A stretch of 64,000 nt of DNA from Phycisphaeraceae bacterium (GCA_007693965.1 RECQ01000036.1:124001-188000), one strand, 5' to 3'; shown: positions 1-64,000, counted from the first letter of the stretch. A program made the numbers and translations. The notes: generated from the letters alone by a model not told the origin.

Positions 1-1
1 C

Positions 2-3000
2 ATCCGCGCATCGCGCCTCGACCTCACGCTGGGTTTGCAGGAGGACGCCATCGAGCGTCTTGAGAGAGCCGCTGAAATTCACCCGACCAACGAGACGATC
101 CGTTCGATGATGGACGGTCTACTCGCCTCCCGCGGCGAGGGCACCGAATCGACGGACCCGGTGATCCAAACAATCGCCCAGGTGATGTCGCTTCGCTCCG
201 GCTCCGAATCCGACCTGGAGGCGGGCCGGGCGATCATCGCCGACGCGCTGCAGGAGCATCCCGACGATCCGCGACTGCTGAGCATGATGATCCAGATCGA
301 GGCCAACCGCGCGGATCATGATGCGTTTCGCAAGGCGGTTGACGTCGCGTACAGCAAGCATCCGCGCAACCCGGCGTTCATCGAATTGAAGAACCGGGTG
401 GATATCGAATCGAGCGAGGATCGGCTCGGAGCTGTGCTGGGAGTGATCGATCGCTCTGATCAGCCTCCCATCATGAAGCTGATGCAGAAGTTCAACGTGT
501 ATCGAAACGCTCGGATGCCCGATGAAGCCGAGCGCATGCTCAAAGAAGCCGAGGTGATGAATCCCGATGACCCGATGGTCATCGACGCGCGGTTCGTAAA
601 GGCGCTCGAAGCGGGGGATTTCAGGAGCGCCCGCTCGCTTTCGGAGCGGGCCGCCCGGGTCGACGCGGACAATGCGGGCGGTCTTCTGTACCAGGCCCGC
701 ATCGAGCTGGCGCAGGACAACGCGGCCGCGGCGCTGTCATCGCTGGAGCAGGCTTCGGAGCGTCTGCCCTACAACGCGCTGGTGTGGCGCCTGCTCGGCC
801 AGGTGCAGTTGAACCAGGGCCAGGTGGACCAGGCCATTCAATCGCTTGCGAAGGCGTACGAATTCCAGCCGCAGGATCTGCAGACGGCGCGGACGTATGT
901 GCAGTCGCTGATTTCATTGCAGCGGCTGGGCGAGGCGCTGCGTGTCGCTCGCGAGAGCCTGCAGCGACATCCGCGCGACCGGAGCCTGAACGAGATGTGG
1001 ATTGCGCTCGAACAGGACGCCGGCGACCCGACGGTCGCGCTTGACATCCGCCGCAACCGATACGAATCCAATCCCGACGATCGCGCCAACACGATCACCT
1101 ATGGACGCCTGCTCATCCAGATGCGCCGGTGGGAGGACGCGGACCGTGTGCTGAGAGACTCCGAAGAGCGTTTCGGCGACGATCTTGAACTGGTGGACAT
1201 GCGAGCCCGCTGGCATGCGCTGCAGGGCGGTGAGGGCGCGATTGATCGGGGCCGCGATCATATTCGCTCCTACATCGGGCGTCTGCCGCAGGACGAGCTT
1301 GATGAGCAGCCCTATCTGGCTCTGGGACGATACCTGCTGAGCTTCGACCGTATGGAGCAGGGGCTGGCGGCGTATGAGCAGGCTGTGCGATTGCAGTCAC
1401 CGGAGACCATGCTCGCCGACCAGACGCTGTCTGAGCATCTCTTCAGCCTTGGTCAGTTCGAGGATGCGCTGGCGCCGTATCAACGGCTCATCGACGCAGG
1501 GATCGATCGCGAAGACAATATTTTCCGGCTGCGGCACATCGAGTCGCTGACGCGGCTTCAGCGATGGAATGAGGCGGAGAGAGCCCTGGTCGAGGCGGAA
1601 AAGAAGATACCCCGCGATGTGCGCCTGCTGCTCCTGCGCGCCGAGGTGGCCAGAGGACGCGACGACATGCGCCGGGCGCTGTCATACCTGAACGACGCTG
1701 TCGCAATGGCGCCGAACGATCCGCGTCCGTTCCTGAAGCGGGCGGAGTTCAACTTCACCAACGAGGAGAGAAGCCGCGACACGATGCGCGATCTGGAGCA
1801 GGCCATCAGCCTGTCGCCGACTTCGGTCGGCGCGCGGCAGATGCTGGCGCGACTGCACCTGCGGCTCGGAGATCCCGGCGCCGCGATCGTGTCGCTCCGT
1901 CGGGGTGTTGAGTCGAATCCGAACTCTCAGCCCATGCGACGTGAGTTGCTGGGATTGTTGATCTCGCTGGATCGTCAGGACGCGGCGGAAGTCGCGGTTG
2001 AGGAAGCGGTGCGGGATTTTGAGGAGTCGACGGACTGGCTGATGCTCGCGGGCGATATTTACCTCGAGGGTGAAAAGTTCAACCGCGCTGCAGCGCACTT
2101 CGCAAAGGCGTACGAGATGAATCCTTCGCCGGGTTCGGCGATGCAGTTGGCGAGGGCGCTGCTGCGCAAGTCGCCCCCGGATCCAGCCGAGGCGCTTCGC
2201 GTGATGACCGCGGAGGAGGAGCAGTTGAACGCGTGGAGCCGCGCGGTGGCGGTTCATGCCCGGGCCCTTTACAAGCTGGATCGGCGAGAAGAAGCGTTGA
2301 AGAAGGCGTCGGTCGCGCTGGGGATGGTCACGAACTCATCGGAGATGACGACGTGGATTTCGGAAATGACGCTGATGTTCGGCGAGGACGCCCAGGCGCA
2401 GCTTGTTTACATGAAGACGCTGTCTCCCCCTGAGGCGGTGCAGGACCAGTTCCAGGTTCAACTCACCCGCTTGCAGCTCCCCATGGCGGAGACCCACGAC
2501 AGCACCAAGGCGACGCTGACGAAAATCGCGCGCCGGAGTGAGGATCCAGCGGTGCTGATCCCGCTGCACCGCGTGCTGGGAACACTGCACTACATTCATG
2601 CTGAATACCGCGAGGCCGCGGACTCGTTCAAAGCAGGCGTCGAGCTGGCGCCAGACGACCTCGAATTCAACAACAACCTTGCGTTCACACTGGCCAAGCA
2701 TCTCGGCGACGCCGAGAGCGCTCTGGCGCCTGCCCGCAGGGCGGTGGAGCTGTCGCCGACGAATTCGATCGCCCTGGACACGCTCGGCTGGGTGCATTTG
2801 CAGCTCGGCCAGCACGGCCAGGCTCGATCGCGCCTGCAGAGCGCCATTGACGCAGCGAACACCCCCCAGGAGCGGGCGCCCGCCAACCTGCACATGGCCC
2901 AGGTGCTGCTCGCACTGGGCGATCGAAGCGGCGCAAGGCGTCATGCGAACGATGTGAACTCGCTGCTGATGAGATTTCCGGCCCTTCAGGACGAATACAA

Positions 3001-3046
3001 GGCCGAACTGGATGCGCTGATGGAGCGACTGAATCAAGCCGAATGA
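2..3046 (+). CDS. Large TPR-repeat protein, 5' end outside window
   Basis: The frame is already open at base 2, so the N-terminus (and any signal peptide) lies upstream of the window; the TTG at 35 is probably internal. About 1,014 residues are visible, almost all tandem tetratricopeptide repeats: 34-residue helical pairs recur with the usual small and aromatic positions, for example the motif PDDLEFNNNLAFTLAKHLGD near the C-terminus followed by ALDTLGWVHLQLGQ. No catalytic domain is seen. TPR arrays are protein-binding scaffolds. The gene lies 86 bp before a Wzz/BY-kinase gene and 2.6 kb before a WecA-like gene, which resembles the arrangement in exopolysaccharide/exosortase loci that carry a large PrsT-type TPR protein. 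A role as assembly scaffold for polysaccharide export is inference from context; the TPR call itself is secure. Confidence 0.85.
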   Translation: MRASRLDLTLGLQEDAIERLERAAEIHPTNETIRSMMDGLLASRGEGTESTDPVIQTIAQVMSLRSGSESDLEAGRAIIADALQEHPDDPRLLSMMIQIEANRADHDAFRKAVDVAYSKHPRNPAFIELKNRVDIESSEDRLGAVLGVIDRSDQPPIMKLMQKFNVYRNARMPDEAERMLKEAEVMNPDDPMVIDARFVKALEAGDFRSARSLSERAARVDADNAGGLLYQARIELAQDNAAAALSSLEQASERLPYNALVWRLLGQVQLNQGQVDQAIQSLAKAYEFQPQDLQTARTYVQSLISLQRLGEALRVARESLQRHPRDRSLNEMWIALEQDAGDPTVALDIRRNRYESNPDDRANTITYGRLLIQMRRWEDADRVLRDSEERFGDDLELVDMRARWHALQGGEGAIDRGRDHIRSYIGRLPQDELDEQPYLALGRYLLSFDRMEQGLAAYEQAVRLQSPETMLADQTLSEHLFSLGQFEDALAPYQRLIDAGIDREDNIFRLRHIESLTRLQRWNEAERALVEAEKKIPRDVRLLLLRAEVARGRDDMRRALSYLNDAVAMAPNDPRPFLKRAEFNFTNEERSRDTMRDLEQAISLSPTSVGARQMLARLHLRLGDPGAAIVSLRRGVESNPNSQPMRRELLGLLISLDRQDAAEVAVEEAVRDFEESTDWLMLAGDIYLEGEKFNRAAAHFAKAYEMNPSPGSAMQLARALLRKSPPDPAEALRVMTAEEEQLNAWSRAVAVHARALYKLDRREEALKKASVALGMVTNSSEMTTWISEMTLMFGEDAQAQLVYMKTLSPPEAVQDQFQVQLTRLQLPMAETHDSTKATLTKIARRSEDPAVLIPLHRVLGTLHYIHAEYREAADSFKAGVELAPDDLEFNNNLAFTLAKHLGDAESALAPARRAVELSPTNSIALDTLGWVHLQLGQHGQARSRLQSAIDAANTPQERAPANLHMAQVLLALGDRSGARRHANDVNSLLMRFPALQDEYKAELDALMERLNQAE

Positions 3047-3132
3047 ACGCACGAACGCTTCACGCCCCCGAGGACCGGTAATCGCGGCCTCCGCCTCAAG
3101 AGAACGAGGCCGCCCGCCGGCGTCGTGAAGAC

Positions 3133-5484
3133 ATGCCGAGAGGATCGAACGAGATGTCCCCCACACCGACACCACCAGCGCCGCGCCCCACCGGATCAAG
3201 ACCAACCGCTCCACCCGGCGGCGGCGGGCTCAACGTGACAATCGATCCGCGCAAGCTGCTGCTGCAGTATTGGCCATGGCTGGCGGCCTCGTTCATCGTG
3301 GGTGTTGTGCTCAGCGTGGGAACCTATTACGCACTCCTGAGGTTCGCTCCTCTGTACGACGGCGATGTTTGGTTTGAATTCAGCTCGCCCCTGACGGCGG
3401 CGGACCAGGAAGAGACAGCCGTCAGCCGCGAGGGAGGCGAGGCGGAGATTGAACGATTCATCGGAACGCAGCTTCAGATCATGCGCTCTGACAACATTCT
3501 GATGGAGGTCGTGAACACGCGCCCGGTGCGCGAGGACACGCGTTGGATCCAGCAGTTCATCCGCCACGGGCAGGTGGACCTGGTCGAGGCCTCCAAGGAG
3601 CTTGGGAGGATCTCCAGCGCCGCACTGCTGCCTGAGTCGAACATCGTGCGTCTGCGTGTGCAGGCGAACCACGCACGCGACGCAGCGGTGCTGGCCAACG
3701 CCGTGCGTGAGATCTATCTCACCAACCTTCGCAACACGAACCGCATCTCCAGCTCGGACATGCTCGAGGCTCTGAACCGTCGACGCAACGCGATGCAGGA
3801 TGAGCGGCGAATTCTTGAAGATCGCAAACAGCGCCTCTTCACGACCGGGCTCGAAACACTTGACGACCGATTCAACTACTACGCTCAGCAGATCGATTCG
3901 CTGCTGCCCGTGCTCATCAACACGCAGTATGCGCTCGATCTGTCCCGCGAGCGGCTGGAGCGGTGGGAGGAGCAGCTCCAGAACCCCTCCGGCCCTACGT
4001 ACCCGGAAGAGGTGCGCTCAGCCGTCGATCAGAACCCGATCATCCAGGATTTGAAGCGACGAATCTCCGGCCTCGAAGCGGCGCTGATGTCCGCGCGGGA
4101 GAGCTACGGGCCCAGACACCGACAGGTGCGTGAGATTCAGAAGCAGATCAACGGCAACAGCGCACAGCTTGAGGTCGAGCGGCAGCGCCAGCTCACCAAT
4201 TCTTTTGAGCAGCAGATCGAAATGCTCAACAATACGATCCGCAGCTATGAGACGACCGAGGCGGAGACGCTGGCCAGTCTGGATGAGGCTCGCCGGAGCC
4301 TCGCCGATGTCAACCGGTTGCGCGAGGACTACATGCGACTGGATTCGGACGCCAACCAGCTCGCAAAGGAAGCGCGGGCGCTGCAGGCGCGTATCGATGA
4401 GCGGCAGGCGATCAACGAGCGGGCCAGCAGCAGTCGCGTGAAGCTTCTTGCGGCGGCCCGTGTGCCGGAGCGGCCGTCTTTCCCGAAGCTTGTCGTCGTC
4501 GTGCCCGCGGTCACGTTGCTGACCGTCGCTCTGGTGGCGGGCCTGATCCTGCTGCGGGAGATCCTGGAGCAGCGCGTCCGCAGTCCATCCGATGTGCAGT
4601 TCATCCCGCGGATCCGGGTGCTCGGCCTTGTTCCGGACATCAGCGAAGATCCGTCGCGGCCGCCGAGCATCGAGCGGGCTGTCTCGGAGCGGCCGACCGG
4701 CGTCATCGCCGAGTGCGTGCGTCAGATCCGCACGGAGATGATCAAGCAGATCGGTCGGCGCGACCACACCACGCTTCTGGTCATCAGCGGTATGCCGGAG
4801 ACCGGCGGCACGGCGGTGATCTCCAATATCGCCGAGAGTTTCGCCGCCATCGAACGGCGCGTGCTCATCATCGACGGCAACCTGCGCCGGCCGCGGATGC
4901 ACGAGATCATGGGCGTGCCCGAGGCGCCCGGTCTGAGCGAGGTGCTGAGCGGGGCGCGCCCTCTGAGCGAAGTGATTCAGCGCACAGAGTCTCCGAACCT
5001 GGATGTGCTCACCGCCGGCAGCGTCGATGCGAAGGGGTATGAGCGTCTGACCACAGAGATCATGGGCAAGGCGCTGGCGGAGGCTCGCGAGAAATATGAC
5101 ATCGTGCTGATCGACGTGGCGCCCGCCATCGTCTCCAGCGACGCGATCATGCTCGCCAGCCGCTGCGACGCGACCATGCTCGTCGTCAGGGCCTTCAGCG
5201 AGAAGCGCGGCCTTGTGGCCCGCATCCGCACCCAACTCGAGGAGACCAAGGCCGAATTCATCGGCGTGGTCGTCAACGGCGTCCGCTCCAACGCCGGCGG
5301 CTACTTCCGTCGAAACTTCCGCGCCACACACGAGTACTCGAACAACGGCGTTCTCGACCCCAATGGCCGCGGGTCCGATCGACGCCGTCGCCTCGGACTT
5401 GACGCGGAGGAGCCCAGCAAGGAGGCTTACGCCCATCGCAACGGTGAGCCTGAGAGCAACGGGAAGCCGGACAAATCCGAGTGA
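3133..5484 (+). CDS. Wzz/GNVR chain-length determinant fused to a BY-kinase-like ATPase domain (degenerate Walker A)
   Basis: 783 residues. A Pro-rich N-terminal tail is followed by a membrane segment (about residues 46-70), a long periplasmic coiled coil (about 180-430), a second membrane segment (about 447-475) and a cytoplasmic ParA/MinD-like domain (about 510-700). This is the architecture of polysaccharide co-polymerases joined to bacterial tyrosine kinases, which set chain length of exported polysaccharide. Walker A' (VLIIDGNLRRP) and Walker B (YDIVLIDVAP) are clear. However, the Walker A segment reads SGMPETGGTAVISN, where the family has P-G-E-G-K-S/T-T: Gly559 stands where the catalytic lysine should be. 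The C-terminal tail lacks the usual tyrosine cluster. A second possible start, ATG at 3154, has a better-placed AGAGGA. It is probably co-transcribed with the TPR gene. ATP hydrolysis or kinase activity is doubtful. Confidence 0.85.
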   Translation: MPRGSNEMSPTPTPPAPRPTGSRPTAPPGGGGLNVTIDPRKLLLQYWPWLAASFIVGVVLSVGTYYALLRFAPLYDGDVWFEFSSPLTAADQEETAVSREGGEAEIERFIGTQLQIMRSDNILMEVVNTRPVREDTRWIQQFIRHGQVDLVEASKELGRISSAALLPESNIVRLRVQANHARDAAVLANAVREIYLTNLRNTNRISSSDMLEALNRRRNAMQDERRILEDRKQRLFTTGLETLDDRFNYYAQQIDSLLPVLINTQYALDLSRERLERWEEQLQNPSGPTYPEEVRSAVDQNPIIQDLKRRISGLEAALMSARESYGPRHRQVREIQKQINGNSAQLEVERQRQLTNSFEQQIEMLNNTIRSYETTEAETLASLDEARRSLADVNRLREDYMRLDSDANQLAKEARALQARIDERQAINERASSSRVKLLAAARVPERPSFPKLVVVVPAVTLLTVALVAGLILLREILEQRVRSPSDVQFIPRIRVLGLVPDISEDPSRPPSIERAVSERPTGVIAECVRQIRTEMIKQIGRRDHTTLLVISGMPETGGTAVISNIAESFAAIERRVLIIDGNLRRPRMHEIMGVPEAPGLSEVLSGARPLSEVIQRTESPNLDVLTAGSVDAKGYERLTTEIMGKALAEAREKYDIVLIDVAPAIVSSDAIMLASRCDATMLVVRAFSEKRGLVARIRTQLEETKAEFIGVVVNGVRSNAGGYFRRNFRATHEYSNNGVLDPNGRGSDRRRRLGLDAEEPSKEAYAHRNGEPESNGKPDKSE

Positions 5485-5649
5485 GTTTCATGGGGATCAC
5501 GCGGTCCCCACCAGCAGGAACGAACAGCAAGGCATGATCGCGGTGCACGTCGAGGCAGACACGAATCGCACACGCAGCTCACGCGCCGCGCCACGCGGCG
5601 ATGGCGGCGCGTGCGCTGCTGAGGGGCGAAGTCCAGGAGAGCGCCCCGC

Positions 5650-7080
5650 GTGAACTACATGCCGCCAATCCTGGATGACTCGCCGGGTCTCTCCTACGAC
5701 TATCGCCCCGGCGCCATCGACAGCGAGAGCGCGGCTGAGGCCATCGGCAGGCTCGATGTCTTTCACGGGTACATGGGCGTCTTCATCGTCGCCTTTCTCG
5801 TCACGCTCCTGGCCACACCGATCATGCGCCGCCTGGCCATTGCCAATGGCGTGATCGACCGGCCTGACGACCCTCGCAAGGTTCACAAGATCCCTGTGGC
5901 CTATCTCGGCGGCGTGGCGGTCTTCATCGGCATCCTCGCAGGCGTCGCATACAGCTACGCCGCCGCGGGCTCCGCGCTCCCGCTCATCGAATCACACGTT
6001 TTCAATCAGCAGCCCGTACCATTCTCCGTACTCGCCGGGTTGATGCTGATCATGCTCGCGGGCCTCGGCGACGACGTCTTCGGGATGAGTCCGCGCATCA
6101 AGATCGCGCTGCAGCTCGTCGCCGCGGCGGCGCTGGCGCTGGAGGATGTGGGCGTCAAGGTCGCCCAGGGCGTGCTGGGGCCGATCGGCGCGCTGATCGG
6201 CAATGAGCGGCTGATCTACACCATCACCGCGCCGGAATGGTTGCACTTTCTCGAGCCCGGCGCCCAGATGCTCCAGCTCGATCTGATCTACTGGGCGGGC
6301 ACGGCGATCATCGCGGTCTTCATCCTCGGCGCCTGCAACGCGAGCAACCTGATCGACGGGCTCGACGGACTGTGCTCGGGCGTCACGGCGATCGCCGCGG
6401 CGGGGCTGCTGATCATCGCGCTGACGCTGGCGGTGCAGAGCGACGGGCCGCTGGACTCATCACGGCTTGTGCTGTGCCTGTGCCTGCTGGGGGCGTGCAT
6501 GGGGTTCCTGCCGCACAATTTCAACCCGGCGACCATCTTCCTCGGCGACGCCGGGTCGATGCTGCTGGGCTATACGACCATCGTGATCGTGCTCACGCTC
6601 GGCGACACCGGCAAGACGCCGCTGGTGGTCGCGGGTCTGATCATCTATTCGCTGCCCATCATCGACACCACGCTGGCGATCGTGCGCCGGAAGTTGACCG
6701 GGCGGAGCATGAGCGACGCCGACGATCAGCACCTGCATCACATGCTCAAACGGGCGCTGGGTGTGAAGGGGGCGGTCTTCACGATGTACGGCATCGCGGC
6801 GTCGTTCGCGGCTCTGGGCGTGCTGATCAGCCTGGGGCGGGCCCGCGTGGCGTATGCAATCGCGCTGGTCATCGCGGCGTATATCGTGGTGACGGCGATC
6901 AAGATCGCGCGGCGCAGCATGATTGAATCCCAAGCGGCGGACGCCTGCATGCTGGAGCGGAGCATGGCGGCGCCGACAACGCCGAACGCCGGCGACCCCC
7001 CGCCCGCGCGGCCGCGCCGCGGACGAGCCCCGGCGAAGGACGGCGCCCCGATCGAGGATCCTGATCCGCATCCGGCTTGA
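5650..7080 (+). CDS. WecA/TagO/MraY-family polyprenyl-phosphate sugar-1-phosphate transferase
   Basis: 476-residue polytopic membrane protein with about ten hydrophobic segments. Family motifs appear in order: DDPRKVHKIPVAYLGG near residue 80, GLGDDVFGMSPRIKIALQL around residue 137, ASNLIDGLDGLCSG around residue 230, and a cytoplasmic ATIFLGDAGSM segment followed by HLHH. These are the Mg2+- and undecaprenyl-phosphate-binding signatures of enzymes that move a UDP-sugar phosphate onto undecaprenyl phosphate at the inner membrane, starting O-antigen, teichoic acid or exopolysaccharide synthesis. The GTG start at 5650 is preceded by CAGGAGA at a good distance. The C-terminal ~50 residues are a hydrophilic Pro/Arg-rich extension beyond the usual family length. 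It lies 165 bp after the Wzz/BY-kinase gene, so an initiating-transferase role in that locus is likely; the exact sugar cannot be read from sequence. Confidence 0.88.
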   Translation: MNYMPPILDDSPGLSYDYRPGAIDSESAAEAIGRLDVFHGYMGVFIVAFLVTLLATPIMRRLAIANGVIDRPDDPRKVHKIPVAYLGGVAVFIGILAGVAYSYAAAGSALPLIESHVFNQQPVPFSVLAGLMLIMLAGLGDDVFGMSPRIKIALQLVAAAALALEDVGVKVAQGVLGPIGALIGNERLIYTITAPEWLHFLEPGAQMLQLDLIYWAGTAIIAVFILGACNASNLIDGLDGLCSGVTAIAAAGLLIIALTLAVQSDGPLDSSRLVLCLCLLGACMGFLPHNFNPATIFLGDAGSMLLGYTTIVIVLTLGDTGKTPLVVAGLIIYSLPIIDTTLAIVRRKLTGRSMSDADDQHLHHMLKRALGVKGAVFTMYGIAASFAALGVLISLGRARVAYAIALVIAAYIVVTAIKIARRSMIESQAADACMLERSMAAPTTPNAGDPPPARPRRGRAPAKDGAPIEDPDPHPA

Positions 7081-7125
7081 CGAGCCTCACCTGCGAACCG
7101 CGCTCCCGGGCCCGAGACCAGACGA

Positions 7126-7509
7126 ATGCCGCGACGAAGCATCGATGAATTCCGCGCCGAACGGGCTGCAGGGCAGGAGCGCGTCCTGGCATGCGAGCAC
7201 CTCGGGATCAACCGATTCATGGCCCTGGACACGCGGGCCTATCGCGACGCCACCGCCGAAGGCGGCCTGCCCGCCGACACCAAGGAGCTGCTCGGACTGG
7301 CCGCCTCGGCGGTCCTGCGCTGCAACGACTGCATCGATTACCACCTCGAACAGTGCGTAAAGGCAGGCTACAGCCGGACGCAACTCGAGGATGCGCTGAA
7401 TGTAGCGCTGGTCGTGGGCGGTTCGATCTTCATCCCCCACCTGCGCCACGCGCTGCAGAGCCTGGATGAGCTGCTTGCGGAGCGGGATGGAGATTCCAGC
7501 GCCACATGA
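7126..7509 (+). CDS. AhpD/carboxymuconolactone decarboxylase-family protein
   Basis: 127 residues. The centre holds the motif RCNDCIDYHLEQCVKAG, a CxxC followed two residues later by His, which is the redox core of AhpD-like alkylhydroperoxidase domains; the surrounding helices (LGLAASAVLRCND, EDALNVALVVGG) also fit the carboxymuconolactone decarboxylase fold. Members reduce peroxides or serve as small cytoplasmic redox partners. The preceding gene ends 46 bp upstream in the same direction, so they may be co-transcribed, but the functions do not obviously connect. No Shine-Dalgarno sequence is evident. Fold assignment is firm; substrate is unknown. Confidence 0.82.
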   Translation: MPRRSIDEFRAERAAGQERVLACEHLGINRFMALDTRAYRDATAEGGLPADTKELLGLAASAVLRCNDCIDYHLEQCVKAGYSRTQLEDALNVALVVGGSIFIPHLRHALQSLDELLAERDGDSSAT

Positions 7510-7750
7510 AGCCGCCGGTCACCCACCACACGTATTGCGCTCTGCGCTTTTGTGTGTGCTCGTTACACCTGAAACGTCATGCTGATTCGCGCGCTCGCCG
7601 GAGAGCTCACGCTCGCGCCGACAGCGCAGCTGCGCGGCCCGGCGTTCATCCTCGTCGGACGAGACCCCGTTGAGCATCAGCAGCAGTTTCCAGACGGCCT
7701 TGAACATTGTCGAATCCGGGCCTGTCCTGATGTCCGCCGCAGGGCGGGGA

Positions 7751-9322
7751 TCATTCATACGACTCGATGCGGATCTCCAGCTTGCCGATCAGCGGCGCCA
7801 GGGCCGCCATCGAGTTGATCATCTCTCCATCAGAAAGGGCCGAGTGAGAGAGGGCGATGTGCGTCGCGTCGGATGGTTTGGAGAGTGTGGCGTCGAGATC
7901 GACCCAGCGCATGTCGCCGTCGACCTCGAGCAGGGCCTGCGTCCACATGTGGTAGCCGAAGATACCCTCGGCGCCGAGGAACTCGTCGACGTAGATGAGG
8001 CCGCTCACGACGCGGGCGGGCACGCCGCGGGCGCGGAGCAGTGCCGCGAGCAGCACACCGTGCTCGGTGCAGTCGCCCTGGCGTGTGCGGCACACCTCGG
8101 AGGCTGATGCGAAGCCGACATCCAGAGTCTTATCGTCGATATAGCCGCTGACGAAACGTCGCAGAGTTTCGGCGATCTGCGCGTGCTCAGCGCCGGCGGG
8201 AAGATCGGCGCAGGCGCGCTCCGCCAGTTCGATGATCTTCGGATCCTTGATATCCAGCATCATGGAGGATTCGAGAAATACGTCGTCACTCGCCTCAGCG
8301 TCGGGCGCCGAAGCGCGAGCGTCAAGATCAGTCACGATGCGTCCGGAGCGAGCGTCGATTCTCTCGAACCTCTGGGCGCCGACGCTGGGAAGGTCAGGCA
8401 GCTTGCCTTCGGACAGCGACAGGATGTAGGCGGCCCGGCGCGTGCGTCGCGGGTTCTCGATGGGCCGGTCCGGTTTGGCCAACGTAGACGCCATGATTTC
8501 AACCGGCGTCAACTCAGAGAGAGCCAGCTCGCGATCCGCGGCGAGGATGGTCATGGCCATGCCTCCGACGTTGACCTCGGAGCGGACCGACTCGCCCTGA
8601 TGATTCACATACTCGATCTGCTCGACGCCAGGCATGTAGCTCTGCCGCACGCTCCAGCGGATGGCGGGGATGGTGCGTCCGAGGGCCTCGACCACGACAT
8701 CGCGATCAAGAATACGGAACTCGCTCTCGACGACCTGGAGTCCGACGGTGGGATCGATGGTGCTGACTGTGAATGACTCGGCGCCTTCTTCGAGCTGAAA
8801 CTGCATGTGCCGCGAGGCGGCTCCGGGCGTCATCCACGCGCCGTCGGGGAGCGGCATCACGCGCTCGCTGGTTCTTCCGAGCTGCTCGGTGACGATGCGC
8901 ACCTCGTCGTCACCAAAATGATAAATGGTGGTGACCGGCGCCATGCCGAGGCGCATGGTGGAGCGCATGCGGATGGGATCGCCCGCGGGCGTTTCGTGAA
9001 AGGCGCTGTCGATCTCGATGGGGATGGTGGCCGGGCCGCGGGTGATCTGCATGCGCATCTCCATCTCGGTGATGATCTCGCCGGATTCCCCTTCGAGGCT
9101 GGCAGAGCGCATCCAGCCGACGCGCTGATCCTGCATCATGACCACGCTCCATCGATCCTCGAGCGTGCGAGGCGCCCGGGCGAAGGAGAGCGAAGGAAGC
9201 GCAATCCAGGCCGCGGCGACGAGCGACAAAATTGGCGCCCAGGTTCGCAGCGCCGACGCCGATCGAGGCGTGGGGCGAAGGGCGTGAGGGGCGTGAGGGG
9301 CGACTGGCGGTGAGCAAATCAT
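7751..9322 (-). CDS. Secreted transglutaminase-like domain protein
   Basis: 523 residues from the chosen ATG at 9322, which is preceded on its strand by AAGGAGG with a 5-nt gap; the frame extends 15 codons further but that would bury this ideal ribosome site. A hydrophobic stretch (about residues 26-47, WAPILSLVAAAWIALPSLSF) followed by ARA looks like a signal peptide. The C-terminal third has the transglutaminase-core triad: Cys in TRQGDCTEHGVLLAALL, His in GYHMWTQALL and Asp in WVDLDAT. The N-terminal half is beta-rich and not assignable. Such proteins are periplasmic or secreted cysteine proteases or amide-modifying enzymes; the substrate is unknown. It stands alone and converges on the AhpD-like gene. 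Confidence 0.85.
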   Translation of the reverse strand: MICSPPVAPHAPHALRPTPRSASALRTWAPILSLVAAAWIALPSLSFARAPRTLEDRWSVVMMQDQRVGWMRSASLEGESGEIITEMEMRMQITRGPATIPIEIDSAFHETPAGDPIRMRSTMRLGMAPVTTIYHFGDDEVRIVTEQLGRTSERVMPLPDGAWMTPGAASRHMQFQLEEGAESFTVSTIDPTVGLQVVESEFRILDRDVVVEALGRTIPAIRWSVRQSYMPGVEQIEYVNHQGESVRSEVNVGGMAMTILAADRELALSELTPVEIMASTLAKPDRPIENPRRTRRAAYILSLSEGKLPDLPSVGAQRFERIDARSGRIVTDLDARASAPDAEASDDVFLESSMMLDIKDPKIIELAERACADLPAGAEHAQIAETLRRFVSGYIDDKTLDVGFASASEVCRTRQGDCTEHGVLLAALLRARGVPARVVSGLIYVDEFLGAEGIFGYHMWTQALLEVDGDMRWVDLDATLSKPSDATHIALSHSALSDGEMINSMAALAPLIGKLEIRIESYE

Positions 9323-9885
9323 CAATGCCTCCTTGGCGGCGTCCGGGGGGCGACGCCGGGTGCGCATCGTATGCCGGCGCCGGGGACTTCGTCCGCAACT
9401 CGGCGGCGGAGAAGGGGTTGATCAGCATCGAATACTGCACGGTGTGACGTTCCGGTCTGCGGGGTTGCACGGTTCGTCGGCGATCCGCCGCCGCCCAAGA
9501 CGCGGAGACCCCGCGCCAATCGCGCCGCTTTTCCCCGAGCTGATCCATTCCCGCTCAGGTCCCCTCTGGTTCTCCTCCCTCACCAGCTCATGAACCGGAT
9601 GCTCCGCTGCCTCTCGCTCGCCCTCTGCATGCTGGATTGGGGCGCCAGTTGGGCCGCATTGAAAACGGCTGGTATGGCTCGATTGATCCCGACCCAGCCA
9701 CGGCGCTCGCCGCCTGGGCCCACGCCTGCATCGCGGCATTGTGGTCAGTCGGATCTGATCACAGATGTGAGCCGCCGAAGTTATCCAGACCCATGCATGG
9801 CATTCGCTGCAAGTGCGGCGAAGCATCCCCCGAGATCCGGGAGTCCTGAAGACCGCGGCGGCCTTCGCATGAACCGGCGTCCTTT
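9323..9885. other. Gene-poor interval
   Basis: About 560 bp between the start of the transglutaminase gene and the orphan receiver gene. Short open frames exist on both strands but none has a recognisable domain, plausible ribosome site or protein-like composition. A short GGCGTGAG repeat lies just inside the transglutaminase 5' end (about 9270-9300). I saw no histidine-kinase remnant that would explain the receiver domain downstream. Confidence 0.4.
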
Positions 9886-10461
9886 ATGGACCGATACATC
9901 CGGCATATTTCCCACCATTCTGAGTCCGTGGGGTGCATCGGCCCGTCAGGATGGCTGATGTCGTCGGGCGTCCATTGCATGACCATTCGAACCCGGCTTG
10001 TGATTCTGGCGCGACAGGCCGGTTCGAATTCGCAGAGAAGGCTCAACGGGCGCATCCTGCTCGTCGAAGACGGCGAGGACAACCAGTGCCTCATCTCGTT
10101 CCTGCTCAAGAAAGCGGGCGCCGAGGTCGAGATCGCAGAGAACGGCAGCGTCGCACTGGAGAAGATGGAAATCGCTGCAAGCGCCCCCGGAAGCCGCCCC
10201 TTCGGTCTGATCCTCTCCGACATGCAGATGCCGGTCATGGATGGATACACCCTGGCGAGGACCCTCCGGGAGCGCGGCGACCACATTCCCATCGTGGCCC
10301 TCACGGCGCACGCCATGGCCGAAGACCGAGAGAGGTGCCTCGACGCCGGGTGCGACGACTACCTGAGCAAGCCCATCGACCGGCATTCGCTTCTCGAAGC
10401 CTGCTTCAGGTGGCTCGCCGCCAGCGCCAGAAAGGGGAGAGTACCGAGTTCCGAGTTCTGA
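9886..10461 (+). CDS. Stand-alone response-regulator receiver domain, possibly a hybrid-kinase remnant
   Basis: The long frame gives 191 residues, but only about residues 54-180 are domain: GRILLVEDGEDNQCLISFLL (acidic pocket), LILSDMQMPVMDG (phospho-acceptor Asp), IVALTAHAM (Thr) and YLSKPID (Lys), a complete and apparently functional receiver. The first ~50 residues are low-quality sequence with no domain; an internal ATG at 9979 is an alternative start. The phrase NGRILLVEDGEDNQ is the usual opening of receiver domains at the C-terminus of hybrid sensor kinases, and no kinase precedes it, so this may be the surviving end of a broken hybrid kinase. The last residues (VPSSEF) and the stop codon are supplied by a GAGTNCY heptamer repeat. 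The receiver is certain; its status as a working gene is not. Confidence 0.65.
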   Translation: MDRYIRHISHHSESVGCIGPSGWLMSSGVHCMTIRTRLVILARQAGSNSQRRLNGRILLVEDGEDNQCLISFLLKKAGAEVEIAENGSVALEKMEIAASAPGSRPFGLILSDMQMPVMDGYTLARTLRERGDHIPIVALTAHAMAEDRERCLDAGCDDYLSKPIDRHSLLEACFRWLAASARKGRVPSSEF

Positions 10462-10478
10462 GTGCTGAGTGCTGAGCC
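10437..10478 (+). repeat. GAGTNCY heptamer array, locus 1
   Basis: About six tandem 7-bp units of the form GAGT(A/T/G)C(C/T) run through the end of the receiver gene and past it; the gene's TGA stop is part of one unit. The same repeat occurs at three further loci in this window (about 26.9, 34.6 and 40.0 kb). Confidence 0.85.
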
Positions 10479-10515
10479 GGAAACACACAAGTCGGGACTC
10501 GGCGCCGCAACGGGA

Positions 10516-10547
10516 GCCGCCCCCGCGCGAACGGGGGCGGCTTTGTT
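10516..10547 (+). terminator. Rho-independent terminator
   Basis: GCCGCCCCC and GGGGGCGGC arms form a perfect 9-bp G+C stem around a short loop, followed by TTTGTT. It lies 55 bp after the receiver gene stop and fits termination of that transcript. Confidence 0.75.
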
Positions 10548-10803
10548 CAAGGTGGACCCGCGAACGGCAGGACAATCACGCTTGGCTCGCGCCCGTCCCG
10601 CTCCGCGGCCCTGAAGAGAGCTTCGAGGAAGCAACCGATTTCGAGGCATCTGAGGGCGTATTCTCGCATTGCGCTGCAGAGCGCCTTCCGCAGCGTTCAT
10701 ACACGTTGTCGTAGACGAGTTGGCGCCACGGCCCGGAGACGCCTCTCCGCCCTTCTTCGTTGTTCGGGGCTTCGCGGCCTGTCTGTGCGTGTGGGTCATA
10801 AGA

Positions 10804-10880
10804 TGGATAGGTCTGCGGCAGAGCTATCCACCTTGCATACACTGGCGGTCGGGCGTGCCGTGCTGAGGCCGACCCCACAA
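10804..10880 (+). repeat. 77-bp direct repeat, copy 1
   Basis: Opens with a small hairpin (GGATAG ... CTATCC), continues with TTGCATACACTGGCGG and ends near GACCCCACAA. A copy about 90 percent identical starts 256 bp downstream at 11060. Neither copy encodes a recognisable protein. Confidence 0.8.
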
Positions 10881-10915
10881 CCGACCCCACAACCAACCCC
10901 ACAACCAACCCCACA
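10869..10915 (+). repeat. 12-bp tandem repeat (CCRACCCCACAA x4)
   Basis: Four consecutive 12-bp units differing only at one G/A position, overlapping the end of the 77-bp repeat copy 1. A G-rich stretch close to its reverse complement occurs about 270 bp further on (11150-11178), so the two could pair in RNA. Confidence 0.8.
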
Positions 10916-10977
10916 TTGTGCGGAAAAAGTGCTCTGTCCGTGGTGTTGCCACATGCCAATATACCACTGATCGTTTT

Positions 10978-11045
10978 TTCTTAACTTTCTTCTCCGTGTC
11001 CCTCCGCCAGACTCTGTGTCACTCCGCGTTCCTCCGGGCGACGCG
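10978..11045 (-). repeat. Solo arm of the GGAG-rich inverted-repeat family
   Basis: Read on the minus strand this contains GGAACGCGGAGTGACACAGAGT followed by GGAGGGACACGGAG, the same degenerate sequence as the arms near 15.2, 18.7 and 47.7 kb, but here only one arm is present and no opposing arm is visible nearby. Confidence 0.6.
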
Positions 11046-11059
11046 CATAACTTGCTAGG

Positions 11060-11136
11060 TGGATAGGTCTGCGGCGGGGCTATCCACCTTGCATACACTG
11101 GCGGCCGGGCGTGCCGGGCTGATGCCGACCCCACAA
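11060..11136 (+). repeat. 77-bp direct repeat, copy 2
   Basis: Second copy of the repeat at 10804, with a perfect 9-bp hairpin stem at its start (GGTGGATAG / CTATCCACC). It ends about 75 bp before the start of the ABC-F gene and is followed by a G-rich run. Confidence 0.8.
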
Positions 11137-11194
11137 AACCGAGATCGTGGGGGCGGTTGTGGGGGTGGTGGGGTTTCCGGGGGTAGCGGCGCCC

Positions 11195-11200
11195 TACACT
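11195..11200 (+). promoter_or_regulatory. Candidate -10 box (TACACT) for a leaderless transcript
   Basis: TACACT lies 9 nt before the ABC-F ATG, in otherwise G+C-rich sequence and with no Shine-Dalgarno motif between. The same box-to-start geometry recurs before other genes here (for example TACACT 6 nt before 50388). Confidence 0.4.
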
Positions 11201-11209
11201 CCCCTCCCC

Positions 11210-13111
11210 ATGGCCGCCCTGCTCACCGCCCAATCAATCTCGAAACACTTCTCCGATCGCACCCTCTTCAGCGATGTCTCCCTCAGCGTCGAGGAAGGGG
11301 AGCGGCTCGCCCTCATCGGGCCCAACGGGGCCGGCAAGAGCACGCTGATCAAAATCTTCGCCGGGCTGGAGGACATCGACGACGGCAAGATCACCCTCCG
11401 CCGCGGCCTGCGCACCGCCATCGCCGCCCAGGCCGATGTCTTCCCTCCGGGCGCCACCGCGCTCGAAGCCGTCATCGAGGCCCTGGGCACGGGATCGGGG
11501 GGCGCCGGCCAGTCCGGACACCACCACGACGAGCACGAAATCGAGTTGGCCGCACGCCTCACGCTGGAGCGCCTCGGCCTCGGGGACCTGCTCGATGCGC
11601 CCTGCGACAGCCTCTCCGGCGGCCAGCGCAAGCGCATCTCCATCGCCCGGGCGCTTGCATGCGAGCCCGACCTGCTCCTCCTCGATGAGCCCACCAACCA
11701 CCTCGATGTCGAGGGCATCGAATGGCTCGAGGGCGTCCTGACCGCTGGCCGTTTCGCCTGCATCGTCGTCACCCACGACCGCGCCTTCCTCGAACAGACC
11801 GCCACCCGCATCATCGAGCTCTCCACCGCCTATCCGCAGGGAACCTTCTCGGTGCAGGGCGGCTACGACGAATTCCTCCGCCGCAAGGGCGAGTTTCTCG
11901 ACGCCCAGGCCAAGCAGGAGCGCACGCTGAGCATGCAGGTCCGCGATGACCTCCGCTGGCTCTCCCGCGGCGCCAAGGCCCGGCGAACCAAGAGCAAGAG
12001 CCGCATCGACGCTTCCTATGCGCGCATGGACGACCTCGACGCCCTCCGCCTGCGCAACGCCCCTGAAAAAGCCGCCCGCATCGACTTCACCGCCACCGAC
12101 CGCAAGACCGTCAAGCTTCTCGCCGGCCGCGGCGTGGGCAAGTCCTTCGGCGACAGGACGCTCTTCCACAACCTCGACATCCTGCTGACGCCGGGCGAGA
12201 AACTCGGCCTCATCGGCCCCAACGGCGCCGGCAAAACCACGCTCATCCGTCTGCTCACCGGCGACCTCGAGAGCGACCCCCCCACACCAGAGATGCTCAG
12301 CGAGGAAGACTCAATCAAGGACGACCTGCCCCACGGAACTCCGCCGCTGGGAACGCTGGTGCGGGCGGACAAGCTGCGCGTCGTCCTCTTCAGCCAGCAC
12401 CGGACCGGCCTCGACCCCGAGATGACATTGGGCAAGGCGCTGGCGCCCTTCGGCCGCGTCGACTACCGCGGCAGCTCGCTGCACGTCGCCACGTGGGCGA
12501 ACATGTTCCTCTTCGACAAGGGGCAGCTCAACTCGCTCATCAAAACGCTCTCCGGCGGCGAGCAGGCCCGCGTCCACATCGCCCGCCTCATGCTCGAACC
12601 CGCCGATGTCCTCATCCTCGACGAGCCGACGAACGACCTCGACCTCGCTTCGCTTGAAGTGCTTGAAGAGAGCCTGGAGGAGTTCCCCGGCGCCATCGTG
12701 CTGGTGACGCACGACCGCGCCATGCTCGACCGCCTGGCCACGCGCGTCCTCGCCCTCGACGGCGCGGGCGGCGCCGCCTACTACGCCGACTACGCGCAGT
12801 GGAAGATACTTCGCGGCCTCAAGCCGGGGTCAAACGGCTCCGAAACCGGCGCGAACGGCGCGACCCGTGCCCGGTCCGCCGCGGCGACGAAGAAAAAGAA
12901 AAAACTCAGCTACAAGGACAAGCTCGAATTGGAGGGCATGGAGGCGGCCATCGAAAAGGCGGAATCGGCGCGGGCAGCGCTCGAAAAAGAGATGACCAGC
13001 GCCGGCGCCGACCACCGCAAACTCGCCGACCTCGGCCGGCGCATGGCCGCGGCCCAGGCGAAGCTCGATGCTCTTTACGCGCGCTGGCAGGAGCTGGAAG
13101 AGCTGGTGTGA
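11210..13111 (+). CDS. ABC-F family ATPase (Uup-like)
   Basis: 633 residues from ATG 11210. The frame is open 21 codons further upstream, but that part translates G-rich repeat sequence. There are two ABC ATPase domains with no membrane segments: the first has Walker A GPNGAGKSTL, signature LSGGQRKR and Walker B LLLLDEPTNHLD; the second has GPNGAGKTTL, LSGGEQAR and LILDEPTNDLD. The charged linker between them and a Lys/Glu-rich coiled coil at the C-terminus (about residues 575-633) fit Uup-type ABC-F proteins, which act on ribosomes or nucleic acids rather than as transporters. A ~20-residue insertion follows Walker A of domain 2 (SDPPTPEMLSEEDSIKDD). No Shine-Dalgarno sequence is visible, but a TACACT box sits 9 nt upstream. 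Confidence 0.92.
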   Translation: MAALLTAQSISKHFSDRTLFSDVSLSVEEGERLALIGPNGAGKSTLIKIFAGLEDIDDGKITLRRGLRTAIAAQADVFPPGATALEAVIEALGTGSGGAGQSGHHHDEHEIELAARLTLERLGLGDLLDAPCDSLSGGQRKRISIARALACEPDLLLLDEPTNHLDVEGIEWLEGVLTAGRFACIVVTHDRAFLEQTATRIIELSTAYPQGTFSVQGGYDEFLRRKGEFLDAQAKQERTLSMQVRDDLRWLSRGAKARRTKSKSRIDASYARMDDLDALRLRNAPEKAARIDFTATDRKTVKLLAGRGVGKSFGDRTLFHNLDILLTPGEKLGLIGPNGAGKTTLIRLLTGDLESDPPTPEMLSEEDSIKDDLPHGTPPLGTLVRADKLRVVLFSQHRTGLDPEMTLGKALAPFGRVDYRGSSLHVATWANMFLFDKGQLNSLIKTLSGGEQARVHIARLMLEPADVLILDEPTNDLDLASLEVLEESLEEFPGAIVLVTHDRAMLDRLATRVLALDGAGGAAYYADYAQWKILRGLKPGSNGSETGANGATRARSAAATKKKKKLSYKDKLELEGMEAAIEKAESARAALEKEMTSAGADHRKLADLGRRMAAAQAKLDALYARWQELEELV

Positions 13112-13156
13112 ACCCCTCCATCCCGGCTCGCCCCGCGCCGGATACCATGCCCCGTC

Positions 13157-13627
13157 ATGAACGCCGTTCAGAAACTGCGCCAGCTCGTCGGTGAACTCCG
13201 CGGCCGCCCGAACCCGTCGGAGGCGAAGGCGGACTGGGACATCGCCGCCCGCCTGCTCGGACGCATGCCCGTCGACGCCTCCGAATCGCAGCGCGTCTGC
13301 GCCGAGCACGATGTCGACGGCCTGGACGCCCTCGTCAGCCACCTCGAAAACCCCGAGGCCGCACGCACCGCTGAACCGGATGCGCCCGCCCCCGAAGTCT
13401 CCACCGACGACATGGACCGCGCCATGCGCGCCTTCCGCAAGCGGCTGAAGCTCATGAAACTCTCCGACGAATCGCGCCTCGGCAACCGCTACACCACCGG
13501 CGGCCGCAAGTCGGAAATCGACGCCATCATGCCGCCGAACGAATTCCCCGATGAAGTCTGGAAGGCCCTGGCCCGAGCCGGCAAGCTCAAGGACACGGGC
13601 AAGGGGTTCTACATGCTGCCGGACTGA
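13157..13627 (+). CDS. Conserved-looking hypothetical protein
   Basis: 156 residues, no recognised family. It appears soluble and helical: an N-terminal segment (MNAVQKLRQLVGELRG), a central acidic Pro/Ala linker and a basic C-terminal half (RKRLKLMKLSDESRLG) ending GFYMLPD. Codon use matches its neighbours. ATG 13157 is preceded by TACCAT 8 nt upstream and no ribosome site, the leaderless arrangement also seen at the genes before and after it. It is 45 bp after the ABC-F gene and 24 bp before the epimerase gene, so co-transcription is possible. Confidence 0.65.
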   Translation: MNAVQKLRQLVGELRGRPNPSEAKADWDIAARLLGRMPVDASESQRVCAEHDVDGLDALVSHLENPEAARTAEPDAPAPEVSTDDMDRAMRAFRKRLKLMKLSDESRLGNRYTTGGRKSEIDAIMPPNEFPDEVWKALARAGKLKDTGKGFYMLPD

Positions 13628-13639
13628 CGCCCCGGCAAG

Positions 13640-13645
13640 TATGAT
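13640..13645 (+). promoter_or_regulatory. Candidate -10 box (TATGAT) for a leaderless transcript
   Basis: TATGAT ends 6 nt before the epimerase ATG, about the spacing at which transcription would begin on or next to the start codon. No ribosome-binding sequence is present. Confidence 0.4.
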
Positions 13646-13651
13646 TCCCCC

Positions 13652-14584
13652 ATGCAATCGCCGAAGCCAACGGGCAAGGTGGTCATCGCCGGGGGCAGCG
13701 GGTACCTGGGTCTCAACCTGGCGCGTCGCCTGTGCGAACACGGATGCGAGGTCGTGATCCTGTCGCGCCGACCGCCGCGCGAGAGCGGCCCATGGAGGCA
13801 TGTCCCCTGGGATGCGCGCACCGTCGGCGCCTGGGCATCGGAGCTGGAAGGCGCTGCGGGGCTGGTGAACCTCGCGGGTCGCTCCGTCGACTGTGTGAAG
13901 ACGCCCGATCACTGCGACGAGATACTGCGCTCGCGCGTCGAGCCGACGATCGCTCTGGGCATGGCGCTCAAGCGCATCGACGCTCCGCCGCCGGTGTGGG
14001 TGCAGATGAGCACATCGCACATCTACGGTGATCCGCCCGAGCTGGTCTGCGATGAATCATCGCCTTTCGGCTACGGGCTGGCGCCCTTCGTCGCATCGGC
14101 GTGGGAGGACGCTGCCGCAGCGGCGGCGCACGAGGGCGTGCGTCGTGTCGTGCTGCGGACCAGCTTCGTCATGGGACGCGACGGCGGCTTCCTGCCGAGG
14201 CTGGCGAAGGTGGCCCGGTTGGGATTCGGAGGCCGCGTCGGCCACGGGCGCCAGGGCCTCTCCTGGATCCACGAACGCGACATGAACCGCATCTTCGAAC
14301 GCGCGCTGGCCGAAGATTCGATGCAGGGCGTCTACGTCACAACAGCGCCGAATCCGGTCTCCAACGCAGAGTTCATGCGCACACTCCGGCGCGCAATCGG
14401 CGCTCCCATCGGCCTGCCCGCGACGGCGTGGATGGTGCGCATCGGAGCGCCCCTCTTCATGCGCACCGACCCGGAGCTTGCGATCTACGGTCGCTATTGC
14501 GTGCCCGCGCGGCTCGAGCGTGAAGGATTCGAGTTCGAGTTCAGCGATCTGGAGTCCGCGATGCGAGACATCTACAACCGGTGA
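13652..14584 (+). CDS. TIGR01777/YfcH-type NAD(P)-dependent epimerase
   Basis: 310 residues. The N-terminal Rossmann motif GGSGYLGLNLARRL, then a nucleotide-sugar-epimerase-like core (AAGLVNLAGRSVDC, SRVEPTIALGMAL, QMSTSHIYGD) and a C-terminal DUF1731-like segment (residues ~255-310, TAWMVRIGAPLFMRTDPELA) together give the YfcH/TIGR01777 family, an extended short-chain dehydrogenase group of unsettled substrate. The active-site Tyr expected in extended SDRs would lie near SHIYGD or FGYGLAPF; I cannot fix it. ATG 13652 is preceded by TATGAT with a 6-nt gap and no Shine-Dalgarno sequence. Confidence 0.85.
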   Translation: MQSPKPTGKVVIAGGSGYLGLNLARRLCEHGCEVVILSRRPPRESGPWRHVPWDARTVGAWASELEGAAGLVNLAGRSVDCVKTPDHCDEILRSRVEPTIALGMALKRIDAPPPVWVQMSTSHIYGDPPELVCDESSPFGYGLAPFVASAWEDAAAAAAHEGVRRVVLRTSFVMGRDGGFLPRLAKVARLGFGGRVGHGRQGLSWIHERDMNRIFERALAEDSMQGVYVTTAPNPVSNAEFMRTLRRAIGAPIGLPATAWMVRIGAPLFMRTDPELAIYGRYCVPARLEREGFEFEFSDLESAMRDIYNR

Positions 14585-14640
14585 TCCGGCAGATCAGTAC
14601 GCTCCTGCCTAGAACTCCGTTTTGGCGCCGATCCCCTCAT

Positions 14641-15123
14641 TCACCCTGACGCCACCTGCACCTCGATCCCGTCCGGGTCATCGAAATACGTGCGGCTGCC
14701 TCGCAGCTTTGGCGTCAATCCCGCTGCCCGCAGGCTCGCGGCGGCGTCGCGCTGGTTGTAGTTCGGGATCTGGTAGGAATAGTGGTGCATCCCCGGCCTG
14801 TCGCTCTTGAAGAGCGCCAGGAAGTCATCGCCGCAGGAGAGGAAGCAGCTCGTGCGGCCTTCGCGCATCAGCCCGAGTCCGAGGTGGCGCATGTACCAGT
14901 CGCGCGAGCGGCCGATGTCCGTCACGTTCAGGGCCAGATGGTCGATGCGCTGTGCCTCGAATGTCGCAATAATCCCGTCGTCGGCGCCACGGGCCGCTCG
15001 CCCGGGAAGCCCCAGCCCCGCCGCCGCGGCGCCGAGGGCCATCAACCGTCCGACCACCTCCCGTCGCGAAATCCGTCCAGCCTCGAACTCGCTCATGATC
15101 CGCTCTGCTGTGAAGCTGCTCAT
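14641..15123 (-). CDS. Tat-exported VOC-superfamily (glyoxalase/dioxygenase-like) protein
   Basis: 160 residues from ATG 15123, which has AAGGAGA 6 nt upstream on its strand. The N-terminus has a twin-arginine-like signal (SRREVVGRLMALGAAAAGLG, residues ~19-38). One VOC module follows: RIDHLALNVTDIGRSRDWY, with a first metal-ligand His, through MHHYSYQIPNY to YFDDPDGIEVQV with a C-terminal Glu. That gives plausible metal ligands and the paired beta-alpha-beta-beta-beta motifs of extradiol dioxygenase or glyoxalase-like proteins. An exported VOC protein is less usual than a cytoplasmic one. Substrate unknown. It converges on the epimerase gene. Confidence 0.82.
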   Translation of the reverse strand: MSSFTAERIMSEFEAGRISRREVVGRLMALGAAAAGLGLPGRAARGADDGIIATFEAQRIDHLALNVTDIGRSRDWYMRHLGLGLMREGRTSCFLSCGDDFLALFKSDRPGMHHYSYQIPNYNQRDAAASLRAAGLTPKLRGSRTYFDDPDGIEVQVASG

Positions 15124-15182
15124 CACGGTCTCCTTTCTGGTCAGTTCCGTGTGTCTTTCCAGGCGCGCTCGATCGAGGGAAC

Positions 15183-15425
15183 GAACACAGAGGTCGCGGA
15201 GGGAGCAGAGGGGGATGGAACGCGGAGTGAGACGGAGTTCAAGAGTAAGTCGGAGTGGGGAATTGTGTTTCGTGTGCAGGATCGATTGTGGAGCCCGCGC
15301 CTAGGAACCATATGACTTCTTTCTCTGTCAGAGTTCATTCCGACTCCGTTCCACTCATAAACTCCGTCTCACGCTGCGTTCCATCCCCTCTCCCCCTCCG
15401 CGAATCTCCGAGCCCTCTGCGTTCA
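15183..15425. repeat. Long inverted-repeat element A (GGAG-rich arms)
   Basis: Left arm 15183-15257 and right arm 15341-15425 are imperfect reverse complements: both read, in arm orientation, CAGAGG, then GGGATGGAACGC, then GTGAGACGGAGTT. The ~83-bp spacer has no gene. An RNA copy would fold into a very long hairpin. Related elements lie at 18715-18971 and 47710-47901. Confidence 0.85.
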
Positions 15426-15433
15426 GACAGATT

Positions 15434-15590
15434 CAGCTCACAGCGAAGGCCGGCGCCGCCGACGGGGCCTGCGGCAAATCGACCGGCGTGAGCTTCGCGC
15501 CCAGCCGCTCCAGCGCCTTCAGCGTCTCCCGGTCCGCGTCGCACGCCGTCCGCCCGTTCGCGCTGCGCCCGGCTCCGATTCGCCCTCCGG
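15434..15590 (-). pseudogene. Remnant of a Tat-amidase gene with an internal deletion
   Basis: On the minus strand this encodes GRTACDADRETLKALERLG and KLTPVDLPQ, matching the intact amidase further on (GRTATDADRETLKALEKLG, KLTPIDMPQ), then jumps directly to the amidase 3' end (DNA CTCACAGCGAAGGCCGGC). In the intact gene the two joined points each carry GCGCCGCC (18998-19005 and 19407-19414); the remnant has one copy, so 409 bp were lost between short direct repeats, which also shifts the frame. Homology fades beyond about 15590. Like the intact gene, it directly adjoins a GGAG-rich inverted repeat. Confidence 0.8.
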
Positions 15591-15889
15591 GGCGCCCGGG
15601 TTGCGTAGAGCGCCGCGTTCGAGCGCGAACCATACCCTTTTTGTGATTGCTGGTTCAAGCCCCGAATGCGGCTCACTCCAGCCTGTCGCGGGCGTGTCGG
15701 CCATGTGTTCGTAGCTCCCTGCCGCCGTCTGAACATCACCCGAACCACGCCCACCGGTGCGGAGTGCGCCCGCCATGGTGTCTACCATAGCGCCGGTCCG
15801 CGCGCAAGGCGCCCTCACCGGGGATGCCTGCGCCTCGGCCGTCGGGGCCTCTTCTTCATTTTCAAATTCAATCGAAAGCCTGCGCGCCG

Positions 15890-18601
15890 ATGACCTCTCC
15901 TTCAGAAGAACGCTCCACATGGCATGCGATCTCCGTAGAGGAGGCGCTCGGCGCGCTCCAGAGCGAGGCGGAGGGCATCTCCGAAGCAGAGGCGGAGCGC
16001 AGGCTGACCGAGCACGGCCCGAACCAAATCGAGCGGGGCTCCGGAACGACCTTCACCGAGCGGCTCATCCGCCAGCTCGCGAACATGCTCATCATCGTGC
16101 TTCTTGGCGCCGCGGCGCTTGCCGCGATTCTCGGCGCCTGGCTCGACTCCGCAGTCATCCTCGCCGTTGTGGTCATCAATACGTTCGTCGGGCTGGTCCA
16201 GGAGGGGAAGGCCGAGAGCGCGCTGGAGGGGATCCGCGGCCTGCTGGCGCCGAAAGCCACTGTGCTGCGCGATGGCGAGCGCATCCAGTGCGACGCCGAG
16301 CGGCTCGTTCCCGGCGACATCGTTCTGCTTCAGTCAGGCGACCGCGTCCCCGCCGACGTACGCCTGATCTCGCTCAAATCGCTCCAGATCGACGAGGCCG
16401 CGCTCACGGGCGAATCCGTCGCAGTTCACAAGGCCGCAGTTCCGGTCGAGAAAGACGCGGAGCTCGCGGATCGCGGGTGCATGGGATATTCGGGAACGGT
16501 GGTGACCAGCGGGGCGGCCCGGGCGCTCGTGGTCGCCACCGGGACAAGGACCGAGATCGGCCGCATCTCGAGCATGCTCGAGAACGTCGAGGAGCTGAAG
16601 ACGCCGCTGCTCAAGAAGATGGACGTGTTCGGCAAGTGGCTCAGCGTCGTCATCATCGCATCGGCTGTGCTGACGTTCCTGATCGGCACGCTGATCTGGA
16701 AAAACACGGTGCTTGAAATGGTGCTCGCGTCCGTGAGCCTGATCGTGGCCGCGATTCCCGAGGGCCTGCCGCCGATCATGACGATCACGCTCGCGCTGGG
16801 CGTGCAGCGCATGTCGCGGCGCAAGGCGATCATCCGTCGCCTGCCCGCGGTGGAGACGCTCGGCTCCGTCACCGTCATCTGCTCCGACAAAACCGGAACG
16901 CTGACGCGAAACGAGATGACGGTGAAAACCATCCGGCTGCACGATGCGGAGTTCGAGGTCAAGGGCGTCGGCTACGAGCCCGAAGGCGATTTTCTGCTCG
17001 ACGGCGATTCGGTTGATCCTGAAGACCACCCCGGACTCATGCAGGCGCTGCGCGCAGGCCTCTTGTGCAACGACGCGCGGCTGTATTCCGAAAGCGAACA
17101 CTGGCGGATCGACGGCGATCCCACCGAAGGCGCGCTCCTCGTCGCCGCCGCCAAGGCGGGGCTGAGCGCCGCGGACGAGCGCAAGTCGAGCCCGCGGCGC
17201 GATCTTGTCCCTTTCGAGTCCGAACACCGGTACATGGCCACCCTCCATCAAGACGAAGACGAGCGCGGCGTCATCTACGTCAAGGGCGCGCCGGACCGGC
17301 TGCTCGACATGTGCGCCCGCCAGATGGGCGCCGACGGAACGCGCGAGCTCGACCGAGGCTGGTGGGAGGAGCGGGTCGGGGAGATCGCCTCGCGGGGCCA
17401 GCGCACGCTCGCCGTCGCCCGGCGCGAAGTCGCTCCCGATATGAACGAGATCGACCACGAAGACATCGCGGGCGAGCTGGTGTGGCTGGGGCTGCTGGGC
17501 ATTATCGATCCGCCGCGCGAGGACGCGATTGAAGCGGTCGGCGCCTGCCACTCGGCGGGCATTCGCGTCAAGATCATCACCGGCGACCACGCTGGCACCG
17601 CCAGCGCCATCGGCGCGCAGATGGGAATCGGCGCGGACAAGAAGGCAATCACGGGACGGGAGCTTGATCACCTTGACGAAAAGGAGTTCGTACGCGCCTC
17701 TGAGGAGCGTGACGTCTTCGCGCGCTGCTCGCCGGAGCACAAGCTGCGCCTCGTCGAGGCGATCCAGAGCCTTAGAGAGATCGTCGCCGTCACGGGCGAC
17801 GGCGTGAATGACGCCCCCGCGCTCAAGCGGGCGGACATCGGCGTCGCCATGGGCCAGAAGGGCAGCGATGCGGCCAAGGAAGCTGCGGAGATGGTGCTCG
17901 CCGACGACAACTTCGCCTCCGTCGCGCATGCGGTGGAGGAGGGGCGCAACATCTATGACAATCTGCGCAAAGCGCTCGTCTTCATCATGCCGACCAGCGG
18001 CGGGCAGGCGCTGACGGTCTTCCTGGCCATCGCGCTGGGGCTCACGTTGCCGCTGCGTCCGGTCCATGTGCTGTGGGTGAACATGGTGACGGCGGTGACG
18101 CTCGCGCTCTCGCTCGCGTTCGAGCCGAAAGAGGACGACGTCATGTCGCGCCCGCCTCGGCCCCCCGACACGCCGCTGATCACGCGGCTGCTGCTCTGGC
18201 GCATCATTTTCGTCTCGATTCTGCTCGTGGGCGGGACGTTCGGCCATTTCTATTACGTCTTCGAGGTGCTCGAGCAGCCGATCGAGACCGCGCGGACCGC
18301 GGCCCTGAACACGCTTGTGGCCGGGCAGGCCTTTTACCTCTTCAACTGCCGCAAAATGATTCTGCCGACCTGGAGCGTCTCGGGGATCTTCGGCAGCCGC
18401 GCCGTCTGGATCGCGATTGGCATCCTCGTCGCGCTCCAGGGGTTGTTCACATACCTCCCCCTGTCGCAGACTCTCTTCGAGACCACGACGCTCGGCGCCG
18501 ACGCATGGCTGCGCATCGCGGTCTTCGGCGCAGCGCTGTACGTGCTCGTCGAGATCGAGAAGACCGTGCTGCGGGCCCGCGGCGTACAGACATTCGAGTA
18601 G
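15890..18601 (+). CDS. Type II-like P-type cation-transporting ATPase
   Basis: 903 residues from ATG 15890. The order is N-terminal cation-ATPase domain ([20 protein letters not shown]...HGPNQI), actuator TGES motif (ALTGESVAV), TM4 with IPEGLP, phosphorylation site SDKTGTLT (Asp333), the nucleotide-binding region, hinge [17 protein letters not shown], and six C-terminal membrane segments. Overall it resembles Ca2+/H+/Na+,K+-type (P2) pumps. In TM6 the sequence [12 protein letters not shown] keeps Asn731 and Thr734 but has Ala735 where SERCA-type Ca2+ pumps have a ligand Asp, so Ca2+ specificity cannot be assumed. The frame is open further upstream, but the 22 extra codons look like non-coding sequence. 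The gene lies between two copies of an inverted-repeat/amidase module. Confidence 0.9.
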
Positions 18602-18714
18602 CGACCTGCGACTCGGTCCGTGTCTCGATCATTCGCTCACGATCCGCACTGCGATCGGATTGTTCATGACCGACCCCTTTCGTTCGATTGCTCGTGGCTG
18701 TTGAGAATGTTGGA

Positions 18715-18971
18715 ATGAACGCAGAGGTCTCAGAGGGGCGCGGAGGAGGATGGAACGCGGAGGATGACAGAGTGAGACGGAGTAAGCAGGAGAGGAGACT
18801 CTCTTTTGTCGTGATTTCGACACCACGAGTCGCGGCGTGCATCTGAATCAATCACAGATGCACATACCAGAGCGCCCAATCTCCGACTCCGTTTCCCTCC
18901 GTCTTCCTCCCGCTCTCTCCGCATTCCATCCCCTCTCCCCCTCCGCGCATCTCTGAGCCCTCTGCGTTCAT
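18715..18971. repeat. Long inverted-repeat element B (GGAG-rich arms)
   Basis: Left arm 18715-18795 and right arm 18880-18971 are imperfect reverse complements; both contain TGAACGCAGAGG, CGCGGAGG and GGATGGAA in arm orientation. The right arm ends 11 bp before the amidase stop codon region, just as element A ends 8 bp before the amidase remnant. It is transcribed downstream of the P-type ATPase and could act as a terminator-like hairpin. Confidence 0.85.
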
Positions 18972-18982
18972 ACAAAATCAGC

Positions 18983-20773
18983 TCACAGCGAAGGCCGGCG
19001 CCGCCACAGGTCAAGCTCCATCTCCAGCGCATGGCCCAGCCGCAGCAGGGCGGCGTCTTCGTACAGCCTTCCCCACAGCGTCACTGCGAAGGGCGTTCCA
19101 TCTTCACGGAATCCCTGACGCAGCGTGATCGCCGGGTGGCCGGTCATGTTGGTGATGGCGTGCATGGCGCCGTGGCGCGTGGGCGCGATCACGGCGTCGA
19201 TATTCTCGTAGAGAGCCGCCGTCTGGCGCATCAGGCGGCCGCGTATGCGCTGGGCCTGCACATACTCCACCGCCGGCGCCAGTCGGGCCATGCGGAAGGT
19301 GTTCGGCCACGCGGCGTCGTCCTGCCAGCGCATCTGTTCATCCTGCCCGGAGCGCGTCAACTCGTCGAACGCCGCCGCCGCCTCGATGCCGATGAGGAAG
19401 AAGATCGCGCCGCCGAAGGGGCCCTGCGGCATATCAATCGGCGTCAGCTTCGCGCCGAGCTTTTCGAGCGCTTTCAGTGTTTCACGATCGGCGTCCGTCG
19501 CCGTGCGGCCTTTGTACTCGGCCTTCGAATACCCGATGCGCATGCCTTCGATCGAGCGCGTCATGTCAATGTTCAGCGGGATGTCGCGGGTGGACCGGTC
19601 GTGCGCATCGGGGCCGTCGATGGCGTCGAGCACCATGGCGCAGTCCTCGGCGCAGCGGCAGATGGGGCCGACCTTGTCGAGCGACCAGCACAGGGCCATG
19701 GCGCCGTGGCGCGAGACGCGCCCGAACGTGGGCCGGAACCCCGTGGCGCCGCAGCGGGCCGAGGGCGAGCCGATCGAGCCATACGTCTCTGTTCCAAGCG
19801 TGAAGGCGCACAATCCCGCCGCCACCGCCGCGGCGGACCCGGCGCTCGAGCCGCTCGACCCCTGCTCCAGGTTCCATGGGTTGTTCGTCCGCCCGCCGAA
19901 CCAGAGATCGCCGTACGCCAGTGCCCCCAGCGTGAGCTTGGCGACCAGCACGGCGCCCGCTTCATCGAGCATCTGCACCACCCGCGCATCGCGATCTGGC
20001 ACACGGTCCTTGTATGGCGCAGCGCCCCACGTCGTGCGCACGCCGCTGGTGTCAAAGAGATCCTTGGCGCCCCACGGAAGTCCGTGCAGCGGCCCGCGCC
20101 AGCGCCCGGCCCGGATCTCCTCATCCGCCCGCCGCGCCTGCGCCAGCGCCTGATCTTCCATCAGCGTCACCACGCACTCCAGCTTCGGATCAAGCCGCTT
20201 GAGGCGCCCGATGTAGAGCTTCGTCAGATCCTCACTGCTGAGGCGCCGCGTGCGCACCCAGTGCGAAAGCGCCCACGCCGGCGCAAAGGCGATGTCCTCC
20301 TCGTTCTGCGGCAGCGGCCCGGGGTCGGCGTTGCGCCACACCGCCCGGCGCCGGCGTGTCTCGAACTCCATCCCCGGCAGGCGCGGATCGAAAACCTCCG
20401 CCGGGCCATCTTCGTTGCGCAGCTCGATCGTGCGCTGGAAGTCGATCAATCCGAGCTGCCGGTCGATCGTGCGAAGCACCTGCTCGCGCTGTTCATTCGT
20501 GTATTGCAGCCGGGCCAGCTTCTCCGCCTCGGCGATGGTGCGCAGATCCACGCCCTGTGGAATGTCGGACTCGCCCTCGATCGCTTCATCAAGGACATCC
20601 TCGATCGCTTCCTGGAGCGTATCGGGCTGGCGAGCCCTCGCCGCGGCTCCCGGCACGCCCGCTCCCGCCGCCATGACGCCGGCGAGGGCCAGAAACCGTC
20701 GTCGATCGAACGCGATCTGCGGATCGACTTCGCTGCGAACACCAGGTGCGATTGAGCGGGTATCCCGGGCCAT
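18983..20773 (-). CDS. Tat-exported amidase-signature hydrolase
   Basis: 596 residues. The N-terminus has a twin-arginine signal (DRRRFLALAGVMAAGAGVPG, about residues 23-42). The amidase-signature core begins near residue 205: catalytic Lys in LPWGAKDLFD, the Ser-cis-Ser loop in GSSGSSAGSAAAVA, and the nucleophile region ETYGSIGSPS, giving a complete Ser-cisSer-Lys triad. About 170 residues between signal and core are Glu/Arg-rich and not assignable. Family members hydrolyse carboxamides; an exported form would act on periplasmic or environmental amides or peptides. The C-terminus is unusually close to repeat element B. A decayed partial copy lies at 15434-15590. Confidence 0.9.
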   Translation of the reverse strand: MARDTRSIAPGVRSEVDPQIAFDRRRFLALAGVMAAGAGVPGAAARARQPDTLQEAIEDVLDEAIEGESDIPQGVDLRTIAEAEKLARLQYTNEQREQVLRTIDRQLGLIDFQRTIELRNEDGPAEVFDPRLPGMEFETRRRRAVWRNADPGPLPQNEEDIAFAPAWALSHWVRTRRLSSEDLTKLYIGRLKRLDPKLECVVTLMEDQALAQARRADEEIRAGRWRGPLHGLPWGAKDLFDTSGVRTTWGAAPYKDRVPDRDARVVQMLDEAGAVLVAKLTLGALAYGDLWFGGRTNNPWNLEQGSSGSSAGSAAAVAAGLCAFTLGTETYGSIGSPSARCGATGFRPTFGRVSRHGAMALCWSLDKVGPICRCAEDCAMVLDAIDGPDAHDRSTRDIPLNIDMTRSIEGMRIGYSKAEYKGRTATDADRETLKALEKLGAKLTPIDMPQGPFGGAIFFLIGIEAAAAFDELTRSGQDEQMRWQDDAAWPNTFRMARLAPAVEYVQAQRIRGRLMRQTAALYENIDAVIAPTRHGAMHAITNMTGHPAITLRQGFREDGTPFAVTLWGRLYEDAALLRLGHALEMELDLWRRRPSL

Positions 20774-20880
20774 GAGAAAACCTCCCCGGCGCCGTGCGCC
20801 GTGTCGTCCTGTATTGGCCCGGAAAGTGTATGAATTCTCGATCGTCTGCGCCGGCGCCGGCGGCGGGCCTCGCAGTCGGC

Positions 20881-21417
20881 TCAGACCCCCTGCGCATCCA
20901 GCCAGCGCAGCAGGTCATCCGCGCTCCGCTGGCCGCGCAGCGTCGCCGCCACCACGCCATCTCGCAGCAGATACGTCATCGGAATCGCCTGACTGCCGAG
21001 AATCTCATTCGCTGCGACAGGCTCGCGATCCACCTCGATGTGCGTGGCGATCACGCCGCTGCGCGAGAGCCGTTCGATCACCGCCGCGTTGTTCAAGGCG
21101 TCCTTCTTGTATTGCTGACACGGCGCGCAGCGATCCGCAGTTGCGAAGACGACGACGGGCCGGCCCGATCGCGTTCCCTCGGCCACGGCCTCCGGCAGCG
21201 GCGGGGCGCCTGCCAGCAGCGGCGGCAGCGAAACCGTCTCCCGCGCCACGATGAACCCCGTCTCCGGGTCGTACTCGTGCGCCACGGTCAACCGGTCCAT
21301 CCACGCCTGGATGCCCGGAGGCGGCGCCTCCTCGATTTCGGCGCGGCGTTCAGGCGAGGAAGCCGCGCACCCCGCGATGGCGAGCGCTCCGAGGCAGCAC
21401 AGTAGTGTCAGGATCAT
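20881..21417 (-). CDS. Thioredoxin-fold lipoprotein
   Basis: 178 residues from Met at 21417; the frame is open 12 codons further but this start places the signal best: ILTLLCCLGALAIAGC, a lipoprotein signal with lipobox AIAGC. The mature part contains VVVFATADRCAPCQQYKKDA, a thioredoxin CxxC (CAPC), and the cis-Pro motif AIPMTYLLRDG, so a complete thioredoxin-like redox domain. It is probably a periplasmic thiol-disulfide protein anchored to a membrane. No clear ribosome site for either start. Confidence 0.82.
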   Translation of the reverse strand: MILTLLCCLGALAIAGCAASSPERRAEIEEAPPPGIQAWMDRLTVAHEYDPETGFIVARETVSLPPLLAGAPPLPEAVAEGTRSGRPVVVFATADRCAPCQQYKKDALNNAAVIERLSRSGVIATHIEVDREPVAANEILGSQAIPMTYLLRDGVVAATLRGQRSADDLLRWLDAQGV

Positions 21418-21589
21418 GGAGACATGAAACGGAGTGTGTGGGCATTCATGCATGGTTTCTCATTCTTGCCGGGCCGCCTCGCTTTGGCAATCCGAATGTC
21501 TATTTCCGTGCCCGCTCAGCGACCGGCCCCACAGCCTGCGCTAGAATCGGCTCCTACCGCGCGCTCGCGGAGGGATCGGAGCCGCAGCC

Positions 21590-22054
21590 ATGCCGGGCGC
21601 CTTTGACAAACTCGATCGCGCCATCGCCTCCTTCATGAGGCGGTACGGCGTCATCGCATTGCGATGGTCGCTGGCGGTCATTTTCATCTGGTTCGGCGCA
21701 CTCAAAATCGTCGGCCATTCTCCCGCCGCCGGACTGGTGATGGAGACCGTCGGCTGGATGCCGCTGCTCTCGCCGGCGCAATGGCTGATCGTGATCGGCT
21801 GGTGGGAGGTGGCGATCGGCGCGACGTTCCTCTTCAGAAAAACGCTCCGCATCGCCATCGCACTGCTGGCGCTGCAGATGGTGGGAACATTCATGCCGCT
21901 GGTGATGCTGCCCGGCATCACCTTCCAGGAAGGGCGCGCTCCGTGGGCGCCGACGATCGAGGGGCAGTACATCATCAAGAACCTGCTCATCATCTCCGCG
22001 GCCCTGGTGATCGGGGGGACGGTGCGGGGCGTGGAGAGAAGGCGCTCAGCTTGA
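21590..22054 (+). CDS. DoxX/DUF417-like small membrane protein
   Basis: 154 residues with four hydrophobic segments: VIALRWSLAVIFIWFGALKI, QWLIVIGWWEVAIGATFLF, IAIALLALQMVGTFMPLVML and IIKNLLIISAALVIGG. The FIWFGALK and GWWEVAIG motifs are typical of the DoxX/DUF417 group of four-helix inner-membrane proteins. Function in the family is poorly defined. A GGAGGGATCGGAG stretch precedes the start at 5-20 nt. It overlaps the convergent next gene by 9 bp at their 3' ends. Confidence 0.75.
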   Translation: MPGAFDKLDRAIASFMRRYGVIALRWSLAVIFIWFGALKIVGHSPAAGLVMETVGWMPLLSPAQWLIVIGWWEVAIGATFLFRKTLRIAIALLALQMVGTFMPLVMLPGITFQEGRAPWAPTIEGQYIIKNLLIISAALVIGGTVRGVERRRSA

Positions 22055-22537
22055 TGTCGAGACGGCGCCGGGCTTCCCATCCGTCAGCGCCACCACCATC
22101 CACGCCGCGCCGAGCATCGCCAGCATCGCGGGATACTGGTTCCACCTCGGCAGGTCGGGATCGTGCATGATGAACATGGTGATCATGAAGGCCGAGAAGA
22201 GCCCGATCGAGAACGCCAGTCCGAAGCTCGCCAGCGAGCGCCTTCGCGGGCTCCCCGGCTTCGCCGCCGCCGCGGCCAGCAACGCAGCGCCGATTGCCAA
22301 TTCGCTCAGGCCGATCACGCCCTGCGACAGGCGGGCCATGAACGTCACCAGCATCGACTCGCCTTCACCCGCCACCGGGCCGAGGAAGAACTCCCACACC
22401 GGCATGAACTGCTTCGGGTAGCGGTCGTGCACGAACGAGGGGACGACCGAGCCGACCGCCGCGGCCACGTGGAACACCCCCAGTCCGCCCAGCAGAACGC
22501 CCGGCAGCGTCGGCGCTGTCAGCTTTCTCATTTTCAT
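22046..22537 (-). CDS. Small four-helix membrane protein, DoxX-like
   Basis: 163 residues from the ATG at 22537 (the frame is open to 22585). Four hydrophobic segments: LLGGLGVFHVAAAVGSVVPS, SQGVIGLSELAIGAALLAAA, FGLAFSIGLFSAFMITMF and YPAMLAMLGAAWMVVAL. No catalytic motif. The pattern is like the DoxX-type protein encoded convergently next door, so the two may be distant paralogues or partners; that is inference. The start is uncertain since no ribosome site is evident. Confidence 0.6.
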   Translation of the reverse strand: MKMRKLTAPTLPGVLLGGLGVFHVAAAVGSVVPSFVHDRYPKQFMPVWEFFLGPVAGEGESMLVTFMARLSQGVIGLSELAIGAALLAAAAAKPGSPRRRSLASFGLAFSIGLFSAFMITMFIMHDPDLPRWNQYPAMLAMLGAAWMVVALTDGKPGAVSTSS

Positions 22538-22901
22538 CTGTTGAATCCCCGCGGCGGAATCGCCGTGAACGAACATAATCTGCATTCCATACGGATGAAA
22601 CCCTCGTCCCGTCAGTCGGCGCCGAAAAACCGGCGATGCAAGCCGTTCCGCTTCGCGAGCCTTGGCGCCGATTCGCAGGCGCCGGACCCGTGCGCAAAGA
22701 GCTGTTCGCAGTGCAAATGGGGATTCTCAGAGCCTTCAGGGCGGATTCCCACGCCTCCAGGCGGAATTCCTGAGCCTCCGCCCGGCCGCCCCGCCGGGGA
22801 CGCTCAACCCGCTCGCCCCGAGTCGGTAGGCTCTGGGAGCGCGATCGCCCCGGCCGTGCGGGCGCCGCCCTCGGAGACTCGAGAAGAGGACACCTTCGCA
22901 T
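22538..22901. other. Gene-free interval between divergent genes
   Basis: About 360 bp separating the leftward membrane-protein gene and the rightward M14 pair. It contains Pro/Gly-codon-like G+C-rich sequence in long open frames on both strands but nothing with recognisable protein features. Promoters for both flanking genes must lie here; I could not place them with confidence. Confidence 0.4.
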
Positions 22902-25091
22902 ATGAAATCAGTTCATCGATACGCGCTCGCCAGGGGGGCTGCGGCTGTCGTTGCGCCGGCCCTGGCCGCGGCGGTTGTTTCCTGCGCCGCCATCACGCAC
23001 CCGGTCGCCCTCGCGCAGCGTTCCTCCCCGCCGTCGGGCATCGCCGAGGGATACATGAACCACGACGCCCTCCGCGACCGCGTCCGCGCTGTGGCCCGCG
23101 CCAACAGGAATTGCGACCTCTCGACCATCGGCGAGAGCCGCGAGGGGCGCGAGCTCTTCCTGCTCACGCTCTCCTCGGACCATGCCAGCGCCCACCGCCG
23201 CCCCGCCCTGCTCATCACAGCCGGCCTCGACGGGCGCCACTGGCTCGGCGCCGAAACCGCGGCGCGCGTCGCCGAGCGCATCCTCGATGAACACACAGAG
23301 ATGCTCGACGAATTGACCATCTACGTCATCCCCCGCGCCAACCCCGACGGAACCGAGCTCAACTTCGGCCCCGTCAACATGGGGAACATCGGCACGCTCC
23401 GCCCCGTCGATCTCGACCGCGATGGCGAAGTGAACGAGGACGGGCCGAACGATCTCGATGGCGACGGCGTCATCACCATGATGCGCTGCGCCAATCCTCC
23501 CCTCAGCGATACCCCCACCCACCTGCCCGACCCCCACGAGCCGCGTCTGATGAAGACGCCCGACTGGAGCAAGGGCGAACGCGCCACCCACATCCTCTAC
23601 ACAGAGGGAATCGACGAGGACGGCGACGGCAGAATCGCCGAGGACGGCCCCGGCTTCGTCGATCTCGACCGCAACTTCATGCACCTCTGGCCCGAACATG
23701 ACACCGCCGGCGGCGCCGGGCCCTACCAGCTCAGCGAACCCGAATCGCTCGCCCTCGCGAAGTTCGTCTTCGAGCACACCAACATCGCCATGGCCATCAC
23801 CTACGGTCGCCATGACAACATGATCAACGTCCCCGACCACCGCGGCCGCGACACCAACCGGCGCATCGTCACCGGCATCGACGAGGGCGACAAAGCCCTC
23901 TACGACGAGCTCTCCAAGCTCTTCAAGGAAACGACCGAGCAGAAGCGCGCTCCGAAGGAAGACATCGCCGGCAGCTTCCACGCCTGGCTCTACGCCCAGC
24001 GCGGCGTGCCCAGCGTCGCCACCGTCGTGTGGGGACGCCCCGATGTCGAGAAACCGAAAACAGATGAAGAAGCCGACAACGGCGAAGCCCCCCGCGAAGA
24101 AGCCGAAGAGCCCGCAGCGCCCGCCGCCGATCCGCTGGCGGGATCGTGGAGCGGCGAGATCGCCCTTCCCATGATGGAAGGCATGGAGGACGCGCCGCGC
24201 AGGCTCGATGTCACGCTCAACCTCGAAGTGACGGACGGGACCGACGTCGCCGGCTCGCTCACATCCATGATGGGCGACATCGAGCTCTCCGGAACGAAAG
24301 ATCCCGGCTCTCCCGCCGTCACGCTCACCGGCCAGATGGGCGGCGCCGTGATCACCATCCCAGCAACCGCGGCCGGCGACGACCTCCGGGCCCAGATCAC
24401 CGGCCCCATGCCCGGCGCCATGACGCTGAACGCGAAGCGCGAGGGCGGACCGCCCGACGCCGGCGAAACCGGGGCGGGGACGCCCCGGCCCGCGAGGAAG
24501 GAGGGCCCCGCCGACGCCGAAGCCGCGGCGTGGCTGGAATACTCCGACAGCCGCGGCGGGGTCGGCTTCGTCGAGTGGACCACCTTCGACCATCCCCAGC
24601 TCGGCGAAGTCGAGATCGGCGGCTTCGTCCCCGGCTTCACCATGAACCCGCCCGCCGACGAGCTGGACGGGCTCGCAGAAAAGCAGGCCGCCTTCGCCAT
24701 CGCGCTCGCCGACAAGCGCCCGCGCCTCAGCGTGCAGGGCCCGGATGTGAAGCGACTCGCCTCCGGCCTGTACGACGTGCGCATCGCCATCGTCAACGAC
24801 GGCTGGCTGCCCACGCGCACCGCCATGGGCGCCCGGGCCCGCGCCATGCTCCCCACCGTGCTGCGCCTCTCGACGCCGATTGACAACATCGTCACCGGCG
24901 AGCGCATCGACCGCGCGTGGCGCATCGACGGCCTCTCGCGCCACGACGCCCACTGGATCCTCGCCGTCGAGGACGGCGCAACCATTGAGATCGAACTGCT
25001 GGACGATCAGCTCGGCGACCGGCTGATCCGCTTCACCGCCGATGAGAACACGACCGTCGATATGACCGACCTGCCGGAGGACCGCCGATGA
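22902..25091 (+). CDS. M14 carboxypeptidase-like protein lacking catalytic residues (pseudo-peptidase) with inserted beta-rich domain
   Basis: 729 residues with an N-terminal export signal (hydrophobic ~15-35). The M14 zinc-carboxypeptidase fold is recognisable by close parallel to the next gene: ELTIYVIPRANPDG, DRDGEVNEDGPNDLDGDG, DEDGDGRIAEDGPG and DLDRNF. But the zinc motif HxxE is replaced by Asp110-G-R-His113 (AGLDGRHWLGAE), the third ligand His by Gly302 (TYGRHDN), and the catalytic Glu by Val375 (SVATVVWG). The aligned residues in the next gene are His105, Glu108, His300 and Glu373, all intact. After an acidic Pro/Ala linker (~390-410), a ~120-residue domain is inserted (AGSWSGEIALPM...), alternating hydrophobic and rich in Gly, like a lipocalin-type beta barrel; the M14 C-terminal region then resumes. 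Ribosome site AGAGGAC. The stop overlaps the next start (ATGA). Confidence 0.82.
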   Translation: MKSVHRYALARGAAAVVAPALAAAVVSCAAITHPVALAQRSSPPSGIAEGYMNHDALRDRVRAVARANRNCDLSTIGESREGRELFLLTLSSDHASAHRRPALLITAGLDGRHWLGAETAARVAERILDEHTEMLDELTIYVIPRANPDGTELNFGPVNMGNIGTLRPVDLDRDGEVNEDGPNDLDGDGVITMMRCANPPLSDTPTHLPDPHEPRLMKTPDWSKGERATHILYTEGIDEDGDGRIAEDGPGFVDLDRNFMHLWPEHDTAGGAGPYQLSEPESLALAKFVFEHTNIAMAITYGRHDNMINVPDHRGRDTNRRIVTGIDEGDKALYDELSKLFKETTEQKRAPKEDIAGSFHAWLYAQRGVPSVATVVWGRPDVEKPKTDEEADNGEAPREEAEEPAAPAADPLAGSWSGEIALPMMEGMEDAPRRLDVTLNLEVTDGTDVAGSLTSMMGDIELSGTKDPGSPAVTLTGQMGGAVITIPATAAGDDLRAQITGPMPGAMTLNAKREGGPPDAGETGAGTPRPARKEGPADAEAAAWLEYSDSRGGVGFVEWTTFDHPQLGEVEIGGFVPGFTMNPPADELDGLAEKQAAFAIALADKRPRLSVQGPDVKRLASGLYDVRIAIVNDGWLPTRTAMGARARAMLPTVLRLSTPIDNIVTGERIDRAWRIDGLSRHDAHWILAVEDGATIEIELLDDQLGDRLIRFTADENTTVDMTDLPEDRR

Positions 25092-26890
25092 ACACCTTCT
25101 TCAACCGCTCGAATCTCTTCATCGCCGGCGCCCTCCTGCTCACGGCGGTCTTCGCGCCGCGGGCCGCGCTGGCCCAGCAGCAGATCGACAGCCGCGTCGA
25201 CATCGCCTGGAACCGCTACTACGACTTCGAAGAGTGCGAGCAGATCATGCGCCGCCTCGCCGACGCCTACCCCGAGCTGCTGACGCTGAAGTCCATCGGC
25301 AAGTCGGAGCAGGGGCGCGACATGTGGCTGATGATCCTCAACAACCCCGAGACCGGGCCGCACGAGGACAAGCCCGCCATGTGGATCGACGGCTCGATCC
25401 ACGCCAACGAGATCCAGTCCACCGAAACGACGCTCTACTCCATCTGGTACCTCGCGAGCGCCTACGGCCAGGTGAAGCCGCTCACCGAGCTGGTGGACCG
25501 CGTCGCGTTCTACTTCCTGCCCATCGTCAACCCCGACGGCCGGGCCGCGTGGTTCGAAGGGCCGGCGACGCCGCACATGTTCCGCTCCGGCCTTCGCCCC
25601 ACCGATCTCGACTTCGACGGCCGCAAGGACGAAGACGGCCCCGACGACCTCACCGAAACCGGCAGCATCAACATCATGTGGCGTCCCGACCCGCACGGCA
25701 CGCACCGGCGCAATCCGAAAGATCCGCGGATCTTCGAGCGCGTCGGCCCCGATGAAACCGGCGACTGGTCCTTCGCGGGCTGGGAAGGCGTTGACCGCGA
25801 CGGCGACGGCCGCCGAAACGAAGACGGCCCCGGCGGCTACGACATGAACCGCAACTGGCCCAGCGACTGGCAGCCCAACCACGTGCAGCGCGGCGCCGGG
25901 GACTACCCCTTCAGCTATCCCGAAACCCGCGCTGTCGGCATGTTCATCCTCGACCATCCCAACATCGCCGCGGGCCAGGCGTACCACAACACCGGCGGCA
26001 TGCTCCTCCGCGGCCCCGGCGCCGCCTACAACGAGGCCATCTATCCCCGCTCCGACATCCAGGTCTACGACAAGCTCGGCAAGGCCGGCGAAGAGATGCT
26101 CCCCCACTACAACTACTGGGTCATCCACGCCGATCTCTACACCGTGCACGGCGGCTTCGTGAACTGGCTCGCCGAGGGCCTCGGCATCATCAGCTTCACC
26201 AACGAGCTGTGGACCGATCGGCGCATACTCCAGAGCGGGCAGAACCCCACCGCCGAGCAGCGCATGCGCTGGCAGGACCGCGTCCTCTTCGGCCAGACCT
26301 TCGACGACTGGCAGGAATACGACCATCCCGAGCTCGGCCCCGTCCTCATCGGCGGCGGGACCAAGTTCTCCAGCCGCACCCCGCCCCCCTTCATGCTCGA
26401 AGAAGAATGCCACCGCAACTTCGCCTTCACCGTCTTCCACGCCATGAACATGCCCGAGATCAGCTTCGGCTGGACCGAGGTGAAGCGCGCCGGCGCCCCC
26501 GGAAACGCCGAAGGAAGCGACCTGTGGCGCATCACCCTCGAGATCGACAACAAGCGCATCATCCCCACACGCACCGGCATCGCGGCCCAGCGCGGCATCG
26601 GCACGCCCGACCGCCTCACACTCAGCGGCGAGGGCGTCGAGGTCGTGGCGGCGGGCACGCTGGGCCACCGCTTCGACCGCACCATGACGCCCACGCAGCA
26701 GAGCCCGCACCGGCCGCACATCGTCCTGAGTGAAGACGGCGTCCCCGGCGAAGGCCGCCGCACCTACCGCTTCTTCGTGCGGGCCGCCGAGGGCGCGGAG
26801 CTGACATTGCGCTACACTGCCGAGAAGGCCCGCGACATCGAGACGACCATCCGCATCGAGGAGGGGGTGATTGAGAGTGCTGAGTTCTGA
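25088..26890 (+). CDS. Secreted M14-family zinc carboxypeptidase
   Basis: 600 residues with an N-terminal signal peptide (LFIAGALLLTAVFAPRAALA, cleavage after ~ALA). Complete M14 active site: zinc ligands His105 and Glu108 in DGSIHANEIQS, His300 in GQAYHNTGG, substrate Arg in YDMNRNWP, and catalytic Glu373 in SFTNELW. The two DxDG-rich insertions (DFDGRKDEDGPDD and DRDGDGRRNEDGPGG) may bind Ca2+ by analogy with other Asp-rich loops. It is likely a periplasmic or secreted exopeptidase. The start codon overlaps the stop of the preceding pseudo-peptidase by 4 bp, so translation is coupled and the two products are probably made in fixed ratio. The last residues (ESAEF) and the TGA stop come from a GAGTNCY heptamer array. 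Confidence 0.9.
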   Translation: MNTFFNRSNLFIAGALLLTAVFAPRAALAQQQIDSRVDIAWNRYYDFEECEQIMRRLADAYPELLTLKSIGKSEQGRDMWLMILNNPETGPHEDKPAMWIDGSIHANEIQSTETTLYSIWYLASAYGQVKPLTELVDRVAFYFLPIVNPDGRAAWFEGPATPHMFRSGLRPTDLDFDGRKDEDGPDDLTETGSINIMWRPDPHGTHRRNPKDPRIFERVGPDETGDWSFAGWEGVDRDGDGRRNEDGPGGYDMNRNWPSDWQPNHVQRGAGDYPFSYPETRAVGMFILDHPNIAAGQAYHNTGGMLLRGPGAAYNEAIYPRSDIQVYDKLGKAGEEMLPHYNYWVIHADLYTVHGGFVNWLAEGLGIISFTNELWTDRRILQSGQNPTAEQRMRWQDRVLFGQTFDDWQEYDHPELGPVLIGGGTKFSSRTPPPFMLEEECHRNFAFTVFHAMNMPEISFGWTEVKRAGAPGNAEGSDLWRITLEIDNKRIIPTRTGIAAQRGIGTPDRLTLSGEGVEVVAAGTLGHRFDRTMTPTQQSPHRPHIVLSEDGVPGEGRRTYRFFVRAAEGAELTLRYTAEKARDIETTIRIEEGVIESAEF

Positions 26891-26996
26891 GTGCTGAGTT
26901 CTGAGTGCTGAGTTCTGAGTGCTGAGTTCTGAGTGCTGAGTGCTGAGTGCTGAGTCGGAAATACTCAGAACTCAGAACTCTCAGAACTCAGAACTT
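26873..26996. repeat. GAGTNCY heptamer array, locus 2, with inverted arm
   Basis: About twelve GAGT(T/G)CT units on the + strand, then after CGGAAAT a shorter run of the reverse complement (ACTCAGA units). The two halves can fold into a hairpin between the M14 gene and the NTF2-like gene. The first units form the end of the M14 coding sequence and its stop. Confidence 0.9.
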
Positions 26997-27015
26997 CTCA
27001 AAGGAGTGAACCCGC

Positions 27016-27537
27016 ATGGCCGATCGCCAAGGCGACTTCAGCGCGCTCGAACGCGAGATTCGCGACCTGCACCGGTTCTTCCAGGACTGGTACAACGGCG
27101 CGATCCCCGACACCGATGAATCGTTCCAGCGCTTCGCCGGGGCCCTGGCGCCGGGGTTCCTGATCGTCCTTCCCGATGGCCGGGCCCTGGATCGCGAGCA
27201 GATTCTCCGCGCTGTGCGCACCGAGAACGCAAGTCACGGCAAGTCGGGGCCGGAAATCAGAATCTGGGTGGAGGATGTGCGCCTGCGCATCCCGCCCCGC
27301 ACCGATGGCGACCTGCTCATCGCCACCTACGAGGAGTGGCAGGGCGATGCGGGCGACGACGACAGCCCGCGCGGACGCCTCAGCACCGGCGTCTTCCGCA
27401 TCCCGCCCGCCCCCGGAACCGCCCCCGGAACCACCCCCGGAACCGCCCCCGGAACAGACGTTGTCGAATGGCTGCACGTGCATGAAACATGGCTGCCATC
27501 GTCAATCCGGCCGAAGGGCGACGGCGAAGACGGTTGA
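27016..27537 (+). CDS. NTF2/SnoaL-like protein with PGT repeat
   Basis: 173 residues. The N-terminal half (DFSALEREIRDLHRFFQDWYNG ... FAGALAPGFLIVLPDGRALDREQIL) fits the DUF4440/SnoaL-like NTF2 fold: a helical start followed by curved beta strands that end in EWLHVHETWLP. Near the C-terminus four PGT(A/T) units come from a 12-bp DNA repeat (CCCGGAACCGCC type, about 27408-27456), which may vary in copy number. AAAGGAG precedes ATG 27016 with a suitable gap. It follows the heptamer array after the M14 gene and may be read from the same transcript. Function unknown. Confidence 0.7.
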   Translation: MADRQGDFSALEREIRDLHRFFQDWYNGAIPDTDESFQRFAGALAPGFLIVLPDGRALDREQILRAVRTENASHGKSGPEIRIWVEDVRLRIPPRTDGDLLIATYEEWQGDAGDDDSPRGRLSTGVFRIPPAPGTAPGTTPGTAPGTDVVEWLHVHETWLPSSIRPKGDGEDG

Positions 27538-27562
27538 GCCTCGCATCGGCGCGGGCCTGCAG

Positions 27563-27598
27563 AAAAAACGCCGACCCCCGCGGCTGCGGGGGTCGGCG
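27563..27598 (-). terminator. Rho-independent terminator of the PEP-CTERM-like gene
   Basis: An 11-bp perfect stem (CGCCGACCCCC / GGGGGTCGGCG, 27569-27598) followed on the minus strand by six T residues. It lies 40 bp after the leftward gene ending at 27639 and also separates it from the convergent NTF2-like gene. Confidence 0.8.
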
Positions 27599-27638
27599 AT
27601 CTTGAATTCAATCTGGCTTCACGCGCATCAGCGCGAAT

Positions 27639-28523
27639 TCACCGGCGCCGACGCGCCAGTGCAGCGCCGCCGAGCGCGAAGAACGCCGCAGCGCCCGGAG
27701 CGGGGACGACCCGGAAGACGCTGTCCGGGAAGCTGCCGTCGAAGAAGGTGTCTCCGCCGTCCGAAGACACGAGGGGAGTCAGGTCGTTGCGGTTGTCCCA
27801 CGCCCAGTTGTCCATGCTGAGGGCGAGATTGACAACGTAGAAGCCCTCCTGGCCCGCGGCCGTCGAAGTGATCTCGAACAGCCCCGAGATCGAGCCCGAC
27901 ACGTCGGTCGGCTGGTTGGTGGATTCGATGACTCCCGGCGAAATGCCGACGCCTTCGAGGCCGGTCGCGGTGAGGTTGATGGCGTAGCCATGCCAAACGC
28001 CGCCGTCGCCGTTGTTGCCCATGGCGCTGAAGCGCGAAAACTGATCCTCACCCGCATTCTCGCCTGTGACGGAGAGATCAAACGTGGTGTAGAACGAGCC
28101 ATCGAAGTCGGAGAAGGACATCGAAACACCCGTAGTCGAGACGGCGCCGATGTCGAACATCTGGAGGAAGCCGACGCCGGTGTTTCCGGTCGTGTTGCCC
28201 CAGCCGGCCCGCCCCTCGGTGGGCGAATAGAAGGTGTCGGTGGTGTGCCACCATGCGCCGAGGAACTGCGTGCGGTCGGCGACGCTCGTGTCGTCGCTCG
28301 CGACCACCATCGCCAGATCGCGATCCGTGATGTTGATGGTGTCGGTGCTGTTCACACCCGCCAGCGCATCCGCCATCGTGTCATAGCGCAGGGCAGTTCC
28401 CTCGTAGCCGAAGCGGTTCGTCGAGACGAAACCGGCGTCGACGGCGAGGGCAGGCAGCGTCGCGACATGCCCGAACGCGCACGCGCCGACAGCCGCTGAC
28501 AGAATCAGTGTTCGATTCAACAT
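27639..28523 (-). CDS. Secreted protein with PEP-CTERM-like C-terminal anchor
   Basis: 294 residues from ATG 28523, which has GAGGAAG 6 nt upstream; the frame is open 9 codons further. The signal peptide is MLNRTLILSAAVGACAFG. The mature region is Thr/Ser/Asp-rich and beta-like (VSMSFSDFDGSFYTTFDLSV). The C-terminus is VPAPGAAAFFALGGAALARRRR: short Pro-containing motif, hydrophobic helix, Arg cluster, as in proteins processed by exosortase-type enzymes. Passenger function not recognised; surface or extracellular-matrix localisation is inferred. It has its own terminator. Confidence 0.82.
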   Translation of the reverse strand: MLNRTLILSAAVGACAFGHVATLPALAVDAGFVSTNRFGYEGTALRYDTMADALAGVNSTDTINITDRDLAMVVASDDTSVADRTQFLGAWWHTTDTFYSPTEGRAGWGNTTGNTGVGFLQMFDIGAVSTTGVSMSFSDFDGSFYTTFDLSVTGENAGEDQFSRFSAMGNNGDGGVWHGYAINLTATGLEGVGISPGVIESTNQPTDVSGSISGLFEITSTAAGQEGFYVVNLALSMDNWAWDNRNDLTPLVSSDGGDTFFDGSFPDSVFRVVPAPGAAAFFALGGAALARRRR

Positions 28524-28861
28524 ATTTCTTCCTCTCAAATTAATTCCCACACCTGGTCAAGTGGACGTAAAACTCGACCAATTCGCAATCCGTCACTCTC
28601 CCAATCACGACACTCAATGTCAAGTGAGAAACCATCCATCGCGGGACATCCCGGCTGACGTTCGCTCTTGAAATGTGTATCTGGGAGAACTGATGAAGGC
28701 GCGGTGTTTCGAGTCCTCTGCGCTCCCGGCAGACCACCATCGTTCTTCGATGTCGCGGCAGACTGCAGTCAAGGCTGCCGGCATGAAAAAACCGGCCCCT
28801 GCGCGAGCAGAGGCCGGTGTACATGGTTATCAGGCCATATGTGATGCAGGGAATCCCTGAA
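28524..28861. other. Intergenic stretch between two leftward PEP-CTERM-like genes
   Basis: About 340 bp with lower G+C than the genes. It holds the terminator of the upstream leftward gene (28785-28818) and presumably the promoter of the downstream one; no coding sequence is supported. Confidence 0.45.
28785..28818 (-). terminator. Rho-independent terminator
   Basis: ACCGGCC ... GGCCGGT stem around a 14-nt loop, followed on the minus strand by TTTTTT. It is 44 bp past the stop of the leftward gene ending at 28862. Confidence 0.75.
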
Positions 28862-29797
28862 TCACCGACGACGACGCATCCCCGCAAGACCACCGAGCGC
28901 GAAGAGCGCAACGGCGCCGGGCGAAGGAATCATCACCAGGCTGAGGTACTGACCGGAGACGCTCGAGCCGGCGCCGTCAAAGACGTTGTCAGAACCGACC
29001 CAGAAGCCGGCGCCGTTGGTCCACATGATCTCGCCGTTGCCGAGCATGTAGGCGCCGCGGGGGCCGAGGTTTTCGCCGGCGACGATGCCGAGGCTGTCGC
29101 CGTTCGTATCAATCTCGTAGACGCCGGAGGTGTTGCCGCCCGCAGCGGAGAACCCGGCCACAAGCACGTTGCCGTTGTCGAGCTCGAAGAGCTGCTGCGG
29201 GAATCGCAGTCCCGGCGCAACGGGCGTATGGAACGTGCTCACGAATTCGCCGTTCAGATCGTGCGTATCCAGTGTGTGATCCGACAGGTTGCTGGCGAGC
29301 ACTCCACCCTGGTGATTGATCACGTCAAACAGCGATGCATTGGTGGGGGTGCTGCCGGTGATGGAGGCGGTGGCGATGTCAATCTTGACGATCGCGTTGC
29401 CGGGCGCATCGTTGTTGGATCCGGCGTTGGTGACCCACACTTCGTTTCCGACGACCTCCATGCCTCTGATGTTGTCGAGGCCGCCGCCGGCGACCTGGCC
29501 GCCGATGTTGGTGATGAAGTTCCCGCTGAGGTCGAAGCGATAGACCGTGTCGCGGATCTGGTCCGATACCCAGATCTCGTTGCCGACCTGGAGCGCATGC
29601 TTGGCCGTGCTGCCGCCATCGAGCAGTTCGTCCCACTCGAGGTAGTTCTGCTGCACCAGCGCGCCGGTGTCGGGGTCGAACAGGTGCGCCGCATTGGCTG
29701 ACGAATCGACGCCGATCACGAAGGGCACAAGTGTCGCAGATGCAGTTGAAGCGGTCGCAAACATACCGATCGCTGCGAGGGATAACAGGGTTCTCAT
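28862..29797 (-). CDS. Secreted beta-propeller-like protein with PEP-CTERM-like anchor
   Basis: 311 residues from ATG 29797, preceded by GGAAGGAGAT; the frame runs much further upstream but only through AT-rich intergenic DNA. Signal peptide MRTLLSLAAIGMFATASTAS. The mature part has repeated blade-like segments (NEIWVSDQIRDTVYRFDLSG, NEVWVTNAGSNND, NGNVLVAGFSAAGG), typical of NHL/SMP-30-like propellers. The C-terminus IPSPGAVALFALGGLAGMRRRR is the anchor/sorting signal. No catalytic residues are identifiable; a role as a surface or matrix protein is inference. Confidence 0.82.
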   Translation of the reverse strand: MRTLLSLAAIGMFATASTASATLVPFVIGVDSSANAAHLFDPDTGALVQQNYLEWDELLDGGSTAKHALQVGNEIWVSDQIRDTVYRFDLSGNFITNIGGQVAGGGLDNIRGMEVVGNEVWVTNAGSNNDAPGNAIVKIDIATASITGSTPTNASLFDVINHQGGVLASNLSDHTLDTHDLNGEFVSTFHTPVAPGLRFPQQLFELDNGNVLVAGFSAAGGNTSGVYEIDTNGDSLGIVAGENLGPRGAYMLGNGEIMWTNGAGFWVGSDNVFDGAGSSVSGQYLSLVMIPSPGAVALFALGGLAGMRRRR

Positions 29798-30275
29798 ACA
29801 ACAAATCTCCTTCCAGATACACGGAATACGACAACGAGGCGCCTTCGATAGTGCAGCGCGCGCATCACGTGCCTTGATGTGTGTGGAGGGAGAGCTGTCT
29901 CCGATCTGGAACAACTCTGCTGACGTGCTTCCTCCACCTTTCAGTCGCATATTATCACAGTGTTCAGTGCAGATAAAGATTGAATCGTGCAGTTCAATAA
30001 GATTTACACTTCCAGATGGCACGATGACATGTCCCCGGCCCATGGCGCGCCCCAGCGTCTCTGTTCGCAGGCAGTGACGCGTGCATCCACAGAATATTGG
30101 TCAGCGCATGCGGCGTGCGTTGTGCGAAAAATGCACGTCTGGCGTATGCAACCCGCAGTGTTCGCCCCCGAACATCCACGACCTCGCCTCACGAGGCCTT
30201 CGAATGGCCTCTGTAGAATGCGTCAGAGTGCATCCGAAGCCGCCCGGTCACACTGAACAAACAGGGAACAACACA
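29798..30275. other. Divergent intergenic region, AT-richer
   Basis: About 480 bp between the leftward propeller gene and the rightward ppc gene. Long open frames cross it in both directions as upstream extensions of the flanking genes, but the translated sequence is Cys/His-rich and unlike protein. It must contain both promoters. Confidence 0.45.
29951..29956 (-). promoter_or_regulatory. Candidate extended -10 for the leftward PEP-CTERM-like gene
   Basis: On the minus strand, TGTGATAAT gives a GATAAT -10 box with an upstream TG, in an AT-rich island 154 bp before the gene start. No convincing -35 element. Weak evidence. Confidence 0.25.
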
Positions 30276-33011
30276 ATGGACGATCGCGTCCTCAAAGATG
30301 AAATCCGCACGCTCGCCGGCATCCTCGGCGACGTTATCCAGACGATCGAGGGCGCCGACACCCGCTCTCACCTCGAGGAAATCCGCGATCTCGCCCTCGC
30401 GCGCCGCGCCGGCGAGCCCGAGGCGGAGGCCGCCCTCGAAAAAAGAATCGCATCCCTCACAGAATCCGAGATCGACTCCCTCATCGCTGGCTTCAGCCTC
30501 TTCTTCGATCTGGCCAACCTCGCCGAAGATCGCCACCGCGTGCGCGTGCTGCGCGAACGCGAGCGGGACCGCGACCCCGACCCGCGCGCCGAATCCATCG
30601 CCGATGCGGTGCAAACGCTGCAGCAATCCGGCTTCAGCGCCGAGAAAATGCAGGCGCTCCTCGATCACCTCGACATCGAGCTGGTCTTCACGGCACACCC
30701 CACCGAGGCCAAGCGCCGCTCGGTGCGCGAGAAGATCCGCGACCTGCGCGAGCACATGGCGTCTCTCGACGATCCCGATCTTCTCCCCGCCGAGAGCCGG
30801 CGCCTGTGGCGCCTTGTGCGAGGCGACCTGCTCTCCCTCTGGCAGACCGATCTGCTGCGCGAGCGTCGCCCCACCGTACTCGAAGAAGTCAATCGCGCCC
30901 TCTTCTTCGCCGGCACGCTCTGGGAAACGGCGCCGCGGCTCTACGCCGACCTGCGCAGCGCCCTCCATCGCGCCTACCCCGATTCCGAATTCACCATGCC
31001 GACCTTCCTCCGATTCGGCACCTGGATCGGCGGCGACCGCGACGGCCACCCCGGCGTCACCTGGCGCATCACCGCCGAGGCCATGCGCATCCTCCGAGAG
31101 CGCGCCCTGAAGGGCCATCTCGATCAGTGCCGCTCGATCCGGCGCACACTCAGCCTCTCCGATGTGAAGGCGCCCGCCCTCGGCGCCCTTCGCCCCGCCA
31201 TCGATGAGGCCGCCCGGCGCTGGCCCACCACGCGCGACATCATCGAGCCCATCGACTCGCGCGAATCGTGCCGGCGCTGGCTGCGCATCATCCAGTGGCG
31301 CCTCGAACAGACCTTCAATGTGCGCCCCTTCGAGGCCATGCCCGAAGGCGCCTACAGCGCCGGCGCCGAGCTGCGCGCCGACCTGGTGCGCATCCTCGAA
31401 GCCCTCGACGAAACGCCCGGCGGCGACGTGGTCGACCAGCGCCTCCGCGACTGGATCACCCAGGTCGATGTCTTCGGCTTCCACCTCGAGCGCATGGATG
31501 TGCGCCAGGAGTCCTCCTGGCACACCGAGGTGCTCGACGAGATCTTCCGCGCCATCGGCGTCGCCGACCAGTATGCCTCCCTCGACGAAACCGGGCGACA
31601 GGCGGCCCTCGCCGACGCCATGAACCGGAGCGCCGAGATCGACGCCGAGGCCCTCTCAGAGAATTCACGCGAAACGCTCGCCCTCTTTCGCCTTCTCGCC
31701 GACACCGTCCGCACCGGCGGCGCCCAGGCCCTCGGCGGCGCTGTCATCAGCATGACGCACCAGCCCAGCGATGTCCTCGCCGTCCTCTGGCTCGGCCGGC
31801 ATGCCGCCGCCGAGGCCGATCTTCCCGACGCCCGCCTCCCGATGCCCATCATCCCACTCTTCGAAACCATCGAAGACCTCGCCCACGCGCCCGACACACT
31901 CAACGCCCTGCTCGAACACCCGCTCTACCGCGAGCACGTCGAGGACGCCGGACGACAGATCGTGATGGTCGGCTACTCCGACAGCACCAAGGACGGCGGC
32001 TACTTCACCGCGGCGTGGAGCCTGCACCGGTCCCAGATCGAGCTGCACCGCATCTCTATGAAACACGGCGTGCGCCTCACCATCTTTCACGGCCGAGGCG
32101 GATCGCTGGGCCGGGGCGGCGGACCGGCGGCCCGCAGCATGCGCTCGCTCCCGCCGCAATCGGTCGACGGCGCCATCCGCATCACCGAACAGGGCGAAGT
32201 TCTCTCCGAACGCTACGACGACCCCGACATCGCGCACCGCCATCTGGAACAAATGACATGGGCCACGCTGCTGGTCAGCGCAGGAACCGGCGCCGCCCCC
32301 GATCCGGAATGGCTCGAACTCATGGAGGCGCTCTCCACCGAAGCCCGCAAGGCGTACCGCGAGCTGGTCGATGGCGACGGCTTCATCGAGTATTTCGAAG
32401 AGGCCACGCCCATCGCAGAAATCGAGCGCCTGCCCATCGGCTCGCGCCCGGCGCGCCGACAGGGCGCACGAACGCTCACGGGCCTGCGCGCCATCCCCTG
32501 GGTTTTCTCCTGGACCCAGAGCCGCCACATGCTCCCTGCATGGTACGGGCTGGGCGCCGGCGTCGAGCGACTGGAGGCGGCCCGCCCGGGATCGATCGAG
32601 CGCCTGCGCGAGATCTACAAGCGCTGGAGCTTCTTCGAGGGAACAATCGACAACGCCGAGCTGGCGCTGGCCAAGGCGGACATGGGCATCGCCCGGCGCT
32701 GCGCCATGATGGTGCGCAACGAGACGCGCCGGAAGCAGTTCTGGAGCGCCATCGCCGAGGAGCACGAGCGCAGCCGCCGCGCCGTGCTGGCGATCAATGG
32801 CGCCGCCGAGCTTCTTGATGGCGTGCCCTGGCTGCGCAGATCCATCGAGGTGCGCAACCCCTCCGTCGATCCGCTCAACTTCGTTCAGACCGAGCTGCTC
32901 ACCCGCCTGCGTGCCCGCGGCGACAGTGACGACCCCGAGTCCGAGCGACTCCGCCAACTGGCGCGACTGTCAATCCAGGGCGTTTCCGGAGGCCTGCGCA
33001 CCACCGGTTGA
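30276..33011 (+). CDS. ppc: Phosphoenolpyruvate carboxylase
   Basis: 911 residues from ATG 30276, where family similarity begins; the frame extends 65 codons upstream through intergenic DNA. Catalytic His motif VFTAHPTEAKRRSV, the substrate loops GGDRDGHPGVT and VGYSDSTKDGGYFTAAW, and the flexible loop FHGRGGSLGRGGGP are all present, as is the C-terminal region including the QTELLTRLR segment. The enzyme adds bicarbonate to PEP to give oxaloacetate, replenishing the TCA cycle in the cytoplasm. The last residues are TG rather than the NTG of the best-known forms (here RTTG). It is followed 67 bp later by the transhydrogenase operon, but a TTGACG/TATACT pair between them suggests a separate promoter. 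Confidence 0.96.
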   Translation: MDDRVLKDEIRTLAGILGDVIQTIEGADTRSHLEEIRDLALARRAGEPEAEAALEKRIASLTESEIDSLIAGFSLFFDLANLAEDRHRVRVLRERERDRDPDPRAESIADAVQTLQQSGFSAEKMQALLDHLDIELVFTAHPTEAKRRSVREKIRDLREHMASLDDPDLLPAESRRLWRLVRGDLLSLWQTDLLRERRPTVLEEVNRALFFAGTLWETAPRLYADLRSALHRAYPDSEFTMPTFLRFGTWIGGDRDGHPGVTWRITAEAMRILRERALKGHLDQCRSIRRTLSLSDVKAPALGALRPAIDEAARRWPTTRDIIEPIDSRESCRRWLRIIQWRLEQTFNVRPFEAMPEGAYSAGAELRADLVRILEALDETPGGDVVDQRLRDWITQVDVFGFHLERMDVRQESSWHTEVLDEIFRAIGVADQYASLDETGRQAALADAMNRSAEIDAEALSENSRETLALFRLLADTVRTGGAQALGGAVISMTHQPSDVLAVLWLGRHAAAEADLPDARLPMPIIPLFETIEDLAHAPDTLNALLEHPLYREHVEDAGRQIVMVGYSDSTKDGGYFTAAWSLHRSQIELHRISMKHGVRLTIFHGRGGSLGRGGGPAARSMRSLPPQSVDGAIRITEQGEVLSERYDDPDIAHRHLEQMTWATLLVSAGTGAAPDPEWLELMEALSTEARKAYRELVDGDGFIEYFEEATPIAEIERLPIGSRPARRQGARTLTGLRAIPWVFSWTQSRHMLPAWYGLGAGVERLEAARPGSIERLREIYKRWSFFEGTIDNAELALAKADMGIARRCAMMVRNETRRKQFWSAIAEEHERSRRAVLAINGAAELLDGVPWLRRSIEVRNPSVDPLNFVQTELLTRLRARGDSDDPESERLRQLARLSIQGVSGGLRTTG

Positions 33012-33039
33012 CGCCGCCCGGGCGGGGGCCGGGTATACT
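33008..33039 (+). promoter_or_regulatory. Candidate promoter for the transhydrogenase operon
   Basis: TTGACG (33008-33013) and TATACT (33034-33039) with a 20-bp spacer, longer than the usual 16-18, located 40 bp before the pntAA start and overlapping the ppc stop codon. The -10 is good; the -35 match may be chance. Confidence 0.35.
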
Positions 33040-33078
33040 CGCAGCAGTTCGCAATGAAACCGCTTTGCGGAGACTTGC

Positions 33079-34281
33079 ATGCGCATCGGCGTTCCACGGG
33101 AGCTCCGGAATGGTGAGACGCGCGTCGCGCTGACGCCGGAGAGCGTCAAGCGCCTCATCGCCCTCGCCCGACCCAAAGACGCCGACCCGGGCGCCCCTTC
33201 ACCACTGCAGATCGATGTCGAGCCCGGCGCCGGCGACCGGGCGAGCTTCGACGACGCCCAGTACCAGGACGCCGGCGCCCGCATTGCTGATGGCGCTGAA
33301 GCCGTCTGGCGCGAGAGCGATCTGGTCGTCTGCGTGAACCCCCCGGCGCCGGCGCAGGCGTCGCTCATGCGCGAAGGCGCCGCTCTGCTCGGCTCGCTCC
33401 GCTCCACCGGCGAGCCCGAACTCATCGAAACCCTGCGCTCCCGGCGCATCAGCGCCATGGCCTTCGAGGCCATCCCCCGCATCACCCGGGCCCAGAAGGT
33501 GGACGTCCTCTCCTCGATGGCCACCATCGCCGGCTACCGCGCTGTGCTCCACGGCGCACTGGCCTGCCCCAAGATCTTTCCCATGCTCATGACCGCGGCG
33601 GGCACGGTCACCGCGTCGCGCGTGCTCATTCTCGGCGCCGGCGTCGCCGGTTTGCAGGCGATCGCCACCGCCAAACGACTCGGCGCTGTGGTCGAGGCCT
33701 ACGACGTCCGCGCCGCGGCGGCGGAGCAGGTCGAGAGCCTCGGGGCCCGCTTCCTGCGCCTGGAGGATCCCGGCGCGGAAACAGATGCAGAAACCGCCGG
33801 GGGCTATGCGCGCGAATTGACACCCGAAGAGCAGGCCGCCCAGCGCGAGCGCCTGGCCCGCCACATCGCGCAGGCGGATGTCGTCATCACCACGGCGCAG
33901 GTGCCCGGGCGTGCGGCGCCGCGGCTGATCGACCGCGCCACCACCGAGCGCATGCGCCCCGGCGCGGTCATCGTCGACATGGCCGCGGAGTCCGGCGGCA
34001 ACTGCGAGCTGACGCGCGCCGGCGAACGCGTCGAACACAACGGCGTCGTCATCCTCGGACCCGTGAACCTGCCCGCCGAGACGCCCGTCCACGCCAGCAT
34101 CATGCACAGCCGCAACGCCGCGGCCTTCATCGCCGACATGATCAAGGACGGCGAGCTGCGCATCGACATGGAGGACGAAGTCGTCCGCGGCGCCATGATC
34201 ACCCACGACGGCGAGATCGTGCACAACCCGACCCGCGAGGCCATGGGCCTGCCGAAATGGGAGAAGGAGTCCACGGCATGA
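33079..34281 (+). CDS. pntAA: Proton-translocating NAD(P) transhydrogenase, alpha subunit part 1
   Basis: 400 residues. It opens MRIGVPRELRNGETRVALTP, the hallmark of the alanine-dehydrogenase/PntA fold, with the NAD-binding motif VLILGAGVAGLQAIATAKRLG (about residue 180) and the conserved KVDVLSSMA and PKIFPMLMTAAGT segments. It forms domain I, which binds NAD(H) on the cytoplasmic side and passes hydride to NADP via the beta subunit, coupled to proton flow. In many bacteria the alpha chain is split as here. The stop overlaps the next start by 4 bp (ATGA). Confidence 0.95.
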   Translation: MRIGVPRELRNGETRVALTPESVKRLIALARPKDADPGAPSPLQIDVEPGAGDRASFDDAQYQDAGARIADGAEAVWRESDLVVCVNPPAPAQASLMREGAALLGSLRSTGEPELIETLRSRRISAMAFEAIPRITRAQKVDVLSSMATIAGYRAVLHGALACPKIFPMLMTAAGTVTASRVLILGAGVAGLQAIATAKRLGAVVEAYDVRAAAAEQVESLGARFLRLEDPGAETDAETAGGYARELTPEEQAAQRERLARHIAQADVVITTAQVPGRAAPRLIDRATTERMRPGAVIVDMAAESGGNCELTRAGERVEHNGVVILGPVNLPAETPVHASIMHSRNAAAFIADMIKDGELRIDMEDEVVRGAMITHDGEIVHNPTREAMGLPKWEKESTA

Positions 34282-34568
34282 CCGAGCTGCTGCTGGCGAG
34301 CCTGTTCATCTTCGTGCTGGCCGTCTTCGTCGGCTACGAGATCATCCAGAAGGTGCCGCAGACGCTGCACACGCCACTCATGAGCGGCAGCAACGCCATC
34401 AGCGGCATCACCGTGGTCGGCGCCCTCGCGATCGTGCTGATCCGCTCCGACGCCACCTCATGGCTGGCCCAGACCATCGGCTTCATGGCGATCACGCTGG
34501 CGAGCATCAACGTCGTCGGCGGCTTCCTGGTGACGGATCGGATGCTGAAGATGTTCAGACGGAGGTGA
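34278..34568 (+). CDS. pntAB: NAD(P) transhydrogenase, alpha subunit part 2 (membrane)
   Basis: 96 residues starting at the ATG that overlaps the preceding stop. Three membrane segments: ELLLASLFIFVLAVFVGYEI, GSNAISGITVVGALAIVLI and WLAQTIGFMAITLASINVVG. The motif VPQTLHTPLMSGSNAISG is the signature of the alpha-chain membrane part (domain II). It joins the beta subunit in the proton channel. Between this gene and pntB lies a heptamer-repeat hairpin. Confidence 0.95.
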   Translation: MTELLLASLFIFVLAVFVGYEIIQKVPQTLHTPLMSGSNAISGITVVGALAIVLIRSDATSWLAQTIGFMAITLASINVVGGFLVTDRMLKMFRRR

Positions 34569-34576
34569 GGAGGAAG

Positions 34577-34690
34577 AGAGTACCGAGTACCGAGTTCCGA
34601 GTACCGAGTAATTCCGACTCGGTACTCGGAACTCGGTACTCGGATCTCGGAACTCGGTACCCAGAACTCAGAACTCAGAACTCAGAACTT
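34577..34690. repeat. GAGTNCY heptamer array, locus 3, inverted, inside the pnt operon
   Basis: Five GAGT(A/T)CC units, the spacer AATTCCG, then the reverse complement ACTCGGTACTCGGAACTCGG and further ACTCAGA units. The arms pair almost perfectly. It fills the whole gap between pntAB and pntB, so every full operon transcript would contain the hairpin. Confidence 0.9.
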
Positions 34691-34712
34691 CAGGCAAAGC
34701 GAGCCGGCCTGC

Positions 34713-36143
<1,431 letters not shown>

Positions 36144-36412
36144 TGCGTATCAGATCAACCACAATCTCCGTCAGCGATCTTGAACCGAAGGACATCACCC
36201 CGAAGGGGTGCAGGGATGTAGCCGCGGGTGGAGCGGAGTCCGTCGCGACGCGGTCGCATACCGCGGCCGACGGACGGAGCGCAACCCGTGGAAGAATGCG
36301 CCCCTTTCCTCTCTCACCCCGGAGGGGTGAAGGAAGCGCCCGCACATCCTCCGCCCCATCCGGGGCGGTTGAAATTTCAATCGTCTCCATTCCACGGGTT
36401 GCGCTCCGCCCG
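36144..36412. repeat. Cluster of palindromic intergenic repeats
   Basis: No gene. Several short palindromes (CACCCCGAAGGGGTG, CACCCCGGAGGGGTG, CGCCCCATCCGGGGCG) lie between perfect 19-bp inverted arms: CGGAGCGCAACCCGTGGAA at 36275-36293 and its reverse complement at 36390-36408. The stretch lies between convergent pntB and the TauE gene and may work as a bidirectional transcription barrier. Confidence 0.8.
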
Positions 36413-37174
36413 TCACACCACCTGCGGCAACTGCCTCCACAGAATGTACGCCCCCATCAGCACCAGAAACACCCCGAACCACTTCCGCAGCGTCGCCTGA
36501 TTCACACGCGATCCGATCGACCCCCCCACCAGGGCGCCGCCCACGCCCACAGCGCCGAAGATCCCGATCACGCGCCAGTCAATCGCCAGACCCTGCCCCT
36601 CGAGAAACGTGAGATACTTGCTGAACCCGGCGGCGCAATTGAGCGTGATGATCGCCAGGCTGGTCCCGATCGCGGTGTGCATGGGCACACCCCCCAAGAG
36701 CGCCAGGGCCGGCACAATCAGGAACCCGCCCCCGACGCCCACCAGCCCCGTGATCATCCCCACGCCCAGGCCCTGCAGGATGATGAGCAGGGCCGGCGTC
36801 GGCCGCTCGACCGGGCGCTCGCGGTCCTTCCGCCGCGCCATCATGTACGCGGCGATGAGCATGATCGCGCCCAGCATCGCCACCTGTGCGGCGCCGGGCA
36901 CCCACCGCGCCAGCAGCCCGCCAAGCACCGCCCCCACCATCCCCGGCCCGCCGAAGAGCAGCACACGCCGCCAGTCCACCATGCCGCGCAGCGCCGCCCG
37001 CGCCGCCCCCGCGAGGCTGATGAGCCCCACGATCGCCAGCGCCTCGGCGATCGCCGCCTTCTCCTCGTGCCCCAGCAGGTAGACGAGAATCGGCACCGTG
37101 AGGATCGACCCGCCCGATCCGAGCAGGCCGAGGCTGATGCCGACCAGTGCGGCGCCGAGGAGCGCGTAGAGCAA
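36413..37174 (-). CDS. TauE/SafE-family sulfite/organic-anion exporter
   Basis: 253 residues starting from TTG 37174, which has GGAGG 6 nt upstream and gives the usual family length; the 47 extra upstream codons are Cys/Arg-rich and unlike protein. About eight membrane segments with the two inverted half-motifs characteristic of the family: GISLGLLGSGGSILTVPILVYLL and GMITGLVGVGGGFLIVPALALL. Members export sulfite, sulfoacetate or related anions; the substrate here is unknown. It lies near the MBL-rhodanese gene (sulfur chemistry), though separated by a PEP-CTERM-like gene and on the same strand, so a functional link is only suggestive. Confidence 0.88.
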   Translation of the reverse strand: MLYALLGAALVGISLGLLGSGGSILTVPILVYLLGHEEKAAIAEALAIVGLISLAGAARAALRGMVDWRRVLLFGGPGMVGAVLGGLLARWVPGAAQVAMLGAIMLIAAYMMARRKDRERPVERPTPALLIILQGLGVGMITGLVGVGGGFLIVPALALLGGVPMHTAIGTSLAIITLNCAAGFSKYLTFLEGQGLAIDWRVIGIFGAVGVGGALVGGSIGSRVNQATLRKWFGVFLVLMGAYILWRQLPQVV

Positions 37175-37289
37175 GTGAGGCCTCCGATGCGCCGGGCTCG
37201 GCGACACGCCGCCGCGCCGAACGCACGCACAGCCTACAGGCGCGAGCCGGGCGACGCCGCAACGACACACCACCGCCGCGCCTGCGCAG

Positions 37290-37313
37290 AAAAAAGCCCC
37301 GCGCGAGCGGGGC
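37290..37313 (-). terminator. Rho-independent terminator
   Basis: GCCCCGC ... GCGGGGC stem (37296-37313) followed on the minus strand by TTTTTT. It terminates the leftward PEP-CTERM-like gene that ends at 37346. Confidence 0.78.
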
Positions 37314-37345
37314 AATTCGGAGGTGAGAAATCGGAATTGCGTGCC

Positions 37346-38146
37346 TCAGCGGCGACGGCGCAGACAGGCCAGACCGGCCATGCCGAAAAGCGCCGCGGCG
37401 CCGGGCGCGGGAATCGCTCTTGCGAAGAAATCGTCCACCCAGACGGAGGTCACGGCGCCGGATGTCGTGGAGAAGTCGTTGATCAGTCCGATGGTGGCGA
37501 AGGCGGAGAAGTCACGGTTGAACATCGCCGAAACCGTATCGGAGCCCGCGCTGGTCCCGAGGTTGCTCCACGTCACCTGACCGTCGCCGGTGTCCAGATT
37601 CGCGGTGAGGCTCATCAAGATCCAGCGATCGACGATGTCATCTCGACGGCCGGCATCCTGGACAGCGCCCGCGCCGAAGATGCCGGCGCCGGTGTACGAC
37701 GTCCCGGCGCGCAGCTCCCCCGCGCCGTCGATGCCCATGCCGAGTTGGATGCCGCCGGCGAATCCAGTGGAAGACCCCATCTGCATGCCGACGTAACGGC
37801 CGGGTTGCGAGGCGCTGTCCATAAAGAACCATGCCGACATCTCGAAAATGTTGTTGCCGGGATCCGCGGCGAACGGCCTCGATGTCGAGTGGATCGTCGA
37901 GGTTGAGCCGGGCGCCGGATGGACGGCGCGTGCAGCCTGGTTTCCGCTGAGACTGAAGGTGTCTTCGACCATGTACCCGCCGTGCGTGCCGCTTCCAACC
38001 GTCCAGCCCGCCTGGCCGCGGAGCGCATCCCCGGCCGTGTAGTCGGGCGCCTCAAAGCCGGTCGAGAACGTCTGCGCGTTTGCAGCAGATGCGCAAAGTC
38101 CGGTCAAAGCGACAGCCCACAACGCATTCGTTGCTTGTACTCTCAT
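37346..38146 (-). CDS. Secreted protein with PEP-CTERM-like anchor
   Basis: 266 residues from ATG 38146, preceded by AAGGGAAG; the frame extends six codons more. Signal peptide MRVQATNALWAVALTGLCASAANA. The body is rich in Gly, Ser, Thr and Asp with a jelly-roll-like beginning (FSTGFEAPDYTAGDALRGQ, FEMSAWFFMDS), resembling carbohydrate-binding or LamG-like beta sandwiches often found in such proteins; that fold call is tentative. The C-terminus IPAPGAAALFGMAGLACLRRRR is the sorting signal. Confidence 0.8.
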   Translation of the reverse strand: MRVQATNALWAVALTGLCASAANAQTFSTGFEAPDYTAGDALRGQAGWTVGSGTHGGYMVEDTFSLSGNQAARAVHPAPGSTSTIHSTSRPFAADPGNNIFEMSAWFFMDSASQPGRYVGMQMGSSTGFAGGIQLGMGIDGAGELRAGTSYTGAGIFGAGAVQDAGRRDDIVDRWILMSLTANLDTGDGQVTWSNLGTSAGSDTVSAMFNRDFSAFATIGLINDFSTTSGAVTSVWVDDFFARAIPAPGAAALFGMAGLACLRRRR

Positions 38147-38520
38147 TGTGTTCTTCCCTTCCAAATCAAACCCGTCGACACAACGTCGACTCGAGCGCGC
38201 ACACGCGTGAGCGCTCTCTACTTCATGACGTGTTCAGTTGTCGAGATTTTGCGACGCCTGAACTCTTATACGAAAGGCGTCTGCATTCAAAATAGAAATC
38301 AGCGCTTACGTTGCAAGGAAATTCGATGGAGTCTCATGTCATCGAATCGCTGCGGGCAGTGTCGCCGCGATCACATTCTCACCCGGAAAACACCGGGGTG
38401 ATTACGCGTTCCAAGCCCTCAGGCCGCTCCTGCGCCGCACTTGTACGGGCATAGTTTGCAGTGCGGACTCCCCATCCGCTCTGCGCCCTGTTAATGCAGA
38501 AAATCAGGTGTTCTCACTAC
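38147..38520. other. Gene-free interval
   Basis: About 370 bp between the leftward PEP-CTERM-like gene and the MBL-rhodanese gene, AT-richer than its surroundings. Contains the candidate promoter above and a small palindrome GTCGACACAACGTCGAC near 38175. No coding sequence supported. Confidence 0.45.
38289..38316 (-). promoter_or_regulatory. Candidate promoter of the PEP-CTERM-like gene
   Basis: Minus-strand TTGCAA (38311-38316) and TATTTT (38289-38294) with a 16-bp spacer, in an AT-rich island about 145 bp before the gene start. Confidence 0.35.
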
Positions 38521-39957
38521 TCAGCGAAGCGCCCGCGACTGCTCCGCCCACGCCAGATAGCCGCCCTCGAGGTTCGTCGCGTCGAACCCCGCGCGGCGCA
38601 GCAGCGCCGTCGCACGCGCTGAGCGCACACCGCTGCGGCAATGCACCACGATCGGCCTGTCGCGCGGCAATTCCTCAATCCGTTCGGGCAGTCGCACGTG
38701 CGTCGCATTCAACGCGCCGGCGATGTGCCCCTCGTCGTATTCGTCCATGCGGCGCACATCCAGGATGAATGGCGCCTCGCCGGAATCGAGCCGCGAACGC
38801 AGCGCCTTGGCGTCGATCTCCGGAGCCTCGGCCAGCTTGCCTCCGGCGCGCCCATGCGCATCGACTTCCTCCGGCGCCGCCCAGCCTGTCACATCGTCAA
38901 CGCCCACGCGCACCAGGTCGCGCACCGCCTCCTCAAGACGCCCCTCCTCCACGATCAACGCGACCCGCTCCCCCTCGCGCACGTACGAGCCCGCGACCGC
39001 CGGAAAATTCCGATCCAGCGGCACGCTCAGCGCCCCGGGAATGTGACCCGCCCGAAACTTCGTCCACGGACGCGTGTCGATCAGCGCTGTCGACTTCGTG
39101 TCCAGCTTCGCCAGGCCCTGCGCATCCAATCGCGCCGGTCGCGGCAGCGACCCCAGCACCGGCGGGCCGTCGCGGTTCAATCGCTTCATGCGCGCAAAGT
39201 ACAGAGGCGGCTCGGGCTGCCCGCTGAGAATGTCCCTGACAAACCCTTCTTCATCCGCCGCGCCGATGATGGAGCTGTTGGTGAGCTTTTCATACCCCAC
39301 CGTCGACTGCGGCACAGCGCCCAGCGCCTTGCCGCAGGCGCTCCCCGCCCCGTGCCCCGGCCACACCTGAACGAAGTCGGGCGTCTTGACGAACTTGAGC
39401 ACCGACCTGCGCAGCTCGCGCGCCGCCGGCTCCTTGGCGCCCGCCTGCCCCGCCGCCGTCTCAAGGAGGTCCGGCCGGCCCAGGTCGCCGACGAAGACGA
39501 AATCGCCGGTCACGATGCCCAGCGGCGCCGTCGCCCCGGCGCCCTCATCGAGCACCTCGAAACACAGATGCTCCGGCGTGTGACCCGGCGTATGGATGGC
39601 GGTGAGGCGCACGCCGCCAATGCGGAACGAATCGCCGTCGTGCAGCAGAACATGGACGTACGACCCGCCGCCCGATTTCTTGTCGAGCCACGTGTAGCGC
39701 CAGCCCTCGCCCCCCTCGTCGGAGAGGTAGAGCCTGGCGCCGGTCCTCTCCGCCAGCTCGCGGGCGCCGGAGAGAAAGTCAGCGTGGATGTGCGTCTCGG
39801 CGATCGCGGTGATGCGCAGCCCCTCCCCCGCCGCGGCGTCGATGTAGCGGTCCACATCGCGCTCGGGGTCGATCACCAGCGCCTCGCGCGTGCGCTGGCA
39901 CCCGATCAGGTACGCGGCCTGGGCCAGCTTGTCGTCGTACATCATTCGCAGCAGCAT
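38521..39957 (-). CDS. Metallo-beta-lactamase-fold hydrolase with two rhodanese domains
   Basis: 478 residues. The MBL domain (1-250) has metal ligands in AETHIHADFLSG (His56, His58, Asp60), HTPGHTPEH, GDFVFVGDLGRPDLL and WPGHGAGSACG, the pattern of persulfide-dioxygenase/glyoxalase-II-like enzymes. Two rhodanese modules follow. The first (~280-360) has RVALIVEEGR at the loop and no catalytic Cys; the second (~380-478) has VVHCRSGVRSARA with Cys440. This matches MBL-rhodanese fusions that oxidise glutathione persulfide and handle sulfane sulfur in the cytoplasm. The start codon lies immediately next to a heptamer array, so its mRNA leader would be repeat sequence; ATGs at 39945 and 39942 are alternatives. 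Confidence 0.88.
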   Translation of the reverse strand: MLLRMMYDDKLAQAAYLIGCQRTREALVIDPERDVDRYIDAAAGEGLRITAIAETHIHADFLSGARELAERTGARLYLSDEGGEGWRYTWLDKKSGGGSYVHVLLHDGDSFRIGGVRLTAIHTPGHTPEHLCFEVLDEGAGATAPLGIVTGDFVFVGDLGRPDLLETAAGQAGAKEPAARELRRSVLKFVKTPDFVQVWPGHGAGSACGKALGAVPQSTVGYEKLTNSSIIGAADEEGFVRDILSGQPEPPLYFARMKRLNRDGPPVLGSLPRPARLDAQGLAKLDTKSTALIDTRPWTKFRAGHIPGALSVPLDRNFPAVAGSYVREGERVALIVEEGRLEEAVRDLVRVGVDDVTGWAAPEEVDAHGRAGGKLAEAPEIDAKALRSRLDSGEAPFILDVRRMDEYDEGHIAGALNATHVRLPERIEELPRDRPIVVHCRSGVRSARATALLRRAGFDATNLEGGYLAWAEQSRALR

Positions 39958-39961
39958 GGGG

Positions 39962-40077
39962 GAGTTCCGAGTTCTGAGTACCGAGTACCGAGTACCGAGT
40001 ACCGATTACCGAGAGCCGAGTTCTGAGTTCCGAGTTCCGAGTTCTGAGTTCTGAGTTCTGAGTTCTGAGCGCTGAGA
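39962..40077 (+). repeat. GAGTNCY heptamer array, locus 4
   Basis: About sixteen tandem units of GAGT(A/T)C(C/T), all in one orientation with a small irregularity near 40003-40016. It lies in the divergent gap between the MBL-rhodanese start (5 bp away) and the dockerin protein gene. Confidence 0.9.
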
Positions 40078-40225
40078 GACGGGTGGGGGGGATGTTTTCC
40101 TCCCAAGATTGACCACCGGTCGTCATTATTGCAGGATCGCGGGCGTCGTGTCCGGCTTTTTTCTTGCATCGGCGGTCCATCGCGTGTATCGCAGAGATTC
40201 AGAAATGTCACCCGTCTTGGAGTTG

Positions 40226-41572
40226 ATGCAGATGAAACACCAATCGATCCTTCGCGTCCTCATGTTCGCGGCGCCCGCAGCCACTGCCCTCGCCGCCGCC
40301 GCCGCCGCCACCACCGCGCAGCCGGCCCACATCGTGATCTACGCCTTCGATCAGCGCGACGATCTGATCATCCGCGTCGAGGACAAGAACGGCGACGGAT
40401 CCACCACCGGCCCCGGCGAAGTCACGCTCTTCTTCGACTCGACCGTCCCCGACACCGGCGTCTTCAACGCCCAGGGCATGCTGGCCCTCGATGTGGACAA
40501 GCTCCTCGCAACCGACAACTTCGATCCCGAGAAGGTCGTCCTCCTCCAGGACCTGAACGGCGACGGGAGCGCATTCGGCCCCGGCGAGAGCCTGGTCTGG
40601 TTCGACGGACGCATCCCAGGGGATCTCACGATCGACAATCCCGTCGACATCAAGTTCGGCCCTGGCGGCGCCATCTATCTCTTTGACAACAACACGCTCA
40701 GCGACACCACCCCCGAAGCGATCTACCGTCTCGAAGACATCAACGGCGACGGCGTCGTCGACATCGATACGCCCGGCGAGGTGACGAAGTTCTTCGAGCT
40801 CTCTCCCATCGGCAGCTCCTTCGGCGCCACCTGCTTCTCGCTCGAATTCGACGCCGCGGGCTTCTGCTACGCCTACGACATCTCGGACCCCGAGGAGCGC
40901 ATCCACCGCATCACTCCCGACGGATCGTCGAGCAGCGTCTTCCTCACCAGCCAGACGCTTTTCAACCTCACCAACACGCTCTTCTTCTCCGGCGCCCGCA
41001 AGATGGCCCACAACCCGCACACCGACGAGATCATCATCACCGCCAGCGAGTGGCCCGGAAGCCGCCAGCGCTTCATTGCGCTGCGCGATCAGTCAGGCAG
41101 CGGCACGATCAACTCACCATCCGAAATCCGCACGCTGTGGCGCTCCGAGTTCAACGCCGACGGCGTGATCGGCTTCCCGCGCGACTTCGTCTACATCCCC
41201 GAAGATGGATCGATCATCTTCGTTGACTCCGGCCGCAACCAGATCGTGCGCCTCTTCGACATCGACGGGAACGGCGACTACCTGGGCCCCGGCGAAACGA
41301 CGGTCCTCTACAACGCCGACGACGCCGCCATGGCGGGCCAGGTCGCGGCCACGCTCATGCTCAGCGTCGCCGCCGCCGTCGTCACCACGCCGCCCTGCCC
41401 CGCCGATCTCAGCGGCGACGGCTCCGTCGGCAGCGCCGACCTGGCCATCCTGCTCGGGTGCTGGGGCAAGGTCTCCGGCGCCTGCGCCGGGGCGGATCTC
41501 ACCGGCGACACCCTCGTCGGCAGCGCCGACCTGGCCTTCCTGCTCGGCAACTGGGGACCCTGCCCGGACTGA
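40226..41572 (+). CDS. Secreted protein with Ca2+-loop repeats and C-terminal dockerin-like repeats
   Basis: 448 residues from ATG 40226 (GGAG 5 nt upstream; ATG 40232 also possible). Signal peptide with an Ala-rich core (PAATALAAAAAATTAQPA). The body has four Asp-rich loops like EF-hand loops (DKNGDGSTTGPGEV, DLNGDGSAFGPGES, DINGDGVVDIDTPGEV, DIDGNGDYLGPGET) spaced ~75-200 residues apart within a propeller-like beta region. The C-terminus carries two dockerin-like units, CPADLSGDGSVGSADLAILLG and ADLTGDTLVGSADLAFLLG, ending GPCPD, a tail common in planctomycete secreted proteins. A role in cell-surface or matrix assembly by Ca2+-dependent contacts is inference. No cohesin was seen in the window. 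Confidence 0.82.
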   Translation: MQMKHQSILRVLMFAAPAATALAAAAAATTAQPAHIVIYAFDQRDDLIIRVEDKNGDGSTTGPGEVTLFFDSTVPDTGVFNAQGMLALDVDKLLATDNFDPEKVVLLQDLNGDGSAFGPGESLVWFDGRIPGDLTIDNPVDIKFGPGGAIYLFDNNTLSDTTPEAIYRLEDINGDGVVDIDTPGEVTKFFELSPIGSSFGATCFSLEFDAAGFCYAYDISDPEERIHRITPDGSSSSVFLTSQTLFNLTNTLFFSGARKMAHNPHTDEIIITASEWPGSRQRFIALRDQSGSGTINSPSEIRTLWRSEFNADGVIGFPRDFVYIPEDGSIIFVDSGRNQIVRLFDIDGNGDYLGPGETTVLYNADDAAMAGQVAATLMLSVAAAVVTTPPCPADLSGDGSVGSADLAILLGCWGKVSGACAGADLTGDTLVGSADLAFLLGNWGPCPD

Positions 41573-41660
41573 AGAGCCCCGGCCCCCGACCCCGCGCCTC
41601 CTTCCCCAATTTTCTCGCTGTGCCTCTGAGCCCCTGTGGTTCTTCCCGCAAAAACAAGAA

Positions 41661-41690
41661 TGGCCGGGGCCTTTCACAGCCCCGGCCATC
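41661..41690. terminator. Bidirectional hairpin between convergent genes
   Basis: Perfect 11-bp stem ATGGCCGGGGC / GCCCCGGCCAT with an 8-nt loop. It lies between the dockerin gene and the HU gene, which converge here. T-tracts are short on both sides, so termination strength is uncertain. Confidence 0.6.
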
Positions 41691-41726
41691 ATTCATTCGT
41701 CAGTCATCGTGAAGCCGCAAACAGGC

Positions 41727-42137
41727 TCACACCATGCTCTTGAGCGCCTTGAGGGGGCGCACCTTGACGACCTTGCGGGCCGGCTTGGCCTTGAACATGG
41801 TCTCCTCGCCGGTGAAGGGATTGATTCCCTTGCGGGCGCGGGTGGCGGGCTTCTTCTGGACGGTGACCTTCATCAGGCCGCCGAAGTTGACCACGCCGGG
41901 GCCGCTGGTCCCCAGGTCCTTGGCCATCATCTGCGAAGCGACGTCGAAGACGTCGGCGACCTGCTTGCGGGTCAGGTCGGTGTTCTCGGCGATGGTCTTG
42001 AAGAACTCGCTCTTGGTGCGTGCCTTCTTGGTTCCAGGGATCGTCGCGCGCCGCGTTGCGGCCTTTTTGGTCGTCTTTTTGCGGGCGGTGGTCTTCTTCC
42101 GAGTCGTCTTCTTCCGTGCGGCGGTTTTTCTCGCCAT
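41727..42137 (-). CDS. HU-family DNA-binding protein with lysine-rich H1-like tail
   Basis: 136 residues from ATG 42137, preceded by GGAGG at 8 nt. Residues ~1-42 are almost only Lys, Arg, Thr and Ala (RKKTTRKKTTARKKTTKKAA), like eukaryotic histone H1 tails. The rest is an HU domain: KSEFFKTIAENTDLTRKQVADVF, VVNFGGLMKVTVQKK, and the DNA-arm region RKGINPFTGEETMFKAKPAR. HU proteins bend and compact DNA in the nucleoid; the tail would add non-specific binding. Basic-tailed HU proteins are known from planctomycetes and a few other groups. Free-standing, with its own hairpin terminator. Confidence 0.92.
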   Translation of the reverse strand: MARKTAARKKTTRKKTTARKKTTKKAATRRATIPGTKKARTKSEFFKTIAENTDLTRKQVADVFDVASQMMAKDLGTSGPGVVNFGGLMKVTVQKKPATRARKGINPFTGEETMFKAKPARKVVKVRPLKALKSMV

Positions 42138-42438
42138 GATTGGAGCCTCCATGATCTCTCGTGCCAGGACGCCGGCTCACACGGCCGACCGTCTTCACGT
42201 TCACGGGGATTAAGCGGGTTTGTACTCCCGCCGGGCTCCCCGCACAAGCGGTTTTGCCCGGTTTTTATCGGGTATTTTGACGCCCCTCCCTTGAAATCTA
42301 GATGGAAGACACCACGGAACGCCCGTCGCGGCGTGAAAATCAAGCCCCGGGGCGGGTTCCCATCGGTGATGAAAACACCTGAAATACCAGACACTTCCGT
42401 GCCCCCCGGGCCGCGCGAGAGGCCGCGCCCAAGGCGAC
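42138..42438. other. Intergenic stretch between HU and DUF4139-like genes
   Basis: About 300 bp upstream of the HU gene (leftward) and downstream of the leftward DUF4139-like gene. Contains the HU promoter region; I could not assign -35/-10 boxes. A small CCCGG...TCGGG hairpin near 42258 is the only structure noticed. Confidence 0.4.
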
Positions 42439-44196
42439 TCACCTCCAGAAGTAATTCCACTTGTAGTCCAGATCGGCCTGCTCCCCCGGCTCAATCGTGA
42501 ACTCCCACGTCACCCGGCTGACGCCATTCAGTGCGGTCCACCAGTGCGGCGGGGACCACCATCGCCGCCAGCCGTCCCAGCCCCGACCCGGGAAACCCGC
42601 TCCGTCCAACAGGCTCAGCTTCTCGATCCTGGCCTCCGCAGTGGCGCTCTCGACGTCCCCCAGCAGGTATCGCACAACCTCCATCCGGACCGGGTGATCC
42701 TTGCGGTTCGTCAGCGACACCCGACCCTCAAGAAGAATGCGCGCATACGTACTGCCGTGCCAGCGAATCGCATCCGGCTCGCGGCCAACCTCGCTGTCGG
42801 ACCGGTCGACCTCGATGTCCGTGGCGGGCGCCAGCGTGATCTCCGCTCGGCCGCCGATTGAGGTGTAGGGCATCAACCCCTGGGACAGCGGCGTGCCGCC
42901 GCTCAGGATCAGCGTCGGAGCGGTGGTGAAAGGATGCTCGGTGGTGTTGGTCATGCGCAGCGTATGGTTCGCCATCGGCCGCAGAAGAAGATCCGAAATT
43001 TCTCTCTGCTGATTCGGGTTCATGCCATGCACGGCCTCCCTCGGCGGCACGGCGGGAAGCTCAAGCGTGTAGACGTCTTCGTACTCCACCTCGCCGCTCG
43101 CGATGTGCATGACCATCCGCTCGCCGCGCTTCAGCGACAGGTGTTCGACGCTGAAGAGGTAGAAATCCTCGCTGGAGTCGGCGCCGACAACCTCGGGCAC
43201 TCCGCCGGGCTGGGGCCTGTCGCGCCCCGTCGCCTCCCTTCGCGCATCGAAACTGGCCTGCGTCATAAGAAGGTGAGCCATCGCCGGCGCCGCAGCGGAG
43301 AGCGTCTGAAAGAACGACGAGAGCGCCGGAGCCGTCTCCATCATGCCCATCGGATCGAGCATGTCCTTGAATGTGAACGACGGCGCCCCGATCGCGAGCT
43401 GCACCAGCGCGTTTTCGAAATCCGCCAGCTCGTTCAGGATCGTCCCCTGGAGCGTGAGGCGGGCGATCCCCGGGCTGACGATCTCGAACTTGTACGACGG
43501 GATCCAGCGAACGCCCTTTTGAAGATAGAGAAGCCCGACATCCGCCGCCTCCGAAGGATCGTGATCTCCCCAGTCGAGCGCCAGGGTGAGGACGTGGCCC
43601 TGCTCCTGCGTTGAATACACAAGCTCCGGCGTGTCGAAAAACTCCAGCTCGCGGATCGATGCCACCGGAATCACGCGCACACCGCTCTCGGTTTCAAGCA
43701 GCACGAGCGACGCCTGATGGACAGGCCTTGTGGCGCCGAAGCCGGCATGTCCCGGCGCCGGGGGCGCCTCCGGCGTCAGTGTTTCGAGAATCTTCGCTTC
43801 AACCCGCTCGCTGCCGATGGAGACAACGCATCGCGCGCCGACGTTGCCCCGCAGCAGATCCGGGATCGACACCGCCCGTCGCTCCCCTTCGACAGTCGCC
43901 GCTCCTGCAATGGCGGCGCCGAGTGTGGCTCCAGGCTCGTTCGTGAACGGCCAGAAACCGCCGAGGATCGGTGTCGGCAGCCGGTTCAGAACGACCCAGC
44001 CGCGTTCATCCGTCTTCACACGCCCCCGATGCATCGCGAAGGCGTGGCCATCCTTGAAAACGACCAGCTCCCGAATCGGAAGCGCATCCCACGCCTCACT
44101 TTTGCCTTGATTCCCATTCCCCGTCGCCACCGCCCCCGTCGCCACCGAGGCCGCGAGTGCGAGGCAGACCAACATCGCTCGACGCTGACTTTGCAT
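42439..44196 (-). CDS. Secreted DUF4139-like conserved protein
   Basis: 585 residues from ATG 44196, which has AAAGGAGA 6 nt upstream. The frame stays open to 44925, but that part is antisense-frame sequence of the metallopeptidase gene and is not protein-like. Signal peptide RRAMLVCLALAASVATGAVA. The N-terminal region (LVVFKDGHAFAMHRGRV) and the C-terminal NRKDHPVRMEVVRYLLGD ... WEFTIEPGEQADLDYKW pattern fit DUF4139-type proteins, in which mucoidy or cell-envelope phenotypes have been proposed but no activity is established. Transcribed in the same direction as the peptidase gene 86 bp upstream. Confidence 0.75.
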   Translation of the reverse strand: MQSQRRAMLVCLALAASVATGAVATGNGNQGKSEAWDALPIRELVVFKDGHAFAMHRGRVKTDERGWVVLNRLPTPILGGFWPFTNEPGATLGAAIAGAATVEGERRAVSIPDLLRGNVGARCVVSIGSERVEAKILETLTPEAPPAPGHAGFGATRPVHQASLVLLETESGVRVIPVASIRELEFFDTPELVYSTQEQGHVLTLALDWGDHDPSEAADVGLLYLQKGVRWIPSYKFEIVSPGIARLTLQGTILNELADFENALVQLAIGAPSFTFKDMLDPMGMMETAPALSSFFQTLSAAAPAMAHLLMTQASFDARREATGRDRPQPGGVPEVVGADSSEDFYLFSVEHLSLKRGERMVMHIASGEVEYEDVYTLELPAVPPREAVHGMNPNQQREISDLLLRPMANHTLRMTNTTEHPFTTAPTLILSGGTPLSQGLMPYTSIGGRAEITLAPATDIEVDRSDSEVGREPDAIRWHGSTYARILLEGRVSLTNRKDHPVRMEVVRYLLGDVESATAEARIEKLSLLDGAGFPGRGWDGWRRWWSPPHWWTALNGVSRVTWEFTIEPGEQADLDYKWNYFWR

Positions 44197-44282
44197 GAGA
44201 AGTCTCCTTTCGTCACGAATAGTGACGGAGCAAGACCCTCTGGGTTCCATCAAAACAAGGCGACCACCCTGCGATTCGAGAA

Positions 44283-44981
44283 TCACCGCCGCGCCGTCGC
44301 CCTCAGAATGAAATACGCCAGCGTCAGAATCGCCGTCAGCGTGGCGGCGACATACGTCAGGGCCGCGGCGTTGAGCACCTTGCCCACCTCCCGCTCCTCC
44401 GCCCCCGCCACCATCCCCGTCTCTGACAGAATCCGCCGCGCCCGGGAGCTGGCGTCGAACTCCACCGGCAGGTTCACGAGCTGGAAGAAGACCACCACCG
44501 AGAAGAGTGCGATCGCGCCCCACATCAGCCACATCCCCATCGCGTTCGCGGCGCCGCCGAGGAACATGCCGATGATGAAGATGAAGATCGCCATGTTGCT
44601 CCCCACCGAGGCCAGCGGCACAACGCCGTTGCGGATCACCAGCGGGGCGTAGTTCGTCGCATCCTGGATCGCGTGCCCCGCCTCGTGGGCGGCGATGCCC
44701 AGCGACGCCAGGCTCCGCCCGCTGTGCACATCCGGGCTCAGCCGCAGCACCTTGTGGCGCGGATCGTAATGGTCGCTCAGCGTCCCCTGCGTCATCTCGA
44801 TGCTCACGCTCTGCAGGTTGTTGCTGTCCAGAATCCGCCGCGCCGCCGCGGCCCCGGTGAGCCCGCTCGACGCCGCCATCTTGCTGGCCTTGTGATACGC
44901 CGACTTCACCTTCCACTGCGCCCAAAGTGAAAGCAGCAGCGCCGGCGCCAGAATGATGAAATACAGGGGATCGAAGATCAT
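44283..44981 (-). CDS. Membrane zinc metallopeptidase, YugP/Zn_peptidase_2 family
   Basis: 232 residues. N-terminal membrane segment (FIILAPALLLSLWAQWKVKS), the family's DHYDPRHKVLRLSPDVHSG segment, zinc motif GIAAHEAGHAIQDAT (HEAGH), then two or three further membrane segments (VPLASVGSNMAIFIFIIGMF, ALFSVVVFFQLVNLPVEFDA) and a C-terminal helix. The order matches the YugP-type peptidases, which are integral to the inner membrane; substrate unknown. AAGGAAG lies just before the ATG. It follows clpB by 49 bp and may be read through from the heat-shock genes. Confidence 0.88.
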   Translation of the reverse strand: MIFDPLYFIILAPALLLSLWAQWKVKSAYHKASKMAASSGLTGAAAARRILDSNNLQSVSIEMTQGTLSDHYDPRHKVLRLSPDVHSGRSLASLGIAAHEAGHAIQDATNYAPLVIRNGVVPLASVGSNMAIFIFIIGMFLGGAANAMGMWLMWGAIALFSVVVFFQLVNLPVEFDASSRARRILSETGMVAGAEEREVGKVLNAAALTYVAATLTAILTLAYFILRATARR

Positions 44982-45001
44982 TGGTGCTTCCTTATTGCAT
45001 C

Positions 45002-45022
45002 ACCACAGAGCGGCTCTGTGGT
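45002..45022. other. Perfect palindrome between clpB and the peptidase gene
   Basis: ACCACAGAG CGG CTCTGTGGT: 9-bp stem, 3-nt loop, centred between the clpB stop and the next gene's ribosome site. It has no T-tract, so a processing or operator site is as likely as a terminator. Confidence 0.45.
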
Positions 45023-45030
45023 AAATCCCT

Positions 45031-47673
<2,643 letters not shown>

Positions 47674-47709
47674 GTGGTGCGCCTTCCTGTGCTGGGTCTG
47701 TTGTGGGAT

Positions 47710-47901
47710 CGGGGGGATGGAACGCGGAGTGCGCGGAGTTTTTGAGTGAAACGGAGTCGGAAAAGAAAGAAAAAATGGATTGTTCCGCGATCAGGACACA
47801 AGTGGCGAATCACGCGCAAACAGCGCTCGACACCACAACATCAATCCTTTCCCCCCTCCGTCTTACTCAAGAACTCCGCGCACTCCGCGTTCCTTCCCCC
47901 C
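47710..47901. repeat. Long inverted-repeat element C (GGAG-rich arms) between dnaJ-like and clpB genes
   Basis: Left arm 47710-47760 and right arm 47852-47901 are nearly perfect reverse complements (both read GGAACGCGGAGTGCGCGGAG in arm orientation), with a ~90-bp spacer. The right arm ends 4 bp from the stop codon of the DnaJ-like gene, and the left arm ends ~35 bp before the clpB start. Confidence 0.9.
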
Positions 47902-47905
47902 GAAA

Positions 47906-48955
47906 TCACTCCCGACGCGGATCAAACAATGACACGCGTCCCAACTCTTCCAGCAACTTCCGTTCCTCATCCGTCAGCGTCGCCGGAACCGTGATTTTCA
48001 GCTCCACGTACAGGTCTCCCCGCCCTCCGGTCCGCATCGGCAGCCCCTTGCCGCGCAGCCGCAGCTTCTGGCCGCTCTGCGAGCCCGGCGGCACTGTCAG
48101 TGTGACAGGCCCCTCCAAGGTCGGCGCCTCGACCTTCGCCCCCAGGGCCGCCTCCCACGGCGCGATCGGCAGCGTCGTCTCCAGGTTGTGGTCGCGCAGC
48201 CGGAACTTTCCGTGCGGCGCCACGCGCACGCGCAGCAGCAGATCCCCCGGCGCCCCGGCGCCGATCCCCTTCCCCCCCTGACCCGCCAGGCGGATCACCG
48301 CGCCGTCCGTCGTCCCCGGCGGGATGCGCACCGAATACTCGCGCTGCCCCCGCCGCGCCGCGCCCGACTCATCGCGCTCCGTCGTCTGCAGCGTGATCGA
48401 CTTGCTCGCCCCGTGGTACGCATCCTCCAGCGAAATGGTCACACTCGCCTCGACCGTCTCGCCCTTGCGCGAAACACGCCCCCCGCCCCGCGCCCCGCCG
48501 GCCCGCGCCCCCGCCCGAGCCCCGGCGAACTGATCGCCGAAGAGGGTTTCGAAGAACTCGCTGAAGCCGCCCATCCCCGAGCCGGCGCCCATGCCCCCCA
48601 TGCCGCCGAGGTCCTCGACGTTGAAGCGCACCGATCCGCCCCGCCCGCTCGCGGCGCCGGCCCGGCGTCCCCCCCCGCCGCCGAAGATCACGTCCTCCCA
48701 CCCCGACGGCGGCCGGAAGTCCTGCCCCGCCTTCCAGTTCTCGCCCAACGCGTCGTAGCGCTTGCGCTTCTCCGGATCCTTCAACACCTCGTACGCCTCG
48801 CCGATCTCGTGGAACCGCTTCTCGGCCTCGGGCGACTTGTTCACATCCGGGTGGTGCTCGCGGGCCAGCTTGCGGTAGGCGCGCTGGATCTCCTCCTGCG
48901 TGGCCGAACGGTCAACGTCGAGCGTCTCGTAATAGTCGCGGAATTTGACTGACAT
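47906..48955 (-). CDS. CbpA-type DnaJ co-chaperone (no zinc finger)
   Basis: 349 residues. J domain at the start (DYYETLDVDRSATQEEIQRA, with HPD in REHHPDVNKS), a Gly/Arg-rich G/F-like linker, then two C-terminal beta-sandwich client-binding domains (GETVEASVTISLEDAYHGAS, RIPPGTTDGAVIRLAGQGGKG) and a dimerisation tail. There is no CxxCxGxG zinc-finger region, so this is a class II/CbpA-like J protein. It stimulates a partner DnaK, which is not in this window. It heads a leftward unit with clpB. Confidence 0.92.
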   Translation of the reverse strand: MSVKFRDYYETLDVDRSATQEEIQRAYRKLAREHHPDVNKSPEAEKRFHEIGEAYEVLKDPEKRKRYDALGENWKAGQDFRPPSGWEDVIFGGGGGRRAGAASGRGGSVRFNVEDLGGMGGMGAGSGMGGFSEFFETLFGDQFAGARAGARAGGARGGGRVSRKGETVEASVTISLEDAYHGASKSITLQTTERDESGAARRGQREYSVRIPPGTTDGAVIRLAGQGGKGIGAGAPGDLLLRVRVAPHGKFRLRDHNLETTLPIAPWEAALGAKVEAPTLEGPVTLTVPPGSQSGQKLRLRGKGLPMRTGGRGDLYVELKITVPATLTDEERKLLEELGRVSLFDPRRE

Positions 48956-49305
48956 GGGCTGTGGTGAATCCCCTCCGTCGTCCCGGACGCTCGCGCGCCA
49001 GAGGCCGCTGTCTGCTAACTACCTGAAGCGTATGCAAACATCGTACCGGCCCCCCGCGCCCACTCTGCGGCCTTCACCCCGGCGCCCTCGACCCGCCCGG
49101 CGCCATTCTGACAGTCCGGCAGGCAGTCGCAGACACTCCTGACAGCGGCACACCGATTTTCCCGAGTTCTGCGGGCCATTCCGGGCCCAGTCCGGACTGG
49201 CGCCGCCTTTGCCTTCTGTACCCCCGACCGCGTCGACGGTGGGCGTCAACGCGGCGAGGACTCTGAAACGGCAATCACAGAAAGACCCACAAGGAGAACC
49301 GAACC
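48956..49305. other. Divergent promoter region of the chaperone genes
   Basis: 350 bp between the leftward DnaJ-like gene and the rightward Hsp20 pair. I looked for the CIRCE (TTAGCACTC-N9-GAGTGCTAA) and HAIR (CTTGAGT-N7-ACTCAAG) heat-shock operators and saw neither. A CAGTCCGGACTGG palindrome lies near 49189-49201. No coding sequence supported. Confidence 0.45.
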
Positions 49306-49767
49306 ATGCTCACCATCCGCACACAACCAGGACGCACCTCGTCCGGCGCCGGCCAGTTCCGCAGCGAGATGGACCGGCTCTTCAACACGTTCTTCCAGGG
49401 CGCCCCGATGTTCGAAACCGCAAGCGCCCCGACGCCGCGGCGGCTCTTCCCCGCCCTCAACGCCTGGGAGACCCCCGAAAGCCTCATGATCGAGGCCGAA
49501 CTCCCCGGCTTCCGCATGGAGGACCTCGACATCTCCCTGCTCGGCGATGAGCTGACCATCCGCGGCGTGCGCACCGAGACGCAGACGGAGGGCCTGAACT
49601 TCCGCCGGCGCGAGCGCATCAGCGGCGAGTTCGCCCGCACCGTCACGCTCCCCGTCGAGGTCGATCCCGACCGCGTCAGCGCCAGCCTGCGCGACGGCGT
49701 GCTCACCATCGAGCTGCCCAAGGCCGCATCGGCCCGCCCGAGAAAGATCCAGGTCCGCACCGCCTGA
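49306..49767 (+). CDS. Hsp20 small heat-shock protein
   Basis: 153 residues. After an N-terminal arm (RSEMDRLFNTFFQGAPMF) the alpha-crystallin domain runs from ALNAWETPESLMIEAELPG to DGVLTIELPKA, including the conserved A-x-x-x-n-G-V-L motif near the end. It is an ATP-independent holdase that keeps unfolding proteins soluble for ClpB/DnaK. AAGGAGA precedes the ATG. Paired with a second Hsp20 69 bp downstream; the two are about 35-40 percent alike by eye, so an old duplication. Confidence 0.93.
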   Translation: MLTIRTQPGRTSSGAGQFRSEMDRLFNTFFQGAPMFETASAPTPRRLFPALNAWETPESLMIEAELPGFRMEDLDISLLGDELTIRGVRTETQTEGLNFRRRERISGEFARTVTLPVEVDPDRVSASLRDGVLTIELPKAASARPRKIQVRTA

Positions 49768-49836
49768 CCGGCGCCGATGCAGACCGAAGACCACACACAG
49801 GCGACCAACACCAGACATCGACATGGAGAACACACC

Positions 49837-50253
49837 ATGACCAACACCACGACACAGAACGTCAACGCCTCCAACTGCGTCGACGGCGCCTGCGGGCGCC
49901 TCGACGAGAAGCGCGCCCTGCCCGTCTTCCTGCCCACGGTCGACATTCTTGAGAGCGAGCGCGAGATCGTCCTCCACGCCGATCTCCCCGGCGCCCGCGC
50001 CGAGGACATCGACATCAACTGCGAAGAAGGCGAGCTGACCATTCACGCCCGCGTCTCGCACCGCGGCGTCGAGGACGGCGATTCGTTCCTCGTCCGCGAG
50101 TACGGCGTCGGCGACTTCCGCCGCACGTTCCGCATCGGCGAGAACATCAACACCGACGCCATCAGCGCCGAGCACACGAACGGCGTCCTGACGCTCCGCC
50201 TGCCCAAGACCGAGGCCGCCCGGCCCCGCCGCATCGAGGTCAAGGTCGGCTGA
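49837..50253 (+). CDS. Hsp20 small heat-shock protein
   Basis: 138 residues from ATG 49837 with GGAGAA ahead of it; the frame is open 20 codons further upstream in His/Thr-rich spacer. The alpha-crystallin domain (TVDILESEREIVLHADLPGA ... NGVLTLRLPKTEA) is complete; the N-terminal arm is short and Cys-containing (NASNCVDGACGRLDEKRA), unlike the first Hsp20. It likely forms mixed or distinct oligomers with its neighbour. A strong hairpin follows at 50291. Confidence 0.92.
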   Translation: MTNTTTQNVNASNCVDGACGRLDEKRALPVFLPTVDILESEREIVLHADLPGARAEDIDINCEEGELTIHARVSHRGVEDGDSFLVREYGVGDFRRTFRIGENINTDAISAEHTNGVLTLRLPKTEAARPRRIEVKVG

Positions 50254-50290
50254 GCAGGGGCGAACACGAACCAATCTTCTCTTCTCCTCC

Positions 50291-50326
50291 AGGGGAGGGC
50301 CCCGCAACGATGCGGGATCCTCCCCT
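50291..50326 (+). terminator. Terminator-like hairpin after the Hsp20 pair
   Basis: AGGGGAGG-CCCCGC arms pair with GCGGG-CCTCCCCT around an AACGAT loop with a short internal mismatch, followed by TCTCTGTG. It lies 38 bp after the second Hsp20 stop. Confidence 0.6.
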
Positions 50327-50375
50327 TCTCTGTGCGCCCTGTCCCACTCCTCGCTGCGCCGCGCTCAGGAGCCCG

Positions 50376-50381
50376 TACACT
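50376..50381 (+). promoter_or_regulatory. Candidate -10 box (TACACT) for a leaderless transcript
   Basis: TACACT with a 6-nt gap to ATG 50388 and no ribosome-binding sequence. Same arrangement as before the ABC-F and epimerase genes. Confidence 0.4.
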
Positions 50382-50387
50382 CCCCGC

Positions 50388-50879
50388 ATGATCGAACGCA
50401 TCATCAGCGGCGGGCAGACAGGAGTCGATCGCGCCGCCCTCGACGCCGCCCTCGAAACCGGCTTCCCCTGCGCCGGCTGGGCGCCGCGCGGCCGGCTCGC
50501 CGAAGACGGCCCCATCCCCGAGCGCTACCCGCTCAAAGAAACACCCGATGACGACGTCGAACAGCGCACCGAATGGAACGTGCGCGACGCCGACGGCCTG
50601 CTCATCCTCACACTCGGCCCCACCGACATCGGGACCGACCACGCCGCCCGCTGCGCCGAAAGCGCCGCCAAGCCCATCCTCTTCATCGACATGGAGCGCA
50701 TGTCCGCATCCGACGCAGCAGACGAAATCATCGAGTGGTCGAACTGGCGCGGCCTTAGCGCGATCAACATCGCCGGGCCGCGCGAATCGTCCAGCCCCGG
50801 CGTCTACGACAAGGCCCTCGCCGTCGTGCGCGCCCTGCTGCAGCGCCCCGAGCTGAAGAACGGGAGCGAGAACGCATGA
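50388..50879 (+). CDS. Putative molybdenum carrier-family (Rossmann-like) protein
   Basis: 163 residues from ATG 50388. It opens IERIISGGQTGVDRAALDAA and contains CAGWAPRGRLAEDGPIPERY and TEWNVRDADGLLILT, the signature of the small molybdenum-carrier/YpsA-SLOG-like family, a Rossmannoid fold that binds nucleotide-like ligands (the Moco-carrier name rests on one biochemically studied member). An upstream 26-codon extension in frame is Pro/Cys-rich and excluded. The stop overlaps the psuG start by 4 bp (ATGA). Confidence 0.82.
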   Translation: MIERIISGGQTGVDRAALDAALETGFPCAGWAPRGRLAEDGPIPERYPLKETPDDDVEQRTEWNVRDADGLLILTLGPTDIGTDHAARCAESAAKPILFIDMERMSASDAADEIIEWSNWRGLSAINIAGPRESSSPGVYDKALAVVRALLQRPELKNGSENA

Positions 50880-51757
50880 ACGCCGCCGGCCCCGATCGCC
50901 GCCGCGCTGTCGCACTCGAAACCACGCTCATCGTCCACGGCGTGCCCCGCGAGGCCGGGCGCGCACTGGCCCGCGAGCTGGCCGACATCGTGCGCGCCGA
51001 GGGCGCCGAGCCCGCCCTCGTCGGCGTCGTCCGCGGCGAGCCTGTCGTCGGCATGAGCGATGACCAGCTCGACGCCATGCTCGCAGAAGCGCACGTCGAA
51101 AAAGCCAACACGGCCAACCTCGGCGTCCTCATGCACCGGCGCGCCTTCGGCGCCACCACCGTCAGCGCCACCATGCAGCTCGCGGCGGATGCAGGCGTTC
51201 GCTTCTTCGCCACCGGCGGCGTCGGCGGCGTTCACCACGGCCTCGCCGAACGCCTCGACATCAGCGCCGACCTCGGCGCCTTCACCCGCTTCCCCGTCGC
51301 CGTCGTCAGCTCGGGCGTGAAATCCATCCTCGACGTTGTCTCCACACGCGAAGCGCTCGAAACACTCGGCGTCCCCGTCGTCGGCTTCCGCACCGACCGC
51401 TTCCCCGCCTTCTACCTGCGCGAAAGCGAAGCCGGCGTGGACGCGCGCTTCGACGACGAGGCCGATCTGGCCGCCTTCATCCGCTCCGAGTTGGAGCGCA
51501 CCGGCCGCGGCGTGCTGATCGCGAACCCGATCCCCGCAGCGGATGAGCTGGCCGATTCCGACTGGCGCAATTGGCTCGCAGAGGCCGATTCCCGCCTCCA
51601 CGCCGAGCCCACCACCGGCCGCGATGTCACCCCGCGCCTCCTCGCCCACCTCCACGACATTTCCGGCGGCGCCACGCTGCGCGCCAACCTGGCACTGGTG
51701 AAGTCCAACGCCCGCCTGGCGGCGAAGTTGGCGGCGTATTTCACCGAACACAAATGA
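50876..51757 (+). CDS. psuG: Pseudouridine-5'-phosphate glycosidase
   Basis: 293 residues, the usual family length. Motifs ALETTLIVHGVPREAG, KANTANLGVLMHRRAFGATT (with the catalytic Lys region) and FFATGGVGGVHHG are the PsuG signature. The enzyme cleaves pseudouridine 5'-phosphate to uracil and ribose 5-phosphate in the cytoplasm, salvaging RNA-derived pseudouridine. The usual partner kinase PsuK is not adjacent; instead the gene is translationally coupled to the molybdenum-carrier-like protein, an unusual pairing. Confidence 0.93.
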   Translation: MNAAGPDRRRAVALETTLIVHGVPREAGRALARELADIVRAEGAEPALVGVVRGEPVVGMSDDQLDAMLAEAHVEKANTANLGVLMHRRAFGATTVSATMQLAADAGVRFFATGGVGGVHHGLAERLDISADLGAFTRFPVAVVSSGVKSILDVVSTREALETLGVPVVGFRTDRFPAFYLRESEAGVDARFDDEADLAAFIRSELERTGRGVLIANPIPAADELADSDWRNWLAEADSRLHAEPTTGRDVTPRLLAHLHDISGGATLRANLALVKSNARLAAKLAAYFTEHK

Positions 51758-51836
51758 AAATGTTCAGTTTCCTTCCGGAATCAGATACCATACCTGTACC
51801 CGGGCAGTCAGTCTGAATCCATCGGAAGGATCGGAT

Positions 51837-52922
51837 ATGCCGAACACACGATCGGTTCTCTCGCGCCTGACGATTCTCCTTCTCTGTGCATGCACTGCAC
51901 CGACGCCGATTCTCGCCGCGGATCCTGAAACGCTGGTGGAGCAGATCCGCTCGAACAGTCTGAGCGACTCTGCGATCGAGGCGGCTGTGCAAAGAGCGCT
52001 TGAAATGCAGCGCGACAGGGAGACTCCGTGGGATCCAGCATGGGGTGATGTCATCGATGCGGCCGACGACGCCGGACACATTGATGGCGAACAACTCAGG
52101 CAATACGCGCGCCACAGTCTGAATCTCGAATTGGTGACGAGGCCCCGAATCGGCCGCATCGATGCGCCCGTTGCCAGTCTCGAATTCAAGACCCGAGTCG
52201 GAGCCGGGCGAATGTTCGGGGTGCAGATCGATGTTCTCGAAGCGCGGTTTGGAGATCGAGAACTGCTCTTTTCTCGAAGACCGAACCAATGGGTCATCTC
52301 GCACCGCGAACCGGATACGCCTCGATTCTTGCGCAGAATGAATCTCTCTTTCGAGCATGCTCCGGAGATGCATCCGCCCGGACCTGTTGAAATTCATCTC
52401 GACATCGAAATTCGAATCTTTGAAAACCGGAATCCTGAGCACGGCGCACTGCTGACTGTGTGGCGTGAGACGCTCGTTGCGAATGTTGAAATCGTGGATG
52501 CGGAGAACGATCCGATCGCCCTCGTTCACGATGCGAGCGAACGCAGGCATCTCGAACAGAATCTGTTCGCTCAGCATATTCGAGTGATGCCGCAGCCTGA
52601 CGGCGGCTGCTTTCTCACGATGTCATTGGGGTGCAAGAGCGTCCTCACCGCGTTCGCCTTCGACGTCTTTCTGCAGCATGAAGACAACCAGTGGCACGTT
52701 GGTGAATTCGCAGCGCATACCGACGATCAGGGGTTGTACACCGGATTGAGCGCGATGCTTCCCGCCGATGTGCTCGATCTCGACGAAGTTGATGTTCTGT
52801 TCCTGCCAAGCCCCGAAGCCGCCCGCCGCGATATCGACATCATCGAAATCTTCGGCGAGAGCATCGTGATCCGGCGTGTGCCGGTGCAGAAACCGCCATG
52901 GCCGGTTCAGAGGCCGCAGTGA
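51837..52922 (+). CDS. Secreted protein of unknown function
   Basis: 361 residues with GGAAGGA before the ATG and a signal peptide (LTILLLCACTAPTPILA). No recognised domain. The N-terminal mature part is helical (LVEQIRSNSLSDSAIEAAVQ), the rest beta-rich with many Glu, Arg and His residues (FENRNPEHGALLTVWRETL, LPADVLDLDEVDVLFLPSP). Its G+C and codon use look lower than those of neighbours (more A/T-ending codons), which may mean a slower-evolving or acquired gene. The ending is Pro-rich (VQKPPWPVQRPQ). Stand-alone transcription unit. Confidence 0.75.
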   Translation: MPNTRSVLSRLTILLLCACTAPTPILAADPETLVEQIRSNSLSDSAIEAAVQRALEMQRDRETPWDPAWGDVIDAADDAGHIDGEQLRQYARHSLNLELVTRPRIGRIDAPVASLEFKTRVGAGRMFGVQIDVLEARFGDRELLFSRRPNQWVISHREPDTPRFLRRMNLSFEHAPEMHPPGPVEIHLDIEIRIFENRNPEHGALLTVWRETLVANVEIVDAENDPIALVHDASERRHLEQNLFAQHIRVMPQPDGGCFLTMSLGCKSVLTAFAFDVFLQHEDNQWHVGEFAAHTDDQGLYTGLSAMLPADVLDLDEVDVLFLPSPEAARRDIDIIEIFGESIVIRRVPVQKPPWPVQRPQ

Positions 52923-52972
52923 CGAAGAGGCTGAGAGCAGCCCACGAGTCGCAAGCCCGCCAAAATGACAAC

Positions 52973-52998
52973 CGCCCGGACCACTGGTCCAGGCGGCG
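52973..52998 (-). terminator. Terminator-like hairpin after tRNA-Arg
   Basis: CCGCC-GGACCA / TGGTCC-GGCGG stem. On the minus strand it is followed by TTGTCATTTT, about 20 bp after the tRNA 3' end, so it may end the tRNA transcript. Confidence 0.4.
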
Positions 52999-53015
52999 TC
53001 AATCGCAGAGAAAAG

Positions 53016-53089
53016 TACGCGCGGAGGGAGTCGAACCCCCAACCTCCTGATCCGTAGTCAGGTGCTCTATCCAATTGAGCTACGCGCGC
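53016..53089 (-). tRNA. tRNA-Arg (anticodon ACG)
   Basis: 74 nt on the minus strand with complete cloverleaf: acceptor GCGCGCG pairing with CGCGCGT, D-arm containing AGCTCAATTGGATAGAGC, anticodon stem-loop CCTGA-CTACGGA-TCAGG (anticodon ACG), T-arm GGGGG-TTCGACT-CCCTC, discriminator A. CCA is not encoded. It reads the CGN arginine codons after A34 to inosine editing. Confidence 0.97.
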
Positions 53090-53177
53090 ACGCGAAGGGC
53101 GAAGGATAGCCCCCACTTGCGAATGCGGCAACAACCCATCGCACGCCCCGACCCCATCTGCACACAAACAACCGCCC

Positions 53178-54100
53178 TCACACGCCCGGCGCGGGCGCCG
53201 GCCGCGGCGTCCCGCCTTCCACATACCCCAGCCTCGCCAGCGTGGGGCGGATCGCATCCTCCACCTGCTGCACTTCGACCGGCGACTCCTGCCCTGGGCC
53301 ACCTTGCCGCGGACCACCGACCGCTCCATCAGCTCGCGGCAGGCGTCGGTCATCGGCCGCTCCAGAAACGCCGCCACACGCTCCATCGTCTCCACAGGCA
53401 GCTCGCACAGCTCCTCGAACCGCAGCGTCACCACCCGCGCGGGCGTCCGCTCCGCAAATTCGAGATACCGCGTCACCTGGAACTCCCACGACCGGGCCGC
53501 CTGCACATGGTGCGGCTGGCCGAGGGCCCCGATCCGCTCCAGCAGCAACCGCCCCAGCCGCCGTTCCGGATCGTCGGTGAGATGGCGTTTGAAGGCCAGG
53601 TCCCGCCCGTCGCGCACCATGTGGATGTGATGCGCCTCCGGAAAAACCGCGTGCACCAGCGAGGGAATCAGGTAGGTCTCGGGAAACTTCCACCCCCACG
53701 CGGCGCCCGAGCCGGGGGCCACGCCCAGCCCCCGGATGTAGGCCGAGACCACCCGGGCCATCCGCCGCACATCAACCTCCCGGGGCGATTCCGCCGCATC
53801 CTGCCCCAAAGTCCGGGCGGCGAGCAGCTTGATCCGTCTGGTGAAGACGCGGTCCTGTGTGTCCGCCGTCCCCTCGTGGAGGGGCCCGAGGTTGACCCCG
53901 AGGGCCTCGATGGCCCGGCCCAGCAGCCGCGTCCCCGAGTGCCCCCGGCTCATGATGATAATGGGGGTCTCCCGGCGGAGGGTTTCGGCGTCGATTGCGG
54001 GTCGCCAGGGCAGCACGGGCCAACGGTATGGCGCCCCGCGCCGGGCCCGCAAGCGCCTCGATATGGAGCGCCCCTTGATAATCATGGCCTGTGACGGCAT
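53178..54100 (-). CDS. Sulfotransferase-family protein with an apparent frameshift near the 3' end
   Basis: The 5' part (from ATG 54100) encodes a PAPS-dependent sulfotransferase-like protein: IIIMSRGHSGTRLLGRAIEA (phosphosulfate-loop equivalent), WGWKFPETYLIPSL, AHHIHMVRDGRDLAFK (3'-phosphate-binding segment) and RVVTLRFEELCELPVETMER. Around 53291-53294 the frame breaks: the natural continuation QESPVEVQQVEDAIRPTLA, ending at the stop 53178, lies in another frame. One missing G in a GGG run would explain it. Uncorrected, the frame runs on through the tRNA-Arg gene. Either a sequencing error or a recent inactivating change affecting the last ~35 residues. Confidence 0.75.
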
Positions 54101-54209
54101 AATCCCCGGTTCCGCTGCGGTCGGCCGGTGGGCCCATCCCTGAGTCTCCGGGAGAGGAAACGGCCGCCGCTCGTCAACGACCGGATCGAGAAACAGGAAT
54201 CACCCCAGC

Positions 54210-54485
54210 ATGGCCACTTCGCTCTCAGCCAAGAAGCGCATCCGTCAGAACATCCGCCACCGCAGCCGCAACCGTTGGCGCCTGCGCGCCATGCGACTCT
54301 CCATGCGTGAGTTCCGCGAGAAGCTTCTGCACGGCACGCCCGAGGAGGCCCGCGAGTCGCTGCGCAAGTGCGGCTCGCTGATCGATCGCGCCGCCGCCCG
54401 CGGCGTGATCCACAAGAACAACGCCGCCCGCAAGAAGTCGCGCCTCAACGCCCGACTCAAGGCCCGCCACGCTCAGTCGGCCTGA
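54210..54485 (+). CDS. rpsT: 30S ribosomal protein S20
   Basis: 91 residues, very basic, opening MATSLSAKKRIRQNIRHRSR and containing HKNNAARKKSRLNARLKA, the typical S20 start and end. S20 binds 16S rRNA early in small-subunit assembly. The gene stands alone with a strong terminator 40 bp after its stop. No clear Shine-Dalgarno sequence ahead of the ATG. Confidence 0.96.
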   Translation: MATSLSAKKRIRQNIRHRSRNRWRLRAMRLSMREFREKLLHGTPEEARESLRKCGSLIDRAAARGVIHKNNAARKKSRLNARLKARHAQSA

Positions 54486-54527
54486 CGCGCCGCCGACGCC
54501 CGGCTCTGAACACGAATCAGTCACCCG

Positions 54528-54557
54528 AACCCGGATCGATTTCGATCCGGGTTTTTT
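54528..54557 (+). terminator. Rho-independent terminator of rpsT
   Basis: AACCCGGATCGA pairs perfectly with TCGATCCGGGTT (12 bp, tiny loop), followed by TTTTCTT. Confidence 0.88.
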
Positions 54558-54600
54558 CTTCAACGCGCCCATCTCGCGCGCAGTGGTAGTCTGGAGCACA

Positions 54601-55425
54601 ATGTCAACGGGACGGAGCCCGAGTTCGAGCGGAAGAAGCACCGGAAGACGCGGCGCAGCACGCCGCCGCGCCGAGCCCGACACCTACTACAACATCAGCA
54701 AGCGCCCGCTGCATGTGCTGGTCTTCCTCGCCCCCCTGCTCGTGCTGTACGAGCTCGGCGCCGCCTTCTACCTCGCCCCCGCGGACGGCGGCGCCGGCGC
54801 CGACATCCGCGCCCGTCGCCTCATCTCCATCTTCTTCGATCTCTTCGGCGTCACGGGACTCATCCTGCCCGGACTGGCCCTCGTCGTGGTTCTGCTGGTG
54901 TGGCACACGCTGAAGCGCGACCGCTGGAGCATCGAGCCCCGCGTCATCGGCGGCATGGCGGGCGAGGCCATCCTCTTCACACTGCCGCTGCTCGTCTTCG
55001 CCCAGCTCGTGGGCGCTTCGATTCAGGCCAACGCCGAAGCCGCCGCGGCCATGGCGGCGGCGGGCGCAAGCGGCGCCACGCTCGCCGAAATGCCCTGGCA
55101 GGCGCGCGCCACCATCGCACTTGGCGCCGGCCTCTACGAAGAACTGCTCTTCCGCATGGTCGGGATCGCACTGATCCACGTTCTGCTGGTGGACCTGCTG
55201 GGTGTAAAACAGAAAACGGGCACGGCCGTCTCCGTCGTCCTCACCGCGATCGCCTTCGCGCTCTACCACGACCAGGTCTTCTCCAGCGCCGGCATCGACC
55301 TGCTCTACGTGTTCTTCTACTTCGTCGCCGGCCTGTATTTCGGCGCGATCTTCATCTTCCGCGGCTTCGGCATCGTCGTCGCCACACACGCGCTCTACGA
55401 CCTGGTCGTCCTCCTCCTCCAGTAG
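54601..55425 (+). CDS. CPBP-family intramembrane metalloprotease
   Basis: 274 residues from ATG 54601. A Ser/Arg-rich cytoplasmic tail (~40 residues) precedes seven or so membrane segments. The CPBP motifs are present in order: GLYEELLFRMVG (EExxxR), FALYHD (His) and ATHALYDLVV (HxxxD/N-like). Relatives process prenylated proteins or take part in bacteriocin immunity; here the role is unknown. A TAGTCT box lies 8 nt before the start, with GGAG in between. Confidence 0.87.
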   Translation: MSTGRSPSSSGRSTGRRGAARRRAEPDTYYNISKRPLHVLVFLAPLLVLYELGAAFYLAPADGGAGADIRARRLISIFFDLFGVTGLILPGLALVVVLLVWHTLKRDRWSIEPRVIGGMAGEAILFTLPLLVFAQLVGASIQANAEAAAAMAAAGASGATLAEMPWQARATIALGAGLYEELLFRMVGIALIHVLLVDLLGVKQKTGTAVSVVLTAIAFALYHDQVFSSAGIDLLYVFFYFVAGLYFGAIFIFRGFGIVVATHALYDLVVLLLQ

Positions 55426-55440
55426 CGCCCGTCTCGCAAC

Positions 55441-55552
55441 CCACGAGCCCGAAGCGCAAGCGAGGGAATACGCATCACATACGACAAATAAGCGCCCGGC
55501 TTCTCCTGTCGCGGGGACACGAGAAAACCCTCGCTCGCGCTTCGGGCTCGTG
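55441..55552. repeat. Inverted repeat of the planctomycete CGAGCCCGAAGCG family
   Basis: Left arm 55441-55466 (CACGAGCCCGAAGCGCAAGC followed by GAGGG) and right arm 55528-55552, its near-perfect reverse complement, around a ~60-bp spacer. A transcript would form a ~25-bp hairpin. It lies between the CPBP and methyltransferase genes. Confidence 0.88.
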
Positions 55553-55609
55553 AATTTGACGCCCGCGCCGCTGGCGCGAGCGCCGGATTCCCGCTATAAA
55601 TCCTTCACC

Positions 55610-56587
55610 ATGGCCACATCGCAGACGAACGGACTCGCAAAGCCCCCGCGCCAAAGCTCCGCCCCCCCGAAGCCGAAGCACACGCTCAAGGACCCGGAGG
55701 CTCGCGTTTACGTCGGCGACTGCCGCAAGATCATCCCGCGCATCCCCGAGTGCGCCGCCAAAGAAGTCGATCTCGTCTTCGCCGACCCCCCCTTCAACTG
55801 GCAGGTGAAGTACGACAAGTGGCACGACGGCCTGCCCCGCGATGAATACCTCAAGTTCACCGAGAACTGGCTCGACGTCTGCATTGACTCCCTCGCCCCC
55901 CACGGCGCCATCTGGGTGAACATCCCGGACGACACCGCCGCCGAGATCGTCGTCCACCTGAAAAAACGCGGCCTGCACATGGTCAACTGGTGCGTCTGGC
56001 ACTTTCGCTTCGGCCAGAACCGCATGGGCAGCTTCATCATGAGCAAGGTCCACGCGCTCTACTTCGTGAAGGACCCGAAGAACCGCATCTGGCGCCCCGA
56101 GCGCGTTCTTGAGCCCAGCGACCGCGCCACCACCTACTTCGATCCCCGCACCTACAACAAGAAGGACGGCCACGGCCCCAACGGCCTTCGCGTCCCAATG
56201 GACGTCTGGTACGGCCGCTACTGGGGACGCATCCAGGGCAACAACAAGGAGCGCCGCGCCAACCACGAGAACCAGCTCCCCGAGGTCTACCTCGAGCGCG
56301 TCGTCCTCTCCTGCTCCGACGAGGGCATGCTGGTGATGGACCCCTTCCTCGGCAGCGGCACCACCGGCGTGGTCGCCCACGAACTCAAACGCCGCTTCAT
56401 CGGGACCGAGTACAGCCCCGCCAACGCGAAAAGCGCCTTCCAGCGCATAAAGGACGGACCCGTCCGTCCGCTGGGCGAGCTCCGCACCGAAGGAACCGCC
56501 ATTTTCCCCGCCCGCGCCGCCGGAACCCGCACCCGGGAGCGGTTCGCTGCCCTGGCCCAGCAGGAAATTCCCATCCCACCCAAGTGA
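55610..56587 (+). CDS. Orphan DNA methyltransferase, beta class (N6-adenine or N4-cytosine)
   Basis: 325 residues from ATG 55610. The catalytic motif IV is VFADPPFNWQVKYDKW (DPPF), and the AdoMet-binding motif I comes later, MDPFLGSGTTGVVAHELKRRF, with motif X after it (VGDCRKIIP at the N-terminus belongs to the AdoMet site too), so the order IV-TRD-I is the beta arrangement. The segment between is the likely target-recognition domain (NKKDGHGPNGLRVPMDVWYG). No restriction endonuclease or specificity subunit lies nearby, so it resembles regulatory or housekeeping orphan methylases such as CcrM. A TATAAAT box lies 9 nt before the start; no ribosome site. Confidence 0.87.
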   Translation: MATSQTNGLAKPPRQSSAPPKPKHTLKDPEARVYVGDCRKIIPRIPECAAKEVDLVFADPPFNWQVKYDKWHDGLPRDEYLKFTENWLDVCIDSLAPHGAIWVNIPDDTAAEIVVHLKKRGLHMVNWCVWHFRFGQNRMGSFIMSKVHALYFVKDPKNRIWRPERVLEPSDRATTYFDPRTYNKKDGHGPNGLRVPMDVWYGRYWGRIQGNNKERRANHENQLPEVYLERVVLSCSDEGMLVMDPFLGSGTTGVVAHELKRRFIGTEYSPANAKSAFQRIKDGPVRPLGELRTEGTAIFPARAAGTRTRERFAALAQQEIPIPPK

Positions 56588-56842
56588 CCCCCCGGGTCCG
56601 TACGACAGGGGAAACCCGCATCAGCGGGCCAAATGAGTCCGATATTCACCAAAGCGGCTTATTCAGGGTGGATCGGGGACCGAAGGTGAGTTAATCTGCG
56701 GGAGTAGCCACCGGGGCGTGTCCCATCAGTTCCCCGGCGGCTGGCGCGGATCCGAGATGGGTCCGGCCGGTCGATGGCGCCCGGCGCCCCGGCATGTGTG
56801 CGCCGAAGGCTCGAGGGCTTCCGCCAGCAGGGAGCGATTCTC

Positions 56843-57571
56843 ATGGCCGCAGTGACAACACCCGAACGTCCTAGGGTCGGATTCGATCTCCACTCCGAAT
56901 CCGCCGTGATCGAACTGCCCCAGCCGCAGGGCGATTCACCCGAACTCCTCGCCGCCTGGTTCGACGAGATCTACCGAACCGCCGATGGTGATCCCGGACG
57001 TGTCCCCTGGGCCCGTCACGGGCCCAGCCCCTGCTTGGTCGCATGGCTCAACGCCGTCGCCCCCAGCTTCGTCCGCCCCGGCGGACGCGTCTGCGTCGTC
57101 GGCTGCGGCCTGGGTCACGACGCCGTCGAGCTCATCAACCGAGGCTATGACGTTTCCGCGTTTGATATTTCCCCCACCGCCATTGAGTGGGCCAGACGCC
57201 TGCACCCCGACCACGCCGATCGCTTCTTCGTCGCCGACGCCTGCGACCCCCCGCCCCGCCTCCGCTGCCGCGCCGATCTGGTGGTCGAAATCAACACGCT
57301 TCAGTCCGTCCCGCCGAAGCAGCGCGTGAGCATGGCGCAATGCATGGCGAACCTGCTCGGCCCGCACGGCTCGCTTCTCGTGATCTGTCTCGGGCGCGAT
57401 GCGGACGAGCCCGCGCCGGACGCCGATACGCCGCCGCACCCGATCAGCCCGCCCGAGCTGACATCGCTCATGCAGCAAGCCGGCCTGCAGCTCTCCGGAA
57501 ACCTCGACGAGTTCGACGACGATGAGACGCCCCCGAAGCGCCGCCTCCGCGTCGCCTTCCGACGCGTCTGA
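56843..57571 (+). CDS. Class I SAM-dependent methyltransferase (TPMT-like)
   Basis: 242 residues from ATG 56843, preceded by AGGGAGCG; the frame is open 23 codons further. The AdoMet-binding motif VCVVGCGLGHDAVELINRGY leads on to VSAFDIS (acidic ribose ligand) and ADLVVEINTLQSVPP, as in thiopurine-methyltransferase-like enzymes (SAM, cytoplasmic). The N-terminal part (AAWFDEIYRTADGDPGRVPW) also fits that group, where substrates include tellurite, selenium or thiol compounds. Substrate not readable. Confidence 0.85.
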   Translation: MAAVTTPERPRVGFDLHSESAVIELPQPQGDSPELLAAWFDEIYRTADGDPGRVPWARHGPSPCLVAWLNAVAPSFVRPGGRVCVVGCGLGHDAVELINRGYDVSAFDISPTAIEWARRLHPDHADRFFVADACDPPPRLRCRADLVVEINTLQSVPPKQRVSMAQCMANLLGPHGSLLVICLGRDADEPAPDADTPPHPISPPELTSLMQQAGLQLSGNLDEFDDDETPPKRRLRVAFRRV

Positions 57572-57600
57572 TTTCCCTGCGACCGATGCCTGATGCCTTC

Positions 57601-58779
57601 TTATTGAAGGCTGACCGGCATCACCACATACGTGAACTCCGTCCCCGACTTGATCAGCCCCGGCTTGTTCGACGCCTTCAGCTCCATGATCACCTGCGGC
57701 TCATCGATGATTTTGAGGGCGTCGGTGATGAAATTGGGGTTGAAGCCGATCTCGATGTCCTCGCCGTCATAGCTTGACACATCGACGTCGATTTCTGCCT
57801 CGCCCATCTCCGGCGCCCGGCTGGAGAGGCGGAGGTTGGCGCCGGAATCCTTCCCCTTGCCCTTGCCGGCGGTGAAGGCCAGTCGCACGCCGCGGGATTC
57901 TTCGTTCGTCAGCAGCGCCGCACGGCGAACGCCCGATCGCAGCGCCGCCACGTCGAAAACGGCTTTCTTGTCCTGATCGCGGGGAATCACATCCTCATAT
58001 GGCGGGAAGGCGCCTTCGACCAGCGAGGTCGCCAGCGCCGCTCGCGGCGGCTCCTCAGGGTGGCCGAAGGCGAAGATCGCCTGGTTCTCGGTGATGGCGA
58101 TGCGAACGGCGTCCTCACCGTCGATCAGCTTGGCGCACAGCGCCAGCGCCTTGGTCGGGATGATGCAGGAGACTGCCTCGTCGCCCGGCGCGCTGTCCGC
58201 GACGCCTCGGGCGAGAGCCAGGCGCCGCCCATCGGTGGCGACCATCTCGATCTTCTTCCCGTGCACCTTCATCAGCACGCCGTTGATGGCGTAGCGCGAG
58301 TTTTCCCGCGCGGTGGCGAAGAGTGTGCGCGAGATGAGCGTGTCAAGCTCGGAAGCGCCGACGCGGAAGACGGTGCGCACGCCGCGTTCATCGGCGCCGG
58401 GAAACTCGGGAACGGGCGGAAAATCGCCGGAGGGATAGCCAAAGACCTTGAACCGCGCGTCCGCGCCGCGAACGTGCATCATGTCCTCATCCGTTTCGAG
58501 GGTCAGCGTGGGCTCGTTCTCCTCGGCAGCGATGATCTGTTGCAGCTTCTGCGCGGGGATGAGCGCCTCGCCCTCCTCCTGCACATCGACGTTGGCCGTC
58601 GAGAGGCGCAGCGAAACCTCGGCGTCTGTGGCGGCGAGCACGAGTCGCCCGGCGTCGCCTTCCTTCATCGCGGTGAGTTTCACGCACGTGAGCTGGGGCC
58701 GCGGCGTTCTCGTCGCCACGACGCCAGAAACGAGATTGATGGCGTCCAGCAGGGCCGCCCGATCGCAGATGACCTTCAT
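57601..58779 (-). CDS. dnaN: DNA polymerase III sliding clamp (beta subunit)
   Basis: 392 residues made of three repeated clamp domains. Recognisable segments: MKVICDRAALLDAINLVSG, FKVFGYPSGDFPPVPEFP, TLFATARENSRYAINGVLM, VEGAFPPYEDVIPR and the C-terminal FTYVVMPVSLQ (close to the usual MPMRL end). The clamp encircles DNA and tethers Pol III. AGGAGA precedes the ATG, and a TACACT box lies about 27 nt upstream. dnaA, recF and gyrB are not adjacent, and no DnaA-box cluster was noticed, so the gene is detached from the usual origin cluster. Confidence 0.96.
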   Translation of the reverse strand: MKVICDRAALLDAINLVSGVVATRTPRPQLTCVKLTAMKEGDAGRLVLAATDAEVSLRLSTANVDVQEEGEALIPAQKLQQIIAAEENEPTLTLETDEDMMHVRGADARFKVFGYPSGDFPPVPEFPGADERGVRTVFRVGASELDTLISRTLFATARENSRYAINGVLMKVHGKKIEMVATDGRRLALARGVADSAPGDEAVSCIIPTKALALCAKLIDGEDAVRIAITENQAIFAFGHPEEPPRAALATSLVEGAFPPYEDVIPRDQDKKAVFDVAALRSGVRRAALLTNEESRGVRLAFTAGKGKGKDSGANLRLSSRAPEMGEAEIDVDVSSYDGEDIEIGFNPNFITDALKIIDEPQVIMELKASNKPGLIKSGTEFTYVVMPVSLQ

Positions 58780-58805
58780 GGGTGTCCGTCTCCTGTTCGC
58801 TGCGG

Positions 58806-58811
58806 AGTGTA
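58806..58811 (-). promoter_or_regulatory. Candidate -10 box (TACACT) of dnaN
   Basis: Minus-strand TACACT lies 26 nt upstream of the dnaN ATG, leaving a short leader that contains the AGGAGA ribosome site. The -35 region is G+C-rich and unclear. Confidence 0.35.
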
Positions 58812-59025
58812 ACGGACCCGGCGTGTCCAGCGGGCCCCCCGGAATGGGAACATTTCTGAAGAAGGCCCCGTGCCCCGGTTGTCGCCGGGGACGCCAGCGC
58901 TGATACTCTCTCAGATCGCCCCCCTCTCATCCGGCGTGTGGGCGCCGCGACCTGCGCCGGGGGATCGGATTCCGAACATACAACGACCGGCGCCGCCGCC
59001 GGACTCGTACCACCAGAGGATCGCC

Positions 59026-61002
59026 ATGTCTTTTGAAGCCGCCGTCCACGCCCAGGCCATTGACCTCGACAAGCTCAGCCTCGATATCTGCGCCGAGGCG
59101 GGGAGCGGCCATCCGTCCTCCGCCATGAGCCTCGGTCACATCGTGACCGTCCTGATGTTCCACACCATGCGCTGGAGCCCGGAGGCCCCGGATTACCCCA
59201 CCTCCGACCGACTCGTCCTCAGCGAGGGACACGCCGTCCCCATCATCTACGCCGCCTATTCACGGCTCGGCGGCATGATCGGGCGCACCCCCGCCGAATG
59301 GCGCCCCATGACGATCGAAGACGCCCTCTCCCTCCGTGACGGCCCCTCCGTCATCGACGGACACCCCAACCCGCGAGAAGGATTCCCCTTCTTCGACGCC
59401 GCCACCGGCTCGCTGGGTCAGGGCCTCTCTGTCGCCGCCGGTCTGGGCGACGCCGCCCGCCTCGATGGCTATGACCGTCTCATCTATTGCATCATCGGCG
59501 ACGGTGAATCCCGCGAAGGCCAGATCGCCGAGGCGCTCGACTATCTGATCGATCAGCGTCTCTCCAACGTGCTGCCCATCTTCAACTGCAACAACTACGG
59601 CCAGGCTGGTCGTGTCAGCGATCAGCAGTCGCCGGAGACCATCCAGGCCAAGCTCGAGGCCGCCGGCTTCACCGTCCGCGCCATCGACGGCCACGACCCG
59701 GCTCAGATCCGCGAGGCCTTCGAGGCCTTCACCAAGCTCCAGGAGACGGAAAACGCAGGGCCGATGGCCGTCGTCGCCCGCACCGTCAAGGGCTGGGGCG
59801 CCCCGACCGTGCAGGCCGGCAACTGGCATGGCAAGCCCGCCCACGGCGAATCCCTCACCCGCGCCAAGGAAGAGCTGGACCAGCGCCGCGTCGAACTCAC
59901 CTCGTCGCTCGTCCAGAGCGATCAGTTCGTCATCCGCCCCCCCACCGAGGCGCCTGCACGCGAATTCGCCCCTGGTGAAATCCCCAGCTTCTCCGACACC
60001 ATGCGCCGCTACGACATGGAGTCCACCCTCCACGCCGGACGCCTCGCCACCCGCAAGGCATACGGCCTCGCCCTCCGCGCCCTCGGCCACGTCAACGATC
60101 GAGTCGTCGTCCTCGACGCCGACGTCAGCAATTCCACCTTCGCCGAAACCTTCGCCAAGGACCCCGCCCTCGCCGATCGCTACTTCGAGTGCAAGATCGC
60201 CGAGCAGAACATGATCTCCGTCGGCGTCGGCCTCTCCGCGGCGGGCAAAATCCCCTTCTGCTCCACCTTTTCCAAATTCCTCACCCGCGCCTACGACCAG
60301 ATCGAGATGGCGATCAACAGCGGCGCCAACCTGAAGCTGGTCGGCTCCCACGCCGGCATCACCCTCGCCGCCGACGGCCCCAGCCAGATGGGCCTGCCCG
60401 ACATCGCCTGGTTCCGCGCCTTCACAACCATGAAGGATCACCGCGGCAACCCCGGCTGCTACATCCTCCAGCCCTCCGACGCCTACGCCGCCTACGCCCT
60501 CACCGGCGTCATGGCCGAGTACGAAGGCTGCTGCTACATGCGGACCCTCCGCTCCGACACCGAATTCCTCTATTCAGATGACGTTGTCTTCAACCTCGGC
60601 GGCTTCGAAGTGCTCAGCGAAGGGCGCGATGTGCTGCTCGTCGCCGCGGGCTACATGGTCCACGAGGCCAACAAGGCCCTCGAAGAGCTGGACCGGCAGG
60701 GAATCTCCGCCACGCTGGTCGATCTCTACTCGCTCCCCTTCGACGGCGACGCCCTGCTCGATCTGGCCCAGGCCAACAACGGCTATGTCATCACACTCGA
60801 AGACAACTACGGCGCCTCCATCGGCGCCGCCGTCGCCGATGTGATGACCGAATCCGGCGACTCTTTCACCCTCCAGCAAATGCATGTGCGCCGCATCCCC
60901 AAGTCGGCGCGTACGCCGGAAGAAGTCCTCAGCATGTGCGGCCTCAGCTCGGGCGACATCGCCGCACGCTGCCTGGACCTGCTCCAGGTCGGCGCCGTCT
61001 GA
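59026..61002 (+). CDS. tkt: Transketolase
   Basis: 658 residues from ATG 59026 (AGAGGA upstream); the frame is open 52 codons earlier but that part is not protein-like. TPP-binding domain with GHPSSAMSLGHIV and the GDGESREGQIAEAL motif (Mg/TPP site), pyrimidine-binding domain with ECKIAEQNMISVGVGLSAAG, and a C-terminal domain with DLYSLPFDGD. It shuttles two-carbon units in the pentose phosphate pathway (cytoplasm). The HDP and TKF-like sugar-binding positions are partly diverged, and the protein resembles the somewhat divergent archaeal/planctomycete-type transketolases; a related TPP enzyme of similar reaction is the main alternative. Confidence 0.88.
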   Translation: MSFEAAVHAQAIDLDKLSLDICAEAGSGHPSSAMSLGHIVTVLMFHTMRWSPEAPDYPTSDRLVLSEGHAVPIIYAAYSRLGGMIGRTPAEWRPMTIEDALSLRDGPSVIDGHPNPREGFPFFDAATGSLGQGLSVAAGLGDAARLDGYDRLIYCIIGDGESREGQIAEALDYLIDQRLSNVLPIFNCNNYGQAGRVSDQQSPETIQAKLEAAGFTVRAIDGHDPAQIREAFEAFTKLQETENAGPMAVVARTVKGWGAPTVQAGNWHGKPAHGESLTRAKEELDQRRVELTSSLVQSDQFVIRPPTEAPAREFAPGEIPSFSDTMRRYDMESTLHAGRLATRKAYGLALRALGHVNDRVVVLDADVSNSTFAETFAKDPALADRYFECKIAEQNMISVGVGLSAAGKIPFCSTFSKFLTRAYDQIEMAINSGANLKLVGSHAGITLAADGPSQMGLPDIAWFRAFTTMKDHRGNPGCYILQPSDAYAAYALTGVMAEYEGCCYMRTLRSDTEFLYSDDVVFNLGGFEVLSEGRDVLLVAAGYMVHEANKALEELDRQGISATLVDLYSLPFDGDALLDLAQANNGYVITLEDNYGASIGAAVADVMTESGDSFTLQQMHVRRIPKSARTPEEVLSMCGLSSGDIAARCLDLLQVGAV

Positions 61003-61594
61003 ACCCCCCGCGGCCCCCGGCGCAGACTTCAGGGTGTCAATCCCCCTTGATTTTGGGGTGAACAGCGTATCTTTTTTGTTCACGGTCCGGCAAAGAGGGG
61101 AGTGTCGCTGTACGGGGCGTCCGGGGTGGTCGATATTGAGTCGCCGGCCATGCGGATTCGCCGTGAGGGCCGAGGCCGTAAGTCTTTCACTGACAGGTCT
61201 CTAGAAGACCACAGCGCCCGGTCGAACTCAGGATGAGGTCGCCGCGGCGGGGACTCAAGAATGGTTGCCGGGACGGCTGCGTGGGCCGAATCGGACCCTC
61301 CGTTCAGAAAATGTCACCAAGAAAACATGGTGCGAAGCGCCCGGGGTCGCCGAATATTGGCCCTGAGGCGGTTTGCGTCCGCTTTACAAGTTGAGTAGAG
61401 TTAGCAATCGCTTGCCGGAGTTCGGTGTGGCCCACACTCCGGCGGGTGACGGACAAATCGAGAAGGATTCCGCTTTAGATATTCAGGACTGTCCAAGATG
61501 GGTCTGGCCGTGTCGGCCTGATTCGCTCCGAGGACAAGAGGTGAACCAAGGACGCTGCCGGTCGCGTGCGTCCAGATGCAAGGAGACGTCTCAC
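61003..61594. other. Long regulatory interval upstream of the porin gene
   Basis: About 590 bp, the longest apparently gene-free stretch before a highly expressed gene here. A candidate promoter lies at 61373-61401, giving a ~190-nt mRNA leader. A weak GGTCTCTAGAAGACC partial palindrome is at about 61196. No open frame with protein character. Confidence 0.45.
61373..61401 (+). promoter_or_regulatory. Candidate promoter of the porin gene
   Basis: TTGCGT (61373-61378), 17-bp spacer, TAGAGT (61396-61401). Spacing is ideal; both boxes match four of six consensus bases. It is ~190 bp upstream of the start codon. Confidence 0.4.
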
Positions 61595-62881
61595 ATGAGA
61601 CCAACAGCTTTTATGAGTGTGCTCGCCGGCGCAACGATCAGCTTCGGCGGCATCAATGTCGCCAACGCTGACACGGGCGCCAGCAGCGACGAGGTTCGTG
61701 CCATGGTCGCTGAGATGCTGGCCGATGCGGAAACCCGCTCCAGCCTGCTTCAGACCGGCTCCATGGGCGGTCATGACGGAAAGTTCTTCATCGCTTCCCC
61801 CGATGGCAACTTCCGCCTGAACCTCAGCGGTCAGGTCCAGTTCCGTTACACCGTCAACTTCCGTGACGACACCGCGCCTTCTCCGGATCCCGCGGTCGAC
61901 GATGTCAGCACTGATGACTTCACCAGCGGCTTCCAGACCCGCCGCACCCGTCTGCAGTTCGACGGCCACGTCTTCCAGCCTGAGCTGTTCTACAGCGTCA
62001 TGCTCGACGCCAACCGCGACGGCGGCAGCGTCGGCCTGCTCGACGCCTTCGTCGGCTACGACATGGGCGACGGCTTCAAGGTCCGTTGGGGTCAGTTCAA
62101 GCTGCCCTTCCTCCGTGAAGAGCTGATTTACTCCAAGTACCAGCTCGCCGCCGACCGCTCGCTCACCAACGCCCAGTTCTCTCAGGGCCGTTCGCAGGCG
62201 ATCGAAGTCAGCTACAGCGATGAGATGTTCCGCGCCATGGCCGCCTTCTCTGATGGCTTCCGCAGCGCCAACACCGACATCGGCACCGGCCAGATCGTCG
62301 TCGATCCCGTCACCGGCGACACCATGTTCAGTCCCGACAAGCCCGCCGACTGGGCCTTCACCGGCCGCATCGAGGCGCTGCTGAGCGGCGAGTGGAACCA
62401 GTTCAGAAGCTTCTCCAGCCCCCAGGGTTCTGACATGGCGATCATGGTCGGCGGCGCCGCCCACATCCAGTCCGCCCCTGACACCGGCATGATGAACCCC
62501 CTCTCCCGCTTCTTCGCATGGACCGTTGACGCTTCGCTCCAGGGCGACGGCTGGAACGCCTTCGGCGCCTTCATCGGCCGCCACGACAACAAGCTCCCCG
62601 GCAGCGATGACATCTTCGGCTACGTCATCCAGGGCGGTCTCTTCCTCAGCGAGGAGCTCGAGCTCTTCGGCCGCTGGGATCACACCTTCAACGGCGACGA
62701 CTTCCGCACCATCACCGGCGGCTTCAACTACTACCTGCACGGCCACGCCGCCAAGTTCACCATGGACGTTCAGTGGTTCCTCGATGACTCCTTCGACGGC
62801 CAGAACACCGGCGTCGGCTTCCTGACCCCCACGGACGACGACCAGGTCGCCCTCCGCTTCCAGTTCCAGCTCCTCTTCTGA
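61595..62881 (+). CDS. Phosphate-selective porin O/P-like outer-membrane protein
   Basis: 428 residues from ATG 61595 (AAGGAGA upstream). Signal peptide AFMSVLAGATISFGGINVANA, a short helical coiled segment (VRAMVAEMLADAETRSSLL), then a beta-barrel: alternating strands such as LNLSGQVQFRYTVNFRDD, RRTRLQFDGHVFQPELFYSV, GDGFKVRWGQFKLPFLRE and a C-terminal LRFQFQLLF ending in Phe, required for BAM insertion. The QTRRTRLQFDG and RWGQFKLPF motifs are typical of the OprO/P group in planctomycetes. It is likely an abundant outer-membrane channel for anions or nutrients. Strong C-ending codon preference and a strong terminator suggest high expression. Confidence 0.9.
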   Translation: MRPTAFMSVLAGATISFGGINVANADTGASSDEVRAMVAEMLADAETRSSLLQTGSMGGHDGKFFIASPDGNFRLNLSGQVQFRYTVNFRDDTAPSPDPAVDDVSTDDFTSGFQTRRTRLQFDGHVFQPELFYSVMLDANRDGGSVGLLDAFVGYDMGDGFKVRWGQFKLPFLREELIYSKYQLAADRSLTNAQFSQGRSQAIEVSYSDEMFRAMAAFSDGFRSANTDIGTGQIVVDPVTGDTMFSPDKPADWAFTGRIEALLSGEWNQFRSFSSPQGSDMAIMVGGAAHIQSAPDTGMMNPLSRFFAWTVDASLQGDGWNAFGAFIGRHDNKLPGSDDIFGYVIQGGLFLSEELELFGRWDHTFNGDDFRTITGGFNYYLHGHAAKFTMDVQWFLDDSFDGQNTGVGFLTPTDDDQVALRFQFQLLF

Positions 62882-62912
62882 TCGCCTGATCACAAGAGAA
62901 CCGAGAACTTCC

Positions 62913-62950
62913 ACCGGCCTCCCCCACACGGGGAGGCCGGTTCTTTTTTT
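62913..62950 (+). terminator. Rho-independent terminator of the porin gene
   Basis: ACCGGCCTCCCC pairs perfectly with GGGGAGGCCGGT (12 bp) around a CACAC loop, followed by TCTTTTTTT. Confidence 0.92.
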
Positions 62951-63021
62951 GCGCCCCGCAGGCCGCGCCGTCGCCAACCCTCCCCCGACGCCCCGGGCCC
63001 GGCGCGGTACGCTGGCGACCC

Positions 63022-63537
63022 ATGTCCCCACTCGAGCAGACGCCGAATATCGAATCCGTGGCCGAGGTGGAACGCCTGCGCCGCATCTTCTGGCAGAATG
63101 TCGTCCGGGAGTGGCTGACCGCTCTGCCCTTCGTCGCCGCCCGGAAGCCCGAGGTCATGGACGGGCGTTTCTCCATCCTGACCTATGCGGGCGAACGCAT
63201 TCCGCTCAAGGCCGTGCATCCGGTCTTCGCCTGCTCGATACCGGGGGCGCCGGGGGCGGACCAGGATCTCTCCATCGCCATCCAGTGCAGCGTCTTCGAG
63301 ATCCACTCCACCACCGGTGAAGTTTTCACCCTGCCCATCCACGAGATCCGGGGCCTGCACGCCCTCAGTAATGAGCTGCTCTCCGAGATCGAGGCCGCGG
63401 TCGAGAAGCAGAGCGAAAAGCAGGCCGAGAAGAGCGACAGGCCCTTCGGCTTCGCCGCATTTCAAACCACCTCGCGACAGCGTCGTCAGCGCCGCCAGTC
63501 CGATGAGGAGTCGAAAAACCACGCTGAAAAGCAATGA
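63022..63537 (+). CDS. Conserved-looking hypothetical protein
   Basis: 171 residues, no family recognised. An N-terminal helix (SVAEVERLRRIFWQNVVREW) and a beta-containing middle (FSILTYAGERIPLKAVHPVF, IAIQCSVFEIHSTTGEVFTLPIHEIRG) are followed by a charged Gln/Lys/Arg-rich tail. Cytoplasmic, no signal. TACGCT lies 8 nt before the ATG with no ribosome site, again the leaderless arrangement. It is followed 66 bp later by the YceH gene and could be in an operon with it. Confidence 0.65.
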   Translation: MSPLEQTPNIESVAEVERLRRIFWQNVVREWLTALPFVAARKPEVMDGRFSILTYAGERIPLKAVHPVFACSIPGAPGADQDLSIAIQCSVFEIHSTTGEVFTLPIHEIRGLHALSNELLSEIEAAVEKQSEKQAEKSDRPFGFAAFQTTSRQRRQRRQSDEESKNHAEKQ

Positions 63538-63603
63538 TCGCCGATGACACACCGTCATCGTCGCCCGAAGACGCCGCAGGATGAGTCGGAGAGCACGCCC
63601 CGC

Positions 63604-64000
63604 ATGGACACACTCCGCCCGATCGAAGCCCGCATCATCGGCTGCCTTGTCGAGAAGGCCGCCACCACCCCCGAGCAGTACCCGCTCTCGCTCAACGCCC
63701 TCGTCGCCGCCTGCAATCAGAAGAGCAACCGCAGCCCGGCGATGAACCTGAGCGAAGACGCCGTCTTCGACGCGATGCAGTCCCTCCGCTCCCGCGGCTG
63801 GGTCACCATGATCATGCCCACCTCCGGCCGCGTCGAGCGCTGGCGCCACCACGTGCGCGACAAGCTCGCCATCGACAGCCTGCAGCAGGCCGTCCTCGCC
63901 GAGCTGCTCCTCCGCGGGCCGCAGACCGCCGGCGAGATCCGCACCCGCGCCGCCCGCATGAAGCCGATCGACTCGCTCGACACCGCGCTGAACGTCCTCG
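63604..64000 (+). CDS. YceH/DUF480-family protein, 3' end beyond window
   Basis: Starts at ATG 63604 with GGAGAG 10 nt upstream and stays open to the window end (132 codons visible). The sequence carries the family's signature: RIIGCLVEKAATTPEQYPLS, LVAACNQKSNRSP and LRGPQTAGEIRTRAARM. These are winged-helix-like proteins found widely in bacteria, function not established. The complete protein is expected to be ~200-220 residues, so about a third is missing. Confidence 0.9.
   Translation, partial: MDTLRPIEARIIGCLVEKAATTPEQYPLSLNALVAACNQKSNRSPAMNLSEDAVFDAMQSLRSRGWVTMIMPTSGRVERWRHHVRDKLAIDSLQQAVLAELLLRGPQTAGEIRTRAARMKPIDSLDTALNVL

Follow-up and report, generated by a model that had tools for sequence, protein, structure and literature searches.

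A Coupled Gene Pair Predicted to Encode a Live and a Dead M14 Peptidase in Bacteria

Described Relatives of the Pair

Pseudoenzyme-enzyme pairs are a general means of controlling catalysis. The M14 pseudopeptidases treated in a recent review are eukaryotic and mostly of unclear function (PMC11266112). The M14 cases in this 2024 review of metallopeptidase pseudoenzymes come from vertebrates, Drosophila, and yeast only, and comprise AEBP1/ACLP, CPXM1, CPXM2, domain III of CPD (CPD-III), and Ecm14 (PMC11266112). In M16B, several active/inactive heterodimers have been described, namely MPP alpha/beta, TTHA1264/TTHA1265, SPH2681/SPH2682, and AlbF/AlbE; in the Thermus pair, the partner is encoded by the neighbouring gene (PMC12731061).

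With regard to the M14 enzymes themselves, carboxypeptidase T and pancreatic carboxypeptidase A (M14A) have the closest solved folds to the two proteins described here, and their catalytic residues are shared by one of the two, B. Unlike this pair, they are single active enzymes, and the pancreatic forms are zymogens with a propeptide. To our knowledge, they have neither Asp-rich loops of the kind found here nor a dead partner. Human carboxypeptidase N, a secreted M14 enzyme, has a non-catalytic subunit, which is a leucine-rich-repeat protein and not an M14 paralogue.

Gene Layout, Folds, and Active Sites

The window, that is, the whole 64,000-nucleotide stretch of DNA from a Phycisphaeraceae bacterium that was analysed, contains two adjacent plus-strand genes, ORF A (22902-25091, 729 aa) and ORF B (25088-26890, 600 aa), whose products are referred to as A and B; all features of the pair given below are on this strand. 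As the first-pass annotation had noticed, the two genes overlap by ATGA, with the start of B on the stop of A (25088-25091). A promoter and terminator scan returned no site on the plus strand of the A-B operon. Both N termini read as signal-peptide-like; in A, this segment covers residues 1-39 (22902-23018), where model confidence is low.

Elsewhere in the window, two minus-strand genes (27639-28550 and 28862-30043) encode proteins that end in a hydrophobic stretch followed by RRRR, like exosortase (PEP-CTERM-type) sorting signals, and neither protein has a match in Pfam or NCBIfam. Another minus-strand product (18983-20773) is of the Amidase family (Pfam, 5.2e-79) and has a long N-terminal extension with a Tat-like RRRF motif.

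Both A and B are M14 proteins in sequence and fold. Pfam Peptidase_M14 matches A at 2.2e-22 and B at 1.4e-46, and AlphaFold2 (AF2), run on natural alignments, gave models with pLDDT 88.7 and pTM 0.80 for A and pLDDT 91.8 and pTM 0.90 for B. The best structural matches of both models are carboxypeptidase T and the pancreatic carboxypeptidases (Z 32.0 over 291 residues at 2.7 A for A; Z 39.0 over 302 residues at 2.5-2.6 A for B). By sequence alignment the two are paralogues over nearly their whole length, the insert of A excepted: BLASTP aligns them at 8e-36 with 30% identity and finds a further C-terminal segment at 5e-13, and profile-profile comparison gives E 3.1e-80 over 507 columns, with D110 of A opposite H105 of B. 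In the models, the last M14 helix is formed by residues 434-453 in B, with its counterpart at 585-604 in A, and both proteins end in a beta-rich domain (residues 609-723 of A, 24726-25070, aligned to B; residues 458-596 of B, 26459-26875). Residue 35 of the B model aligns to residue 2 of the carboxypeptidase A chain, the mature start, and B therefore appears to lack a propeptide.

Two Asp-rich loops are kept in both copies, as had been proposed on first reading, and DxDxDGxxxEDGP is near-invariant in A and B. Loop 1 spans residues 170-189 of A (23409-23468) and 173-192 of B (25604-25663); its acidic residues are invariant in both, and it may be a Ca2+ site. Loop 2 spans residues 235-248 of A (23604-23645), where the acidic residues are also invariant, and 233-246 of B (25784-25825), both loops being conserved in B. 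Since the loops are present in unpaired relatives such as L173 and L192, they probably predate the A/B split.

B is predicted to be a zinc carboxypeptidase with an intact catalytic set. In the alignment, H69, E72, N144, R145, H196, Y248, and E270 of carboxypeptidase A correspond to H105, E108, N254, R255, H300, Y351, and E373 of B. These include the zinc motif H105-A-N-E108 (25400-25411), the Asn144-Arg145 substrate carboxylate site (N254-R255, 25847-25852), the zinc ligand H300 (25985-25987), Y351 (26138-26140), and the general base E373 (26204-26206). In addition, V358 of B lies at the position of Ile255 of carboxypeptidase A, which we take to be a guide to C-terminal specificity, and this small hydrophobic residue suggests a possible preference of B for hydrophobic C-terminal residues.

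On the other hand, A, which has the fold but not the catalytic residues, is predicted to be an M14 pseudopeptidase without zinc or peptidase activity. Its HxxE site is degenerate (D110-G-R-H113, 23229-23240), G302 stands at the place of the zinc ligand His196 close to an A-specific conserved D305 (23805-23816), and V375 occupies that of the catalytic Glu270 (24024-24026). The first-pass annotation had read H105, E108, H300, and E373 in B and D110, H113, G302, and V375 in A, and all eight assignments were confirmed. Misalignment of A, which that annotation had named as one way the reading could fail, was rejected on the basis of the profile-profile alignment and the absence of HxxE from the whole A chain. 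B thus has the HxxE plus His zinc site and the Glu270 general base, and A has neither.

After removal of near-identical sequences, Glu270 was kept in none of 127 A-type sequences, and none had the full zinc site, whereas all 115 B sequences had the complete catalytic set. H, E, N, R, H, and E were also present in 20/20 unpaired relatives, in which the Tyr248 column is poorly aligned. Two A proteins are partly decayed: L168 keeps HxxE with Ser at H196 and Arg at E270, and L163 keeps E72 and H196 with Ala at H69 and Arg at E270. The general base has therefore gone in all A, while the zinc ligands appear to have been lost piecemeal. Arg at the Glu270 position also recurs in several further divergent A proteins. 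The catalytic positions of A show no convergence on a new common set, with the exception of G302 and D305, which are conserved in A (0.85 and 0.89, respectively) and differ from B and the unpaired relatives.

A second type of arrangement was also seen. In two Planctomycetota genomes, an adjacent M14-like pair (L195:3413-6435 and L196:3628-6755, both minus strand) seemingly lacks catalytic residues in both members; G383 carries a normal A-B pair elsewhere besides this second type.

The insert of A comprises residues 380-538 (24039-24515), as judged from the AF2 model and from variability among relatives. It lies between the Glu270 strand and the counterpart of the last M14 helix, a topology that would place it near the funnel mouth. 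The first-pass annotation had treated a beta-rich domain here as a gain of A. The domain is real, residues 414-514 or thereabouts (24141-24443) being predicted as eight strands, but it is lineage-specific and not the defining gain: it is present in L084 and absent from L140 and L038, and among 69 A proteins in which the insert site could be measured, the site holds 22 to 199 residues, for the most part acidic, Gly-rich, or helical. Pfam gave no match for the insert, and its domain has no second copy within its own genome. In related genomes, relatives of the insert (best E 1.5e-7) are embedded in long open frames, each some 1160-1400 aa in length, and the insert is therefore likely to be a mobile module that secreted peptidases of this group share; that it is lipocalin-like, from the eight strands and a GxW motif, is only a guess. 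By eye, L225-L227 look like tricorn/S41 peptidases and L224 like a metzincin, with the insert domain between acidic linkers.

Distribution, Phylogeny, and Selection

Of 101 related genomes, 43 hold A, and exactly these 43 also hold B; in G020, the A gene is truncated at a contig edge. Those apparent cases of B without A that were checked proved to be contig ends, except for an isolated 286-aa B fragment (L210, G339). At the loci inspected across several phyla, A precedes B on the same strand, or the locus runs into a contig edge. The -4 overlap of the ATGA type recurs in 58 of the 118 loci at which both genes are present, a set in which some genomes count twice, and in L095 the two genes are in one frame with the A stop codon between them. 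The pair, whose linkage in other genomes had been put forward for checking, is thus old and widespread, and conserved in linkage, order, and catalytic-residue loss across the genomes looked at. No third partner gene is universal around the pair loci; the genes upstream, a MacB-like permease among them, recur in sub-clades only.

When named genomes were scanned with the A alignment, 166 relatives emerged in total. The best 80 of these belong for the most part to Planctomycetota, with further ones in Gemmatimonadota (one of them on a 4.1-Mb chromosome, CP070829.1), Acidobacteriota with Aminicenantes, an Opitutus MAG, and Rufibacter immobilis (Bacteroidota), which is an isolate carrying the pair. 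The Rufibacter A protein (L159) is 553 aa long and lacks a large insert. Among 294 sampled Planctomycetota genomes, a B-like match occurs in 80, a count that takes in unpaired relatives. The unpaired M14 relatives L173-L194 are apparently active and have no A neighbour in the stretch of DNA covered.

In the FastTree phylogeny, B forms a separate clade with support of 1.0, the A clade has support of only 0.48, and the unpaired active relatives group nearer B than A does. In an interim IQ-TREE tree without support values, the A clade leaves out two divergent A sequences, perhaps by long-branch attraction. The original proposal of a duplication in which one copy turned non-catalytic therefore stands in part: A is a non-catalytic M14 homologue, but according to the tree, in which its clade is weakly supported, it is not a recent copy of B.

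Purifying selection acts on A, with pN/pS in close pairs of 0.11-0.24 (0.06-0.25 for B). A diverges about 1.4 times faster than B, and the A and B distances correlate (r 0.85, 111 pairs), which fits the co-inheritance of linked genes and does not itself show contact. Residues invariant in paired B only include, in particular, H442, R443, N444, Q110, N301, and N372; the H442-R443-N444 stretch (26411-26419), which is found neither in unpaired relatives nor in A, provides candidate contact residues.

Possible Roles of A and Comparison with Known Systems

The cutting machinery has been lost in every A copy examined, yet the pair is kept, which suggests that the dead copy is retained as a working partner of live B. 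The strict coupling of the two genes in occurrence and order, and often in translation, and the lasting selection on a scaffold that is dead are best accounted for if A is a non-catalytic subunit. It appears somewhat more probable than the other readings combined that A and B form a secreted M14 carboxypeptidase together, as the two subunits of a heteromer. Counted in favour of this reading are the occurrence in the same 43/101 genomes, the gene order and overlap, the site loss, the selection, the paired-B-only residues, the lack of a universal third gene, and the M16B precedent. Counted against it is the existence of unpaired M14 relatives with intact sites, which indicates that the fold needs no A-like partner in general, as is the lack of a new shared residue set at the catalytic positions of A beyond G302 and D305.

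We infer secretion, A-B association, an effect on B, and the substrate. Briefly, catalysis would fall to B, as a zinc carboxypeptidase with no propeptide, and A would be an old paralogue that has lost the general base and zinc site while keeping the M14 scaffold, the C-terminal beta domain, and both Asp-rich loops. A would be made first, and translational coupling would lead to matched amounts of B; the two would associate after export. A might then shape or gate access to the B funnel, or dock substrates, and the variable insert beside its dead active-site mouth could serve as an adaptable contact module. A broader proposal, to which we give a little less than an even chance, is that bacteria of several phyla have a heteromeric M14 enzyme with a dead paralogue as obligate subunit, on which the activity or specificity of the live enzyme depends, and that the M16 arrangement has thus been reproduced independently.

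The nearest rival, to which the absence of a propeptide in B points, is that A is a trans-acting folding chaperone or inhibitor, a propeptide stand-in that keeps B silent until it is outside the cell and is then released. We regard this as unlikely, although it has a real share of the probability. B starts at the mature start of carboxypeptidase A, A is encoded first, and the pairing is strict, all of which would fit; however, unpaired active relatives of similar length have no adjoining A, and A keeps the whole M14 fold and the C-terminal domain, more than an inhibitor needs.

Less probable again is that A is an independent extracellular binding protein, for a ligand or matrix, that is merely co-expressed with B. 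Eukaryotic M14 pseudopeptidases are known to bind collagen and other partners (PMC11266112), and the highly variable insert site of A would suit such a role. Some solitary A would then be expected, but A without B was not found in the 101 related genomes, and the linkage persists across phyla. It is quite improbable that A-specific residues such as D305 have given A another kind of catalytic or metal site at the mouth of the old one: G302 and D305 are conserved in A, unlike in B and the unpaired relatives, but they are the only two near-invariant A-specific residues there, and no new His, Cys, or Glu ligands are conserved as a set in the region. Finally, a decaying pseudogene held by linkage, for which the variation of catalytic residues between lineages might speak, is scarcely credible given the long open frames across phyla and the invariant Asp-rich loops, and is effectively refuted by the pN/pS of 0.11-0.24.

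Bacteria offer active relatives that are unpaired, a clade of dead copies in which two early members are only partly decayed, and a live partner always found alongside in the genomes examined; the reason for keeping a dead peptidase is thus directly testable in bacteria, including the isolate Rufibacter immobilis. In addition, the M14 Pfam model alone miscounts dead A copies as peptidases.

Pseudoenzyme-enzyme pairs as such are already known; the bacterial dead-live M14 version appears new within the open-licence literature, in which no description of it was found. The eukaryotic M14 pseudopeptidases, which are secreted or extracellular, resemble A in having the M14 fold with catalytic residues lost, but they keep more of the site, several retaining H69 and E72, and an adjacent gene for an active M14 paralogue partner is not described for them in the review; CPD-III is joined to active domains in one chain, unlike the separate genes of A and B (PMC11266112). 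B has the HxxE of M14, not the HxxEH of the M16 fold, and both proteins match M14, while their gene arrangement is compatible with an active/inactive heterodimer of the M16B kind. M16B heterodimers belong to another family and fold, and their solved complexes show the dead half forming part of a closed chamber; like A and B, they combine a dead paralogue with an active metallopeptidase, and the arrangement proposed here, with its putative contact, is comparable to that of alpha-MPP/beta-MPP (PMC12731061).
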